The position numbers and the translations under genes were made by a program. 64,000 nt of DNA from Aestuariispira insulae. GTDB lineage: Bacteria; Pseudomonadota; Alphaproteobacteria; UBA8366; Aestuariispiraceae. Under the pieces are notes generated by a model. That model worked only from the letters and a program-made list of their open reading frames with translations. It ran no database searches and had not been told where the DNA came from. This document shows, one piece after another, positions 1-64,000 of the stretch (position 1 is the first letter of the stretch; every line of letters starts with the position of its first letter). The DNA lies in NCBI RefSeq assembly GCF_003385955.1, contig NZ_QRDW01000001.1:1121854-1185853 (forward strand), read 5' to 3'.

Positions 1-372
1 GATCTGAAACGGGCGTTTTATACGCTCTTCCAGAGCCTGTGCCAGCATGCGGTCGATCAGTCCATCATCCATCAGCCGTTCGTTGGGCAGGATCTCACCC
101 GGCTGCAGAATCAAACTCAGTCCCATGGAGTGCTGGGCCTGGGCAAATATCTCGGGAATCTTGTCCGGCGCATCCCGCATCTGCTCGGTGATATATTGCA
201 GATCGCCGGCGATGGTTGTGGCCAGCCGCCAGGTGATTCGGTCCCAATGGCGATCATAGAAAATCCAGGCTGACACCAACTGCAGCAGCACCAGCGGCAT
301 CACAATGATCAAGAGCGACCGCCCGTAAAAACTGCGGGGCAACACGCGCTTCACATAATGCCTGACTTTCAT
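1..372 (-). CDS. EnvZ-like sensor histidine kinase, N-terminal part (gene runs off the window)
   Basis: Only the first 124 codons are present. Translation gives a basic N-terminus (MKVRHYVKRVLPRSFYGRS), one hydrophobic segment at about residues 20-40, then a periplasmic-looking stretch. This is the usual opening of an EnvZ/RegB-style membrane kinase: transmembrane helix, sensory loop, and presumably a second helix, HAMP, HisKA and HATPase beyond the window edge. The ATG lies 12 bases after the stop codon of the OmpR-like regulator on the same strand, the classic regulator-kinase operon order, so the pair probably forms one two-component system. The family is inferred from layout; no catalytic domain is visible here. 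Confidence 0.8.
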   Translation of the reverse strand, partial: MKVRHYVKRVLPRSFYGRSLLIIVMPLVLLQLVSAWIFYDRHWDRITWRLATTIAGDLQYITEQMRDAPDKIPEIFAQAQHSMGLSLILQPGEILPNERLMDDGLIDRMLAQALEERIKRPFQI

Positions 373-384
373 TGCCCTGCCACC

Positions 385-1077
385 CTATCCGTCCGGCCGC
401 AAAACGTAGCCGCGCCCGCGCACGGTATGCAAATATCTTGGAACCTTTGGGTCCTCTTCAATCTTGCGGCGAAGCCGGGTTACCTGGACATCCACGGTCC
501 GGTCTCCCCCATCGATCTGACAGGTCTCAGTCAATTCCTCGCGACTCATGATCCTCCCGGCTGCGGTTGCCAGAGCCTTCAGCAAGGCTGTTTCTGTGGT
601 GGTCAGCTTGACCGGCAGATCCCCGCGCAACAGCATTTCCCGCGTCAGGTCGAATTCCGCATTGCCAAGCCTGATTGTATCCGCCTGCTCCACATCATCC
701 GATGCAGGCTGCGCCCGGCGCAGAATGCTTTGAATACGCAGCACCAGTTCCAATGGCTCAAACGGCTTGGGGAGATAGTCATCCGCCCCGGCCTGCAACC
801 CTTCGATCCGGGCTTCCGTCTCGGTCATGGCCGTCAGCATCAAAATGGGGACGGCGCTGTTTGCGCGCAGTGAACGGGTGAATTCCAGGCCACTTTCACC
901 AGGCATCATCACATCCACAACCATCAGGTCGAATTGAAAGGCGCGCATTTTCTCCCGCGCTTCCTGCGTATCCGCCGCCGTGGTGACCCGAAAACCCTCT
1001 TTACTCAGAAACCGTTGCAGAAGATCACGGATTTCCGTGTCATCATCCACAACCAGAATATGTACCTCATCCATCAT
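385..1077 (-). CDS. OmpR-family response regulator
   Basis: A receiver domain occupies about residues 5-120: acidic pocket D11-D13, phospho-acceptor D55 in VVDVMMPG, and lysine in the LPKPF motif. A winged-helix Trans_reg_C domain follows (about 135-228), ending in the typical RGRGYVLRP. The partner is the kinase starting 12 bases downstream. I chose the ATG at 1077; a TTG at 1098 in frame would add seven residues, and a second ATG sits at 1074. The protein most likely acts as a DNA-binding regulator of envelope or osmotic genes like alphaproteobacterial OmpR/PetR. The target genes cannot be read from this sequence. Confidence 0.9.
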   Translation of the reverse strand: MMDEVHILVVDDDTEIRDLLQRFLSKEGFRVTTAADTQEAREKMRAFQFDLMVVDVMMPGESGLEFTRSLRANSAVPILMLTAMTETEARIEGLQAGADDYLPKPFEPLELVLRIQSILRRAQPASDDVEQADTIRLGNAEFDLTREMLLRGDLPVKLTTTETALLKALATAAGRIMSREELTETCQIDGGDRTVDVQVTRLRRKIEEDPKVPRYLHTVRGRGYVLRPDG

Positions 1078-1139
1078 AGAGAGCAGTATATCCCGCAAAA
1101 AATTCTTTTAAATCTGTAACTTCACTAAAAAGAACACCG

Positions 1140-1640
1140 TCAGCGGCGTTTTCGTATGGCCGCATCAAAACGATCGCGATCCTCCGCCGCGTTGACGATC
1201 CCCAGCATCACCTTGCGAAAGCCATCCACCGCTTCGGCGCCCGCATCCCGAAAGGCGCGTTCGATCCGCTGCCTCTGGTTCTCGGTAAGCTCTTTTTCCA
1301 ACTGTGCGCCCTTGTCCGTCAGCCGAAGTAGACGCTGGCGCCGGTCTTCCACGCCCTGATCCTGGTGAATATAGCCTTCCCGGACCAACTGGCTGAGCAC
1401 CCGGCTCAGCGATTGTTTTGTGATTTTCAGGATGCTCAGCAAATCAGAAACCGTCATGCCGGGATAACGGCCAACAAAATAAATCACCCGGTGATGGGCG
1501 CGGCCCAAGCCCCGCTCGGCGAGGATCGCATCCGGCTCCGCGGTAAAGTCCCGATAGGCAAAGAACAGCATTTCTATGCCCTGCCGCAATTCTTCATCAC
1601 GGAGAAACAAGGGATTGGCGCCGGATTTCATCAAGGTCAT
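1140..1640 (-). CDS. MarR-family transcriptional regulator
   Basis: 166 residues with the MarR winged-helix layout: N-terminal dimerisation helix, a recognition helix around residues 65-95 (VSDLLSILKITKQSLSRVLS), and a wing with the DRRQRLLRLTDKG signature. The gene is divergent from the class IV aminotransferase at 1891, with a 250 bp AT-rich region between them that holds a repeated ATTGACATAT element. This layout suggests control of itself and of the aminotransferase gene. The effector is not predictable. The OmpR/EnvZ-like pair lies downstream on the same strand; the 60 bp gap leaves co-transcription open. Confidence 0.9.
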   Translation of the reverse strand: MTLMKSGANPLFLRDEELRQGIEMLFFAYRDFTAEPDAILAERGLGRAHHRVIYFVGRYPGMTVSDLLSILKITKQSLSRVLSQLVREGYIHQDQGVEDRRQRLLRLTDKGAQLEKELTENQRQRIERAFRDAGAEAVDGFRKVMLGIVNAAEDRDRFDAAIRKRR

Positions 1641-1694
1641 GGATCTGCTCTAACGTAACTGCAAAAAAAACGGGTATGAAGAAACTATGTCAGT

Positions 1695-1751
1695 TATATT
1701 GACATATATACCTCACGATGTTACACCGCAACCGGGTCTCGATTGACATAT
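1695..1751. promoter_or_regulatory. Candidate MarR operator region between marR and ilvE
   Basis: The 10-base word ATTGACATAT occurs twice in the same orientation, at 1698-1707 and 1742-1751, 44 bases (about four helical turns) apart. The first copy is also the core of a small palindrome, TATAT-TGAC-ATATA at 1695-1708. Both copies contain TTGACA, so they could also act as -35 elements, but no good -10 box lies 16-18 bases further on. Binding by the adjacent MarR protein is inference. Confidence 0.4.
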
Positions 1752-1890
1752 TGTGTTTTTTGAACCCTTGTTTTGGTAATATTATTTCCGAGTCTTTTAT
1801 AAGGCTCTGATTCCATTACCGTTTGATTAGAGAGTTATACCAGCTTTAACTGGCATAATGATAGCAACTTGTTAACCGGAGCACGCGACC

Positions 1891-2793
1891 ATGGCGCTCA
1901 TTCCTTTCGATGACCGGGACGGCTTTATCTGGCTGAACGGTGAAATGGTTCCCTGGCGGGATACGAAACTGCATATGCTGAGCCACGCGCTGCATTATGC
2001 ATCCGCAGTATTCGAAGGCGAGCGGGTCTATCTCAATCATATTTTCAAGCTACGCGAACATACCGACCGCCTGATCAAATCCGCCAAGATCCTGGATTTC
2101 GAAGTGCCCTATAGCGCGGATGAGCTGGACCAGGCCACCCGGGATGTGGTTACCAAAAACGGCATCGTCGACGGCTATGTGCGCCCGATCGCCTGGCGCG
2201 GTTCTGAAATGATGGGGGTTTCCGCCCAGCAGTCCAAGATCAATGTCGCCATTGCCGCCTGGGAATGGCCGGCATATTTCACGCCGGAAGCCCGCATGAA
2301 GGGACTGCGGATGGCAATATCCGACTGGGCACGCCCGGCACCGAACACCGCGCCGACCGATTCGAAAGCGGCCGGCCTCTATATGATCTGCACGCTTTCC
2401 AAACATAAGGCCGAGCGCGAAGGCTTTGACGATGCGCTGATGCTGGACTATCGCGGCTATGTTGCCGAGGCCACCGGCGCCAACATTTTCTTCCTGATGG
2501 AAGACGGCAAGCTGCACACGCCGAAACCGGATTGCTTCCTCGACGGCATCACCCGACGCACCGTTATTGATCTGGCCCGTGCCAACGGTTACGAGATCGT
2601 CGAGCGCCATATCAAGCCGGAAGAAATGGCCGGGGCTTCCGAAGCCTTCCTGACCGGTACCGCTGTGGAGGTAACCCCGATTCAGTCGATCGGCGACTAT
2701 AGATTTACCCCAGCCACCTGCTGCAAAACCTTGATGGAAGCCTATGACGCGGAGGTCCGCAAAGCGGGTCGCACCGCCCAGGCGGCTGAATAA
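1891..2793 (+). CDS. ilvE: Branched-chain amino acid aminotransferase (class IV)
   Basis: A 300-residue fold-type IV PLP enzyme. The Schiff-base lysine is probably K159 in APTDSKAAGLY. Other class IV landmarks are the early SHALHYASAVFEG, the YVRP motif, the E-TGANIFF motif and DGITRRTV. It would interconvert leucine, isoleucine and valine with their 2-oxo acids using glutamate/2-oxoglutarate in the cytosol. GGAG about nine bases before the ATG serves as ribosome binding site. It is divergent from a MarR gene and followed by a strong terminator, so it is probably monocistronic. A second class IV enzyme at 47105 is more distant and may have a different substrate range. Confidence 0.9.
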   Translation: MALIPFDDRDGFIWLNGEMVPWRDTKLHMLSHALHYASAVFEGERVYLNHIFKLREHTDRLIKSAKILDFEVPYSADELDQATRDVVTKNGIVDGYVRPIAWRGSEMMGVSAQQSKINVAIAAWEWPAYFTPEARMKGLRMAISDWARPAPNTAPTDSKAAGLYMICTLSKHKAEREGFDDALMLDYRGYVAEATGANIFFLMEDGKLHTPKPDCFLDGITRRTVIDLARANGYEIVERHIKPEEMAGASEAFLTGTAVEVTPIQSIGDYRFTPATCCKTLMEAYDAEVRKAGRTAQAAE

Positions 2794-2826
2794 GCCCCAT
2801 TAAGATCAATCCGTTGCAAATGACAA

Positions 2827-2858
2827 CACCGGCCCTATCATGGGCCGGTGTTTTTCTT
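2827..2858 (+). terminator. Rho-independent terminator after ilvE
   Basis: A perfect 9-bp stem (CACCGGCCC / GGGCCGGTG) with a 6-base loop is followed by TTTTTCTT. It sits 33 bases after the aminotransferase stop and just before the YqhA-like gene. Confidence 0.9.
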
Positions 2859-2878
2859 AATTGCTGAGCCGACATTCT

Positions 2879-3370
2879 ATGAAGCATATCCTAAAACTGC
2901 GTTATCTAAGCCTGCTGGCATCGATCTGTTCCTTTGCCGGGTCAGCCTTCCTTTTCTATCTGGGCGCATTCAAGACCTATAAGGCGATCAGCAATTTCTT
3001 CCATCAGACGCCCCCGCCGGAGCATTTCTCGCATCTGGCTGATGGCGAACGCGCCTTGGTTGGCATTGTCGAAGCGGTCGATACTTTTCTGTTTGCCCTG
3101 GTATTGCTCATTTTCGCGGTCGGAATCATCCGGATCTTCATTCTCGAACCCGACGCGGAAGAAGAACATAATGGCGCAAAGCCCTGGTGGCATGTGGGCA
3201 ATACCACGGAATTGAAAGCCACCCTGCTGGAAATCATTGTGGTGATGCTGGCCGTGATCTTCCTGAAGGTCATCCTGATCGACCAGATCAATTGGGAATT
3301 GCTGGTGATTCCGATCGGCGCCGCCATCCTGGCCGGGGTTTATTGGATCTTCCGCAAGGCGGGGCATTAA
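2879..3370 (+). CDS. YqhA/UPF0114-family inner membrane protein
   Basis: 163 residues with four hydrophobic segments (about residues 8-30, 58-83, 108-128 and 132-152). The arrangement matches UPF0114: a first helix after a basic N-terminus, an acidic VEAVD-F helix, a PWWHVGN loop, then an LK-rich helix leading into the last pair. The family's function is not established. I start at the ATG because the only longer in-frame start is a TTG six codons upstream, inside the trailing part of the ilvE terminator region. Its stop codon overlaps the stop of the convergent OsmC gene (shared TTAA at 3367-3370). Confidence 0.7.
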   Translation: MKHILKLRYLSLLASICSFAGSAFLFYLGAFKTYKAISNFFHQTPPPEHFSHLADGERALVGIVEAVDTFLFALVLLIFAVGIIRIFILEPDAEEEHNGAKPWWHVGNTTELKATLLEIIVVMLAVIFLKVILIDQINWELLVIPIGAAILAGVYWIFRKAGH

Positions 3371-3843
3371 GCCCCGACTTGGATCTCCGGTGCATGACTG
3401 ACCGGGAAATTCACCGAATTGGCGATAAAGCATTTGGCATGGGCTTCCTTATGGAGGTCCATTGCTTTTTGCGGGTCTCCCCCTTCCTTAATCGTCACGG
3501 AAGGATGCAGGACCACAGCGGTGAAATGGCCGCCCCCGTCCGACGTTTCAGCCATTGTGCCTTCCGCCCGATCCACATAGTCAAGAATTTCAATACCATT
3601 CACCGTGCAAAGATGCAGATACCACAGCAAGTGGCAGGTCGAGAGCGAGACGACCAACATCTCTTCGGGGTTATGCAACGTCGGATCGCCCAGGAAACTC
3701 GGGTCGGACGCTCCGCGAATCGGGGCCTTGCCCTCAATCTCGATAAGATGCTCCCGGGAATAGCTGCGGTAATCGCGCTTTTCCGGATGGGTCCAGCCCC
3801 CGGTCCAGGTTACCTGTGCCTGATAATTGTGAGTTTTTCCCAT
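3367..3843 (-). CDS. OsmC-family peroxide-reducing protein
   Basis: 158 residues with the OsmC/Ohr fold. The redox cysteine pair is probably C70 (SLSTCHLLWYL) and C138 (HAKCFIANSV), matching the family pattern of a first cysteine in the central helix and a second in an AHxxC motif. Such proteins reduce organic hydroperoxides in the cytosol using thiol cofactors. The gene is divergent from a LysR regulator, with a perfect palindrome in the gap, so LysR-controlled, stress-linked expression is likely. Among OsmC subgroups this one is the general YhfA/OsmC-like type rather than clear Ohr. Confidence 0.85.
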   Translation of the reverse strand: MGKTHNYQAQVTWTGGWTHPEKRDYRSYSREHLIEIEGKAPIRGASDPSFLGDPTLHNPEEMLVVSLSTCHLLWYLHLCTVNGIEILDYVDRAEGTMAETSDGGGHFTAVVLHPSVTIKEGGDPQKAMDLHKEAHAKCFIANSVNFPVSHAPEIQVGA

Positions 3844-3925
3844 GGATCGTGCTCCTTAATTTGTGAACCGGGGCTACAGGTACCAGAAACTCAACATCAA
3901 AGAAATTCGTAGATTTTGCATTCTT

Positions 3926-3945
3926 TTCATGCATATTTGCATGAA
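3926..3945. promoter_or_regulatory. Palindromic operator overlapping the lysR start codon
   Basis: TTCATGCATATTTGCATGAA is a perfect 8-bp inverted repeat with a 4-base centre. It lies in the 101-bp gap between divergent osmC and lysR and its last base is the first base of the lysR ATG. The size and AT-rich centre fit a LysR-type (T-N11-A) site. No Shine-Dalgarno is visible before lysR, so the operator replaces the usual ribosome binding region. Confidence 0.6.
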
Positions 3946-4829
3946 TGGACAATTGGGATGATCTTCGCATATTTCGCACGATTGCCGAACAGGGCAATCT
4001 GACCGCCGCCAGCCGGGTTCTTGGCCTGACCCAACCCAGCGTCGGCAGGCGTCTTGCCGCCTTGGAGCATAATCTGGGGCAGGATCTTTTCCTGCGGCTA
4101 GGGCGGCAGTGGAAATTGACCGAACTGGGCCAGGCCTTGATGAAGGACACAGGCCGCATGGCCGAAGCGGCCCAGGCCATTAAGAGGCGGATCGCCGCCC
4201 ATGACAATCAGTTGAGCGGCACCGTGACCATCACCAGCACCGAAGGCCTGGGCGCTTTCTGGTTACCGCAGCGGCTGGCTGCCCTGGCCAAAGACTATCC
4301 CAGCCTGACCATTGAAATCCGGCCGGAAAACCGATTGGTGGATTTGGCGGACCTCCAGGCAGATCTGGCTTTGCGGTTCAACCGGACGGAAGATCCGTCC
4401 GCGATCGCCCGTCCGTTCGGGAAACTGCGTTACGGTCTTTTTGCCAGTCCGGGTTATCTGAAATCAAACGGTGAACCGGTCCGGGAAAGCGATTTGAGCA
4501 AACATGCCTTTGCCGGCCATACCGACCGCTACGCCCATATGCCTGATATGCAGTGGATGCTGGATCGGCTGCCTAATACTGTCTTCCGGATGCGCAGCGA
4601 TTCCGCCCTGACACAGGCGTCTGCTGTGAAAGCCGGTCTGGGCATCGCCGCCCTGCCTTGTTACCTGGCGGAGGCGATCGGCGGCATCGAACGCGTCCTG
4701 CCTCAAACAGAGCTGCCGGGCAGGCCGCTTTATCTGACCGCCCATATGGATTTGCGCCACAGCGCCAAAGTGGATCTGGCCTGGCGTTTCCTGCTCTCAC
4801 AGGCGGAAGCAGACCCCCATATCGCCTAA
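3945..4829 (+). CDS. LysR-family transcriptional regulator
   Basis: 294 residues. The N-terminal winged helix (about 3-62; DDLRIFRTIAEQGNLTAASR) is canonical, followed by a substrate-binding domain with a short effector cleft (about 90-290; TITSTEGLGAFWLPQRLAAL). The ATG at 3945 gives exactly the standard LysR N-terminus, although it overlaps the palindrome and has no visible Shine-Dalgarno. It is divergent from osmC, so it probably controls osmC and itself. The inducer is unknown. Its stop is two bases from the stop of the convergent GNAT gene. Confidence 0.9.
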   Translation: MDNWDDLRIFRTIAEQGNLTAASRVLGLTQPSVGRRLAALEHNLGQDLFLRLGRQWKLTELGQALMKDTGRMAEAAQAIKRRIAAHDNQLSGTVTITSTEGLGAFWLPQRLAALAKDYPSLTIEIRPENRLVDLADLQADLALRFNRTEDPSAIARPFGKLRYGLFASPGYLKSNGEPVRESDLSKHAFAGHTDRYAHMPDMQWMLDRLPNTVFRMRSDSALTQASAVKAGLGIAALPCYLAEAIGGIERVLPQTELPGRPLYLTAHMDLRHSAKVDLAWRFLLSQAEADPHIA

Positions 4830-4831
4830 TG

Positions 4832-5296
4832 TTACAGATTAAGCCGCATCATCGGGCCGATTTCCTGAAAGCCCTGGCGCACATAAAAATTGGTCGCCCG
4901 TTTGCCACTCTCCCCGCCCGGTGAGTTTAATTCCAGACAAGACCAGCCCCGACGTTTGGCCAATGCACGCGCCTCTTCAATCATGCATTCCCCCACCCCT
5001 TGCGAGCGGCAAGCGGGATCGACGAAAAACTCCATAATCAGGCCAAAACGCCCCTTGGCAAACAGAGCCATGATCTCCGTGACCGTGACCATCGCCACCA
5101 GCTTGTTGCCGGGCCCATAGCCCAGAAGGGCGGTAAAGGTCGGGTCTTCCTCAAACAGCTGATGACAGGTCTGGCGCACTTCTTCATCGGTCACAGGCGG
5201 CTTGCCCTGATAAAGCTCGTCCAGCAATTCATAAGCTTTGATCGCCACCAGATCCGCATGATGGGGACCGGCCTCGACTATCTTCAAATCCAACAT
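4832..5296 (-). CDS. GNAT-family N-acetyltransferase
   Basis: 154 residues with the GNAT core: a beta-strand ending in EFFVDPACRSQGVG, where RSQGVG is the acetyl-CoA pyrophosphate loop (R/Q-x-x-G-x-G/A), followed by the helix CMIEEARALAKRRG and the late FYVRQGF motif. It would transfer an acetyl group to an amine; the substrate is unknown. It is the last gene of the minus-strand molybdenum cofactor run, two bases after moaE, so it is probably co-transcribed, but nothing ties its activity to cofactor synthesis. Confidence 0.85.
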   Translation of the reverse strand: MLDLKIVEAGPHHADLVAIKAYELLDELYQGKPPVTDEEVRQTCHQLFEEDPTFTALLGYGPGNKLVAMVTVTEIMALFAKGRFGLIMEFFVDPACRSQGVGECMIEEARALAKRRGWSCLELNSPGGESGKRATNFYVRQGFQEIGPMMRLNL

Positions 5297-5298
5297 GT

Positions 5299-5754
5299 CT
5301 ATTTATTCCATCGCTCCGCGGCGCTATCATCGCTCGCGCGCGCTTGAACCCAGTTTTCCTCGCCTGAACGGTCTTCTTCCACCTTCCAGAAAGGCGCTTT
5401 GGTCTTCAGCCAGTCGATCAGAAAATGGCAGGCCTCAAACGCCGCCTCCCGATGGGCGCTGGCCGCCGCAACCAGCACAATTCTGTCGCCGGGCAATAAT
5501 CGCCCATAACGGTGAATGATCAGGGTCTGTTCCAGAGGCCAGCGTTGATTGGCTTCCGCTTCGATCTCGAGCAGCATTTTTTCCGTCATGCCCGGATAAT
5601 GTTCCAAAGTCATGGCGGAAACACCCGCATCCCCATGGATATCCCGCACCAACCCGGTAAAGGAACAAAGCCCGCCGATTCCCGGATTGCCTTCTGTTAA
5701 GGCATCCAGTTCCCTGCCGATATTGAAATCCTCACGCTGCACCCGGACCGCCAT
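5299..5754 (-). CDS. moaE: Molybdopterin synthase catalytic subunit MoaE
   Basis: 151 residues with the MoaE features: GGLCSFTGLVRD early on, the MTLEHYPGM strand, HRYG-LLPGD and SAHREAAFEAC, and the active-site lysine segment LKTKAPFWKVE near residue 120. It pairs with MoaD thiocarboxylate to convert cyclic pyranopterin monophosphate to molybdopterin in the cytosol. It lies seven bases after moaD on the same strand. MoaE next to MoaD downstream of uvrC-pgsA is a familiar alphaproteobacterial arrangement. Confidence 0.95.
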   Translation of the reverse strand: MAVRVQREDFNIGRELDALTEGNPGIGGLCSFTGLVRDIHGDAGVSAMTLEHYPGMTEKMLLEIEAEANQRWPLEQTLIIHRYGRLLPGDRIVLVAAASAHREAAFEACHFLIDWLKTKAPFWKVEEDRSGEENWVQARASDDSAAERWNK

Positions 5755-5761
5755 TGCTTCA

Positions 5762-6013
5762 TCAGCCCCCGGTCACCGGTGGGAAGAACGCCACTTCATC
5801 ACCCGCAGTTACCGCCGCATCCCAATCGGCGAATTCCTGGTTCACTGCTACCTTGATGGCAGTCATGTCCTGGAAGGCATCGGCATAGCCCTGGCCGCGA
5901 GCCACCAGCCAGTCCACCAGTTGCCCCGCAGTGGCCACCGTATCCGGCACATCCAGCTGCTCTTCGCCAACGCCGATTTTCTGACGCAGCCAGGCAAAAT
6001 AGAGAACTTTCAT
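5762..6013 (-). CDS. moaD: Molybdopterin synthase sulfur carrier subunit MoaD
   Basis: 83 residues with a ubiquitin-like fold and the required C-terminal Gly-Gly (FFPPVTGG), which is adenylated and thiocarboxylated to donate sulfur to MoaE. Its ATG overlaps the moeA stop in an ATGA junction, indicating translational coupling. Confidence 0.95.
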   Translation of the reverse strand: MKVLYFAWLRQKIGVGEEQLDVPDTVATAGQLVDWLVARGQGYADAFQDMTAIKVAVNQEFADWDAAVTAGDEVAFFPPVTGG

Positions 6014-7284
6014 GCTAATAGCTCCTTAAACGGCAGGAAACGGACCATGTCTCCCTCCTTTACGTGGGTAATCTCTTCGCTTAAGTCAATGAAACCATCC
6101 GCGCCAGACAGGGAAGAGAGGATTGCAGCCCCGCTGCCACCATATCGATGGACAGCAATCACCTGGTCGTGCGCATCACGCACCAACCGTGCCCGGATAA
6201 ACTCCCGGCGCCCCTCTTTTTTCTTATAGTCAAACCCCGCCGGTGCCTTGAACCGCGGCATTGCCGTCTGCGCCCGGCCGGAAAGGCCGAAAATAACCGC
6301 GCGGCCGAGCAGAAGCAGTGTTGTAAATGCCGCAACCGGATTACCCGGCAGTCCGATCACCGGCACATGACGGTTCCCCGGCGCCCGAATCTGGCCCAGC
6401 CCCACCGGACGGCCCGGTTTGATCGCCAGGCGCCAGAAATCCAAACGGCCCAACTCTTCAATCACCGAACAGAAATGATCTTCCTCACCGACAGACATGC
6501 CGCCCGAACTCACCAGCAGATCATGCGTTTGCGCCGCGCCGGACAAAGCGTCCCGGATTTTTTCCGGCTGATCGGGCAGAATGCCCAGATCCGTAACCGC
6601 ACAGCCAAAGGATGACAGGATCGCCATCACCATATGGCGGTTGGCATCAAAGATGCCGCCTTCCGGCAGTTCCGAACCGGGATCAAAGACTTCATCCCCA
6701 CTGGAGACAACCGCGACCTTCAAAGGTTTATAAAGCGTCACCGATGTCAGGCCCTGTGCCGCAAGCAAAGCGATCTCTGCCGGCCCGATCTTCATGCCCT
6801 TGGCCAGGATGACCTGACCGGCCTGAACATCTTCTCCAGCCGATCGCCGGTTCGCGTCCTTCTTGATGCCGGGACGAATGCGGACAAATCCTTCCGCCTC
6901 GTCACAATCCTCCTGCATCATGACGGTATCAGGCCCCAAGGGCATAGGGGCCCCGGTGAAGATCCTTACCGCCTGGCCCGGACACGCCGCTCCTTCAAGA
7001 GGGTGACCGGCTGTAACCCGCCCGACAACCGGCAGCCGGGTTTCTTCATCCGCGTTCAGGTCTGCATGATAAACCGCATAGCCATCCACGGCGGAATTAT
7101 CCACGGGCGGCACATTGCGTACCGCGATCACATCTTCGGCAAGGGTTCGCCCCTGAGCTGCCAGAAGTTCCGCCGTTTCCACCGCCACCACACTCTCAAG
7201 TCCTGCCGACAGCCGCGCCAGCGCCTGATCCAGCGGCTGAAGCGCGTCACCAGCCTGAAAGCAATCGTCACTCAGCTGCGCCAC
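6010..7284 (-). CDS. moeA: Molybdopterin molybdenumtransferase MoeA
   Basis: 424 residues with MoeA domains I-IV: the N-terminal PPVDNSAVDGYAV segment, TGAPMP, the catalytic MPT-binding domain with SSGGMSVGEED and KPGRPVGLG, GLPGNPVAAF, and a C-terminal beta domain. It inserts molybdate into adenylylated molybdopterin. I start at the GTG at 7284, which overlaps the mobB end by 17 bases and has GAGGACGGA upstream; longer in-frame starts would run deep into mobB. It ends in an ATGA overlap with moaD. Confidence 0.93.
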   Translation of the reverse strand: MAQLSDDCFQAGDALQPLDQALARLSAGLESVVAVETAELLAAQGRTLAEDVIAVRNVPPVDNSAVDGYAVYHADLNADEETRLPVVGRVTAGHPLEGAACPGQAVRIFTGAPMPLGPDTVMMQEDCDEAEGFVRIRPGIKKDANRRSAGEDVQAGQVILAKGMKIGPAEIALLAAQGLTSVTLYKPLKVAVVSSGDEVFDPGSELPEGGIFDANRHMVMAILSSFGCAVTDLGILPDQPEKIRDALSGAAQTHDLLVSSGGMSVGEEDHFCSVIEELGRLDFWRLAIKPGRPVGLGQIRAPGNRHVPVIGLPGNPVAAFTTLLLLGRAVIFGLSGRAQTAMPRFKAPAGFDYKKKEGRREFIRARLVRDAHDQVIAVHRYGGSGAAILSSLSGADGFIDLSEEITHVKEGDMVRFLPFKELLA

Positions 7285-7795
7285 GATTTCCGTCCTCGGC
7301 CTGCAAGGCCATATGGTCCATGATAAAATCCGCGATCGTCGGCACATCATTCAGATCCAGCACCGGCCGGCCATCCACTTGGCAGTCCTCGTCGGATGCC
7401 ACCGCAACAATATGGGGGTCCTTTTCCGCCAGTATCGATTTGCCGGTGCTGGGCCGGTAAACCTCCAGTTTCGGATGGCTACCGAATTTAAACCCTTCGA
7501 CCAGCAACAGATCCACGGGTTTCATCACCGCGATCAATTCCTCCAGGCTCGGTTCCGGCGCGCCGCGCAATTCCCGCATCAGGGCAAAGCGATTCGCTGA
7601 GGAAACCATGACCTCCGACGCGCCCGCCTGGCGATGCTCAAAAGAATCCTTTCCCGGTTTATCCACATCAAAATTATGATGGGCATGTTTGACGGTGGAG
7701 ACCTCCAGGCCACGGGATATCAATTCCTGGATCAATTTCACCGCCAGGGTGGTTTTTCCGCTGCCGCTCCATCCGGCCAGGCCAAACACTTTCAT
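7268..7795 (-). CDS. mobB: Molybdopterin-guanine dinucleotide biosynthesis adaptor MobB
   Basis: 175 residues; P-loop GWSGSGKTT at residues 8-16, then the STVKHAHHNFDVD segment and LLVEGFKFGSHPKLEVYR typical of MobB. MobB binds GTP and assists MobA or MoeA in making the dinucleotide form of the cofactor. Its neighbours moeA, moaD and moaE make a cofactor operon. No mobA is present in the window. The gene follows pgsA by 47 bases. Confidence 0.92.
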   Translation of the reverse strand: MKVFGLAGWSGSGKTTLAVKLIQELISRGLEVSTVKHAHHNFDVDKPGKDSFEHRQAGASEVMVSSANRFALMRELRGAPEPSLEELIAVMKPVDLLLVEGFKFGSHPKLEVYRPSTGKSILAEKDPHIVAVASDEDCQVDGRPVLDLNDVPTIADFIMDHMALQAEDGNRGAAE

Positions 7796-7842
7796 GCCAT
7801 GCTTCTCCGATCACCGGCCGGGCCACACTGCCCGCCCTTTCT

Positions 7843-8394
7843 TCATTTCATGTGCCGCAAACCGGCCCAAAGATAATCCATGCCCGTCACCACCGTGAGA
7901 ACGGCCGCCACCCAAAGCAGGGACAAGCCGATCAGCGGGGCATGCAGGGTTGCGGGCGCGGCCGATCCGACCACCAGGAAGCCGAGTGCCACCAGTTGGA
8001 TGGTGGTTTTCCATTTGGCCAGTTTGGTCACCGGCACACCGACCTGAACCTCGGCCAGAAACTCACGCAGGCCTGAAACAGTAATTTCCCGCAACAGGAT
8101 CACAAGGGCGGCCACCACATGATAGCTGGCGATATCGCCCTTAAAGACCAACATCAGAATAATGGATGCCACCAACAATTTGTCGGCGATGGGATCCAGG
8201 AACCGCCCCAGTTTCGAAACCTGATTCATTGAGCGTGCGGCCAGCCCGTCAAAATAATCCGTAATCCCGGCCAGAACATACAGCCCAAATATCGTCCAGC
8301 GCACCAGGGGACCGTCATAAAAAAACAGAATGACGATCGGCAGGATGACGATTATCCGCATCAATGTCAGCAGATTGGGCAGGCTGGTCAGCAT
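7843..8394 (-). CDS. pgsA: CDP-diacylglycerol-glycerol-3-phosphate 3-phosphatidyltransferase
   Basis: 183 residues, several membrane helices, and the complete CDP-alcohol phosphotransferase motif D-x2-D-G-x2-A-R-x8-G-x3-D-x3-D (DYFDGLAAR ... GRFLDPIAD). It makes phosphatidylglycerophosphate, the first committed step to phosphatidylglycerol and cardiolipin, in the inner membrane. The ATG at 8394 gives the standard N-terminus MLTSLPNLLTLMRI; a TTG overlapping the uvrC stop at 8469 would add 25 residues unlike the family. It follows uvrC directly, as in many alphaproteobacteria. Confidence 0.93.
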   Translation of the reverse strand: MLTSLPNLLTLMRIIVILPIVILFFYDGPLVRWTIFGLYVLAGITDYFDGLAARSMNQVSKLGRFLDPIADKLLVASIILMLVFKGDIASYHVVAALVILLREITVSGLREFLAEVQVGVPVTKLAKWKTTIQLVALGFLVVGSAAPATLHAPLIGLSLLWVAAVLTVVTGMDYLWAGLRHMK

Positions 8395-8465
8395 ATAACT
8401 TCGGTCCCGGATACAGTAATTCCTGTGTTTTGTAGCGGTTGACTGTGGCTGTTGCAACGGCCTGA

Positions 8466-10376
8466 TCAACTGTCCGGGTGGAAAAAGCCATAGATTTTCT
8501 TCGCCACCGCCTGGGAGATCCCCTCCACTTTTTCCAAATCCGCCAGCCCCGCGCGCGTGACCGCCTTGGCTGAACCAAAATGCATCAACAGGGCCTTCTT
8601 GCGCTTGGCTCCGATACCGGGGATCTCATCAAGCGGATTGACCGCCATATCTTTCTTGCGTTTGGTCCTGTGCGTGCCGATGGCAAAGCGATGGGATTCA
8701 TCGCGCAGCCGCTGGATGAAATAGAGAACCGGGTCACGCGGCTCCAGCATGAACGGCGCCTTTCCCGGCAGGTGCAGGCGTTCGCGCCCTGCATTGCGCT
8801 CCGGTCCCTTGGCCACCCCCAGCAAGGCAATCTCACCGGTCAGGCCCAGCTCTTCAAATACCTCTTCAGCAACCGCCAACTGACCGGCTCCGCCATCCAC
8901 AATCACCAGCTCCGGCCAGCTGCCATCATCCCGGTCGGGATTTTCCTTGATCGCGCGTGAGAACCGGCGGGTCAGCACTTCACGCATCATCTGATAATCA
9001 TCGCCGCCATGCTCACCCACCGCCTTGCCAGCGGTTTTGATATTGAATTTTCGATAGGCGTTTTTCATGAATCCATCAGGTCCGGCCACAATCATCGCGC
9101 CAATGGCACTGCTGCCCTGATTATGGCTGTTATCATAGACCTCGACCCGGTTGAGCACGGTATCAAGCCGGAGTTTTTCCGCCAAACCGTCCAGCAATTT
9201 CCGCTGGGAGGCGCTTTCCGCCAGCTTCCGGCCCAACGCGTCCCTGGCGTTGTTCAGCGCATGATCAAGCATCTTGCGTTTGTCACCGCGTGCCGGCTTG
9301 ATGATCTGGACCTTCCGGCCAACCCGCTGCGACAGCGCCTCTTCCAACAATGCCTGCTCATCTGGGAGCACATTTGTCAGGATCAGCGGCGGCGACGGTT
9401 TGTTATCGTAAAACTGCCCGATGAAAGAAGCCAGAACCGTGCCCGGCTCCACCTGCTTGTCGTGGCTTGGAAAATAGGACCGGTTGCCGTTGTTGCGCCC
9501 GCCCCGGAAAAAGAAAACCTGGATACAGGTCTGGCCGCCCTCGAAATAAAGCGCCATCACATCCGCATCGCTGACCCCTGCCATATTGATATCCTGATGG
9601 GACTGGATCTGGGCCAGCGCCTGGATACGATCACGATATTCCGCCGCCTTTTCAAAATTGAGATCATCGCTGGCTTCCTGCATTTTCTTGGCCAGTCCCG
9701 CATGGATTTCCGAACCGCGTCCCTGCAGGAAGGCCTTGGCCTGGGCCACGGTGACCGCATAATCCTCGCGGCTGATGAAATCCACACAGGGCGCGGAACA
9801 GCGTTTGATCTGATATTGCAGACAGGGTCTGGTCCGATGGGCAAAAACACCATCGGAACAATTGCGTAACAGGAAGGTCCGCTGCAGGGCGGTGATCGTC
9901 CTGTTCACAGCCGCCGCCGAGGCAAAGGGCCCGAAATAATCCCCTTTTTGATCGCGGCTTCCCCGATGCTTAATCACCTGGGGATAATCATGGTCTCCGG
10001 TGATCAGGATATCCGCAAAGGTTTTGTCATCGCGCAGCAGCACATTGTAGCGTGGCTTCAGCTTCTTGATCAGATTGTTTTCCAGCAGCAGCGCCTCAAC
10101 CTCGGTATGGGTCACGATGAATTCCATCGTTTCGGTCTGGGCGATCATGCGCTGGATCCGGATCGGCAGCTTGGCGGGCCGGGTGTAGCTGGCCACCCGG
10201 TTGCGCAGATTATTGGCCTTGCCGACATATAAAACGTCACCGGCATGGGTCAGCATGCGATAGACCCCGGGCGAGGTTCCAAGCTTGGCTAAATAGCGTT
10301 TGATAACCTCAACCCCGGTGGCTAGCCGTCCTCCGGCGGGGGGTTGGGTACGCATGGTGATTTGATCTTCATTCAT
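8466..10376 (-). CDS. uvrC: Excinuclease ABC subunit C
   Basis: 636 residues, usual length. A GIY-YIG nuclease domain (about 33-115; SPGVYRMLTHAGDVLYVGKA) makes the 3' incision, a UVR helix hairpin near 225-260 contacts UvrB, a central RNase H-like domain makes the 5' incision, and tandem helix-hairpin-helix motifs close the protein (EIPGIGAKRKKALL ... VEGISQAVAKKI). An ATG seven codons later (10355) is an alternative start; neither has a strong Shine-Dalgarno. uvrB lies 1.2 kb away but is separately promoted. Confidence 0.96.
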   Translation of the reverse strand: MNEDQITMRTQPPAGGRLATGVEVIKRYLAKLGTSPGVYRMLTHAGDVLYVGKANNLRNRVASYTRPAKLPIRIQRMIAQTETMEFIVTHTEVEALLLENNLIKKLKPRYNVLLRDDKTFADILITGDHDYPQVIKHRGSRDQKGDYFGPFASAAAVNRTITALQRTFLLRNCSDGVFAHRTRPCLQYQIKRCSAPCVDFISREDYAVTVAQAKAFLQGRGSEIHAGLAKKMQEASDDLNFEKAAEYRDRIQALAQIQSHQDINMAGVSDADVMALYFEGGQTCIQVFFFRGGRNNGNRSYFPSHDKQVEPGTVLASFIGQFYDNKPSPPLILTNVLPDEQALLEEALSQRVGRKVQIIKPARGDKRKMLDHALNNARDALGRKLAESASQRKLLDGLAEKLRLDTVLNRVEVYDNSHNQGSSAIGAMIVAGPDGFMKNAYRKFNIKTAGKAVGEHGGDDYQMMREVLTRRFSRAIKENPDRDDGSWPELVIVDGGAGQLAVAEEVFEELGLTGEIALLGVAKGPERNAGRERLHLPGKAPFMLEPRDPVLYFIQRLRDESHRFAIGTHRTKRKKDMAVNPLDEIPGIGAKRKKALLMHFGSAKAVTRAGLADLEKVEGISQAVAKKIYGFFHPDS

Positions 10377-10773
10377 TCGAATTACGGAACGTGCCTTACC
10401 TAAATAGGAGCGCTTCTCACTGTGAATCCTGTCAAGTATATTCTACCGGAATAACAATCCACCATCTCTGTGGATAACCTTATGGAAAACGGGGTGACAA
10501 ACATCCGACTCCAAGGGATTCCTTGCCTTTAAAGCAAACTGCCTAAATTTTAACCACTTTTTTCTAAGTTATTGAAAATAAACATTTTAAATAAATTTCA
10601 AGATGACGATTATGTTAAACGACCTCTCAATTTATACTCAGCGGCACTAAAATAGAACGGAAGGAGCACGTTGTGCAAAAGTGAGACGGGATTCTTCTTA
10701 AACCCCTTGGAATCACAGGGGTCTATCCTGTCAATATGGATCAGGGAATTTTTTCTGCACCCCCGTTTCATGA
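10377..10773. other. 397-bp AT-rich intergenic region upstream of uvrC
   Basis: No convincing gene. On the minus strand it holds TTGACA at about 10434-10439 as a possible uvrC -35 box, without a clear -10. On the plus strand AAGGAG near 10662 is followed six bases later by GTG-CAA-AAG-TGA, which is too short to be a normal gene. A short hairpin ACCCCT / AGGGGT lies at about 10702-10722 without a T-run. The base composition is clearly lower in GC than the flanking genes. Confidence 0.4.
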
Positions 10774-11538
10774 TCATTCCTTGGGGACAAAACCATTCTC
10801 CGGCTGTGCCCATCCCAGATGTTCTCCGCCATCAACTGCTATCATCTGCCCGGTCATCGATCCGGCCCCGGCCAGAAACCGGACCGCCTGGCAAATATCC
10901 GACAGCTCGGTCTTCCGCTGCAACGGCAAATGGCGCCATTGTTCATCAAAATCATCCCCGATCTGACGGACATTCGGCAGGGTCGGTCCCGGCCCGACCG
11001 CATTCACCCGGATCTTGGGTGCCAGCGCCAAAGCCATGGTCCGGGTCAGGGTCCACAGGCCCGATTTCGCCAGGGTGTAGGACATGTAATTGGGCGTGAG
11101 ATTCCAGACCCGCTGGTCAATGATATTCACGATCGCACCGGGCAAATCTTTGCCAAGTGCTTCGGCAAAGGCCTGCATCAGGAAAAACGGCGCTTTCAAA
11201 TTGGCCGTCATATGCCGGTCCCAGCTTTCCGGGCTCACCGTGTCCCAGTGATCATCCTCAAACAAAGAGGCATTATTGACCAAAAGCGTGACCGCCCCCA
11301 TCGCCGAGGTTGCCTGCTCTAACAGCGTGCCCGCACTGTCCTCGGCCAAAAAGTCGGCTTGAAAGGCCAAAGCTTCACCGCCCTGGTCACGAATAGCGGT
11401 GACAGTTTTTTCCGCCCCTTCCGCCGAACCGTTATAATGAACCGCCACCCGATATCCGGCCGTTGCCAGATCCAGGGCAATCGCCTGCCCGATACGGCAT
11501 CCGGCCCCGGTCACAAGTGCGCATTTCTTTTCAGTCAT
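10774..11538 (-). CDS. Pteridine-reductase-like short-chain dehydrogenase
   Basis: 254 residues; Rossmann fold with a TGAGCRIG nucleotide-binding loop, NNAS at about 88-91 and YTLAK active site (Y154, K158). The catalytic position usually held by serine is D141 in NIIDQRV, 13 residues before the tyrosine, which is the Asp/Tyr/Lys arrangement of PTR1 pteridine reductase. The family also includes FolM-like dihydromonapterin reductases. It probably reduces a pterin or folate with NADPH. It lies 80 bases after uvrB on the same strand. Substrate is inferred from the active site only. Confidence 0.75.
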   Translation of the reverse strand: MTEKKCALVTGAGCRIGQAIALDLATAGYRVAVHYNGSAEGAEKTVTAIRDQGGEALAFQADFLAEDSAGTLLEQATSAMGAVTLLVNNASLFEDDHWDTVSPESWDRHMTANLKAPFFLMQAFAEALGKDLPGAIVNIIDQRVWNLTPNYMSYTLAKSGLWTLTRTMALALAPKIRVNAVGPGPTLPNVRQIGDDFDEQWRHLPLQRKTELSDICQAVRFLAGAGSMTGQMIAVDGGEHLGWAQPENGFVPKE

Positions 11539-11618
11539 TCGGCTTCATCTTTTATTCAGTGCAACTGGCCGGCAGCAAAACAGGATTCGCCGGCTCTGTC
11601 CCGGCATTATTTCCGCGG

Positions 11619-13790
11619 TTATCTACGCCGGCCCTTCCCGTGCGGTTTACGGCCTTTGGATTTTTTGCCCCGGGGCAGCACTCCGGTCGGCATATTGCCG
11701 ATCTTGACCGCAATCGAGCTTTCAATCGGTGCCGCATCGGCTGGCATGTCCAGATCATAGGCTTCCAGCCGCTTGAGCTCATCGCGCATGGCGGCTGCGG
11801 TTTCAAATTCCAAATCCGCCGCCGCTTCCTTCATGCGTTTTTCCAGCTCTTCCAGATAGGTCTTCAGATTCATGCCCACCAGATGGCCCAGCTCCGGATT
11901 GCCGGTTTCAACCGTCATATGATCCTTTTCATAGACACTATCCAGAATATCGCCGATGGATTTCTTGACGCTTTCGGGGGTGATGCCATGTTCGGCATTA
12001 TAGGCCTGCTGCTTTTCCCGGCGGCGGTTGGTTTCGCCAATGGCATATTCCAGCGAATCCGTCATTTTGTCCGCATAAAGGATCACCCGCCCTTCGACAT
12101 TCCGCGCTGCGCGGCCAATGGTCTGGACCAGCGATGTCTTGGACCGCAGGAACCCTTCCTTATCTGCATCCAAGATGGCAACAAGCGCGCATTCAGGAAT
12201 ATCCAGCCCTTCACGCAGAAGGTTGATCCCGATCAGAATATCAAACGCACCCAACCGTAAATCCCGGATAATTTCGATCCGCTCCAGCGTATCCACATCG
12301 GAATGGAGATAGCGCACCCGCAGGCCCGCCTCGGTCATATATTCAGTGAGATCCTCTGCCATACGCTTGGTCAGGGTCGTGACCAGCACCCGGTTATTCT
12401 TGGCCGCCATCTGATGGCATTCTTCCAACAGGTCATCCACCTGGCTGGCAGTTGGCCGGATCACACAGACTGGATCGATCAGGCCGGTCGGGCGCACAAG
12501 CTGTTCGGTGAAGACACCACCCGTCCGGTCCATTTCCCAATCACCCGGCGTGGCGGAAACAAAAACCGTCTGCGGGCGCATGGCTTCCCATTCCTCAAAC
12601 TTCAGCGGCCTGTTATCCATGCAGGACGGCAGGCGGAAGCCATAATCGGACAAGGTCGACTTTCGGGCAAAGTCACCGCGGTACATGCCCCCCACCTGCG
12701 GCACGGTCACATGGCTCTCATCCACAATCAGCAACGCGTCATCGGGCAGATATTCAAACAGGGTCGGCGGCGGCTCCCCTGGATTGCGGCCTGTCAGGTA
12801 ACGGGAATAGTTTTCAATGCCGGCACAGACACCGGTTGCCTCCAGCATCTCCAGATCAAACATGGTGCGCTGTTCCAGGCGCTGTGCCTCCAGCAGCTTG
12901 CCCTGGTCATTTAACTCCGCCAACCGCAGCTTCAATTCCTGTTTGATCAGTTTGCCTGCCTGCTGAAGGGTCGGACGCGGTGTTACATAATGGCTGTTGG
13001 CATAAATCCGCACCTCCTCCAGGCCGGCGGCGCGCTCCCCTGTCAGGGGATCAAATTCATCAATGGCATCCACTTCATCGCCAAAGAAGGAGATGCGCCA
13101 GGCGCGGTCTTCCTGATGGACCGGAAAAACTTCCAGCGTATCGCCGCGCACCCGAAAGGTGCCACGCACGAAATTATTGTCATTGCGCTTATATTGCAGT
13201 TCCACCAGCTGACGCATCATGTCGCGGGTTTCCACCTCGTCTCCGACCGAAAGCGGGATCACCATCTGGCTGTAGGATTCCGGCGAACCGATACCGTAAA
13301 TGCAGGAAACCGAGGCCACCAGGATCACATCATCCCGCTCCAACAGGGCGCGGGTGGCGGAATGGCGCATCCGGTCGATCTGTTCGTTGAGAGAGGATTC
13401 CTTTTCCACATAGGTATCCGTGCGCGGCACATAGGCTTCCGGCTGGTAATAGTCGTAATAGGAGACGAAATATTCCACCGCGTTATTGGGAAAGAAGGAT
13501 TTCATCTCGCCATAAAGCTGGGCCGCAAGCGTCTTGTTCGGTGCCAGGATCACCGCCGGGCGCTGCACCGTCTGGATCACATGGGCCATGGTGAAGGTCT
13601 TGCCCGACCCCGTCACCCCCAGCAGCACCTGATCGCGCTCACCATTGCCAAGGCCTGCCACCAATTCCTTGATCGCATTGGGCTGGTCGCCGGCCGGTTT
13701 AAAATCCGACTGCAGGTCAAAGGCCTTGCCACCTTCGGTCAGTGGCCGTTCCAGTTTGGTTGGGATAAGGATTTCGCCTGTGGCGGTCAT
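11619..13790 (-). CDS. uvrB: Excinuclease ABC subunit B
   Basis: 723 residues. Helicase motif [11 protein letters not shown], the [12 protein letters not shown] beta-hairpin that clamps damaged DNA, DESH box, helicase C-terminal motifs ([20 protein letters not shown]), and the C-terminal UVR motif ([22 protein letters not shown]) that binds UvrC. A basic tail ([16 protein letters not shown]) ends the protein. The ATG at 13790 has GGAAAG just upstream; an earlier GTG at 13853 would add 21 residues without family support. A promoter with an overlapping LexA-like box lies 90-115 bases upstream. Confidence 0.96.
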
Positions 13791-13876
13791 GGTTTCTTTC
13801 CTGCTGGTGCGGTCCGGGCGGAAACGATACTGTCTCTTTTCAGTTAATGGCACCCTCGCCCGGTGGCAACCCCAAA

Positions 13877-13905
13877 ATGTTATCCAAATGTTCTCAAAAA
13901 TTCAA
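13877..13905 (-). promoter_or_regulatory. uvrB promoter with overlapping LexA-like box
   Basis: Read on the minus strand: TTGAAT (13905-13900), a 17-base spacer, then TAACAT (13882-13877), a good sigma-70 layout. Read on the plus strand, positions 13879-13893 are GTTA-N7-GTTC, one base from the alphaproteobacterial SOS box GTTC-N7-GTTC. The box covers the -10 hexamer and spacer, where a repressor would block transcription. SOS control of uvrB is known in many bacteria; here it is inference. Confidence 0.6.
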
Positions 13906-13910
13906 ACCCC

Positions 13911-14630
13911 ATGAGTGAAGCCCATCTGCTCTTCGTTCTCTTGGCGGCAGCCGGCTCCCTGATTTCCGCCGTCTTCGGTTTTGGAACAGCCATCATCCTG
14001 CTTGCAGGGGGCGCACTGTTTTTGCCGATACAGGAATGTATTGCCCTTTCGACAATCATCTTTGCCGCCAATACATTGAACAAAAGCTGGATCCACCGCC
14101 GCCACATCGATTGGCGCCTCACCATCCAGATGTCCCTGGTCAGTCTGCCCTTTGCCTGGCTTGGGGCTGAATTAATGGTCCAAGTGCCCGTTGACTGGTT
14201 GCGGCGCGGACTGGCAGCCATTGTGATCCTGCATATCCTGCTGCAGTTTCTGAAAAGCCGGCCGTCCTTCACCCCTAAACTGCCCGCCGTGATCGGTATT
14301 TCGGGTCTTTATGGATTTCTGTCCGGGCTGATCGGCACCGGCAATATCATCAAGGCCCTGTTCCTGGACCGCGCCGGTTTCGAACGGCAATCCTTTGTCG
14401 GCGTGATGGCCGCGACCTCCGTTCTCGCCAATGCGGGAAAGCTGTATTCCTATAGCCTGTCGGGCCTGTTCGGCCCACAGCATTTGCTACCCGCATTCGC
14501 CCTCTTGGCGGTCAGCGTGGTCACGACCCTTGCCGGACGCCATCTGCTGACACGGATATCTGGACAGCAATTCAAGATCGGCCTGCGCCTGATTTTGTTG
14601 GTCGTTGCCGTTAGCCTTTTGGTAACATAG
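13911..14630 (+). CDS. TauE/SafE (DUF81) family sulfite/anion exporter-like permease
   Basis: 239 residues, about eight membrane helices, with the two half-repeats of the family: SAVFGFGTAIILLAGGALFLP in the first half and GFLSGLIGTGNIIKALFLDR in the second. Members export sulfite, sulfonates or related anions across the inner membrane; the substrate here is unknown. The ATG at 13911 is taken because the upstream GTG reading lies inside the uvrB promoter region. Divergent from uvrB. Confidence 0.85.
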   Translation: MSEAHLLFVLLAAAGSLISAVFGFGTAIILLAGGALFLPIQECIALSTIIFAANTLNKSWIHRRHIDWRLTIQMSLVSLPFAWLGAELMVQVPVDWLRRGLAAIVILHILLQFLKSRPSFTPKLPAVIGISGLYGFLSGLIGTGNIIKALFLDRAGFERQSFVGVMAATSVLANAGKLYSYSLSGLFGPQHLLPAFALLAVSVVTTLAGRHLLTRISGQQFKIGLRLILLVVAVSLLVT

Positions 14631-14797
14631 AAAAAATATGATCATTTCCCGGTTTTGGCACGGATGGGGAACCGGCCGACCGGATGGGAAAGATACCATT
14701 CCCAGAAATATGTCGGTCCAATACAATTATTTGACGCAAATTGGACCAAGCACCGCTAGGATATGTCCGAGGGTGATAAGAAGGCCTTAAAAAGGTC

Positions 14798-14836
14798 ATG
14801 AATAAAGGAGGCAAGCACCGCCGTAGCGGTCGCTGA
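14798..14836 (+). other. Possible 12-codon upstream ORF before the chemotaxis receptor
   Basis: ATG to TGA encodes [12 protein letters not shown], strongly basic, ending 11 bases before the receptor start codon. AAGG lies only two bases before its ATG, which is too close for a good ribosome binding site. A CCGC/GCGG hairpin lies within it. It may be chance or a short regulatory leader. Confidence 0.2.
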
Positions 14837-14847
14837 AGGGAAACAGT

Positions 14848-19876
<5,029 letters not shown>

Positions 19877-19928
19877 TTGCGGCACTGGCAAAACTGACAT
19901 TTGGCGATCCGTCGCATGTCCTGTTATG

Positions 19929-19962
19929 AAGAAGGAGGTCCATTCGGGCCTCCTTCTTTTTT
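19929..19962 (+). terminator. Terminator after aatA
   Basis: A 10-bp perfect stem AAGAAGGAGG / CCTCCTTCTT with a 10-base loop is followed by TTTT. It lies 52 bases after the stop codon. Confidence 0.88.
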
Positions 19963-19988
19963 GTCCCGACAGCGAGTATTAAGATCCG

Positions 19989-20405
19989 ATGTTTGACGCC
20001 CTACTGATGTCCTTCCTGAATGGCTTGCCAAATCTGTTGATGCATTATGGCACCACCTTGGCCATCTTGGCCGCCGGTATCGCCATCTATGTCCGGGTTA
20101 CACCCTATCCGGAAATCAAGCTGGTCAAGGAAGGCAATATGGCGGCCGCCATCTCATTGAGCGGCGGCATTCTTGGCATCGCCATCCCGCTGGCCGCCGC
20201 CATGTCGCCCAGCGTGCATCCGGTGGAGATCCTGATGTGGGGCGCGGTTGCCCTGCTGGTCACCCTGACCGTTTATTGGATTGCCGATCATCTGTTCAAG
20301 GAAATCCCCAAACGGATTGAGGAGGGAGACTGCGCCGCCGCCCTGGTGATGAGCGCCATCAAGCTTGCCACCGCCATCATCCTGGCCCCGGCTGTGGCCG
20401 GCTGA
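19989..20405 (+). CDS. DUF350 (YjfL-like) membrane protein
   Basis: 138 residues, four hydrophobic segments, with the DUF350 signature EGNMAAAISLSGGILG followed by a second helix pair and IEEGDCAAALVMSAIKLA, an internal repeat of the same motif. The family is of unknown function, often found with envelope or tellurite-type stress genes. A trypsin-like protease starts 31 bases downstream on the same strand, so the two are probably co-transcribed. Confidence 0.85.
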   Translation: MFDALLMSFLNGLPNLLMHYGTTLAILAAGIAIYVRVTPYPEIKLVKEGNMAAAISLSGGILGIAIPLAAAMSPSVHPVEILMWGAVALLVTLTVYWIADHLFKEIPKRIEEGDCAAALVMSAIKLATAIILAPAVAG

Positions 20406-20436
20406 TCCGCACCGCAACCGGGGAACTCCAGATCAG

Positions 20437-21333
20437 ATGAAACGCAATTCCTTTTTGATCATTGGTGCATGGGGCCTGATTGGTATCGGCTATCTTTATT
20501 TCCTGCCGCAAATGCCGGAAACGTCACAGCCCATGCCCCATGGCCCGCTGCCCAAGCCCCGGGTGGTCAACCCGGCCCCTATACCGCCGCCCTCGTCGGA
20601 AACGGGCCGGGAAACCTGGCCGGCCCTGGATGACATGGGCGAGGTGGCCGTGCGGGTCGGACCGCGTCAAAATGCGGTCGGCACCGCTTTTGCCGTGGGC
20701 GAGGACGGGGTCTGGATCACCGCCCGGCATGTGATCGACGGCTGCAGCAAGGTCGGCCTGGCCATCGGCAGGGATGTGCCTGGCCAGCAACGCCGTTTCA
20801 CCCGCGCCGACGATTTCAAATGGCACCCCAATGCGGACATCGGCATCATAACCAGCAAATCCAGCGGCCCCCGGCTGGAAATCAAGGATGGTCGCTTTGA
20901 TGCAGGCCTGAGCGGTTATCACTTCGGCTACCCCCAAGGCAAACCGGCGGCGGTGCGCTCTCTTCTGATCGGCCAGACCCGTCTGCGCAGTGACGGGCGC
21001 TACAGCACCCGGGAAAAGGCCCTGGTTTGGGCATCGAGCGAACGCCGACCTGCCTTTACCGGCACATTGGGCGGGATCAGCGGCGGGCCCGTTCTGGATG
21101 GAAACGGCCAGGTGATCGGTGTCACAGTGGCCAGCTCCAAACGCCGGGGACGCATCATCACCACGACCCCCGACACAATGCGTGACATGTTGGCCAGAGG
21201 CCGTCATCCGACACATCCCGGCAGCAGCAGAAAGCTCTGGCAGGCCAGCATCGACAAAATTAATTTTGATGCGGTCGGACAACAGGCCCGGGATGAAATG
21301 GCCGTCACCCAAGTGGCCTGCGTCGCTGAATGA
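20437..21333 (+). CDS. Membrane-anchored trypsin-like serine protease
   Basis: 298 residues. An uncleaved-looking anchor (about 5-23) is followed by a Pro-rich linker and a chymotrypsin-fold domain. The triad is visible: H98 in TARHVIDGC, D134 in HPNADIGII, S215 in GGISGGPVLD. This is the DegP/trypsin-2-like layout without a PDZ domain. The active site should face the periplasm. It lies between DUF350 and an NTF2-like gene, probably in one operon. Substrate unknown. Confidence 0.85.
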   Translation: MKRNSFLIIGAWGLIGIGYLYFLPQMPETSQPMPHGPLPKPRVVNPAPIPPPSSETGRETWPALDDMGEVAVRVGPRQNAVGTAFAVGEDGVWITARHVIDGCSKVGLAIGRDVPGQQRRFTRADDFKWHPNADIGIITSKSSGPRLEIKDGRFDAGLSGYHFGYPQGKPAAVRSLLIGQTRLRSDGRYSTREKALVWASSERRPAFTGTLGGISGGPVLDGNGQVIGVTVASSKRRGRIITTTPDTMRDMLARGRHPTHPGSSRKLWQASIDKINFDAVGQQARDEMAVTQVACVAE

Positions 21334-21347
21334 AAATAGGGAAAAGC

Positions 21348-21689
21348 ATGACACCGGAAGAAATCGCCCAGGCACAGCTGGATGCCTACAATGCCCACGA
21401 CCTTGAGGCTTTCTGTGCCTGCTTCCATGAACACGTCACCGCGGAATTATTGGTCAGTGGCACGCAGATGCTCAGCGGCATGGAAGAATTCCGCAAACTT
21501 TATGCAAGGCGCTTTTCCAATCCCAAGCTAAAAGCCTGGGTGAAACATCGGATCACGATTGGCAATGTGGTCGTGGATCATGAGGAGATCCTCGGCCTGT
21601 CTGATGACGGACCAGTCGAGGTGATCGCCATTTATGAAACCGAAGGCACTAAGATCCGCAAGGTCCGCTTCATTCGCGAGGATATCTGA
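21348..21689 (+). CDS. NTF2-like (SnoaL-type) small protein
   Basis: 113 residues with the cone-shaped NTF2 fold opening: PEEIAQAQLDAYNAHDLEAFCACFHEHV, then the F-x-K-LYA-RF helix and paired beta-strands. Such proteins are small isomerases, cyclases or ligand binders; function here is unknown. An ATG at 21330 overlaps the protease stop (ATGA), but the ATG at 21348 has AGGGA at the right distance, so I prefer it. Confidence 0.75.
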   Translation: MTPEEIAQAQLDAYNAHDLEAFCACFHEHVTAELLVSGTQMLSGMEEFRKLYARRFSNPKLKAWVKHRITIGNVVVDHEEILGLSDDGPVEVIAIYETEGTKIRKVRFIREDI

Positions 21690-21780
21690 AAACCGCCCCC
21701 GACTGATCTATTCAAGCGTATGATTTTGCGATATTCTTTTATCAAGATCGATTAAACACCAACAATCATGCGGGTGACCG

Positions 21781-21990
21781 GTGTCTGATATCCTTCCCCA
21801 GCAGCGCCTTCTTCTCGAGCTTCTCGTCATGTCCGGCGATATCGCCGTTGCCGATGATCTGGACGGCACTATCCTGGAACGCACCCTGCAGGAATGTGAG
21901 CGAAAAGGCTGGGTTACGCATAAACGCTTCGGGGCCGGCTTTAACAAAACCAGCATCACATCTGCCGGGCGCGACGTGATTAGACGTTAA
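21781..21990 (+). CDS. Small winged-helix-like protein
   Basis: 69 residues starting with GTG. The sequence has a regular helical pattern with LERTLQECERKGWVTHKRFG, which resembles the recognition helix and wing of a winged-helix domain, and ends ITSAGRDVIRR like MarR/PadR-type short proteins. The codon use matches its neighbours. It could be a stand-alone DNA-binding or adaptor protein. Start and function are uncertain. Confidence 0.55.
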   Translation: MSDILPQQRLLLELLVMSGDIAVADDLDGTILERTLQECERKGWVTHKRFGAGFNKTSITSAGRDVIRR

Positions 21991-22309
21991 TAGCGCCACC
22001 CGCCTCATCTTGGCCGATTCTTTTTTCTTGCGATTCAGCCCATCCCTTGCAACGATTAATTCCCCGGTCGGCATCCAGTGCCACCGGATATGAATCGCCC
22101 GATCAAGAGGCGCGACCGACTGTCATATCAACCGATGGTGCGTGTCGCCGGACAGGGCCCGCAAGTACCGGCCGTTAACAGATATCGTTCTATGAACGGT
22201 ATCAGCCGCCAGCCCGTAAAACGGGGCTGACCAGAAAAACCCAGTATCGTCACGCCGGTAAAACGGACCAGGAACCGACCACGGACCATCCTTAAGGAAG
22301 GAGGTCCTC
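21991..22309 (+). other. Structured leader region before the EF-G-like gene
   Basis: No gene is supported. Stem 22181-22190 / 22194-22203 (GATATCGTTC / GAACGGTATC, one G-U pair, 3-base loop) is followed by CAGCCC / GGGCTG at 22210-22229, then by the ribosome-binding-site hairpin at 22283-22307. Together these suggest a folded 5' untranslated region. No known riboswitch class was recognised. Confidence 0.45.
22283..22307 (+). promoter_or_regulatory. Hairpin enclosing the Shine-Dalgarno of the EF-G-like gene
   Basis: GGACC (22283-22287) pairs with GGTCC (22303-22307), and CCTT (22290-22293) with AAGG (22298-22301), around an AAGG loop. The strong Shine-Dalgarno AAGGAGG (22298-22304) is therefore fully inside the stem, two bases before the start codon region. 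This would lower translation unless opened. Confidence 0.5.
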
Positions 22310-24331
22310 ATGCCGGGAAGTGCTCTCACCAGCCCCCGGGTCGTCACACTTGTCGGCCCGTATCTCTCCGGAAAAACAACTTTGATGGAATCCATGCTGC
22401 ATGCCAGTGGCAGTCTTCACCGACGCGGATCCGTCAAGGATGGCAACAGCGTCGGTGACCCCGCCCCGGAAGCACGCGCCCACGGTATGAGCATCGAGAT
22501 GAATCTGGCGCGCACCAACCATATGGGCCAGGACTGGACCATCATCGACTGTCCCGGCTCCATCGAGTTTTCCTATGAAGCGCAATGCGCCTTGATGGTG
22601 ACCGACATGGCCATCGTCGTCTGCGAGGCCCAGCCGGACAAGGTGATGACCCTGGCCCCGCTGCTGCATTTCCTGGATGCCAACCGCATCCCCCATGCCA
22701 TTTTCCTAAACAAATTGGATCACACCACCCTACCGATCGCCGAGATCCTGGAAGGGTTACAGGCGGTCTCTGAACGGCCGCTGGTCCTGCGCGAAGTCCC
22801 GATCCGGGAGAATGAAGAAATCACCGGCTATGTGGACCTGGTCTCAGAACGCGCCTACGCCTTTCAAGAAGGCAAGCCCTCGAAACTGATCCAGATGCCG
22901 GATTCAATGCTCGACCGCGAAGCCGATGCCCGTCAGGAGATGCTGGAAAAGCTCGCTGATTTCGACGATGGCCTGCTGGAAAAACTACTGGAGGATGTCA
23001 CCCCCTCACCGGAAGAGATTTTTCAACAGTTTGAACAGGATCTGGGCAATGACCTGATCGTGCCGGTCTTCCTCGGGTCCGCAGAACATAACAACGGCAT
23101 CATCCGCCTAATGAAGATGCTGCGCCATGATTGTCCGGGGGTGGAAGCCACCGCCGATCGGCTGGGCGCATCCAAGGAACAGCCTTTGGCCCAGGTCTTC
23201 AAGACCCACCATCTGCCCCATATGGGCAAGATCTCGCTTGCTCGGATTTGGCGCGGGACGCTCAAAGAGGGCGACATGATGGGCGATTTGAAAATGGCCG
23301 GGCTTGCCCTTATGACCGGCCATGACCTGGACAAAACCACCCAGGCCAGGGCCGGTGATATTGTCGCCATCGCCAAACTGGACCCGGTCCGGACCGGCGA
23401 TGTGATCGGGGCAAGCGGCGTCCTGAAGGATGCCATGCTCTGGCCCGACGCGCCCAAACCGGTCTATGCCACCGCCATCGCCACATCCAAACATGAAGAT
23501 GAGGTCAAACTATCCACCGGCCTTTCCAAACTGGCGGAAGAAGATCCCAGCCTGGCCACCGAAACGGAAGACAGTACCCACCAGCTGTTGGTCTGGGGCC
23601 AGGGCGAACAGCATCTGAAGATTCAGCTGGAAAAGCTGGTCCGGCAATATCACCTGGAAATTGATCAGGAAAAGCCGGAGGTGGCCTATAAGGAAACCAT
23701 ACGTGCATCCATCTCCCAGCATGCGCGGCACAAGAAACAATCGGGCGGCCATGGAGAATTTGGCGATGTGCATCTGGAGATCAAACCCCAGCCGCGCGGC
23801 AGCGGCTTTTCCTTCGACAACCGGATCGTCGGCGGTTCAGTACCCAAGCAATATATCCCCGCAGTCGAACATGGGGTGAAGGATTTCCTTATTCGGGGCC
23901 CTTTGGGTTTTCCGGTGGTTGACATCGCCGTCACTCTGACCGACGGCCAGCATCATAATGTGGACAGTTCCGATATGTCCTTCCGCAAGGCCGCCGCCCA
24001 GGCCATGCGCCAGGGCACCCCGCAATGCGACCCGGTCCTGCTGGAACCGATCTATGAGGTCAAAATTTCCGTTCCCAATGATTTCACCTCCAACGCGCAG
24101 ACGATCCTGTCCAAACGGCGCGGCCAGATACTGGGCTTTGACGCCAAATCCGGCTGGACCGGCTGGGATGAGGTCACGGCCTATCTGCCGCAAAGCGAGA
24201 TGCAGGACCTGATCATCGAGATCCGCTCCCAAACCCAGGGGGTCGGCTGGTTCGACTGGGATTTCGCCCATTTGAGCGAACTGACCGGCCGCCTGGCCGA
24301 TCAGGCGATCACGGAGCGGCAGGGGGATTGA
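22310..24331 (+). CDS. Elongation factor G paralogue (EF-G-like GTPase)
   Basis: 673 residues in the EF-G order: GTP-binding domain with G1 GPYLSGKTTL (16-25) and G4 NKLD (134-137), domain II, domain III, domain IV with GGHGEFGDVHLEI, and a domain V near the C-terminus. G3 reads DCPGS (80-84) instead of DTPGH, so the histidine that positions the attacking water is a serine. The protein is shorter than canonical EF-G and is most likely not the main elongation factor. Paralogues of this kind are common in alphaproteobacteria and poorly understood. A strong but sequestered Shine-Dalgarno precedes it. Confidence 0.88.
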   Translation: MPGSALTSPRVVTLVGPYLSGKTTLMESMLHASGSLHRRGSVKDGNSVGDPAPEARAHGMSIEMNLARTNHMGQDWTIIDCPGSIEFSYEAQCALMVTDMAIVVCEAQPDKVMTLAPLLHFLDANRIPHAIFLNKLDHTTLPIAEILEGLQAVSERPLVLREVPIRENEEITGYVDLVSERAYAFQEGKPSKLIQMPDSMLDREADARQEMLEKLADFDDGLLEKLLEDVTPSPEEIFQQFEQDLGNDLIVPVFLGSAEHNNGIIRLMKMLRHDCPGVEATADRLGASKEQPLAQVFKTHHLPHMGKISLARIWRGTLKEGDMMGDLKMAGLALMTGHDLDKTTQARAGDIVAIAKLDPVRTGDVIGASGVLKDAMLWPDAPKPVYATAIATSKHEDEVKLSTGLSKLAEEDPSLATETEDSTHQLLVWGQGEQHLKIQLEKLVRQYHLEIDQEKPEVAYKETIRASISQHARHKKQSGGHGEFGDVHLEIKPQPRGSGFSFDNRIVGGSVPKQYIPAVEHGVKDFLIRGPLGFPVVDIAVTLTDGQHHNVDSSDMSFRKAAAQAMRQGTPQCDPVLLEPIYEVKISVPNDFTSNAQTILSKRRGQILGFDAKSGWTGWDEVTAYLPQSEMQDLIIEIRSQTQGVGWFDWDFAHLSELTGRLADQAITERQGD

Positions 24332-24337
24332 ACATCA

Positions 24338-24700
24338 TCAGCCGGGCAGGAAATCCTGTCCGGCTGTTTCAAGATAGCGCTCCAACAGCCGGACATTCTT
24401 GAGATTGGCCTTCCAGGCGATATCGAAAAAGTCACCTACCAAGGGGATAAGGCCGATCAGCCAGTCGATCGCGATATTGATCGCCATGCGAAAAATTAAC
24501 CATAAAGGCGCACCGGCCCGGCGCGACTGGTAGAGGATCCAGAGCGAACAGGCCAGCATGGCCGTATCCCCAAAACCGGGTATCAAGCCGATCAAACCGT
24601 CCATGCCAATATGGAACGGGGTCAGCGGAATGCGGAACCGCCGGTCGAGCCATTCCGCCACCGCCCGGGTTCTTTCAAGCCGTTTCAACTGGGATGCCAT
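24338..24700 (-). CDS. DUF4112 domain membrane protein
   Basis: 120 residues with the DUF4112 pattern: LDRRFRIP-TPFHIGMDGLIGLIPGFGDTA, a hydrophobic helix, and a second IDWLIGLIPLVGDFFDIAWKAN repeat. Function unknown; two short membrane segments are predicted. AAGGGG lies before the ATG. It is the last of the minus-strand cluster at 24.3-27.1 kb and converges on the EF-G-like gene with a six-base gap. Confidence 0.85.
   Translation of the reverse strand: MASQLKRLERTRAVAEWLDRRFRIPLTPFHIGMDGLIGLIPGFGDTAMLACSLWILYQSRRAGAPLWLIFRMAINIAIDWLIGLIPLVGDFFDIAWKANLKNVRLLERYLETAGQDFLPG
24339..24369 (+). terminator. Probable terminator of the EF-G-like gene inside the DUF4112 3' end
   Basis: CAGCCGGGCAGG / CCTGTCCGGCTG forms a 12-bp stem (one G-U) with an AAAT loop followed by TTTC. 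It starts eight bases after the EF-G-like stop and lies within the last ten codons of the convergent DUF4112 gene. Confidence 0.5.
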
Positions 24701-24797
24701 GCCGCCCCTTCCATCATTTTTCCCACCACAGTTAGATTGGGATGATCCTCTCCGGATGCAATGGCATCTGCGACCAGCCTTGTTTGGCCGCCCTCCG

Positions 24798-25322
24798 CTA
24801 TGCCCCGGCTGACCGCTCAACCAACTCGACCAGAGCGCCATCCGTCATTGTTTCCAGTGTTAACAGGGATTGATAGGGGTCACCCGCCAATCGTAACCGA
24901 TCGGCAAAGGCGGGCTCGGTCTTCTGGCCCGACAATTTCCGTTCCCGGATTTCCGCCCGAAGGCCTGGCACCAGATCCAGCAGACGCTGTTCAATCCGGA
25001 AATGCCGCACGCCCATCTGCCGGTCTGTTGGCAAGGACTGGCAGAATAACTCGATTTCCCAGTCACGGACGATGAAAGTGGCCACCACCGCGGGCGGATC
25101 AATATGCCCTGGCGTTCGAATGGCAAAACCGGCCTCTGAGGAAAACACATCTGTCACGTAGTCCGAAAAGGCCGACAGGGAGCCGGAGGAGCAGGCAACA
25201 TCAATATCACTGCCCGGGATATCAATGCCCAGCGGCGGAGTGCCGATCAGGACCGGTGAAAACCGGGCCAGCCGGTCAAGCAGGCGAGTCTCCTGCAATA
25301 CAAGGATATGGGGCTGTTTCAT
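24798..25322 (-). CDS. DUF4269 protein (nucleotidyltransferase-like fold)
   Basis: 174 residues. The pattern matches DUF4269: SPVLIGTPPLGIDIPGSDID, IELFCQSLPTDRQMGVRHFRIEQRLL, and the late KLSGQKTEPAFADRLRLAGDPY. The GSDID segment recalls the metal-binding G-S-x-x-D of nucleotidyltransferases, and the family is viewed as nucleotidyltransferase-like, but no substrate is known. It lies 24 bases after the unknown gene at 25347 on the same strand. Confidence 0.8.
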   Translation of the reverse strand: MKQPHILVLQETRLLDRLARFSPVLIGTPPLGIDIPGSDIDVACSSGSLSAFSDYVTDVFSSEAGFAIRTPGHIDPPAVVATFIVRDWEIELFCQSLPTDRQMGVRHFRIEQRLLDLVPGLRAEIRERKLSGQKTEPAFADRLRLAGDPYQSLLTLETMTDGALVELVERSAGA

Positions 25323-25346
25323 TCTTCAACGAAGGCGCGCGTTCTG

Positions 25347-25943
25347 TCAGTCCATCTTTTCATAAACACGCTGATAGAGCTTTTCGATCATGGCGTTGGC
25401 GATATTCAGTTCCGCCTTGAGGGATTCCAGGTTGATCTCGTTATAAATGTCATATTCACCGACCAGGTCAAAGCCGGTTTCATTCAGCGCTGCCAGCATG
25501 GCATCCTGCTGCCATTCGCTCAAGGTGCGTCCGCCCTGAAACTCGTCATAAAGGGAGGGGTCGGCCACCGCGGAGATGATGACATCAATTAACTGAGCGC
25601 TGGTATCACCGCTGTCATAGAGCCCCAGTTTCAGAGGCGACTGATCGATGATGCGCGTGCATTGTTCCAGCGCTTTTTCCAGGCAATCCCGGATCACATC
25701 GGCGCGGTCACTGGAGATATCCGCCGCCAGCAGGCTTTCCACCAGTTTCTGAATGATCCGGGTTTCGGTTTTCTGCACGCGGAGCATCTGCCTTGTATCG
25801 TCCTTCTGGCGGTCAAATTCCAGCTCGATCGCCCGGACGCAATGATCCAGGGTGAAAAGCTCGTTCAACTCCGCCGGTTTTCCCAACACCTTTTCATAAA
25901 GCGCCAGTACAGATCGCTCGAGATCTGGATTGTCCGTGGTCAT
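25347..25943 (-). CDS. Protein of unknown function, acidic and mainly helical
   Basis: 198 residues, not recognised. It is acidic, has no signal peptide or membrane segment, and reads as long amphipathic helices, with a short central segment rich in S, D and G. The strong Shine-Dalgarno GGGGAGG five bases before the ATG supports the start. It is placed between the methyltransferase and DUF4269 genes, 24-56 bases from each, so it is probably part of the same transcript. Confidence 0.7.
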   Translation of the reverse strand: MTTDNPDLERSVLALYEKVLGKPAELNELFTLDHCVRAIELEFDRQKDDTRQMLRVQKTETRIIQKLVESLLAADISSDRADVIRDCLEKALEQCTRIIDQSPLKLGLYDSGDTSAQLIDVIISAVADPSLYDEFQGGRTLSEWQQDAMLAALNETGFDLVGEYDIYNEINLESLKAELNIANAMIEKLYQRVYEKMD

Positions 25944-25998
25944 GCTGCCTCCCCGGGGCGCTGCCCCCTGGATTGATGCCTGTTGAGAAGGTTCTTTG

Positions 25999-27099
25999 TC
26001 ATTTCATGATCTCCAGCCGGATCATCTTGGCTTCCTGCTCCTGCAGACTTTTCAGCCGGTCAAAATGATGGGTTGCCTGTTCATTCAGAAACTTCTTGGA
26101 CGCGCTGTCCATGCTGCGGTCCTGGAACAGCTTCGTGGCCTTGCCCCAGCCGTTGGTGATGCGGGTCTGATAGTCACGGGTGATATTCTTGGTGCCGATC
26201 ACCTTCAACCCGCATTCTTCAAGGATTTTTTTATAAAACCGTGCCGAGAGAACCGGTGCCAGGAACCCGTCGAGGCGCGCCATATAGGGCGCATGGCCTT
26301 CCGAGGATTGTGTCAGCGCATCCACCAGAACCATCTTGCCGCCCACTTTCATGGAATTGGCGATCGCCTGGAGCACTTTTTGTTTTTCCTCAATATCCTG
26401 CATGCCTTCCGCCGCACAGACATAGTCATATTGCTCTTCACCGAAATTGGCACGGTTCGGATCAAAATGCCGGACCTTGCCGCTGGATTTGTCGACCAGA
26501 TTCTGGCTTACCTCATAACCGGTGCAATCCGCCTGATGATAGGTTTCCAGGAATTTATTCAGCCGCCCGTCACCGGCAAACACATCCAAGACCTTTTTAT
26601 GCGGGTCCATGCCCTGAATGATCGGCTCTAAGATCTCGATCGCCCCATTGATGCCGCCCGGCGTGCGCGAGGCCGCCCCCCACAGATGCGTCATCAAGGC
26701 GCCATCATCAAGATTTTGAATGGGTGACTTGTCATCCTTGAGGCCTTCTTCCGCCTCCCCCAGTTCCTTGGGCGTCAGGCGTCTGGCCTTGGGCAGGTTG
26801 GGGTCGGGTCTAGGCGCTGCACCGCCGGAACCTTTGACCTTGGCTGAAGGACCGCCGGAAGCCTTCGCACTTTGTCCCTGTTTCGCGGTTCCCCCCTTGC
26901 CGCCCGGTGGCGGTTCCTTGCCAACCGGCTTCCGGATCTTGACCTTGCGCGCCCGATCCTCGCCACTGCGAACCACCAGATCCGCCCCGCGCCACCAGGC
27001 CATCAGCTTCTTGCGCACGCCGATGGAACCGCCTTCAACGACCATTTCCGATCGTTCGGTTTTCAGCTTAGAAGCCATTTTCCCCAGGATCTTTTTCAT
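25999..27099 (-). CDS. Class I SAM-dependent methyltransferase with basic low-complexity N-terminus
   Basis: 366 residues from this ATG (up to 386 from an ATG at 27159, 359 from one at 27078). Residues of roughly 50-110 form a Gly/Lys/Pro/Ser-rich, basic linker. A methyltransferase domain follows, with motif I VLDVFAGDGRLN and the acidic YDYVCAAEGMQDI region near motif IV. The SAM-binding glycine motif is good; the substrate is not predictable. It heads the 24.3-27.1 kb cluster; a palindrome lies upstream. I consider the exact start unsettled. Confidence 0.75.
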   Translation of the reverse strand: MKKILGKMASKLKTERSEMVVEGGSIGVRKKLMAWWRGADLVVRSGEDRARKVKIRKPVGKEPPPGGKGGTAKQGQSAKASGGPSAKVKGSGGAAPRPDPNLPKARRLTPKELGEAEEGLKDDKSPIQNLDDGALMTHLWGAASRTPGGINGAIEILEPIIQGMDPHKKVLDVFAGDGRLNKFLETYHQADCTGYEVSQNLVDKSSGKVRHFDPNRANFGEEQYDYVCAAEGMQDIEEKQKVLQAIANSMKVGGKMVLVDALTQSSEGHAPYMARLDGFLAPVLSARFYKKILEECGLKVIGTKNITRDYQTRITNGWGKATKLFQDRSMDSASKKFLNEQATHHFDRLKSLQEQEAKMIRLEIMK

Positions 27100-27168
27100 G
27101 GAATGTGCTGTTGATCCATTTCTCTCGGGCGTGCCGCCAGGCGGCTGGAAGCCAAGCATAACATGGTC

Positions 27169-27182
27169 TTCAAATATTTGAA
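27169..27182. promoter_or_regulatory. Perfect palindrome upstream of the methyltransferase cluster
   Basis: TTCAAATATTTGAA is a 14-base perfect palindrome located 10 bases upstream of the longest methyltransferase start (27159) and 34 bases downstream of the Lrp stop on the same strand. It could be a regulator site; no partner is known. Confidence 0.35.
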
Positions 27183-27215
27183 ATCATTTGCCCAATCCTC
27201 TGCTCGCGCCCAAAA

Positions 27216-27704
27216 TTAGACGTCTGGAAAAACAATTTCAGGCCAGCTTTCCGTCACTCCGGCCTGGTTTGGCCGTTCCAGATAGGTGGAGAGGACAACA
27301 AAGGTGCTGGTGGAAACCACCTGCGGCGTCATATAGAGCTGCCCCAGCAACGATTCCAATGCTTGGGAGTCCCGGGTGCGCACCTTCATTAGCAAACAGG
27401 TACTGCCCGCAACCGCATGGATTTCCTCCACTTCCGGAAAGCGGGTCAACGCCATCAGGCGCTGGCTTTTACCCCAACCACGGGTGCTGACCTGAACAAA
27501 AGACAAAAGCGGCTTTTCCACCGCGTCACCGCTCAGCCGGACGGTGGTGCCCAGGATCACACCATCTTTTTTCATACGCTTGACGCGTTCATGCACCGCT
27601 GGCGCCGATAACCCCACCTGTTCCCCCATCTGGGCATAGCTCTGGCTGGCATCCTCAACCAACGCACTTAATATTTTTCGGTCAAAATCGTCCAAGGGAC
27701 GCAT
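27216..27704 (-). CDS. Lrp/AsnC-family transcriptional regulator
   Basis: 162 residues. N-terminal helix-turn-helix (about 4-55; LDDFDRKILSALVEDASQSYAQMGE, VGLSAPAVHERVKRM) and a C-terminal RAM ligand domain. The ATG at 27704 has GGGTGG just upstream and gives a standard Lrp N-terminus, better than the longer reading to 27758. It is divergent from the MFS gene, so it probably regulates that transporter in response to an amino acid or related metabolite. Confidence 0.9.
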   Translation of the reverse strand: MRPLDDFDRKILSALVEDASQSYAQMGEQVGLSAPAVHERVKRMKKDGVILGTTVRLSGDAVEKPLLSFVQVSTRGWGKSQRLMALTRFPEVEEIHAVAGSTCLLMKVRTRDSQALESLLGQLYMTPQVVSTSTFVVLSTYLERPNQAGVTESWPEIVFPDV

Positions 27705-27812
27705 TTTCCACCCTTTCTGCTGAATAGCATCTGTATTTAACAAAGATCGGCTTATCACCCTTTATATCAAAATTAAATTAATCATAATCGGAAAAATACT
27801 GAACATAATTCC

Positions 27813-29003
27813 ATGAATATGAGAGTGAATATGCTATCTCTTCGTGCCACGACCATTATATTGACCGCTTCAGTCGGTATTATCGGTGCCAATTCATTGG
27901 CTCTGGGGCCTATCGCCCCCAGCATCGCGGCGGATTTGGGCGGATCGACTTCCACCACCCTCTATGCCGCCGGTGGCTATGGTCTGGGCACAGCGCTTGG
28001 GGCGTTGACCCTTTCCCCACTGATCGACCGCATCGGAGTCCAGCGCGCACTTTTCGGCGCTTTGATCGCGCTCGCAAGCTGTTTTACCGCAAGCGCCGTT
28101 ACACCGGGCATATCCGGCCTGATCATCGCCCAGAGCCTGGCCGGGCTGGCCGCTGGAATCGGATTGCCCGCCATCTATGCCTATGCTGCCGAAATTGCGC
28201 CCAAAGGTCAGGAAAGCAAAATCCTCGGCCGGGTTTTGGTGGGTTGGACATTGAGCCTGGTGGCCGGCGTATCACTCTCGTCTCTTCTGGCCGATCTGAT
28301 CCATTGGCGCCTCGTTTTCGGCTTGTTGAGCATTTTAGCCTTGCTCTGCGGCCTGATTGTCTTCCTGTCCCGCCCCCCCAAGTCCGAGCGATCCGATATT
28401 GGCCTGCAATTTCCCCTCCGGGCCTTTGGCCTGCCTGGTGTGCCGGCATTGTTGACGATCTGCTTTTTCTTCATGGTCACTTTTTACGGTACCTATGCAT
28501 TCATCGGCGACCACATTCACCATACACTCAACCTGCCATTGCGAGCCGGCGGGTTGATTGCGATCACCTATGGTACCGGTTTTGCCCTGGCCAGCCTGGG
28601 CGACAGCCTGATCGACCGTCATGGCACCCGAAGTCTAATGCCCTGGGTTATGGGGATGGTGACCCTGACCTATGCCCTGATGGCCGGTTTTTCAGGATCC
28701 TTCGCCGCTCTTTTGATCCTGACAGCGCTCTGGGGCGCGGCCAATCATTTCGGTCTTAATCTGGTGGTCGGCAGCCTGTCCGCCCTGCATCCTTCCAAGC
28801 GGGGCATCGTGCTCGGCCTCAATAGCGCGGTCACCTATCTGGCTGCCAGCGCCGGGGCCTTTGCCTTTGGTCCACTCTATGAAACTCAGGGGTTTGCCAT
28901 GCTCTGCGGGCTCGCCACTGTGCTGATGGTTTTGCCGGTGCTGATCGGCTTTGCCCTTCGGCTTCGCCCCTCCATACCATCGGCATTGAATAGCGCGGAT
29001 TAA
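27813..29003 (+). CDS. Major facilitator superfamily transporter
   Basis: 396 residues with 12 predicted helices and the Bcr/drug-exporter-like first half, including an LIDRIGVQRALF loop (motif A region). ATG at 27831 is an alternative start with AGAG upstream; the 18-base difference affects only the N-terminus. Divergent from an Lrp gene, so likely an amino acid or metabolite exporter under Lrp control; this is inference from context. Substrate not assignable. Confidence 0.88.
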   Translation: MNMRVNMLSLRATTIILTASVGIIGANSLALGPIAPSIAADLGGSTSTTLYAAGGYGLGTALGALTLSPLIDRIGVQRALFGALIALASCFTASAVTPGISGLIIAQSLAGLAAGIGLPAIYAYAAEIAPKGQESKILGRVLVGWTLSLVAGVSLSSLLADLIHWRLVFGLLSILALLCGLIVFLSRPPKSERSDIGLQFPLRAFGLPGVPALLTICFFFMVTFYGTYAFIGDHIHHTLNLPLRAGGLIAITYGTGFALASLGDSLIDRHGTRSLMPWVMGMVTLTYALMAGFSGSFAALLILTALWGAANHFGLNLVVGSLSALHPSKRGIVLGLNSAVTYLAASAGAFAFGPLYETQGFAMLCGLATVLMVLPVLIGFALRLRPSIPSALNSAD

Positions 29004-29111
29004 CCTGGCCAACAAAACTGCCTGCCCAACCTCACGGAGCTTTGAGTTGGGGAAACGCACTCTTCCGTTCTAAAACCTAGTGTCAGACGACATTAGGAAG
29101 GATTGGATGTA

Positions 29112-30080
29112 ATGCTGACCAGTTGCCCCCCCAGCTGGTATCTGCCAGAACATTGCGCAACCGATGAAACGGTCTTCCATAACCGACGCCGGATCATCAA
29201 AACACTCGGGCTCGGCACGGCCTTGCTGCCCGCCGCCGGCTTGATCGCCCCCCTGGCCCGGGCAGCGGCCCCTTCCCCCAGCGCGGATCTCTACCCCGCC
29301 AAACGCAATAGCAGCTATGCGCTGGACCGGCCGCTGACAGACGAGAAACATGCGCTCAATTACGTGAATTTCTATGAATTTGGCAGCAGCAAGGATGTGG
29401 CCCCACTCGCGCAAAGCTTGGAAATCGCCCCTTGGCAATTGCGGATCGACGGCCTGGTCGAGCAGGAAATCACCGTCGATGCCCATGACCTGATCCGCAA
29501 AATGCCGTTGGAGGAGAGGCTCTATCGCCATCGCTGTGTCGAAGCCTGGTCCATGGCAGTGCCCTGGTCCGGTTTTGCCATGAAAGCGTTGCTGGATTTC
29601 GCCAAACCGCTGAGCAGTGCCAGATATGTGGTGATGGAAACTTTGGCAGACGAGGAAACCATGCCGGGCCTAAGCGCTTTCTGGTATCCCTGGCCCTATG
29701 TTGAAGGGCTGACCATTGAAGAAGCCACCAATGAGCTTGCCTTTATCGGGACCGGAATTTACGGCAAGGCCATGCCGAAACAAAATGGCGCGCCGATCCG
29801 CCTGGTGGTGCCATGGAAATATGGTTTCAAATCCATCAAATCCATCAACCGGATCACCTTTTCAGACCAACGGCCAAAAAGCTTCTGGGAACAGATCCAG
29901 GGCCGCGAGTATGGTTTCTGGGCCAATGTGAACCCGGAGGTTTCCCACCCACGGTGGAGCCAGGCCAGCGAGCGGGTCCTGGGCACGAACGAGCGTGTGC
30001 CAACCCTGCTTTACAACGGCTATGGCGATCAGGTCGCCCATCTATACACAGGCCTCAAAGACGAGCGACTGTTTATGTAG
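29112..30080 (+). CDS. msrP: Protein-methionine-sulfoxide reductase catalytic subunit MsrP (YedY-like)
   Basis: 322 residues with a probable Tat-type signal (NRRRIIKTLGLG) and the sulfite-oxidase-fold molybdopterin domain. The Mo-ligating cysteine is probably C142 in HRCVEAWSM. Later YedY motifs include GLSAFWYPWPY, EATNELAFIGTGIYG and PWKYGFKSIKSI. The enzyme would repair oxidised methionines in periplasmic proteins. The ATG at 29112 has AGGAAGGA upstream. No msrQ heme subunit gene follows; a PAS gene is next. Confidence 0.92.
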   Translation: MLTSCPPSWYLPEHCATDETVFHNRRRIIKTLGLGTALLPAAGLIAPLARAAAPSPSADLYPAKRNSSYALDRPLTDEKHALNYVNFYEFGSSKDVAPLAQSLEIAPWQLRIDGLVEQEITVDAHDLIRKMPLEERLYRHRCVEAWSMAVPWSGFAMKALLDFAKPLSSARYVVMETLADEETMPGLSAFWYPWPYVEGLTIEEATNELAFIGTGIYGKAMPKQNGAPIRLVVPWKYGFKSIKSINRITFSDQRPKSFWEQIQGREYGFWANVNPEVSHPRWSQASERVLGTNERVPTLLYNGYGDQVAHLYTGLKDERLFM

Positions 30081-30169
30081 CATTGTTGAACAAGTGTAAT
30101 ATATTTGCCTTCACGGCACGGGGGGAAACCGCTAAAATAACGCCGCATATCACATTCTGGGGACAATAA

Positions 30170-30823
30170 GTGCCACAAAACCGGCAAGCCGACGCCCGGC
30201 AAACGCTGTCCGGCGACCTCAAACAAGAGAAACCGTTCCGCCCGCCCTTGCAGGAACCGCTCATCAGGGATGAAAGCCTTTGGGAAACCGCACGAAGCCT
30301 GGCATCGGGCGATATGGCCGCCTGCGATGACCTTTTGAAAAAACTGGGCAGTCCGCCACCGAAACTGATCTGGAATCCCGACCCCGACGAACTGCCACAC
30401 CCGGAATTTTCCCTTTTGATGCAATGGTGGCAAGAGACCAAAGGTGACAGACCGGCCCCGTCACCAGAGGATGTGGACCCTCTACATTTGGTCAAATTAT
30501 TAGGCCATTTAATCCTGACCGATGTATGCGATGAGGGTGAGAATTTTCACGTCCGGCTCTACGGCTCCCAAATCGGCAAGACCGTTGAAGATTTGACCGG
30601 AAAGGATCTGAAAACGATCTGGACCCCGCTCAGGCATTATTTCATCGCCAATTACCGGGCAATCTGCCTACGGCCGGAACCGCTCTATTCCCTGCATACC
30701 CCCGCCCTGAACATCAATCTCAGCGCCTGGGACCGCCTGATCCTGCCCCTGATGGAAGGGGATAAAGTCAAGCGGATCATGATCGGGATTTTTGCCACCG
30801 ACCGCCAGCCCCTGGACGGTTAA
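30170..30823 (+). CDS. PAS_5-domain protein
   Basis: 217 residues starting with GTG, preceded by GGGGAC. A hydrophilic N-terminal third is followed by a PAS_5-like fold (about 75-215): W-x-x-K.., FHVRLYGSQIGKTVEDLTGKDL, and the closing KVKRIMIGIFA. PAS_5 proteins are abundant in alphaproteobacteria and mostly of unknown role, possibly as redox or ligand sensors. Ends 19 bases before the convergent MATE gene. Confidence 0.75.
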   Translation: MPQNRQADARQTLSGDLKQEKPFRPPLQEPLIRDESLWETARSLASGDMAACDDLLKKLGSPPPKLIWNPDPDELPHPEFSLLMQWWQETKGDRPAPSPEDVDPLHLVKLLGHLILTDVCDEGENFHVRLYGSQIGKTVEDLTGKDLKTIWTPLRHYFIANYRAICLRPEPLYSLHTPALNINLSAWDRLILPLMEGDKVKRIMIGIFATDRQPLDG

Positions 30824-30842
30824 AACGACATCCAGACAGCCT

Positions 30843-32264
30843 CTAAACACGCGGCGAGGATTGCGGCCAAAAGGGAATGCGCCAAACTCTTTTCGCCGGT
30901 TTCAAGGCCCCAATGCCTTCCCGTTCCAGGCGCCGTACCACCCCGAACATCATAAAGATCGCCACCATAGCCACCAGGCTGCCCCCCAATGCCTGACCAA
31001 CAAGAATACCCTGCGGCCCCCATATCAGCCCCCCCGCATACACAAAGGGAATGGTCCCAATGGTCGCCTTTGCAAAATTGAACAGGGTCGACAACATGGG
31101 TCGGCCCAGATTGTTGAACGCCGCATTCGCGACAAATTGCGCGCCGTTGAAGAAAAAGCTGCCCGCAATCCCCAGACAGAAAAGCCGCACCACGTCGGCT
31201 GAAACACCTGTGGCGCTGAAAAATGTCACCGCCAGGTCGGCCAAAAGCGCCAGGATCAGCCAGACCACCGCCACATATCCCGCGATGAAGATCAACGAAT
31301 CCTTCAAGGTGGAGCGTACCCGGTCAATCCGCTCCGCCCCAATATTCTGCCCCACAATCGGCCCGATCGAACCGGAAAGCGCGAAAGTCGCGGCAAAGGC
31401 AAAGGGGATGATGCGCCCGACAATGGACATGCCCGCAACCGCCGAATCGCCAAAATCCGCTGCCGCCGCCATCACATAGATATTGCCGATAGGTGTTGCC
31501 ACATTGGTCAGAACAGCCGGCCCCGCAATCCGGGCAATGTCACGCATATCCCCGAAAAATCCCGCGGGGTTCCAGGCCCGCATCAGGTCGGTCGCGCGCC
31601 AGACGGCAACAATCGCAACCGCGAACATGACAAAGCGAGCAATCGCTGACGCCAGGGCCGCCCCTTCGATCCCCAAGCCGGCGGTGAAGATCAGCAGCGG
31701 ATCCAGGACCGCATTGGCCAGTGCCCCCAGCAAGGTCGAATACATGGCAAATTTCGGCAGACCGGACGACCGCAGCAACGCCCCGCCCATCATCGCCGCC
31801 ACCATCAGGGGCATGGACGGGATCAGGATATTCAGATAACGCCGGGCATAATCGGCTGTGCGCCCCGATGCCCCCAGCATCTCCAGCAGGACCGGCACCA
31901 GCAGCCAGGTGACGATGGCCAGCAGGACCAACAGGAGAACACCCAGCACCAAACCGCTGACGGTATATTGGCCAGCTTTTGCGCTATCTCCCGCGCCGAG
32001 CATACGCGACACCATCACGCTCACCCCGATGGCCAGGCCGATACTGACCGACATGGTGAAGAACAGGATAGAACCGGCAAACCCGATGGCCGCCGCCAAC
32101 TCCGCCTCGCCCAACAGGCTCAGAAAAAACATGTCGATGAAATCAACGGCAAAGATCGCCAGCATGCCAATCGACCCTGTGCCGGTCATCCGGATCACAT
32201 GGCCCATGGTGGACCCGGATACAAAAACGCCCCCCGGCGTTCCATCCGTCTTCTTTTCCGCCAT
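30843..32264 (-). CDS. MATE-family efflux transporter
   Basis: 473 residues with 12 hydrophobic helices in two six-helix halves, and typical NorM/DinF features (VDFIDMFFLSLLGEAELAA, VMVSRMLGAGDSAKAGQ, FGDSAVAGMSIVGRI). MATE pumps exchange cationic drugs or metabolites for Na+ or H+ across the inner membrane. Substrate unknown. It precedes the PAS gene convergently and follows the FAH-fold hydrolase on the same strand by 73 bases. Confidence 0.93.
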   Translation of the reverse strand: MAEKKTDGTPGGVFVSGSTMGHVIRMTGTGSIGMLAIFAVDFIDMFFLSLLGEAELAAAIGFAGSILFFTMSVSIGLAIGVSVMVSRMLGAGDSAKAGQYTVSGLVLGVLLLVLLAIVTWLLVPVLLEMLGASGRTADYARRYLNILIPSMPLMVAAMMGGALLRSSGLPKFAMYSTLLGALANAVLDPLLIFTAGLGIEGAALASAIARFVMFAVAIVAVWRATDLMRAWNPAGFFGDMRDIARIAGPAVLTNVATPIGNIYVMAAAADFGDSAVAGMSIVGRIIPFAFAATFALSGSIGPIVGQNIGAERIDRVRSTLKDSLIFIAGYVAVVWLILALLADLAVTFFSATGVSADVVRLFCLGIAGSFFFNGAQFVANAAFNNLGRPMLSTLFNFAKATIGTIPFVYAGGLIWGPQGILVGQALGGSLVAMVAIFMMFGVVRRLEREGIGALKPAKRVWRIPFWPQSSPRV

Positions 32265-32337
32265 CTCGTTATGTCCCCTGTTTCATCCCCGACCGGGTAA
32301 ATGGGGCCGTAAACCAGCCCCTTCAAGCCTGTCTTTT

Positions 32338-33024
32338 CTACACAACCGTGAGCTCGATGGTCCCAATCCCCGCCACCCCGCCAGACAGGACATCCCCAGG
32401 CTGCACCGGGCCGACACCCGCCGGTGTACCCGTGAAAATCAGGTCCCCCGGCCTCAGCGGGAACAGGCTGGACAATTCGGCAATCACTTCCGGCAGTTTC
32501 CAGATCAACTGGTTTAGATCACCGGTCTGACGTCGCTCGCCATTGACATCCAGCCAGATCTCACCCGCTTCGGGATGATCGCACATCTCCACGGGCACTA
32601 TCTCGGAACAGGGGGCGGAATGGGCAAAAGACTTGCCTGCTTCCCAGGGGCGCCCGGCTTTCTTCGCCTGGCCCTGCAGATCACGCCGAGTCATATCCAG
32701 CCCGACCGCATAGCCAAAAACATGATCCAGCGCTTCATCAACCGGAATGTCGGTGCCGCCGCCATCCAGTGCGATCACTAATTCCATTTCATGATGCACA
32801 TCCGCGCTTTGCGGCGGATAGGGAAAATCCTCACCCGGCAGCAAAATACAATCGGCCTGTTTCAGGAAAAAAAATGGCGGCTCCCGATCCGGGTCATGGC
32901 CCATTTCAATGGCATGGGCGGCATAATTGCGCCCCACACAATAGACCGTATGAACCGGGAACATCCCGTCCTGGCCGCGCACCGGCAAAACAGTCGGCTC
33001 CGCCGGTTCCACTACATATTGCAT
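32338..33024 (-). CDS. Fumarylacetoacetate hydrolase family protein
   Basis: 228 residues: FAH fold with YCVGRNYAAHAIEMG, FFFLKQADCI, the metal-ligand HHEMELV, GYAVGLDMTRRDLQ, and the closing LRPGDLIFTGTPAGVGPVQPGD. Such enzymes hydrolyse or decarboxylate 2-oxo acids (FahA, acylpyruvase). The ATG at 33024 has GGAG eight bases upstream. The three-domain gene ends 38 bases upstream on the same strand; a joint catabolic role is possible. Confidence 0.9.
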   Translation of the reverse strand: MQYVVEPAEPTVLPVRGQDGMFPVHTVYCVGRNYAAHAIEMGHDPDREPPFFFLKQADCILLPGEDFPYPPQSADVHHEMELVIALDGGGTDIPVDEALDHVFGYAVGLDMTRRDLQGQAKKAGRPWEAGKSFAHSAPCSEIVPVEMCDHPEAGEIWLDVNGERRQTGDLNQLIWKLPEVIAELSSLFPLRPGDLIFTGTPAGVGPVQPGDVLSGGVAGIGTIELTVV

Positions 33025-33061
33025 GTTAACACTCCTGCCTGAACAATCTGATCCCTTTGGT

Positions 33062-36000
33062 TTAGGACCAGGACCGGCCGGAGACAAGACGCAAACTTTC
33101 TTCCAGCCCCGTCAGGAAGCGATCGCAATCGCCTGCATTGAAACAGATGGGCGGCTTGATCTTGACGACATTATGCAATGGCCCGTCAGTGGAGAGCAGA
33201 ATGCCCCGCTTTTTCATCTCTTCCACCACAGCGGAGGCTTCCCGGTCGGCCGGTTCCAGGCTGCCGCGGTCGCGCACCAGCTCCATTCCCTGAAACAGGC
33301 CAACACCGCGTACATCGCCCACCAAATCAAACGACTGCGCCATGGCCTGCATTCCGACAAGCATCTGCTCTCCCACATCCAGGGCGTTGCGGCGCAACCG
33401 CTCGTCCCGGACCACATCCAAAACCGCTAGCCCGATGGCGGATGAAACCGGATTGCCACCAAAGGTGTTGAAATATTCCATGCCGGTGACAAAGGCATTG
33501 GCCACCTCCGGGGTGGTGATCACAGCCGCCATGGGATGGCCATTGCCGATCGGCTTGCCCAGCGTCACGATATCAGGCACCACGCCTTGCAGCTCGAAAC
33601 CCCACATATGATGACCGACCCGGCCAAATCCGACCTGGACCTCATCGGCGATGCAAAGCCCGCCTTCGGCCCGGACCGCGGCATATACGTCCTTCAAATA
33701 GCCGTCGGGCAGCATCACCTGACCACCGCAGCCCAGGATCGATTCCGCGATGAAGGCGGCGGGTTTCCTGCCTTGGACGCGCAATTTTTCCAGATGTCGG
33801 TGGGCGTCCGCCGCATATGCTTCCGCCATGCCCGGTGCGCTGTATTTATAGGCCCCGCGATAACCATCGGGCATGGTGCAGATATGAGTCTGATCCGGGC
33901 AGCCTTCCCCGCCCCGTCCATTGAATTTATAGGGGCTGATATCGATCAGGGATGACAGGTTGCCATGATAGGCATGGTCCACGATCAGCATCTCGCGCGA
34001 TCCGGTGTAATTGCGTGCCAGGCGGATCGCCAGGTCATTGGCCTCGCTGCCGGAATTGACCAGAAAACAGACATTTAAAGGATCCGGGAAGGTGGCAGTC
34101 AATCGCTTGGCATAGCGTACGATATTGTCATGCAGATAGCGGGTATTGGTATTCAATTCAGCCATCTGTTCCTGGCCCGCCTTGACGACGCGGGGATGGC
34201 AATGGCCCACATGGCAGACATTGTTGACCATATCCAGCCATTCATTCCCCGCTTCATCGTAAAGATACTGGCCCCGGCCTTTCACTATTTTCAACGGATC
34301 AGCATAGGATAAGCTGAGATTGCGGCTTAAATGCCGTTTGCGCTTGTCGATGAGATAATCATCGGCCCGGGCCACCCGTCCGGCACAATCCTCGCTGATC
34401 CCCAGGATCAGGTTGGCATCGGGGGCGATGCTCTCCCAGATATCCAGGGTGGATTTTGGCGCAACGCCGAAAACATCCGTGCCCATATCCAACAGATGAG
34501 TCAGGATCTGGAAATGCAGATGCGGCGGCCAGTTGCCATTTTCCGGGAACGGCCCGATCCGGGCGAAGGCCTCGCCTTTCTCAAGCCTCTGGCCCAGGGC
34601 AAGCCCCGGCAGGCTGTCGCGGGTGAGATGACCGTATTTGGTCCAAAATTTTGCACCTGTATCCGTCTCATGCTCCAGAATGATGACCGGCCCGTAATCC
34701 AACTCCTCCACATTGTCATTAAAATGGACCACCTTGCCCGCCAGCGGGACAAAAACCGGGGTGCCGGGCGGCATGAAGATATCGATCCCCATATGGACGG
34801 TACGCCGTTCCCTGCCGTCGGCGGCAAAATTGTCCGAGGTATAGACAGACCGGTCCTCCAGATAGCGACCAATAGCCGCCTTGGCACCACGCAGCTTCAT
34901 TTCGCGTTCAATCTGCGCCCACCACCCGGCGGGGTCGTGGCTCTGGGATGTGGATGATTGGCCGGGATCCAAATCAAAGATCCACAGCGGGTCCTTGCCC
35001 GGGATCAACGGACAGACCAGTGCACAATCGCCACCGTTCAATTCCAGCCAGTCCCGGACAGCACGGCTGCCCGGTACCGGTTCCAGCCCGCAGGCATCCC
35101 GCAGGCGGAAATGCACCAGATGGGGGTTTACATCTTTCAAGCGGCGCAGCAGTTCATACACATCTTTCTGGCTGATCAGCAGATAATCATTATCCGGGTT
35201 TTCCGCGATCTGCTTGGCCGCCATACAGACCGACATGGCAAGCCGGACCCGCATCAGGGCATAGAGGATCTCCAACTCACCATCATTAAGCGCATTGGTT
35301 TCATGAAATCCGGCAACCAAAGGCAGAACCGCCGCAATGGGATCATCACGGCCCAGCATGCCATAGGCCCCTGCCACCGCCAGTTCGGCAATCCTGACCG
35401 AATGAACCGCATCGCCAAAATCGATCAGACCCGCCACCGCACCGTCTGGCGCCATCAAGACATTATAATCATTGGCATCATTATGGATCACTTGATGCGG
35501 GCAGTTTTTCAGCAACGGCGATACGCGTCCCTCAAAATCATTCAGGATGTCCGAAACAATCGCCCGGATCTCGTCATCCCCGATCATTGATACATGTTTT
35601 TTATGGACTGCCGCCCCGGTCATTTCCCATAAAAATTTCCGCTTTAGTGCCGGATGATCGAATTCGGCCAGGGCTTGGTCCAACTGCCCCATGAACCGGC
35701 CCAGCGGATACAGGGTTAAACCACCCTTTTTGGCCACATGATTCCAGGTTTCGCCCGCCAGCCAGGTCAGCAAACGGACAACCCGCTCATGCCCCTCACT
35801 GTCGCACATCATGCCCCCATCAGAGCCATCCAAAGACGGCACCAGGCGCGGCAGGGCAAGATCGGGTTTTTGGGCATCCAAATGGCGGATCATCGCATTT
35901 TGCGCCTCCAGGAAATCACGGTCCGCTGCCGGGTTGTGGATCTTCAGCACATAGCTTTGCCCCGCGCCATCAGTCAGCCGGAAATTCAGGTCCAGCTCTC

Positions 36001-36097
36001 CCTCCAATCGCTCGGCCTCGCCGGAAATGCCAAACAGCGCTTCCGTGATGATCCCGGCTTCCTGTTCTCCGATTTTGTCCGATTGCAATTGAAACAT
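33062..36097 (-). CDS. Three-domain protein: APH-type kinase, M23 peptidase-like domain and class III aminotransferase
   Basis: 1011 residues. About 1-360: aminoglycoside-phosphotransferase-type kinase with [13 protein letters not shown] and GLIDFGD. About 410-560: LytM/M23 fold with HMGIDIF (metal His/Asp) and HLHF. About 590-1011: class III PLP aminotransferase with [18 protein letters not shown] and the PLP-lysine segment [10 protein letters not shown] (near 845). In animals separate homologues are hydroxylysine kinase and phospholyases for O-phosphoethanolamine or phosphohydroxylysine, so a kinase-then-lyase catabolic role for a hydroxylated amine is likely. The M23 part is unexplained. 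Divergent Lrp gene. Confidence 0.85.
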
Positions 36098-36219
36098 CAG
36101 TTCTAACCCTGTGCGGTTTTATTGAAGAAAAATAATATAACCGATCCACCTGGCCTGCTCTTTCGCCATTATGAACAGGAAGATTGTTTTTTTGGACGCC
36201 CCGGATTAGCGTTCCGGCC

Positions 36220-36666
36220 ATGTCACAGTTAGATGAAACAGATCGGAAGATCATCGCGATCCTGCGTGAAAACGGCCGCGAGCCGGTGAAGGGAATCGCC
36301 ACCAAAACCGGGATCGCCAGATCCACCGTGCGCCATCGCCTGGAACGGCTGGAAACAAGCGGCATCATTGCCGGTTACCAGGCGGTGATCCAAGACCCAT
36401 CCTCCAGCAAGGTCGGTGCGGTCTTACTGGCCAGACTGCACCACACCCCCGCTTATGACCTGATCGAAGACCTCTCCGCCCTGACGGAGGTTAGGCGCTG
36501 TTATTCGCTGTCCGGGGAAATTGACCTGATCATCGAGATTGAAGCCGCCAATGCGGAGCAGCTCAATAGCGTGCGGGACCGGATCGCCAACCACGCAGCG
36601 GTCGCCGACATCACCACATCCATCATTTTGAAAAAAAATCTGGAAAATGGCGGCGCGACAGGCTGA
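36220..36666 (+). CDS. Lrp/AsnC-family transcriptional regulator
   Basis: 148 residues: LDETDRKIIAILRENGREPVKGIA, recognition helix with ARSTVRHRLERL, and a RAM domain (GEIDLIIEIEAANAEQL). The ATG at 36220 gives the usual Lrp start; the longer reading begins in the promoter gap. It is divergent from the kinase/M23/aminotransferase gene, separated by 122 bp, and probably controls it in response to its substrate or a related amino acid. Confidence 0.88.
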   Translation: MSQLDETDRKIIAILRENGREPVKGIATKTGIARSTVRHRLERLETSGIIAGYQAVIQDPSSSKVGAVLLARLHHTPAYDLIEDLSALTEVRRCYSLSGEIDLIIEIEAANAEQLNSVRDRIANHAAVADITTSIILKKNLENGGATG

Positions 36667-36691
36667 ATAAAAGCGTTTCTCAGATGCCGTA

Positions 36692-36725
36692 CAAAAAAAA
36701 TTGCCGGAAGCAGAGCTTCCGGCAA
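36692..36725 (-). terminator. Strong intrinsic terminator on the minus strand
   Basis: An 11-bp perfect stem TTGCCGGAAGC / GCTTCCGGCAA with an AGA loop is followed on the minus strand by eight consecutive T. There is no T-run on the plus strand, so it serves leftward transcription, 225 bases after the dehydrogenase stop. Confidence 0.88.
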
Positions 36726-36945
36726 GTTGAACAGGGAGGCTTCACGTCTGGGAGACGTATGTCCAGAGCGACTGCACAATCGGCTAGGGCGCCGCAGCGA
36801 TCACTCCGGGGTTGTTGCATCGCAACAACTGAAGCACGGGTTATGTATGATTTCCGGATGCGATTTTAAAGAGCCATTTTCGCAACGGGGGTATGCATTT
36901 AATGCATGGCTCTTTCAACTTATTGAAATACCGCGCTTAAATGAC
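36692..36945 (-). ncRNA. Candidate small RNA or structured 3' UTR between lrp and the dehydrogenase gene
   Basis: Read leftwards: AAAGAGCCAT / ATGGCTCTTT (10 bp) encloses a 15-base palindrome ATGCATTTAATGCAT; then GTTGTTGC / GCAACAAC (8 bp, 36811-36829), ACGTCT / AGACGT with a CCC loop (36744-36758), a single-stranded CCUCCC (36739-36734), and the terminator. Exposed CCUCCC resembles anti-Shine-Dalgarno motifs of alphaproteobacterial trans-acting RNAs. No promoter could be fixed, so a 3' UTR of the dehydrogenase is the alternative. Confidence 0.55.
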
Positions 36946-36949
36946 CGAA

Positions 36950-37855
36950 TCATTCCTGACTTCTTGGTCGAAATAACTTGAAGATCCCGGCCTGATCCAA
37001 CTCACCCAAACCGGCATCCACGGCAGAATTCCATATCTCGCGGCTTTTTTCCAACCCCGGCAGATCCACCCCCACGGCATCAGCCAGCGCTGCCGCCTGA
37101 ACCATGTCCTTGCGCTGGACCGTGATGCGCCCTCCGGGGTCAAAAGCGCCGTCGATCATGCGCTGCCCATGAAGATCCAATATACGGCTGCCGGCAAAGC
37201 CGCCGATCAAGGCCTCGCGCACCTTCGCCGGATCAACTCCTGCCGCCGCTGCCAGGCTCAGGGCTTCGGCCACCGCATCCAGGGTCATGCCGACAATCAT
37301 CTGGTTGGCGGATTTCGCGACCTGGCCAGCACCGATCCCGCCAACCCGCGTAACCCGGCTGCCCAATGTTTGGAACATCGGCAACATTTTCTGGAAATCC
37401 TCTTCCGCCGCACCGACCATAATGCTGAGTGTCGCTTCTTCTGCCCCCAGCTGGCCACCGGAAACCGGCGCATCCAGATAATACCCGCCCCGGTCCGTCA
37501 CCTTGGCCGCCAGATCCCTGGTATCCATGACCTGGGTCGTACCCATGTCAATCACGCTCTTCCCATCCAGGTTTCCAGTTAGCAGGCCCTCTGGTCCCTC
37601 CAGAACTGTACGGCAGGCAACCGTATCAGTCACCATGATGAGAATGATGCCGCCAGTTTCCACAGCATCGGCCATAGCCGCAGGGCTCTCGCAGGCGGTC
37701 ATGCCCTCATCGGCCAGTTTTTCCGCCGGGCCGGGGCTGCGGCTGGTGACAAACACATCCGCGCCCGCCTGATGCAGGTTGCGCGCCATCGGCATTCCCA
37801 TCAGGCCAAGCCCAATGACACCAATCTTCCATCCCTTGAGGGATTGCCCGGACAT
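36950..37855 (-). CDS. NAD-dependent beta-hydroxyacid dehydrogenase (3-hydroxyisobutyrate dehydrogenase family)
   Basis: 301 residues; N-terminal Rossmann motif GVIGLGLMGMPMARNL, substrate-binding DAPVSGGQLGAEEATLSIMVG, and the catalytic lysine region AGQVAKSANQMIVG. The family includes 3-hydroxyisobutyrate, tartronate semialdehyde and related dehydrogenases. The ATG at 37855 gives the standard N-terminus. The TerB-like gene ends 19 bases upstream on the same strand. Substrate not assigned. Confidence 0.9.
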   Translation of the reverse strand: MSGQSLKGWKIGVIGLGLMGMPMARNLHQAGADVFVTSRSPGPAEKLADEGMTACESPAAMADAVETGGIILIMVTDTVACRTVLEGPEGLLTGNLDGKSVIDMGTTQVMDTRDLAAKVTDRGGYYLDAPVSGGQLGAEEATLSIMVGAAEEDFQKMLPMFQTLGSRVTRVGGIGAGQVAKSANQMIVGMTLDAVAEALSLAAAAGVDPAKVREALIGGFAGSRILDLHGQRMIDGAFDPGGRITVQRKDMVQAAALADAVGVDLPGLEKSREIWNSAVDAGLGELDQAGIFKLFRPRSQE

Positions 37856-37874
37856 TATTTTCGCACGCCGGTGA

Positions 37875-38279
37875 TCAGGAAACGGAATAGCGCGCCCGTG
37901 CGCCCCGCTCGATCCCAGCCGCAATCAACCGGTCGATATCCAACTTGTGGCGGATCATCTGCAATAGGTTCAGCTCTTCCTCGCCCGCATGCAGATCGGC
38001 CGCAGCCACTTCCACTGCCAGCGCATAGGCGGTTTCACGCAGGCTGACCGGAAGGGATTCACGGATCAGGTCCAGGGCTTTGTCAAAGCCATCCTCGTCC
38101 AACAGGACCTCGGCGCATTTCCCGGCATCATCCGCCAGGTCGCCCGGATCATAACCGGTGAAAACCGGCAGGAAAGAGACAATCTGCTGCATGGTCATCA
38201 ATTCAACATCGGTCATGTCGCTGTCGGCGGCGGACATAACAACCATACAATAGACGAGGGATTGATGCTTGTTCAGCAT
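37875..38279 (-). CDS. TerB-family protein
   Basis: 134 residues, mainly helical, with the TerB pattern: acidic MSAADSDMTDVELMTMQQIVS, then ALAVEVAAADLHAGEEELNLL with the second acidic metal-binding-like helix. TerB domains are linked to tellurite resistance and metal-sensing or surface-associated complexes; here no other ter genes are present. GGAG lies eight bases before the ATG. Function not known. Confidence 0.8.
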   Translation of the reverse strand: MLNKHQSLVYCMVVMSAADSDMTDVELMTMQQIVSFLPVFTGYDPGDLADDAGKCAEVLLDEDGFDKALDLIRESLPVSLRETAYALAVEVAAADLHAGEEELNLLQMIRHKLDIDRLIAAGIERGARARYSVS

Positions 38280-38495
38280 GGGAACTCCAATAAGGCAGAT
38301 ACAAATTGATATGTCTTGAACAGACCCTAATAGAATAGGAACTGTCACCGGCCCTTGCCACCTTTTTCATGGTTTTAACCGGCCATAAATTTGTAACAAA
38401 AGTGTCTCGACAAGGCCCGCCCTGCTGGTTAGGGTCCGGCAAACAGGCATCCGAGCCATACTGGTTTCCCTATCCATCTCAGGAAGATACCGCCC

Positions 38496-39434
38496 ATGCA
38501 TGCCCTGCTCAATGTTGCGATCCCCGTCTTTGCCATCATGTTGACCGGCTTTCTGTGCGGGCGTTTCCGGATCCTGGGCCAGGACAGCACGGCGGCATTG
38601 AACGGCTTTGTCTATTATGTGGCGCTGCCCGCCCTCTTCTTCATTTCCATGGCCCGCGCGCCAATGGATGACATTTTCAACTGGCCCTATCTGGCCGTGG
38701 TATTCGGCGGCCAGTTGGCCACTTTCGGCATTGCCCTGATCATTGCCACCTTCGTCTTTCCCGGACGCCTCTCCCAACTCAGCCAGCATGGCATGTGTGC
38801 GGTCTTTTCCAATACCGGCTATATGGGCATCCCCCTGCTGATGACCGCCTTTGGCGAAGACGGCGCGCTGCCCGCCATCACCGCGACGATCCTCAATGGC
38901 GCGGTTGTCATGCCCCTTGGCATGGCGATCATGGAAATGGAGCGGGTCGAAGCTGGACGGGTTCTGATCGGTATTCGCGATGTTTTCACCAGCGTCGCCA
39001 AAAGCCCGCTGGTCATGTCAGCCTTTGCCGGGCTGCTGGTTTCCGCCCTGGGCCTGCCGCTGCCTTCCGCCATCGAAACTTTCTGTGATCTGCTGGGGGC
39101 TGCTGCCGGCCCATCCGCACTGTTTGCCATCGGCCTCTTCCTGATCACCGGGGCGGCGCGTTCCAATAAGCTGGAAATTGCCTGGGTCAGCGCGCTGAAA
39201 TTGTTGCTGATGCCGTTGATCACCTGGTGGCTGGCGACCTTCCTGTTCGAGCTGTCGCCGCTGGACACCGCCGCCGCCGTCATCCTAGCGGCCCTGCCGA
39301 CCGGCGGCCTGGTCTTCCTCTTGTCCCAGCAATATCAGGTCTATCTGAAACGCTCCGCCGCAATCATCCTGATCACCACGGTGGGCTCCCTGCTGACCGT
39401 GTCTGCAATCCTGGCTAATTACGTGCCGGGCTGA
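38496..39434 (+). CDS. AEC (auxin efflux carrier) family transporter
   Basis: 312 residues, about ten helices, with family motifs MLTGFLCGRFRILGQDS, FSNTGYMGIPLLM and late ALPTGGLVFLLSQQY. Bacterial members move malate, malonate or similar dicarboxylates or hydrophobic acids. Substrate is unknown. Its last 16 bases overlap the 3' end of the convergent DinG-like gene. Confidence 0.88.
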   Translation: MHALLNVAIPVFAIMLTGFLCGRFRILGQDSTAALNGFVYYVALPALFFISMARAPMDDIFNWPYLAVVFGGQLATFGIALIIATFVFPGRLSQLSQHGMCAVFSNTGYMGIPLLMTAFGEDGALPAITATILNGAVVMPLGMAIMEMERVEAGRVLIGIRDVFTSVAKSPLVMSAFAGLLVSALGLPLPSAIETFCDLLGAAAGPSALFAIGLFLITGAARSNKLEIAWVSALKLLLMPLITWWLATFLFELSPLDTAAAVILAALPTGGLVFLLSQQYQVYLKRSAAIILITTVGSLLTVSAILANYVPG

Positions 39435-42193
39435 TCGGGGTCCACTTCACCCGTCCCGAAAAAGGCACGTACCTCCGCCACTGCCTCAGCCAGGCCGATG
39501 CGCTGGACCTTTACGCCTTCGGGAAAGGCCCCGCTCAGCCGGCTCGGCATCATGGAATCGAGCATGACAAAGACGCCGCGGTCATCCTTGCGCCGGACCA
39601 GGCGGCCAAAGGCCTGTTTCAGTTTCAGCCGGGTTAGACTGTCGTCAAAGAAGCGCTTGCCGAACTGGTCGCGCCGAGCTTTGTGCAAAATGGTCGGCCT
39701 TGGCCAGGGCACCCGGTCGAAGACGATCATGCGCAGGCTCTCGCCCGGCACATCGACACCATCTCGCACCGCATCCGTGCCCAGCAGGCAGGCATCTTTC
39801 TCGGCCCGGAAAATATCAATCAGGGTCGGCAGGTTGAGCGCATCCACATGCTGGCTGTAAAGCGGGATATCCATGCTCTCCAGCGGAGCCACAATCCGTT
39901 CATGCACCGCGCGCAACCGTGAGATCGCGGTGAACAGGCCCAGCGCCCCGCCGTTTGAGGCCAGCATCAATTCCCGATAGGCCGACGCCACCTGGGCCAG
40001 GTCATCCTTGCGCACGTCATTGACCACGATCACCCGCGTCTGTTCGGGATAGTTGAAGGGCGATTTGACCTTGGTATGGGTCGCGCCAAATTTCAGATGC
40101 TCCGCCCCGGTACGCTGGGCCGCCGCTTTCCAATCCTGTTCCTCATCCCCCGACCCGTCGGTCAGGGTCGCCGAGGTCACCACCACCCCATGGGCCTGCT
40201 CAGAGACCACCTGGGTGAAAGGCAGAGTGGGGTCGATCCAGTGGCGCAGGAAGCCAAGATCCAACTCGCGCCCGTCCGCCCGCTCCACCGCCAGCCAGTC
40301 GACAAAAGCCGGTGGCGTACCATCATGCAGGCCTTTCAGCATCTCGCGCCAGGCGGTCACCAGCTGTTTGCAGCGATGTTCCAGGCTGCGGCTGACCAGT
40401 TCGATCCGCGCCCGGACCGCGCCTTCCAAACTGTCCGCCTCTTCATCCAGCCGCCGCATCAGCAACGTCTGCAGGCGGCTTGCCGGTTTTTCCATGGCGG
40501 CCAGCGCCATTTCCAGTTTCTGCGCCAGTTCCAGGAAGGTTTCATCCAGCTCCACCGCCGGCACTTCCAGGCCGAACGGCCCGTTCCGGCCGGGCGCACG
40601 CGCCATCACGATGGAGCGCAGATGATAAAGGAATTCCTCCGCCGGGCCGGTCGGCCTGCCATCGTTCAGACGCTGGCGCCAGCCATCGGCCACCAGGATG
40701 GTGGAGGCCCGCAGCAAATCATCCAGCGCCTTCATGGCGTCTTCCGAGCCGACCAGATCCTCGGCCCGGGCGCGAAGCCCCCTGGCTCGGCCGCGGGCCT
40801 TGCCTTCATGGCCACGCAGCCAGCGGCGCAGCTCAAACATTTCCAATGCGGTCAAATGGGCGGAAAAAGCACCATCCGCCGCATCAAAGACATGATGCCC
40901 CTCGTCAAAGACCAACCGGGTCGTGCGCCCGCCCAGATCCAGGTTTCCCCGTGCGGCCTGGACCATGACCAGCGCATGGTTGGCCACCACCAGATCGGCG
41001 CGCCTGGACCGGCGGATGCCGTTTTCAATGAAACAGCGGTTATAGTGGGCACAGGCCGTATATATGCATTCACCGCGCCGGTCGCTCAGCCCCACCGTAT
41101 AGGCCCCGCCCACCAAATCGGAGAGCCAGGATGGAAAATCCCCGCCGCTCAAATCCCCGTTCCGGGTGTAGGCGATCCAGCGCGCCATCAGGCCCAGTGC
41201 CACCGCCCGGCCACCCGGCATACCCGCCCCTTTGACCGCGTCTTCGTAATTCAACAGGCAGAGATAATTTTCCCGCCCTTTGCGCACCACCACCCGTTCC
41301 TGCTTTTCCAACGGGTTTGGAAAGACCCGATCCAGTTCCTGGTCGATCTGATGCTGCAGGTTGCGGGTATAGGTGGAGAGCCAGACCGGAGCTTCGTTCT
41401 TTTCTGCCCAGACGCTGGCCGGGGCGATGTAACCTAATGTCTTGCCAACGCCGGTTCCCGCCTCTGCCAGGATCACATTGGCCTGGCCTTCCTGTTCGGG
41501 ATTGATGAAGGCCTTTGACACCGCAACCGCATAATCACTTTGCTCCGGACGATCTTCCGCCGCCTGGCCCAGCAGGTCTTTTAACCGCATGCGGGTTTCA
41601 TTGGAACTGATGGTAAAGCCACCGGGCGGCGGCGGCGGAGCTACCTCTTCCCATTCCGGCAGGCGTTTCCAGGCATCCAGGCCCGAGGTTCCGGCCCGCA
41701 CACCGTCATCTTCCTCCGCTCCGATCGCCGCCAGCAGGAAGGGTGTCCATTGCCAGCCGCCCCGCCCCATGGACCAGAGCAGGCGGCGCAGATCGCTGGT
41801 CTGATCAAGATCCGCCGCACGGCCCAGCAAAATCTGCATCACATGAAACAGCGCCAGTGGCTCATCTTCCAACTTTTCCGGCAGGGTAAGGCCACAAGCC
41901 TCCGCCAGGCCTTTTGGGGTCGGCAGGCAAAAAGTTGCCGGATGCACAAAGGCAAACAGTTCCAGCAAGTCGAAAGCGGGAAAAGGTTTTCCCCCCGCCC
42001 GTCTGGCCGTGGCCGGCATATGGCAGATGACCGGTGGCCGGTCCGTTGACAGAAACTTCCGCGCTTCCGTGACTGGGCCTTGTAACATCTCGCCATCAGT
42101 GGTCAGCACCGCATAATGCGCGGCACCCGTAACCAGGATATCGGCATCGGGAAACAGGATTTCTGCCGGGTTGTGGGAGACGGAATTACTCAT
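39419..42193 (-). CDS. DinG-like ATP-dependent DNA helicase
   Basis: 924 residues, XPD/DinG superfamily. Walker A AEAGTGVGKTLG (about 247), four iron-sulfur-type cysteines (CLLNYEDAV, CIYTACAHYNRC; about 311-388), DEGHH Walker B (about 433) and late helicase motifs ending with DRVPWPRPT and GRLVRRKDDRG. The N-terminal 200 residues are family-specific. It would unwind DNA 5'-3', possibly at R-loops or stalled forks. No SOS box is visible upstream. Confidence 0.9.
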   Translation of the reverse strand: MSNSVSHNPAEILFPDADILVTGAAHYAVLTTDGEMLQGPVTEARKFLSTDRPPVICHMPATARRAGGKPFPAFDLLELFAFVHPATFCLPTPKGLAEACGLTLPEKLEDEPLALFHVMQILLGRAADLDQTSDLRRLLWSMGRGGWQWTPFLLAAIGAEEDDGVRAGTSGLDAWKRLPEWEEVAPPPPPGGFTISSNETRMRLKDLLGQAAEDRPEQSDYAVAVSKAFINPEQEGQANVILAEAGTGVGKTLGYIAPASVWAEKNEAPVWLSTYTRNLQHQIDQELDRVFPNPLEKQERVVVRKGRENYLCLLNYEDAVKGAGMPGGRAVALGLMARWIAYTRNGDLSGGDFPSWLSDLVGGAYTVGLSDRRGECIYTACAHYNRCFIENGIRRSRRADLVVANHALVMVQAARGNLDLGGRTTRLVFDEGHHVFDAADGAFSAHLTALEMFELRRWLRGHEGKARGRARGLRARAEDLVGSEDAMKALDDLLRASTILVADGWRQRLNDGRPTGPAEEFLYHLRSIVMARAPGRNGPFGLEVPAVELDETFLELAQKLEMALAAMEKPASRLQTLLMRRLDEEADSLEGAVRARIELVSRSLEHRCKQLVTAWREMLKGLHDGTPPAFVDWLAVERADGRELDLGFLRHWIDPTLPFTQVVSEQAHGVVVTSATLTDGSGDEEQDWKAAAQRTGAEHLKFGATHTKVKSPFNYPEQTRVIVVNDVRKDDLAQVASAYRELMLASNGGALGLFTAISRLRAVHERIVAPLESMDIPLYSQHVDALNLPTLIDIFRAEKDACLLGTDAVRDGVDVPGESLRMIVFDRVPWPRPTILHKARRDQFGKRFFDDSLTRLKLKQAFGRLVRRKDDRGVFVMLDSMMPSRLSGAFPEGVKVQRIGLAEAVAEVRAFFGTGEVDPDQPGT

Positions 42194-42270
42194 GCCTGCA
42201 TCATACAGCCGCGCCGGGTTGGAACAATCAGATTACGCAAGAGAAGCCGATTTAGCACACCGCCGGACCG

Positions 42271-43407
42271 TCAGTCCGCTGCGGTGATGATCCGGACCAG
42301 TTCCGCCGGAAAAGTGATGGTCGCTTCCGTGCCCTGTTCCGGTGCGGTCAGGATGGAAAAGACGCCGCCCATGCGCTCCACCAGGTTATGGGCAATCGGC
42401 AGCCCCAGCCCCATGCCTTCATATTTGCGGGTGAGCGACGAATCCACCTGCATGAACGGAGTCAGGGCCCGCACTACATCTTCCTGCCGGAAACCGATGC
42501 CCGTATCGGTGATCCGGATGATCAATTCCCCCTGTGCGCCGAAATGGACCGAGATCTCCACCTCGCCATCATAAGGGGTGAATTTGACCGCATTGGACAT
42601 CAGGATTTCCAAAATCCGCTTCATGGCCCGCTCATCGGCGCGCAACGCCGGGGTCTCCCGGCAGATATCGATGACAAGGTTCAGCCCATGGCGTTCCATT
42701 TCCGGCCGGAAGCGGCGATCAATGGAATAGATCAACGAGACCACATCCACCTCATCAAATTTCTGGCGATGCAGGCCCGCATTAATCTGACTGAATTCCA
42801 GCAGATCATTGATGATCTGCAGCAATTGGTTGGCGCTGCCCTTGATCTCGCGGCTGTAGGTCGACAGCTCATCCTCAAGATCATTTTCCTCAGAATATTT
42901 CTGGATGATCTCGGAAAAGCCGATGATGGAATTCAACGGCGTACGCAATTCATGGCCGACATTATTCAGCAATTCCGTCTTCACCCGATCCGCCGTGACC
43001 GCTTGTTGGCGCGCCTGGCGCAATTCCTGCTCGGTCTCTTTCAGCTTGGTGATATCCTCCACCACACCTTCAACGCCCAGCAGGGTTCCGTCTTTGTCAT
43101 AATAGCCACGCCCGCTTTCCAACATCCAGAAGGTGGAACCATCCTTGCGCCAGGCCAGGCATTCAAAGGTCTTAAGCACATTATGCGTACGGATCTGCTC
43201 AATCAGGTATCTGCGGTCTTCCGGATTGACATAGACGGTCCGCTTGGCACCAAAGAAGGACATGAATTCATCGACATTTTCACAGCCATGTATGCGCGCC
43301 AGCGCGGGGTTGACGATCACATAATCGCCATTGAGCACGGTCCGGTACATACCCTCGACCGCATTCTCAAACATGGATTGGTACAATTCGACGGTATTGT
43401 CCGTCAT
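42271..43407 (-). CDS. PAS-domain sensor histidine kinase
   Basis: 378 residues and no membrane segments. PAS (about 8-125) with NPALARIHGCENVDEF, then HisKA with phospho-acceptor near residue 152 ([16 protein letters not shown]) and HATPase with N-box NAVKFTPYDG and G-boxes DTGIGF and GMGLGLPI. The ATG at 43407 has AGGAATTGA upstream. It is cytoplasmic, lacks a cognate regulator nearby, and starts 243 bases from the divergent lysS. Confidence 0.9.
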   Translation of the reverse strand: MTDNTVELYQSMFENAVEGMYRTVLNGDYVIVNPALARIHGCENVDEFMSFFGAKRTVYVNPEDRRYLIEQIRTHNVLKTFECLAWRKDGSTFWMLESGRGYYDKDGTLLGVEGVVEDITKLKETEQELRQARQQAVTADRVKTELLNNVGHELRTPLNSIIGFSEIIQKYSEENDLEDELSTYSREIKGSANQLLQIINDLLEFSQINAGLHRQKFDEVDVVSLIYSIDRRFRPEMERHGLNLVIDICRETPALRADERAMKRILEILMSNAVKFTPYDGEVEISVHFGAQGELIIRITDTGIGFRQEDVVRALTPFMQVDSSLTRKYEGMGLGLPIAHNLVERMGGVFSILTAPEQGTEATITFPAELVRIITAAD

Positions 43408-43650
43408 TTCAATTCCTGCCTCGGCCCCGCCCCGCTGGCAGAACCTCCCCAAAAAAAACTACAAATCATTTCTAGAGGGAATTTATTCGGAATTAAACCC
43501 TGTTGGCCAACAATGGTGAATATCGCGGGAAAGATTGACGCCGCGCCGGGTTAGGCCTAATTTCCGGCACCGCGGCATATCGGTCATCACCGATCTCCGG
43601 CCCGGCCCGCCGCACGGGCGAATAACAGACTATTTTGGAAAGCATATATC

Positions 43651-45243
43651 ATGTCTGACACTCAATTGCGCGAATTGGCAACGATGGCAAAAGCTTGGCC
43701 TTTCGAGGAAGCACGAAAGGTGCTTGCGCGCGTGGGTGGCAAGAAACCGGAAAAGGGATATGTGCTGTTTGAAACCGGCTATGGCCCATCGGGCCTGCCG
43801 CATATCGGCACCTTTGGCGAAGTGCTGCGCACCACCATGGTCCGTCGCGCCTTCGAGATGATCAGCGATATCCCGACCAAGCTGATCGCTTTTTCCGACG
43901 ATATGGACGGTCTGCGCAAGGTTCCGACCAACCTGCCAAACCAAGACATGCTGGCCGGCTACCTGAACAAGCCGCTGACCCAGGTGCCGGATCCGTTCGG
44001 CACCCATGACAGTTTCGGCGCCCATAATAATGCGCGCCTCTGTGCCTTCCTGGATGATTTCGGGTTCGAATATGAGTTCCGCAGCTCCACCGAATGTTAC
44101 AAATCCGGCATGTTCGATGACGCGCTGCTGACGCTGCTGCGCAATTATGACAAGATCCAGTCAATCATGCTGCCGACCCTGGGTGAAGAGCGCCAGAAAA
44201 CCTACAGCCCGTTCCTGCCGGTCTGTGAAGAAACCGGCGATGTTTTGCAGGCGCCGGTGATTGAAACCAACCCGGAAGCCGGCACCATTGTTTATGAGCG
44301 TGCCGACGGCAAGAAGATCGAAACCCTGGTCACCGGCGGCCGGACCAAGCTGCAATGGAAGCCGGATTGGGCCATGCGCTGGTATGCGCTGGATGTGGAT
44401 TACGAAATGTCCGGGAAGGACCTGAGCGAGTCCGTGAAACTGTCCGCCAAGATCACCCGCGCCCTGGGCGGCCGCCCGCCGGAGAACCTCACCTATGAGC
44501 TGTTCCTGGATGATAAGGGCGAAAAGATCTCCAAATCCAAAGGCAATGGCCTTTCCATGGAGGAATGGCTGCGCTATGCGCCGCCGGAAAGCCTGTCGCT
44601 CTTCATGTATGGCAAGCCGAAAACTGCCAAGCGGCTCTATTTCGATGTCATCCCGAAAAATGTCGATGAATATTTCGCCCATGCCAAGAGCTGTGCGGAG
44701 CAGGAACCGGCCAAACAGTTGGAAAACCCGGCCTATCATATCCATGGCGGCGTGCCGGACGGGGGCGAAATGCCGCTTACCTTCTCAATCCTGCTGAACC
44801 TGGCCAGCGTCTGCAACACGGAAGACAAATCCGTCCTTTGGGGGTTTGTCAGCCGCTATGTGCCGGGCGCGACGGCGGAAAACAATCCGAAGCTGGATGA
44901 TTTGATCGGCTATGCGATCCGCTATTACACCGACTTTGTGAAGCCGACCAAAAATTTCAAAGCCCCGGATGATACCGACCGGGCGGCCCTGGGCGATCTG
45001 CGTGCTCGCCTGGAAGGGCTGGACGCGGACGCCGATGGCGAAGCAATCCAGACTGCCGTTTACGAAGTGGGCAAGGCCCATGAGGAATATGCGTCTCTGC
45101 GGGACTGGTTCAAAGCCTGCTACCAAGTGCTGTTGGGTCAGGATCAGGGGCCGCGTATGGGATCCTTCATCGGCCTTTATGGCATCCAGGAAACCATCGC
45201 GCTCATCGACAAGGCACTGTCTGGCGAAGACATGACCGCATAA
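43651..45243 (+). CDS. lysS: Lysyl-tRNA synthetase, class I
   Basis: 530 residues in the class I LysRS family, with HIGH-like HIGT near residue 50 and KISKS at about 292 (EKISKSKGNG). It charges tRNA-Lys, here with the archaeal-type enzyme, which several alphaproteobacteria use instead of class II LysRS. It begins with GGAAAG before the ATG and ends with a strong terminator. No class II lysS is visible in the window. Confidence 0.96.
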   Translation: MSDTQLRELATMAKAWPFEEARKVLARVGGKKPEKGYVLFETGYGPSGLPHIGTFGEVLRTTMVRRAFEMISDIPTKLIAFSDDMDGLRKVPTNLPNQDMLAGYLNKPLTQVPDPFGTHDSFGAHNNARLCAFLDDFGFEYEFRSSTECYKSGMFDDALLTLLRNYDKIQSIMLPTLGEERQKTYSPFLPVCEETGDVLQAPVIETNPEAGTIVYERADGKKIETLVTGGRTKLQWKPDWAMRWYALDVDYEMSGKDLSESVKLSAKITRALGGRPPENLTYELFLDDKGEKISKSKGNGLSMEEWLRYAPPESLSLFMYGKPKTAKRLYFDVIPKNVDEYFAHAKSCAEQEPAKQLENPAYHIHGGVPDGGEMPLTFSILLNLASVCNTEDKSVLWGFVSRYVPGATAENNPKLDDLIGYAIRYYTDFVKPTKNFKAPDDTDRAALGDLRARLEGLDADADGEAIQTAVYEVGKAHEEYASLRDWFKACYQVLLGQDQGPRMGSFIGLYGIQETIALIDKALSGEDMTA

Positions 45244-45268
45244 TCGGATCGTTCAGGTTTAGAATAAT

Positions 45269-45302
45269 AAAAGGCGGCAGTGAAAAACTGCCGCCTTTTT
45301 TT
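45269..45302 (+). terminator. Terminator after lysS
   Basis: Stem AAAAGGCGGCAG / CTGCCGCCTTTT (12 bp) with a 7-base loop followed by TTT. The A-run on the left allows it also to end the convergent kinase transcript. Confidence 0.9.
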
Positions 45303-45349
45303 ATTTCTACCCTGCCTTATAACGGTTCAGTCATCGGCTTTGGATGCTA

Positions 45350-47035
45350 TCAGGCCTCGGCTTTCATCGCTTTGACCCGGCTTCGGGATTCGGGGAAGGT
45401 CACGGTCACACAGGTGCCGACCCCTTCTTCACTTTCCAACACCAGATTACCGCCATGCAATTCCATCAAAGCCTTGGTCAGGGACAATCCCAGACCGATC
45501 CCTTCATGAGTCCGTGACAGCACATTATCTACCTGACCGAACGGTTCCAGAACACGAGTCAGTTTATCCGCGGGGATGCCGATTCCGGTATCGCGGACCG
45601 CGATAATGACTTCCTGCTTGGGACCGGATGTGATGGTCAGGGTGATCGCGCCGCCTACCTCGGTGAATTTCACCGCGTTGGACAAAAGGTTCAATAATAC
45701 CTGCCGAACCCGCAGCGGATCGGCAAATAACTGCGGCAGAAAATCATCAAAAGCCCGGACGATCTTCAGTTTCTTGTTGTCAATCGAGGTCTCCAGGGTT
45801 TTGAGGCAGGTATCGGCAATGGTATCAACATCGCTGACTTCCTCCTTAAGGGTTAGTTCACCCACCTCAACCTTGGAAATATCCAGAATATCGCCGATCA
45901 ACTGGAGCAGATGTGTACTGGACCGGTAGATATCATGGCAATATTCCTTATATTTTGGATTGCCAATCTCCCCGAACATTTCTTCATTCATGATCGTGGA
46001 AAAACCGATCACCGCGTTCAGAGGTGTGCGTAATTCATGACTCATATTGGCCAGGAACTCGCTTTTCGTCCGGTTGGCCAACTCGGCATTCTCCTTGGCC
46101 GCGATCAATTCCCGCTCAGCCTTCTTACGCTCCGAAATTTCCGCCATCAGCGAAGATGTCCGCTCTTCTACCCGCTCTTCCAGATGCTGGTTTGCCTGCT
46201 TCAATGCTTCCTGGGCATTGCGGCGCTCAAAAATCTCATATTGCAGTTCTTTAGTGCGTTCCAGCACACGCATTTCCAACTGATCGCGCGCCGCGATCAG
46301 GGCTTTTTCCGCCTCTGCGCGCTCTTTGAGCAAGTCACGCACGGACTTCATGAGCCGATTGGTCATATCCGCCACCTGGCCCAACTCATCCTGCTGATGC
46401 CGGGGGGCCACCTCGACCAGGCCGCCGCTGGGATTTTTGGCGTCAATGACCCCGATGGAATGGGCCAGCTGGTTAAGCGGCTTGGTCAACAGCCAATAAA
46501 AAGCCACGAACAACAGCAGCACCAGCAGCATGTTGCGCACAATCCCCGAACCCAGAACCAGAAGGGAACGTCCGAAGAAATCCGCCAGCGCCCGGTCCCG
46601 GTCAATGGTCACCGATAATCTCCCCGGTGCCACATCCAATAGATCCTCGGACAATAGCGATATAGTATGTTCTTCAAATTCCCGGGTGATGTTGCGCGTG
46701 ATCCAGCGGGTAGAGCTGTTCTCTTCCGGCTTTTCCTTGCTGGCAAGTTCAATGCCCAAATCGTCAAAAATCTCGGCCTTGCGCACGAACCGATATTTCA
46801 ACAGCCCGTCAACCACCTCCGCAGCCAGATCCTCGTCCAGGATATGCACCGCCCGGCTGGCAGGCGGCTGGGCGACCGATAGGATACGGTCAATGATGGC
46901 CTGCAGGGCGGTATCTTCCTCACGATAATCCCAATAAAGCTGGAAACTGCTCAGCAGCAACCCAACCAGGAAGGCCAGAACCACCCCGGTACGGGCCAGC
47001 TTGAAGGAGATACGATCCCGAAAACGCAAGCCCAT
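45350..47035 (-). CDS. Membrane sensor histidine kinase with HAMP
   Basis: 561 residues. Helix 1 about 14-33, periplasmic region, helix 2 about 160-182, HAMP, a coiled coil with repeated RxxELQ/ER segments (about 245-315), HisKA with [11 protein letters not shown] near residue 331, and HATPase with [14 protein letters not shown] and GIGLGLS. Sensed signal unknown and no response regulator adjacent. It converges on lysS. Confidence 0.92.
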
Positions 47036-47104
47036 GAGACAAACCGCCTACCAAAGATCCTGACAGATTTTACCGGCAACATACATGGACTATGCAATCC
47101 TCAC

Positions 47105-47944
47105 TCATGATGTCTTATGGGCAAATTCCCAATAGAGCTCTCGGGCCAATGCAGCGACCGGCCCCGGTTGCAGATCCCGGCTCTGATAGCGAATGACCGG
47201 CATGACTTTGCTATAGTTGCCGGTATTGAAAATTTCATCCGCCTGCTCCAGTTCCTCAGGCGTGATCTGGCGTTCCTGAACCTCGATATCGCGGCCTCGC
47301 AGCAGGGCAATCACACGCTGACGGGTGATCCCGTTCAGGAAACAGCCATTGGGCACCGGGGTGGAGACAACGCCATCCTTAACCATGAAGATATTGGCTG
47401 TGGCAAATTCAGCCACAAAACCGATCGGATCCAGCATTACCGCATTGTCATAGCCCGCGGCCTGGGCTTCCTGCAGTGCACGGCCCGCATTGGGATAAAG
47501 GCAGGAAGCCTTGGCCTGGGTGGGTGCCACCTCGGGTGACGGTCGACGATAGGAGGACAGGCAGGCACTGAATCCAGCGGCGGTCGGCAATGGTGCCTCG
47601 CTAATCGAAAGGGCGAACCGGGTGCTATCCGGATCCGGCGCGACAAATCCGCTTTCGGCCCAATAGAGCGGCTTGATATATAATTCGGCTCCTGACGGGT
47701 ATTTCTTGATCCCCTCCCATGCGAGATCAAAAATTTCACCGGCGCTCATCAAGGGCTTAAGGCCCAGCACGGCCGCAGAGCGATTCAAGCGCTGGCAATG
47801 AAGATCCAGATCCGGTGCAACATTCTCGAATGCACGCGCGCCGTCAAAAACCGAAGAAGCAAGCCAAACACCATTGGCATTTACGCTCAGCAATGGTTCC
47901 GCGCCATCCCGCCAGGCACCGTCATTCCAGACTACACTGCTCAT
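47105..47944 (-). CDS. Class IV aminotransferase (branched-chain/D-amino acid type)
   Basis: 279 residues, PLP lysine K145 (TQAKASCLYPN), ATANIFMV, and NGITRQRV. It is distinct from the ilvE-type enzyme at 1891: shorter, with a changed N-terminal VWLASSVFDGARAF motif. Possible activities include branched-chain, D-amino acid or 4-amino-4-deoxychorismate conversion. It lies 69 bases upstream of the membrane kinase gene on the same strand. Confidence 0.82.
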   Translation of the reverse strand: MSSVVWNDGAWRDGAEPLLSVNANGVWLASSVFDGARAFENVAPDLDLHCQRLNRSAAVLGLKPLMSAGEIFDLAWEGIKKYPSGAELYIKPLYWAESGFVAPDPDSTRFALSISEAPLPTAAGFSACLSSYRRPSPEVAPTQAKASCLYPNAGRALQEAQAAGYDNAVMLDPIGFVAEFATANIFMVKDGVVSTPVPNGCFLNGITRQRVIALLRGRDIEVQERQITPEELEQADEIFNTGNYSKVMPVIRYQSRDLQPGPVAALARELYWEFAHKTS

Positions 47945-48166
47945 TTATTCCCTCTCCCTCAAGACTGGCTGGCCGGATTTCGAGCCGCGGGAGGATTTCT
48001 TCCTTTTTCTCCAACGGCTTTACCGGTCCGATTATGATTCATTCTTCAGTAAACCATATATCTTAAAATAGTGGAAAGATAGAAAGGAGGCCAACGGGGG
48101 CAAATCCAACCTGAGACATTGATCAGATCCCTTGGCTTTATTGCTGAATCAAGACATATTTCTTTG

Positions 48167-50101
48167 ATGAACAAAGATTTACTGCAGTCCAATCTCAAAC
48201 TTCTTGAGGCCAGTCTCCCTCCGGGCCTGGCGGCGCAGTTGGCCGAACTTTCCCCCGGCTTTTCCATTACCGGATCGGTCGAGACAGGTGACCTCAATCT
48301 GATGGCGGGCGGGCGCCCTCTTTTTGAGCCGAATGCGATCCAACATTCACGTGAACAAATCACTCGTTACCTGGAAAACCCCAACCGTTTTTATGCCCGT
48401 CTCGGTGGCCTGGATCCAAAAGCCACCGGCGTCGCCGACCGGATGATGCAGGAGATCCTGAAATCCCATCAGGGGCTTGAGCTTTCCACCCTACCGGAAG
48501 CCGGCGGCGGTTATCTCTTCATGTTTGGCCTGGGCATTGGCCTCGCTCTGTCCCCGCTGGTGGAACAACTGGATTTCCGGGATCTAATCGTCATCGAGGA
48601 AAGTCCCGAGTTTCTGAAACTGGCATTGTCCCTGGTTGACTGGTCTCCAATTGTTGATCGCATCACCGCACGCGGCGGCCAGATCCATTTCATCTTGAAT
48701 GACAGCCCCGATGCGGCGATCAACCTGCTTGTACATGTGATACGCGGCCCCCATCACAGCCTGCTCGACGGGTCCTATGTCTTCCAGACCTATGGCAGCC
48801 CGTTCCTGAACGGGGCCGTGGCAAAACTGGCGGAGGTCCGGCCGCTTTTGTTCGGCCCCAAAGGGTTTGTCGAAGACGAGATGACCATGATGCGCAACAG
48901 CCTGGCCAATCTCAGCCAGGGCCCATACGGTTTTCTGGAAGACAAGACCGACCGATCGATCAAAAATGTTCCCGCCTTTATCATCGGCAGCGGCCCTTCC
49001 ATTGACGGCCAGTTCGACCTGATCCGGCAATGGCGCGACCGCGTTGTTATTTTTAGCGGCGGAACCGGGCTGAACGGATTGTTGGATAATGGCATCCGCC
49101 CCGATTTCCATTGCGAAATGGAAAACACCACCAATATTTTCGACGGCCTGACCCAGACCGCCGCCCGCCACGACCTGTCGGGCATCCGCCTGATCGCCAG
49201 CACATCAGTGGATCCGCGTGTGCCGGACATGTTTGATGATGTGATCTATTTCTTCCGCGACACCATATCTTCCACACGGGCATTCGCGGGCCAGCACCAG
49301 CCTATGGCCTATGCGGTGCCGTCCGTCACCAACCTGGCCAGCCGTTCGGCGATAGCACTGGGCTATCCCCAGCATTGCTTGTTCGGAATCGATCTTGGCA
49401 GCAAGAAACCGGATCAGCACCATTCCGCCCATTCCATCTATACCCTCTCGGAAAAGCCTTCCTGGAACCGCGGCAATGACATGGACCCGCTGGCCATCCC
49501 GGTGAAAGGCGCACGTGGCGGTACGGTTTATTCCATCGCGTCCTTCATGCTGAGCCGGTCTTATTTCGAGCAATTGTTCCTGAGTTTCCCGCAATGCCAG
49601 TTTATTAATTGCAGTGATGGCGCTGACATCGCCGGAACCACCGCCATGGATCCTACGGACATGACAATTCCTGCATCCCAGCGACCGGTGGCCGAGATCG
49701 TGGCACAAACCCGCGCGGAAATTCCCGATATCGGGCCGGAATATTTCCAGATCACCGAGCGTTTCCAGGAATATCGAAATGCCGCACATCAATGGCTGGA
49801 CCAGGCCGAACAGGCGCTGTCCAAAACACCACCAGACCGTTTTGCCCCTCTCTATGAGGCGCTCTGGCCCCTGATCAACGAAGCAACCACGCAACAGGTG
49901 AACAGCCCGGACAAAGCAGCGAGATGGACATTCCTGGGGGGGATCGGCCGGGTTCTGCAATTGGGCCATTTCCTGTCCCGGCGCATTGATCCCAAGGACC
50001 GGTCGGATTTCTGCCGAACCCTGCATCGCAGCATCGTTGAGCATCTTCCCGATATGCGCCGGCAATTAAACGACCTGGAACAGTCTCAGGGACAGGGCTG
50101 A
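48167..50101 (+). CDS. DUF115 (Maf/MptE-like) protein
   Basis: 644 residues. A DUF115 domain near residues 266-345 begins VPAFIIGSGPSIDGQ and contains the HCEMEN motif and FSGGTGLNGLL. In motility accessory factors DUF115 is linked to flagellin decoration with nonulosonic acids; the same fold is MptE-like pyrophosphokinase. The stop overlaps the asnB start (TGATG), so both are translated together. AAAGGAGG lies 80 bases upstream without a nearby start; a TTG at 48119 is an alternative start. Confidence 0.75.
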   Translation: MNKDLLQSNLKLLEASLPPGLAAQLAELSPGFSITGSVETGDLNLMAGGRPLFEPNAIQHSREQITRYLENPNRFYARLGGLDPKATGVADRMMQEILKSHQGLELSTLPEAGGGYLFMFGLGIGLALSPLVEQLDFRDLIVIEESPEFLKLALSLVDWSPIVDRITARGGQIHFILNDSPDAAINLLVHVIRGPHHSLLDGSYVFQTYGSPFLNGAVAKLAEVRPLLFGPKGFVEDEMTMMRNSLANLSQGPYGFLEDKTDRSIKNVPAFIIGSGPSIDGQFDLIRQWRDRVVIFSGGTGLNGLLDNGIRPDFHCEMENTTNIFDGLTQTAARHDLSGIRLIASTSVDPRVPDMFDDVIYFFRDTISSTRAFAGQHQPMAYAVPSVTNLASRSAIALGYPQHCLFGIDLGSKKPDQHHSAHSIYTLSEKPSWNRGNDMDPLAIPVKGARGGTVYSIASFMLSRSYFEQLFLSFPQCQFINCSDGADIAGTTAMDPTDMTIPASQRPVAEIVAQTRAEIPDIGPEYFQITERFQEYRNAAHQWLDQAEQALSKTPPDRFAPLYEALWPLINEATTQQVNSPDKAARWTFLGGIGRVLQLGHFLSRRIDPKDRSDFCRTLHRSIVEHLPDMRRQLNDLEQSQGQG

Positions 50102-51921
50102 TGTGCGGTATAGCCGGATATTTTGGCCCCGACGCCATTTCCCCCGACCGCCTGCAGGCAACCTTGACGGCCATGCATCACCGTGGCCCCGATGGCAGTG
50201 GTCAGGCAAGCCTGGCGGTTGGGGATAATCATCTGCATTTGCTGCATACGCGCCTGGCCATCATTGATCCGGAAGCACGCTCGGACCAGCCCTTTGACGC
50301 GGATGACTGCCTGCTGGTTTTCAATGGCGAGATCTATAATTTCGTTGAATTGCGTGAAGAGCTGGCGCAGCTGGGGCACCAGTTTGAAACAACCGGCGAT
50401 ACCGAAGTCATCATCAAGGCCTATCGAGCCTGGGGCCTGGATTGCATCAGCCGGTTTGAAGGCATGTTCGCCTTTGCGATTTTTGACCGGCAGGAACACT
50501 GCCTGATCCTTGCCAGGGACGGCTTTGGGGAAAAACCGCTTTTCATTCACCAGGATGGGCGAGGTCTCTATTTCGCGTCCGAGATCAAGCTTCTCCGGCA
50601 GATGGGTGTGCAGGCGGGCGACATCAATCAGGATCGCATGGAACGGTTCCTGATCCATGGATACCGCGCACTAAATGGCCGTGCGGATTCATTTTACGAA
50701 AATATCACGCCTTTCCCACCAGGCCATCATGCCCGCCTGTCCTCCCCCGCCGATTATCAGCCCCGTTCCTATTGGCAGCTTACGCACGATCCTCAGCCCA
50801 TGAATTGGATGGAGGCGGTAGAAGGTACCAAACATCATCTGAAAAATGCCATCAAGCTTCGGCTCCGGGCAGATACCAACGTGGCGATCACCTTAAGCGG
50901 CGGCATCGACTCCAACGTTCTGGCGGCCATTGCCGCCCATGAGTTTGACCAGACCATTCACAGTTTTTCCATGCTTGAGGCCGAGATCGGCTATAACGAG
51001 GAACCCCTGATCAACCGGGCCGTGGAAGCCCTTCAATGCGATCACCATATCATGCGGGTTCATGGCCATGATTTCATGGACCGCCTGGCGCGCATCGTGC
51101 ACCAGCAAGACGCGCCGGTGCCCACCATCGCCATGTATTTGGACGCCTGGCTGGCCGAATCGGTAAGCGAAGCGGGCTATAAGGTCGCGCTCAATGGCAT
51201 GGGTTCCGACGAGCTGTTCAGCGGCTATTACGATCACTACCTTTATTATCTGGCTGGTTTTGACGGCACGCCTGCCTATGAGGAAAAGGTGTCAGAATGG
51301 CGCGCTTCCATGGGGCAATGGATCCGGAACCCGTTGCTGAAAGACCCGCACCGGTTTTCCAGGGAGCCCGGCTTCCGGGATCATCTCTATCTCAGCATGC
51401 CGGATATCGGGGAATTCACCTGCCGCCCACCGGGTGCCTACGGCCTGGAACGGGATTACAGCCGGGATCTGTTACGCAACCGGATGCTCAACGAGTTGCA
51501 TCATGAGGCGGTGCCGGTCTATTTGCTGGCCGGGGACCATAACTGGATGGCGCAATCCGTTGAATCCAGAAGCGCTTATCTCGACCGGGACCTGGCCCGG
51601 TTCCTCTATAGCGTCCCCAGTGAGTTATTGTTCCGCGACGGGCGGGCCAAGGCGTTGCTGCGCGAGGCTGGACGCGGCCTGGTGCCGCCGGAGATCCTGG
51701 ATATGTCGCGCAAGGTCGGCTTCAATGCCCGGATCACATCCCTGCTTTACCGGGACAATCCGGATGTTGTGGAACGCCTGATGAGCGACACCCCAGTTTT
51801 CGACATCTTGCGCCGGGACCGGATCGAACAGCTGATGAAACCAGACACCCCGCTGGAAGGCTATGACAATTTCCTCTTTGCCTTTGCCTCCGCACAGCTT
51901 TTCTACCTGAACGAGGCCTGA
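50101..51921 (+). CDS. asnB: Glutamine-hydrolysing asparagine synthetase-like protein
   Basis: 606 residues. Class II glutamine amidotransferase domain starting MCGIAGYFG with catalytic C2, and synthetase domain with the PPi-binding SGGIDS near residue 266. The family makes asparagine or amidates sugar or peptide carboxyls. Its one-base overlap with the DUF115 gene points to work in one surface-sugar pathway rather than free asparagine supply; that is inference. Confidence 0.9.
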   Translation: MCGIAGYFGPDAISPDRLQATLTAMHHRGPDGSGQASLAVGDNHLHLLHTRLAIIDPEARSDQPFDADDCLLVFNGEIYNFVELREELAQLGHQFETTGDTEVIIKAYRAWGLDCISRFEGMFAFAIFDRQEHCLILARDGFGEKPLFIHQDGRGLYFASEIKLLRQMGVQAGDINQDRMERFLIHGYRALNGRADSFYENITPFPPGHHARLSSPADYQPRSYWQLTHDPQPMNWMEAVEGTKHHLKNAIKLRLRADTNVAITLSGGIDSNVLAAIAAHEFDQTIHSFSMLEAEIGYNEEPLINRAVEALQCDHHIMRVHGHDFMDRLARIVHQQDAPVPTIAMYLDAWLAESVSEAGYKVALNGMGSDELFSGYYDHYLYYLAGFDGTPAYEEKVSEWRASMGQWIRNPLLKDPHRFSREPGFRDHLYLSMPDIGEFTCRPPGAYGLERDYSRDLLRNRMLNELHHEAVPVYLLAGDHNWMAQSVESRSAYLDRDLARFLYSVPSELLFRDGRAKALLREAGRGLVPPEILDMSRKVGFNARITSLLYRDNPDVVERLMSDTPVFDILRRDRIEQLMKPDTPLEGYDNFLFAFASAQLFYLNEA

Positions 51922-51922
51922 T

Positions 51923-52261
51923 TTAGAAAACCCGCCCTTCGAACGGGTTAATGCCACTGCGGTCTTCCACTTCCACGACCCAAAGATCGGGATCACGTTT
52001 CAGGGACCGCTCGATATAGGCATCCGCCTCAGTTTCCTGTACAGTCCCGCCTTTCAGCGCCGCCATCCAGCCCATGACCCCATCCATGTCCCGGGCCTGG
52101 CTGAAAACCCTGAAACCATCGCCCAGCAGGTTCATCTTCACGATGACCAACCCGCTATTGGCCTCTCCCTTATGCAAAATCGCAACCGGCACAGCTTCAG
52201 CGCTCAGGCGTCGGATCTGTGCGCCGATCCAGATATGGGTGGGCAGGCGTTCTTCGAACAT
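51923..52261 (-). CDS. DUF1491 protein
   Basis: 112 residues matching DUF1491: LPTHIWIGAQIRRL, GEANSGLVIVKMN and late DPDLWVVEVEDRSG. Unknown function; common in alphaproteobacteria. One base separates its stop from that of asnB. Confidence 0.85.
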   Translation of the reverse strand: MFEERLPTHIWIGAQIRRLSAEAVPVAILHKGEANSGLVIVKMNLLGDGFRVFSQARDMDGVMGWMAALKGGTVQETEADAYIERSLKRDPDLWVVEVEDRSGINPFEGRVF

Positions 52262-52334
52262 TGTTTTTTATTCCTGTGCAGGGCTAAAGCCCCGCCTTAG
52301 ATGAATGGATTGAGTTTGGAAAGGGAAAACCGGC

Positions 52335-52913
52335 TCAGGCGTGACCCGCCTCACCGGACAAAAGGGAAAGGTCAATTCCGATCTTGCTGATGGCACGCTG
52401 CCATTTGGAACCCAGATCCTCATCAAAGACCAGCTGTTCATCCGCCGGGCAATGCAGCCAGGCATTTTCCTGGATTTCCTCATCAAGCTGCCCGGCACCC
52501 CAGCCGGCATACCCCAGCGCCAGCAGGCTTTCACGCGGGCCATCCCCGGTGGCAATATCGCGCAGGATATCAATGGTGGCGGTCAATCCGACCCCATTGC
52601 CCATCTGGACGGTGCCTTCCCGGAAATAATCGCTGGAATGAAGCACGAACCCACGCCCGGCTTCGACCGGCCCGCCAAAATGCACCAGGATTTCCTGTCC
52701 CTGGTCCGGCGGCGGCAGGCGCAACTGTTCCAGAAGTTCGTTAAAGGTCAGGGTATCGATCAAACGATTCACAACAAGGCCCATGGCCCCGTCTTCGTTA
52801 TGGACACAGACATAGATTACGGTGCGTTCGAACCGCGGATCCGTCATGCTTGGCATGGCCACCAGCAGTTGCCCCGCAAGATACCCCTTGTTGTCGTCCA
52901 TGTCAGAAACCAT
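52335..52913 (-). CDS. YqgE/AlgH (UPF0301) family protein
   Basis: 192 residues: LAGQLLVAMPSMTDPRFERTVIYVCVHNEDGAMGLVVN, LHSSDY, and GYAGWGAGQLDEEI with the characteristic WGAGQLE pattern. Function unknown; E. coli YqgE is conserved in many proteobacteria. An ATG four codons later (52901) is an alternative start. It follows a 254-bp gap upstream before the ScsB/DsbD gene, transcribed divergently. Confidence 0.9.
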   Translation of the reverse strand: MVSDMDDNKGYLAGQLLVAMPSMTDPRFERTVIYVCVHNEDGAMGLVVNRLIDTLTFNELLEQLRLPPPDQGQEILVHFGGPVEAGRGFVLHSSDYFREGTVQMGNGVGLTATIDILRDIATGDGPRESLLALGYAGWGAGQLDEEIQENAWLHCPADEQLVFDEDLGSKWQRAISKIGIDLSLLSGEAGHA

Positions 52914-53147
52914 GAATTATTGATCCGATCTGCGTCATTTGGTCCGCTGTAATATCCTCTTCCGACATAGTAATCCAGAGCAGGAAGTGCATCGCAGACA
53001 GAAGCCAAGTGTATCCCAATACAGTTTAAAAAGTGTAACCAAAGCTATTCCGTCCCGTTGACCGGCACACGGAATTTTGAAAAACCCGGATCGGAAATGG
53101 GCTGGATCTCCGGCTTTGCGGGATTATATTTAGCTCAACTTGCCCGT

Positions 53148-53153
53148 TATAAT
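53148..53153 (+). promoter_or_regulatory. -10 box close to the thiol reductase gene
   Basis: A perfect TATAAT ends 14 bases before the TTG start. If used, the transcript would begin about eight bases before the start codon. The matching -35 is not clear. Confidence 0.4.
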
Positions 53154-53167
53154 TATCGAGACCGGTT

Positions 53168-55312
53168 TTGATCAGACATCCGTTTCCCACGCCTTCCCTG
53201 CTTTTTGGCTTCCTGGCCCTTTTTTTCGCTCCGCCCCATTCCGCCCAGGCGGGATCCGGCGAATGGGATCGCAATGAGCATGCGGCCGTGCGGTTGATCT
53301 CGGCCATTGAGGGCACCGGGGAAAGAGACGCCTTGCCGTTAGGTCTCGAGTTCCAGTTGCAGCCGGGCTGGAAAATTTATTGGCGCACACCGGGCGATGC
53401 CGGCTTCCCCCCCATTCCGGACTGGAGCCCATCGGCCAATGTCTCCAATGTCGAGATGCGCTGGCCACGCCCGGACCGGTTTGAAATCTTTGATCTTGAA
53501 ACCCTGGGCTATAAGGATGAAGTGGTTTTTCCGCTGACCGTCATCCCGGAAACACCGGGTGCGCCGCTGCAATTGGCCGCGAAGATCCCCTATCTGGCCT
53601 GTAGTGAGGTCTGCATTCCCTATGAGGCCAATCTTTCCCTGAACCTGCCCGCAGGTGCGGATACCGCCTCGCCGGACGCCCATTTAATCAGCCGTTATGA
53701 CGGGGCCGTGCCGGTGCCGGCCGATCAAGCCGGTATCACTTTTCCACAGGCCGGTTTCGACATCAAAGAGGATGTCATCACACTGCAGATTCAAGCAACC
53801 AGTCGCGTTGGATTTGATCAGCCGGATCTGATCGTCGAAGGGCCGGAAGGCAGCTATTTTCATAAACCTAAAGTCCAGTTGGCGGCGGCGAATGATCAAG
53901 CGGTCTTCACGGTTCAAGGCGGAGGCGTAAAAGAAGACGCGATGCTGGCGGACGCCATTACAGTCACTCTTTGGGATGGCACCCGATCTGTTGAGGCCCC
54001 CGTCTCCCTCTCCACCGGGTTGCCGTTTATTGCCTCCGCGACAAATGCACCCGCCGATTCCGGCCTCTGGACCATCCTGGGTTTTGCCCTTCTTGGCGGT
54101 TTGATCCTCAATCTGATGCCCTGTGTCTTGCCGGTGCTTTCACTGAAGTTGCTGTCCGTACTGAGCCATGGCGGCAGTGCGCGCCGGACCGTCCGCGTCG
54201 GATTCCTGGCCTCCGCAGCCGGGATCCTGACCGCATTCCTGATCCTGGGTGGCGCGCTGGCCCTGATGAAACAGGCCGGCATTGCCGTCGGCTGGGGCAT
54301 CCAGTTCCAGAACCCGCTGTTCATCACCGTAATGATCCTGGTGGTAATTCTGTTTGCCGCTAACTTAATGGGCCTGTTCCAATTGCGCCTGCCCGGATCC
54401 CTCTCCAACTATGCCGCCAATGCCGGGCGCGGCCAAAAAGGGCTTGGCGGACATTTCATCACCGGCATGTTTGCAACCCTACTGGCAACCCCCTGTTCCG
54501 CACCGTTTCTTGGCCCCGCCGTGGGATTTGCTCTGAGCCGGGACACAGCCGATATCCTGATGGTTTTCACAATGCTGGGCCTCGGCCTTGCGCTGCCCTA
54601 TCTCATGATTGCCGCTCTACCGGGCCTGGTCTCTTTTCTGCCGCGCCCCGGCAATTGGATGAACAAGATGAAACTGGTGCTGTCATTGGCGCTGATCGGC
54701 ACCGCCGCCTGGCTGCTGACCGTGCTGGATGGGATCGCGGGCAGCGAACTGGTCACGATCATTGCCGCCTTCACAGCGCTGATACTGGCGGTTCTTCTGG
54801 TGCGCAGCAAGCTGCCGGCGGCGCGCGTGGCGCGTATGGCCCCCTTGCTGGTCCTGCTGCTGGCAGGCAGTGCCGTTACCGCGGTCACCCTCAAGGCCCC
54901 CAGCCCAGCGCCGATCCGTCCGGCCAGCCCGGATAACTGGATTTCCTTTGACGAAACCGCCATCCCGGCTCTGGTCGGCCAGGGGCAGGTTGTTTTTGTC
55001 GATGTTACCGCCGACTGGTGCATCACCTGCCTGTTCAACAAGAAAAATGTCTTGGAAGCTGAACCGGTCGCCAGCCTTCTTGCCAGTGGGAACGTCACCC
55101 TGATGCGGGCCGACTGGACCCGGCCCGACCCGGCAATCGCCGATTATCTGAACCGGCACGGCCGCTATGGCATCCCCTTCAACATGATCTATGGCCCGGG
55201 CCAGCCGGACGGAATCGCCCTGTCCGAGTTCCTGATCAGCGGTGAAGTGGTCGAGGCCCTGGACCAGGCCGCTGGGGCAAAAGGCCTGGCGAACGCAGAT
55301 TCATTCAATTGA
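53168..55312 (+). CDS. ScsB/DsbD-type protein-disulfide reductase
   Basis: 714 residues. Signal peptide (LLFGFLALFFAPPHSAQA), N-terminal disulfide-reductase domain with C145 and C149, a membrane domain of about eight helices with the cysteines MPC (C319) and TPC (C443), and a thioredoxin domain with WCITC (C618, C621). Electrons from cytosolic thioredoxin would pass through the membrane to periplasmic partners. It starts with TTG; no ATG gives the signal peptide. The peroxiredoxin follows 87 bases later on the same strand. Confidence 0.9.
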   Translation: MIRHPFPTPSLLFGFLALFFAPPHSAQAGSGEWDRNEHAAVRLISAIEGTGERDALPLGLEFQLQPGWKIYWRTPGDAGFPPIPDWSPSANVSNVEMRWPRPDRFEIFDLETLGYKDEVVFPLTVIPETPGAPLQLAAKIPYLACSEVCIPYEANLSLNLPAGADTASPDAHLISRYDGAVPVPADQAGITFPQAGFDIKEDVITLQIQATSRVGFDQPDLIVEGPEGSYFHKPKVQLAAANDQAVFTVQGGGVKEDAMLADAITVTLWDGTRSVEAPVSLSTGLPFIASATNAPADSGLWTILGFALLGGLILNLMPCVLPVLSLKLLSVLSHGGSARRTVRVGFLASAAGILTAFLILGGALALMKQAGIAVGWGIQFQNPLFITVMILVVILFAANLMGLFQLRLPGSLSNYAANAGRGQKGLGGHFITGMFATLLATPCSAPFLGPAVGFALSRDTADILMVFTMLGLGLALPYLMIAALPGLVSFLPRPGNWMNKMKLVLSLALIGTAAWLLTVLDGIAGSELVTIIAAFTALILAVLLVRSKLPAARVARMAPLLVLLLAGSAVTAVTLKAPSPAPIRPASPDNWISFDETAIPALVGQGQVVFVDVTADWCITCLFNKKNVLEAEPVASLLASGNVTLMRADWTRPDPAIADYLNRHGRYGIPFNMIYGPGQPDGIALSEFLISGEVVEALDQAAGAKGLANADSFN

Positions 55313-55399
55313 CACTGGTAAAATCCCTCAGATGTCTTACCTATGTAGATTGATGGGGAATAATCCCGGAACAAATACAATCACTGATGGAGTGGGAAA

Positions 55400-55879
55400 A
55401 TGGTCAAGGTAGGCGATAAGATTTCTGACGTTGGCTTCAAGGTCATGGGTGCCGACGGCCCCCAGGATATGAGCGCATCAGACCTGTTTGACGGCAAAAA
55501 AGTTGTTGTCTTCTCGGTGCCGGGTGCCTTCACCCCCACTTGCTCCGCCAAGCATCTGCCGGGCTTTATCGAGCAGCATGACGCCCTGAAATCCAAAGGG
55601 GTCGACACCATTGCCTGTGTCGCGGTGAATGATGCCTTCGTCATGGACGCCTGGGGCAAATCCCAGGGGGCTGGTGACAAGGTGGTCATGCTGGCCGATG
55701 GCAGCGGCGACTGGACCAAATCCGTTGATCTGGAACTGGATCTGACCGCTGCGGGCCTTGGCAAACGCGGCCAGCGTTTCGCCATGATCGTCGATAACGG
55801 CACCATCAGTCATCTGGCAGTCGAAGAAGGCGGTGCCTTTGACGTTTCCTCTGCGGAAAAAATCCTCGAAGCGCTCTAA
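55400..55879 (+). CDS. Prx5-type peroxiredoxin
   Basis: 159 residues, no signal peptide. Peroxidatic cysteine C48 in PGAFTPTCSAKHLPGF, and VAVNDAFVMDAWG following. It would reduce peroxides in the cytosol with glutathione or thioredoxin. It lies after the thiol reductase gene, but the two act in different compartments and may be co-regulated without sharing substrates. Confidence 0.95.
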   Translation: MVKVGDKISDVGFKVMGADGPQDMSASDLFDGKKVVVFSVPGAFTPTCSAKHLPGFIEQHDALKSKGVDTIACVAVNDAFVMDAWGKSQGAGDKVVMLADGSGDWTKSVDLELDLTAAGLGKRGQRFAMIVDNGTISHLAVEEGGAFDVSSAEKILEAL

Positions 55880-55904
55880 TTGTCTGCTGAGAATGATTTT
55901 TGCA

Positions 55905-55937
55905 ACGGCCCGCATATCCTGCGGGCCGTCTTCATTT
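55905..55937 (+). terminator. Probable terminator after the peroxiredoxin gene
   Basis: A 9-bp stem ACGGCCCGC / GCGGGCCGT with a 7-base loop is followed by CTTCATTT, a weak T-run. It overlaps the 3' end of the convergent hybrid kinase gene. Confidence 0.45.
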
Positions 55938-58900
55938 GATCAGAAGGCGGAACTGACGTTCCGTTTCCTCGCCCGTATCAGATAACTGCGGCACCAGATC
56001 GGACAACAGCTTACGCTCTTCCCGTCGGGCGGCCTTTTCAACATCCTTGGCCAGTAAATGCAGCTTGGTTGCGCCGAAACTGCCTGCACTGCTTTTCAGA
56101 GCATGGGCTTCCTTGGCAATGGTTTCCGAATCACCATCAGGCTCCGCTTCGTTAATGCGTGACACCCGCCCGACCAGCTCATTCAGGAAAACATCAATCA
56201 GTTGGGGCACAACCTCCGGGCCGGCATCTTCCTGCAACTGCCGAAAAACAATCTCATCCACCACAGGTGACATCTCAATTTTCGGACTTGGACCGGCCTT
56301 GGCCTCCGTATCGTTCGAAACAGCCAAGACCGGGCTGGCAGCTTGCGGACTGGCCGACACCGTCTGGGCCTGGATTGGGGCTTGCAGCGGTTCCGACGGT
56401 GCAACAGAAGCCCCCTCCACCTTCTCCTGTGCCGACAGGTCCTCCGGTGATTTGGGCGGACAAAATTCCGATATCGCTTTCAGCAGTTCCTCACCACGCA
56501 GGGGTTTGGTCAAATAATCATCCATGCCGGCAGAGAGGAACCGTTCGCGGTCACCCGGCATGGCATGGGCGGTCAATGCTATGATCGGCACAGTCGCACC
56601 GGCCACGTCCAGGGACCGAATCGCCTTGGTGGCCTCCACGCCGTCCATATTGGGCATAGAGATATCCATCAAAACCAGATCATAGGAAAGACGCTTGATC
56701 GCCTCGACCGCCTCAACGCCGTCTTTGACCCAATCGACCCGGAAACCCGCCCGGCGTAAAATGACCGAGGCGACCATACGGTTGGTCGGGCTGTCTTCCG
56801 CCAGCAGCAGCCGATAGCCCGCACCAATCGTCCTGGCCGCCTGATCTGCTTCAGTCGGGCCCTGTTCGGTCTGGATGATTTCCCCGCTCAGCGTCTCCAA
56901 TGCCGACTTCAGCATCTCTTTTTGCAGAGGCTTGGCCAGGATCCCGGTGATCGCATCTGTTGGCAACTCACCTTCATTGCGCAACTGAATGCTGCCCGGC
57001 CGCAGCAGGAAGACCGGGGTATCAATGTTGAGATCCCGCAATTTGCTGGCCAGGTAAAAACCGGTTTCATCCTGCGGGCGACAATCAATCATGACCACAT
57101 CAAAATCACTGCCGGTCAGGCGTGCGACCGCATCATTTTCGGTCTGTACATTCACCACTTTATGCCCGTCACCGCGCAGGCATTTAATCGTCAGATCGGA
57201 CGTGATTCCCTCATCCGACCAGAACAGAATCTTGCGGGCCACAGGCGCTTTCCTGGGCGCAATGACCGCTTCCGCCGGATCCCGTTTCAACTGCACTGAA
57301 AAACTGAAAACGCTGCCTTTTCCCGGTTCACTATTCACCCAGACAGCCCCTTTCATCGCCTCAACCAACCGCCGGGTGATGGTCAGCCCCAGGCCTGTGC
57401 CGCCAAAACGTCTGGAATAGGAAGCATCCAACTGGATAAATTCGGCAAAAAGCGTTTCCTGGGCTTCGTAGGGAATGCCGATCCCCGTATCCGTAACGGC
57501 CCCACTGAGGACAACGGTTTCACCATCTTCGGCGGCCAGGGCCAATTCGACGGTAACACCGCCACGTTCGGTGAATTTGACCGCGTTGCCTGCCAGGTTG
57601 AAGATGATCTGGCGTAAGCGCCCGGGATCCCCCAGCAGATGCCCGGGCACCGACGGATCCACGTAAGAAAGTACTTCAATGCCTTTGGCATGCGCCCTGG
57701 GGGCCAGGACCTCGACCACGCCGGATACCAGGTCAGAGGGATCAAAGGCGGTTTCCTCCAGTTCCAGCTTGCCCGCTTCGATCTTGGAGAAATCAAGCAC
57801 ATCTTCAATGAGTGAAAGCAGCATCTCCCCGGATTCCCGCGCCGTCATCACATAACCGCGCTGTTCGGGATCCAGTTTACTGTCCAGCATAAGCCCCAAG
57901 AGGCCGATCACCCCATTGAGCGGCGTGCGCATCTCGTGACTCATGATTGCCAGGAATTCCGATTTTGCCTTGGTGGCGATCCGGGCCTCGCTCAGGGCAT
58001 CGCGCAATTTGAGCTCGGCCTGTTTCCGGTCCGTAATGTCGCTGCGGATCCCGACCATCCCACCGCTTTCAATGCGCTGATCCCGGGCCAGGATCCAGCG
58101 CCCGTCGGACAGTTCCTCTTCAAAGGGTGCCTCGCCGAGATGGGCCGCCAGGCGCCGGGCGATCCATTCTTTTTCCCGCCCGGCCGCATCGGCGTGAATG
58201 CCCTTTTTCACAGCCGACCGACACATATCCTCAAACTGGATGCCGGCGGCAAAATCTTCTTCATCGCCCTGATAAATCTCGCGGTAAACGCTGTTGGCCA
58301 TCAACAGACGATCCGAGGCGTCAAAGAGGGCAAATCCCTCGCTCACCCCTTCAATCGCCTGAGCCAGGGCTTCTTTGGCCTCATCGGCCTCACGCCTGGT
58401 CAATTCAACAACATTGATTTGGCGGGCCAGCAAAAACACCACCACCGCGACACTCAGCCCCAGCGCAATCAGGTCGATTGCCAGGCGGTTCAGGATTTCG
58501 TCAATCCGGGTTTCCGAATCCGCGATCATACTGGTTTCAAAACGCAACCCATCTAAAGCAAGCTGATGAACACGCGAGCGCATCAAGACCAGCCCTTCAT
58601 AAGTCTGAGTCAAAGCCTCCCGATCCCCTTCCTGCAGGGAGGCCATCCGTTCATCTATATGAACCAGGGCTTCACGCAGCTCATCAAAGGTTTCCCGATG
58701 GGCTAACAGGATCCTGGAACGCGGATCCGGGGCATTTTCCTGAAACAGGTTCAATCGGCTCCAGAGCACATCCACCCGCTGACTGAGCTGCTCATCCGCG
58801 CCAGCCCGGATACCGGCTTTTGTCATCAAGAGGCTCTCCAATACCTGCTGATAGGCAAGCTCCAGCTGGCTGGCGTGCCAAAGTCCGCTTTCCGGCTGGG

Positions 58901-59021
58901 TATTGGTGATATATTGCTGGTGATCATTCAGGCGCAGAAAGCCGCCGATGGCGCTGATCCCGAATAGGACGAGGGCCGAAAACAAGACCAGGTAGAGGGC
59001 TCTTTTACGCAGATGGATCAT
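55932..59021 (-). CDS. Hybrid sensor histidine kinase with two receiver domains and HPt
   Basis: 1029 residues. Helix 1 (about 8-28), a periplasmic helical sensory region, helix 2 (about 180-205), PAS (about 240-345), HisKA with SHEMRTP near residue 362, HATPase, a degenerate receiver domain (about 600-720, where the acidic pocket is missing), a proper receiver with D780 (LVLMDISMP), and HPt with H973 (AHALKSSAGSFGATKL). It overlaps the upstream cysteine-less sulfite-oxidase-fold gene in an ATGA junction, so that small protein may be its sensory partner. Confidence 0.93.
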   Translation of the reverse strand: MIHLRKRALYLVLFSALVLFGISAIGGFLRLNDHQQYITNTQPESGLWHASQLELAYQQVLESLLMTKAGIRAGADEQLSQRVDVLWSRLNLFQENAPDPRSRILLAHRETFDELREALVHIDERMASLQEGDREALTQTYEGLVLMRSRVHQLALDGLRFETSMIADSETRIDEILNRLAIDLIALGLSVAVVVFLLARQINVVELTRREADEAKEALAQAIEGVSEGFALFDASDRLLMANSVYREIYQGDEEDFAAGIQFEDMCRSAVKKGIHADAAGREKEWIARRLAAHLGEAPFEEELSDGRWILARDQRIESGGMVGIRSDITDRKQAELKLRDALSEARIATKAKSEFLAIMSHEMRTPLNGVIGLLGLMLDSKLDPEQRGYVMTARESGEMLLSLIEDVLDFSKIEAGKLELEETAFDPSDLVSGVVEVLAPRAHAKGIEVLSYVDPSVPGHLLGDPGRLRQIIFNLAGNAVKFTERGGVTVELALAAEDGETVVLSGAVTDTGIGIPYEAQETLFAEFIQLDASYSRRFGGTGLGLTITRRLVEAMKGAVWVNSEPGKGSVFSFSVQLKRDPAEAVIAPRKAPVARKILFWSDEGITSDLTIKCLRGDGHKVVNVQTENDAVARLTGSDFDVVMIDCRPQDETGFYLASKLRDLNIDTPVFLLRPGSIQLRNEGELPTDAITGILAKPLQKEMLKSALETLSGEIIQTEQGPTEADQAARTIGAGYRLLLAEDSPTNRMVASVILRRAGFRVDWVKDGVEAVEAIKRLSYDLVLMDISMPNMDGVEATKAIRSLDVAGATVPIIALTAHAMPGDRERFLSAGMDDYLTKPLRGEELLKAISEFCPPKSPEDLSAQEKVEGASVAPSEPLQAPIQAQTVSASPQAASPVLAVSNDTEAKAGPSPKIEMSPVVDEIVFRQLQEDAGPEVVPQLIDVFLNELVGRVSRINEAEPDGDSETIAKEAHALKSSAGSFGATKLHLLAKDVEKAARREERKLLSDLVPQLSDTGEETERQFRLLIK

Positions 59022-59518
59022 CTAATTTCCAATGACTTAAGCTGCCAGATCCAGCGGTAATTGACCTCCACCGAAGACAGTTCGGGATGATCATCCAGCG
59101 GATAGACAATCCATAGTGGGCCTTTGTCGCGCGGTGTCAACGGCACACCATTCATCTCGAAGGCCAACAAAACATCATAATTTGCAATATCTTCCGCAGG
59201 AATTTCCGTTGAATAGCCGTCAATAGCCGTAGCGATCACCTTGCTGTGCCCTGAGGCATCCAGCCTGGTCAGAAGATCGCGCAGCAAAACCCCTTTGAAG
59301 CGCGCGCGCCCACTGATCCAGGGGGAAGAGGTGGTGATGATGGCAGTGCCAATCTCAGTCAGTCCGGCAAGATTGTAGCTTTTGCCTTCCTGGCGGTCCC
59401 GATCTCCGATTTTACCGCTGACCGTCAGGATGATATCTTTGGGTTGTGCCAAACCGGTCTGTGCCGCAACCGGCATCAGTCCCAACAACAGTAATAGGGC
59501 AAGATTACGCAATAACAT
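59018..59518 (-). CDS. Cysteine-less sulfite-oxidase-fold periplasmic protein, coupled to hybrid kinase
   Basis: 166 residues: signal peptide (LALLLLLGLMPVAAQTGLAQ) followed by an oxidoreductase molybdopterin-binding-like fold with RFKGVLLRDLLTRL, ATAIDGYSTEIPAEDI and PLWIVYPLDDHPEL. No cysteine occurs anywhere, so the Mo ligand is absent and a cofactor-free ligand-binding role is likely. The stop overlaps the start of the hybrid kinase (ATGA), so both should be made together. I interpret it as the periplasmic sensory component of the kinase. Confidence 0.75.
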   Translation of the reverse strand: MLLRNLALLLLLGLMPVAAQTGLAQPKDIILTVSGKIGDRDRQEGKSYNLAGLTEIGTAIITTSSPWISGRARFKGVLLRDLLTRLDASGHSKVIATAIDGYSTEIPAEDIANYDVLLAFEMNGVPLTPRDKGPLWIVYPLDDHPELSSVEVNYRWIWQLKSLEIR

Positions 59519-59611
59519 GACTTTCCCCCCGAAAGTTCTTGACCGAAAACTTGTCGAACAATCAATACTTTCGATTAACGGGTGAATTATAACATAGTGA
59601 TTATTAACAGA

Positions 59612-60346
59612 ATGATTACGCTCTACACCGATTTCGGCTGGCATGGTCCCTATGTAGGACAGATGAAGACGGTACTCAACAAATTGGCACCGGACCATGA
59701 CATCGTCGATCTGATGCATGACGCCCCGGCCTTCGATCCAAAAGCCGCCGGCTATCTGTTGGCGGCCATGGCCCCCCATCTTCCGGAAAAAGGCATCCAG
59801 CTTTGTGTGATCGACCCCGGTGTCGGCAGCGACCGCCTGCCGGTCTGCCTTCATGCAGATGGCCGTTGGTTCGTCGGGCCCCATAATGGATTGCTGGAAT
59901 TGATACGCCGCCGCGCAGATCAAGCCGCCCTTTATCGAATTGATTGGCGGCCAGAGACCTTATCAAACAGCTTTCACGGCCGGGATCTGTTTGCCCCCGT
60001 TGCCGCGATGCTCGCAACCGGCACCGACTTTCCGCGATCGAAATTGACAGATAAGGACGCCATCGGTCCCTGGCTGGACTGGCCCGATGATCTCGATGAA
60101 ATCATCTATATTGATGATTATGGCAACTGCATGACCGGCCTTCGGGCCAGCACCATGCCGGAGGGGGCCGCCATCGGCTATGAAGCCACCAGCCTGCCAA
60201 ACGTACGTACTTTTTCCGACACTGACGCGGGCCGGCTCTTCTGGTACGAGAATTCGCAGGGGCTGGTGGAGATCGCCGCCAACAGGGGCCATGCCGCCCG
60301 GATCCTAAAAGCCGGGATCGGCGCAAAGGTCCGCATTCAGGACTAA
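59612..60346 (+). CDS. SAM hydroxide adenosyltransferase (DUF62) family protein
   Basis: 244 residues with ITLYTDFGWHGPYVGQMK, CVIDPGVGSDR, VGPHNGLLE, FHGRDLFAPVAA and YIDDYGNCMTG, all hallmarks of the DUF62/SAM hydrolase-halogenase family. It would hydrolyse SAM to adenosine and methionine. The ATG at 59612 gives the normal start. Its stop overlaps the convergent ScfR-like gene's stop. Confidence 0.85.
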   Translation: MITLYTDFGWHGPYVGQMKTVLNKLAPDHDIVDLMHDAPAFDPKAAGYLLAAMAPHLPEKGIQLCVIDPGVGSDRLPVCLHADGRWFVGPHNGLLELIRRRADQAALYRIDWRPETLSNSFHGRDLFAPVAAMLATGTDFPRSKLTDKDAIGPWLDWPDDLDEIIYIDDYGNCMTGLRASTMPEGAAIGYEATSLPNVRTFSDTDAGRLFWYENSQGLVEIAANRGHAARILKAGIGAKVRIQD

Positions 60347-61833
60347 CGGGTTCCGCCCAGCTCCCGGTGGTGATGAGGCCAACCGGCATAGGCATAGGGC
60401 GAAAGACCACGCACATTTTCATCCACCCGGAAACGCTGATGTACCGGTGGCGATGCGCGCTGGCCGCAATCCATCCGGTCACAGATCCGGCAATGGACCC
60501 CGATCCCAAATGCACGATCGCGATTATCCAGATCGATACCGTCGGAATAGATCATCTCGCCCGCATAAAGCGCACTGCAGCCAAGCCCGATGGAAAAGAC
60601 CGAACTTTGCACCCCGAAACCTATACCCCCCTTGCGCACCGTGCGCGCAATGCAGAAAAATCCGGCACCATCTGGCAGATAAGACATTTGCGCCTGGATC
60701 ACGCCCGGATTCATGAAGGCGGAATAGACATTCCAACGTGAGCAGGCCCCCCCGTGGCGCGGAATCGGCAGGCCGGAAAGCGAAAAGCGTTTGGAGATAT
60801 TGCCCGCGATATCCACGCGCAGGAAATGCAGCGGTATCCCTTTGTTGCCGGGTTTATTGAGCGAGGTCAGCCGCTGCGCTGTCTGCTCGAAACTAACACC
60901 ATATTGATGCTGTAGCAGCTCAATGTCATAGCGCACTGCACGCGCCGAATCCAAAAATGCCTGGTAGGGCATCAACAGGGCCGCGGCAAAATAATTGGCC
61001 AGGGCCACCCGGCCCAGATTGCGCACATCCCCTTCCCGGATGCGCCCCTCGGTCAGCAGCATGTCAATCACCGGCGCAGCGGAAAGCAGACCGATCTGAT
61101 GCGCCAGCTGGAAGTTACGCCGGGCATGATCCACCCGGGGTGAGAGCTGCAACAGTTTCTGCGCCGGGTCATAGCGGCGCTGGAACCCTTCCCCTGCCTC
61201 ATGAGACACTGTCTGGACCGTCACCCCATGGGCGGTCTTCAGGTAATCCACCAGGGAATCGTTGCTCTGGGTTTCGATAATGCCGATCTCACGCCGGACG
61301 CGGTCGGCCTCATCCTCCAGGTCCTGGAAATAGTTGGAATGGTTTTGCAGGAAATCCGACACCATATCCGCCGGGGCCACCGTGCCGCCAAGGGGAAAGC
61401 TTTCGTCTCCGGTCTCTTCCGACAATTGAAAGGCCAGGCCGCGCGCATCATCCAGGGATTTCCGGTAGGTGTCATGCAGCATCAACAACGCCTTGGCCGC
61501 ATTGGGGCTGGTGGATACCAGCTCACGCACATCCGTGTTGGTCAAATCCAGCTCTTCAAACAGGTCATCACTCAGAACCGCCATCAGATCCGCCATCAGC
61601 TGGCTTTCATCGCCTTCCGCCAGATCCTTCAGGTCGAGCTGAAACAGCTCTGAAAGCTTCAACAGCATATCCACCGTCACCTTGCGGTGGTTATGTTCGA
61701 TCAGATTGAGATAGCTGGCGCTCACTCCCAACTGATCCGCCAGCTGCGCCTGGGTCTTCCCCTGATCCCGCCGCAATCGCCGGATCTTGGCCCCCAATTT
61801 GGGATTGCCGCCAGCCGTCGCCCCTTTTGCCAT
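60343..61833 (-). CDS. ScfR/RamB-like short-chain fatty acid transcriptional regulator
   Basis: 496 residues. Xre-type HTH (about 12-66; RDQGKTQAQLADQLGVSASYLNLIE), middle ImmA/IrrE-like segment without HExxH, and the DUF2083-type end with CRICDRMDCGQRASPP. In corynebacteria RamB controls glyoxylate and acetate genes. Here it is divergent from isocitrate lyase, and both upstream regions carry TGTAAA repeats. GAGG lies eight bases before the ATG. Confidence 0.85.
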   Translation of the reverse strand: MAKGATAGGNPKLGAKIRRLRRDQGKTQAQLADQLGVSASYLNLIEHNHRKVTVDMLLKLSELFQLDLKDLAEGDESQLMADLMAVLSDDLFEELDLTNTDVRELVSTSPNAAKALLMLHDTYRKSLDDARGLAFQLSEETGDESFPLGGTVAPADMVSDFLQNHSNYFQDLEDEADRVRREIGIIETQSNDSLVDYLKTAHGVTVQTVSHEAGEGFQRRYDPAQKLLQLSPRVDHARRNFQLAHQIGLLSAAPVIDMLLTEGRIREGDVRNLGRVALANYFAAALLMPYQAFLDSARAVRYDIELLQHQYGVSFEQTAQRLTSLNKPGNKGIPLHFLRVDIAGNISKRFSLSGLPIPRHGGACSRWNVYSAFMNPGVIQAQMSYLPDGAGFFCIARTVRKGGIGFGVQSSVFSIGLGCSALYAGEMIYSDGIDLDNRDRAFGIGVHCRICDRMDCGQRASPPVHQRFRVDENVRGLSPYAYAGWPHHHRELGGTR

Positions 61834-61850
61834 CGGATTTCCTCACGATT

Positions 61851-61877
61851 TTTACATGATTATTTACAATATTTACA
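61851..61877. promoter_or_regulatory. TTTACA repeats upstream of the ScfR-like gene
   Basis: TTTACA at 61851, 61863 and 61872; the first two form TTTACA-N6-TTTACA, which on the minus strand is TGTAAA-N6-TGTAAA, 18-53 bases before the regulator start. The same spacing occurs upstream of aceA, pointing to autoregulation. Confidence 0.5.
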
Positions 61878-62046
61878 TTTAGTAAAAAATCAACAAAAAC
61901 CAGTGACAGATTAGTAATGTCAGAAAGCGTTGCTGCATCGACCAGCTATTCGCTATCACTATCTCAACAAGCCAATCCCGCAATAGACGGGCCAAATCCA
62001 GGCCAATCATATGCAAACAGGGGCGGCGATCACATTCTGTTTATCT

Positions 62047-62065
62047 TGTAAAGATAACTGTAAAG
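62047..62065 (+). promoter_or_regulatory. TGTAAA-N6-TGTAAA repeat upstream of aceA
   Basis: TGTAAAG at 62047 and 62059, 12 bases apart, the same period as upstream of the ScfR-like gene. The second copy overlaps the aceA ribosome binding site (AAAGGA), 12 bases before the ATG, so regulator binding here would block expression directly. Confidence 0.5.
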
Positions 62066-62076
62066 GATTGACTGAG

Positions 62077-63402
62077 ATGACTGACAGCATGAATATCGAT
62101 TTCGCCTGGGACGAAGGCAGCAACAACGACAATACCGATTGGCCGACCCCGGATTATGCACCGGACCGCTGGGCCACCACGCGCCGTGACTATACCCTGG
62201 CCGATGTGGAAAAACTGCGCGGCTCCATCCAGATCCGCCATACTCTGGCTGAGATGGGCGCCAAGAAACTCTGGAAGCTGATCACGGAAACCCCTTATGT
62301 AAACACCCTCGGCGCCTTCACCGGCTGCCAAGCGACCCAGCATGTGCGCGCTGGGCTGAAAGCGATCTATCTTTCCGGCTGGCAGGTCGCGGCCGACGCC
62401 AACAATGCGGGCCAGATGTATCCCGATCAGAGCCTCTATCCGGTCAGCTCCGTTCCGCAGGTGATCGAACGGATCAACAATGCCTTCATTCGCCAGGACC
62501 AGATCCAGACCATGGAGCGCCTGGGCGGCGAGGAAACCACCGATATCGACTGGTTTGCGCCGATCGTAGCCGATGCCGAAGCCGGTTTCGGCGGCCCGCT
62601 GAACGTCTTTGAACTGATGAAGGCCATGATCAAGGCCGGTGCCGCAGGTGTTCATTTCGAAGACCAGCTGGCCTCGGAGAAGAAGTGCGGCCATCTGGGC
62701 GGCAAGGTCCTGCTGCCGACCCAACAGGCGGTCCGCAACCTGAACAGCGCCCGTCTCGCTGCCGACGTCATGGGTACGCCGACCATCATCATGGCCCGGA
62801 CGGACGCGGAAAGCGCTCGCCTGATCACCTCCGACATTGACGAGCGCGATCATGAATTCCTGACCGGCGAGCGCACCGCTGATGGCTTCTATCGGATCAC
62901 CGGTGGCCTGGAGATGGGCATTGCCCGAGGCCTGGCCTACGCGCCTTACGCAGACCTGCTGTGGATGGAAACTTCCACGCCAGACCTGGAACAGGCCCGG
63001 ACCTTCGCTGAAGCGATCCGCAAGGAATATCCCGATCAGATGCTGGCCTATAACTGCTCGCCCTCCTTCAACTGGGCTAAGCACCTGGATGTCGCCACCA
63101 TGGAGAAATTCCAGCGTGAATTGGGCGCCATGGGCTACAAATTCCAGTTCATCACACTCGCAGGCTTCCACAGCTTGAACTATGCCACCTTTGAGTTGGC
63201 ACGGGCCTATAACGAACGCGGTATGGCTGGTTATTCCGAACTGCAACAGGCTGAATTTGCCGCTGAACAGCACGGTTTTTCCGCCACCCGCCACCAGCAT
63301 GAAGTTGGCACCAGCTACTTTGATACGGTGAACAACACCACCGCCGGCGGCGAGGCATCCACCACCGCCATGGGTGAAAGCACCGAAAAGGCCCAGTTCT
63401 AA
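62077..63402 (+). CDS. aceA: Isocitrate lyase
   Basis: 441 residues with the isocitrate lyase signature KKCGH around C204 and [10 protein letters not shown]-like metal site ([19 protein letters not shown]). It splits isocitrate to succinate and glyoxylate, opening the glyoxylate shunt for growth on acetate or fatty acids. The ATG at 62077 is preceded by AAAGGA. It is divergent from the ScfR-like regulator and followed by a hairpin-rich 3' region. Confidence 0.97.
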
Positions 63403-63538
63403 GCAACGGGCCAACCCAAGATACCGGGGGCTGGCTGACGTGACCGGGCAGCCAGCCCCACCCGGGCTTATCCAGATTTGTCAAACGGCCCGGAACGGTT
63501 CTCCCCGGTTTTGGTACCGCACCGACCCCAACTATTGC

Positions 63539-63568
63539 ACCTGCCGGATTCCCGGCAGGTCTTTTTTT
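63539..63568 (+). terminator. Terminator after aceA
   Basis: Perfect 9-bp stem ACCTGCCGG / CCGGCAGGT with a 4-base loop followed by CTTTTTTT, 137 bases after the aceA stop. Confidence 0.88.
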
Positions 63569-63699
63569 GCCCGCAAGGATAGTGAATTTTCTTCATCCCC
63601 CCTTGAGAAATCGTCGTTTCCCAATGTCTTAGACTTCGCGCTATCATCCTGATTGCCGGTAACCCCGGCAGTTTTCCGCAGCAATAACTCTCAATTGAG

Positions 63700-63728
63700 C
63701 CTGCCCTATCAAGGCAGGTTCCTTTTTT
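63700..63728 (+). terminator. Second terminator-like hairpin
   Basis: CCTGCC / GGCAGG (6 bp, 7-base loop) followed by TTCCTTTTTT. It could end a short RNA that starts between the two terminators, or back up the first terminator. Confidence 0.6.
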
Positions 63729-63813
63729 GGTTCAGGTCCGAAAATGGCCATTGTTTTCGGGCTGCCCGGGATAGGAATCGCGACAGCATCAACCAACCAC
63801 GCGGAGAGATCCC

Positions 63814-64000
63814 ATGAACCAGGCCGAACAAGCCCGCACCTTTGCCAGCCTACATCAAAAGGGCTCGCCTTTGACCCTTTACAATATCTGGGATGCCGGC
63901 AGCGCTGCCGCCCTAGAGGATGCGGGGGCGACTGCCCTGGCCACCGGCAGTTGGTCCCTGGCGGCGGCCCAGGGCTATCCCGATGGCGAAGCCCTGCCCT
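63814..64000 (+). CDS. Isocitrate lyase/PEP mutase family protein, N-terminal part
   Basis: The first 62 codons are present: MNQAEQARTFASLHQKGSPL, then NIWDAGSAAALEDAGATALATGSWSLA, the usual opening of 2-methylisocitrate lyase/oxaloacetate-decarboxylase-type members. GGAGAG lies six bases before the ATG. It is related in fold to the aceA product but belongs to the shorter family. Confidence 0.85.
   Translation, partial: MNQAEQARTFASLHQKGSPLTLYNIWDAGSAAALEDAGATALATGSWSLAAAQGYPDGEALP

Follow-up and report, generated by a model that had tools for sequence, protein, structure and literature searches.

The class 2 regulator RamB of P. denitrificans is both an activator and a repressor; it mainly activates its glyoxylate operon, from 82 bp upstream, and its boxes TGACAAACCTTACA and TGACAATACTGACT lie 32 bp apart in the published oligonucleotides (PMC10370305). 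Read on the opposite strand, the first of these boxes is TGTAAGGTT-TGTCA (TGTAAGGTTTGTCA), with a period of 9. PrpR of M. tuberculosis (MtPrpR) protects the experimentally mapped site TTTGCAAA-N1-TTTGCgAA (PMC3420887) and is a tetramer for which the ligands of a [4Fe-4S] cluster have been described (PMC6765138). For the class 1 RamB of C. glutamicum the motif is AA/GAACTTTGCAAA (PMC4448153). This protein belongs to the same family and has a role in acetate metabolism, and the class 1 core is TTTGCAAA. PccR of Rhodobacter (Cereibacter) sphaeroides, likewise of the ScfR family, regulates propionyl-CoA carboxylase and has a TTTGCAAA-type site.

Here we analyzed a stretch of 64,000 nucleotides (64 kb) from Aestuariispira insulae, referred to as the window, in which the gene of a RamB-like regulator (scfR) is divergent from aceA. 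The features of the locus are the following.

60343..61833, minus strand: scfR, 496 aa, RamB-like regulator with XRE HTH, M78-like and ScfR C-terminal domains (Pfam)
61851..61877, minus strand: scfR-side putative operator array TGTAAA-N3-TGTAAA-N6-TGTAAA, TGTAAATATTGTAAATAATCATGTAAA; 27 bp, three half-sites, periods 9 and 12
61851..61856, minus strand: extra half-site at +12, adjoining the scfR start
61863..61877, minus strand (motif-scan match 61862-61876): core period-9 box TGTAAATATTGTAAA, the conserved putative operator unit
62038..62064, plus strand: aceA-side putative operator array TGTTTA-N3-TGTAAA-N6-TGTAAA, TGTTTATCTTGTAAAGATAACTGTAAA; 27 bp, periods 9 and 12
62038..62052, plus strand (motif-scan match 62039-62053): aceA-side period-9 box TGTTTATCTTGTAAA, with the degenerate first half TGTTTA
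62059..62064, plus strand: half-site over the aceA Shine-Dalgarno sequence AAAGGA (62062-62067; ATG at 62077)
62077..63402, plus strand: aceA, isocitrate lyase, 441 aa (NCBIfam isocitrate lyase equivalog)

The scfR product matched HTH_3 (PF01381), Peptidase_M78 (PF06114) and ScfRs (PF09856, E 5.8e-57) in Pfam, and so combines the C-terminal domain of the ScfR family with HTH and M78-like domains. It aligned with the MtPrpR structures (E 8.5e-73) and shares their CoA/Fe-S binding fold; in the alignment to chain 6cz6_A, the four [4Fe-4S] ligand cysteines (C-X2-C-X4-C and one Cys of the GAF-like domain) occupy the same positions (PMC6765138), whereas Phe155 of PrpR aligns with an Ala. Against the class 1 RamB equivalog NF038139 (NCBIfam), the protein scored 416.1 bits, below the cut-off of 700 bits. 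The gene aceA is the sole isocitrate lyase gene above cut-off in the genome, and an alternative start at 62011 was rejected in favor of ATG 62077, which agrees with the N-terminus of aligned orthologues. A clear aceA promoter was not found in the window sequence. Downstream of scfR lies the gene of a SAM hydroxide adenosyltransferase family protein (59582-60346). The A. insulae genome also encodes a second ScfR regulator (L161:2147-3715, G000:C5) with the same recognition helix, YLNLIEHN, and three TGTAAA copies at most 65 bp upstream of its start.

A pattern search of the window located exact copies of TGTAAA-N6-TGTAAA at 61851-61868 (minus strand) and 62047-62064 (plus strand). These are the only two matches in the 4.82-Mb genome, both between scfR and aceA, and the reversed-pattern control gave none. 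Single TGTAAA half-sites lie at three minus-strand positions (61851, 61863 and 61872) and at two plus-strand positions (62047 and 62059), which agrees with the three copies beside the regulator and two beside aceA counted in a sequence-only reading of this DNA; its observation that one aceA-side copy overlaps the ribosome binding site (RBS) was also borne out. The same reading described a direct repeat shared by both genes with a uniform period of 12 bases. The sharing stands, but the actual spacing combines 9 and 12. The two 27-bp arrays, 187 bp apart from start to start, paired as an inverted repeat with 70% complementarity in a repeat search, and the scfR-side array lies directly upstream of the scfR start codon. 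The aceA-side box is also overlaid by a perfect 17-bp palindrome, TTATCTT-GTA-AAGATAA (TTATCTTGTAAAGATAA, 62041-62057). Another palindrome, resembling TTGTGC-N2-GCACAA, is kept between both operators in L038, L039, L041, L042 and L046 and is degenerate in the window (61923-61945); we take it to resemble the PhaR/AniA motif.

We assembled ScfR genes with their upstream DNA, drawing on 59 relatives as well as 385 class members, and counted conservation in 45 non-redundant alphaproteobacterial intergenic regions with divergent aceA and scfR, with dinucleotide shuffles as the control. As in most relatives, scfR in the window is adjoined by a divergent aceA, which is the glyoxylate-cycle linkage of class 2 RamB. 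TGTAAA occurred 123 times in the 45 regions as against 9.9 times in the shuffles (maximum 19), and was present in 43 of them. Direct repeats of period 9 dominated, with 18 pairs in 16 regions where 0.01 were expected, whereas period 12 was represented by three pairs in only two regions (that of the window and L041) and was therefore rejected as the conserved unit. The 12-base period thus holds for the A. insulae genome and not as a rule of the family: orthologous pairs do carry the half-site, but among the 45 regions the 12-spaced form is confined to these two. The complete 9+12 array was seen only in the A. insulae genome, on both sides of the intergenic DNA, and the scfR-side half-site at +12 was likewise restricted to this genome among the regions examined. 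Among the inspected matches to TGTAAA-N6-TGTAAA in the 59 related genomes, that of G007 (L022) alone falls between scfR and aceA. The position of the aceA-side site relative to the aceA start varies, from over the RBS in L036 and L047 to far upstream in L038 and L041. A box offset of 32 bp is enriched in many relatives; at the place where a second box would be expected in the window (18-bp separation, 32-bp period) there is only a degenerate TGTCA (61904-61908). The annotated aceA/scfR pair of Azospirillum lipoferum carries GTAAATCTTGTAAAG.

Expectation-maximisation with the window left out of training returned the de novo motif TTTGTAAAttTTGTAAAT, i.e., TTTGTAAA-t-TTTGTAAAT. When the 64 kb were scanned with this motif, the scfR-side box ranked first (22.3 bits) and the aceA-side box second (14.0 bits); with all same-family sequences excluded from training, the former remained first and the latter ranked third. 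This rank, together with its TGTTTA first half, is the weak point of the aceA-side box. Across relatives, the box near scfR, usually in minus orientation, surpasses the others in strength and in breadth of conservation. One-mismatch searches of the A. insulae genome with the period-9 and period-12 patterns gave matches no more numerous than the reversed control, and the DNA upstream of the malate synthase gene, which lies elsewhere in the genome, is without a box; no other convincing target was found in the genome by these searches. A near-identical sequence at C7:28715 (GGTAAAGATAACTGTAAA) was dropped as a target because it lies inside a peptidase-like coding gene.

Judged by its putative operator and gene linkage, the A. 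insulae system is of the class 2 RamB/ScfR kind. As in P. denitrificans, the regulator is divergent from glyoxylate-cycle genes, and TGTMA half-sites form a direct repeat of period 9, which characterizes class 2 boxes. In contrast to P. denitrificans, the half-site is purely TGTAAA, scfR and aceA each have a separate 27-bp 9+12 array, with that of aceA on the RBS, and malate synthase is not part of the locus. Compared with the known kind of site, it is these 9+12 arrays and the half-site on the aceA RBS that are unusual. A P. ferrooxidans plasmid served as a stand-in for the P. denitrificans locus: its upstream DNA is identical to the published oligonucleotide at 67 of 80 positions, and its aceB/regulator region carries TGTAAGGTTTGTCA. 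The regulator encoded there is 38% identical to the window ScfR at the protein level, with Leu as residue 44 of its recognition helix. In our tree, this RamB relative (L197) and the window ScfR do not lie close together, and the neighbors of L197 include long branches. With MtPrpR, the A. insulae system shares the period-9 direct repeat, the divergent promoter and, on our reading of the scfR-side array, autoregulation (PMC3420887, PMC6765138); it differs in having TGTAAA where PrpR has TGCAAA, and the target of PrpR is the methylcitrate cycle. The sequence-only reading had set the repeat apart from the RamB motif. That distinction is valid for class 1 RamB and PrpR, whose sites are of the TTTGCAAA type, but not for class 2, since the P. 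denitrificans boxes are TGTAA/TGTCA repeats of period 9.

The sequence shows the sites, how they are conserved and arranged, and the Fe-S ligands; on this basis we infer that the repeats are very probably the operators of the adjacent RamB-like ScfR, as had been suggested; the half-site is conserved between divergent aceA and scfR, and the paralogue also has TGTAAA upstream. One HTH would contact each (T)TGTAAA half-site, and a pair of these half-sites, directly repeated at a 9-bp period, would form the basic unit. In A. insulae a further half-site is added to each unit at a distance of 12 bp, the sum of 9 and 12 being 21 bp, or two helical turns. Through the scfR-side array the regulator would control its own gene, probably by repression, and the box of this array could also act from a distance. 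On the array over the aceA RBS, ScfR would stand in the way of aceA transcription or initiation whenever flux through the glyoxylate cycle is not needed; given how near this array is to the start codon, binding there should impede RNA polymerase and not recruit it. Repression at aceA is nevertheless uncertain because P. denitrificans RamB mainly activates its glyoxylate operon. As in MtPrpR, ScfR is probably a tetramer with a CoA thioester and a [4Fe-4S] cluster, and ligand binding would alter occupancy so that aceA is expressed on acetate or fatty acids. Since no crotonyl-CoA carboxylase/reductase above cut-off was found in the A. insulae genome, the ligand is probably not an intermediate of the ethylmalonyl-CoA pathway. 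Given the dual activity of P. denitrificans RamB and the tetrameric state of MtPrpR, it is possible that ScfR bridges the inverted arrays. The details of repression and release at scfR and aceA are tentative and come close to, without quite reaching, an even chance, and looping between the two arrays is rather unlikely.

The most serious alternative confines true operator function to the period-9 box beside scfR, which would act in autoregulation and also activate aceA from about 200 bp upstream; the aceA-side copies would be weak auxiliary sites or in part a coincidence with the AAAGGA RBS. We regard this as possible but doubtful. The dominance of the scfR-side box among relatives, the gap between 22 and 14 bits, and the upstream activation by P. 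denitrificans RamB all fit it, but it leaves aside that the 9+12 array recurs, inverted, on the aceA side and that the TGTAAA nearest to aceA (62059-62064) is invariant in a six-sequence family alignment including relatives in which it does not overlap the RBS.

ScfR could also be a bystander, with a different TGTAAA-binding regulator acting, for example, through the palindrome at 62041-62057, which can be read with perfect 7-bp arms around a 3-bp center. However, this palindrome is absent from the close relatives in the same alignment, whereas the direct repeat follows ScfR genes, including some not beside aceA and that of the A. insulae paralogue, and agrees with the sites that were mapped for members of the ScfR family (PMC10370305, PMC3420887), which makes another regulator very improbable. 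As for chance, AT-rich intergenic DNA may yield copies of TGTAAA, and the hexamer by itself is hardly commoner in the window than expected (12 copies vs. 10.4, no enrichment); yet five of these 12 copies fall within 214 bp of the DNA between scfR and aceA, and the dinucleotide shuffles and the uniqueness of the paired pattern in the genome argue against coincidence. The conservation test already refutes this explanation, and its probability is negligible.

With ScfR as the protein that most probably binds the repeats, a residue of its recognition helix may bear on the half-site. Ninety-six upstream regions could be assigned clearly to one half-site type and belonged to a regulator with Leu or Gln at HTH position 44; in this set, Leu44 went with TGTAAA in 75 of 82 cases and Gln44 with TGCAAA in 12 of 14. 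The regulator beside carboxylase genes in Azospirillum ramasamyi has Gln at this position and TTTGCAAA/TTCGCAA upstream. Nearly all full-length Gln44 proteins form one supported clade, and the only three independent pairs in the tree are too few to establish the link statistically; the residue-44 code was rejected as independent evidence, although it is kept as a candidate explanation. Four aceA-linked Leu44 regulators (L085, L087, L217 and L218) have TTTGCAAA-type (TGCAAA) copies upstream and are exceptions to the TGTAAA rule. A joint reading, in which Leu or Gln at position 44 switches specificity between TGTAAA and TGCAAA while a tetramer bridges both inverted arrays, shuts off scfR and aceA and blocks the RBS region, is improbable as a whole.

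For the family, these results provide an explicit, tested consensus, TTTGTAAA-N1-TTTGTAAA, for the alphaproteobacterial operators of ScfR regulators linked to aceA. A single change of C to T ties this consensus to the mycobacterial TTTGCAAA-N1-TTTGCgAA site, and residue 44 of the recognition helix could explain that change between TGCAAA and TGTAAA sites. The consensus makes it easier to predict regulons of acetate metabolism in many uncultured lineages.
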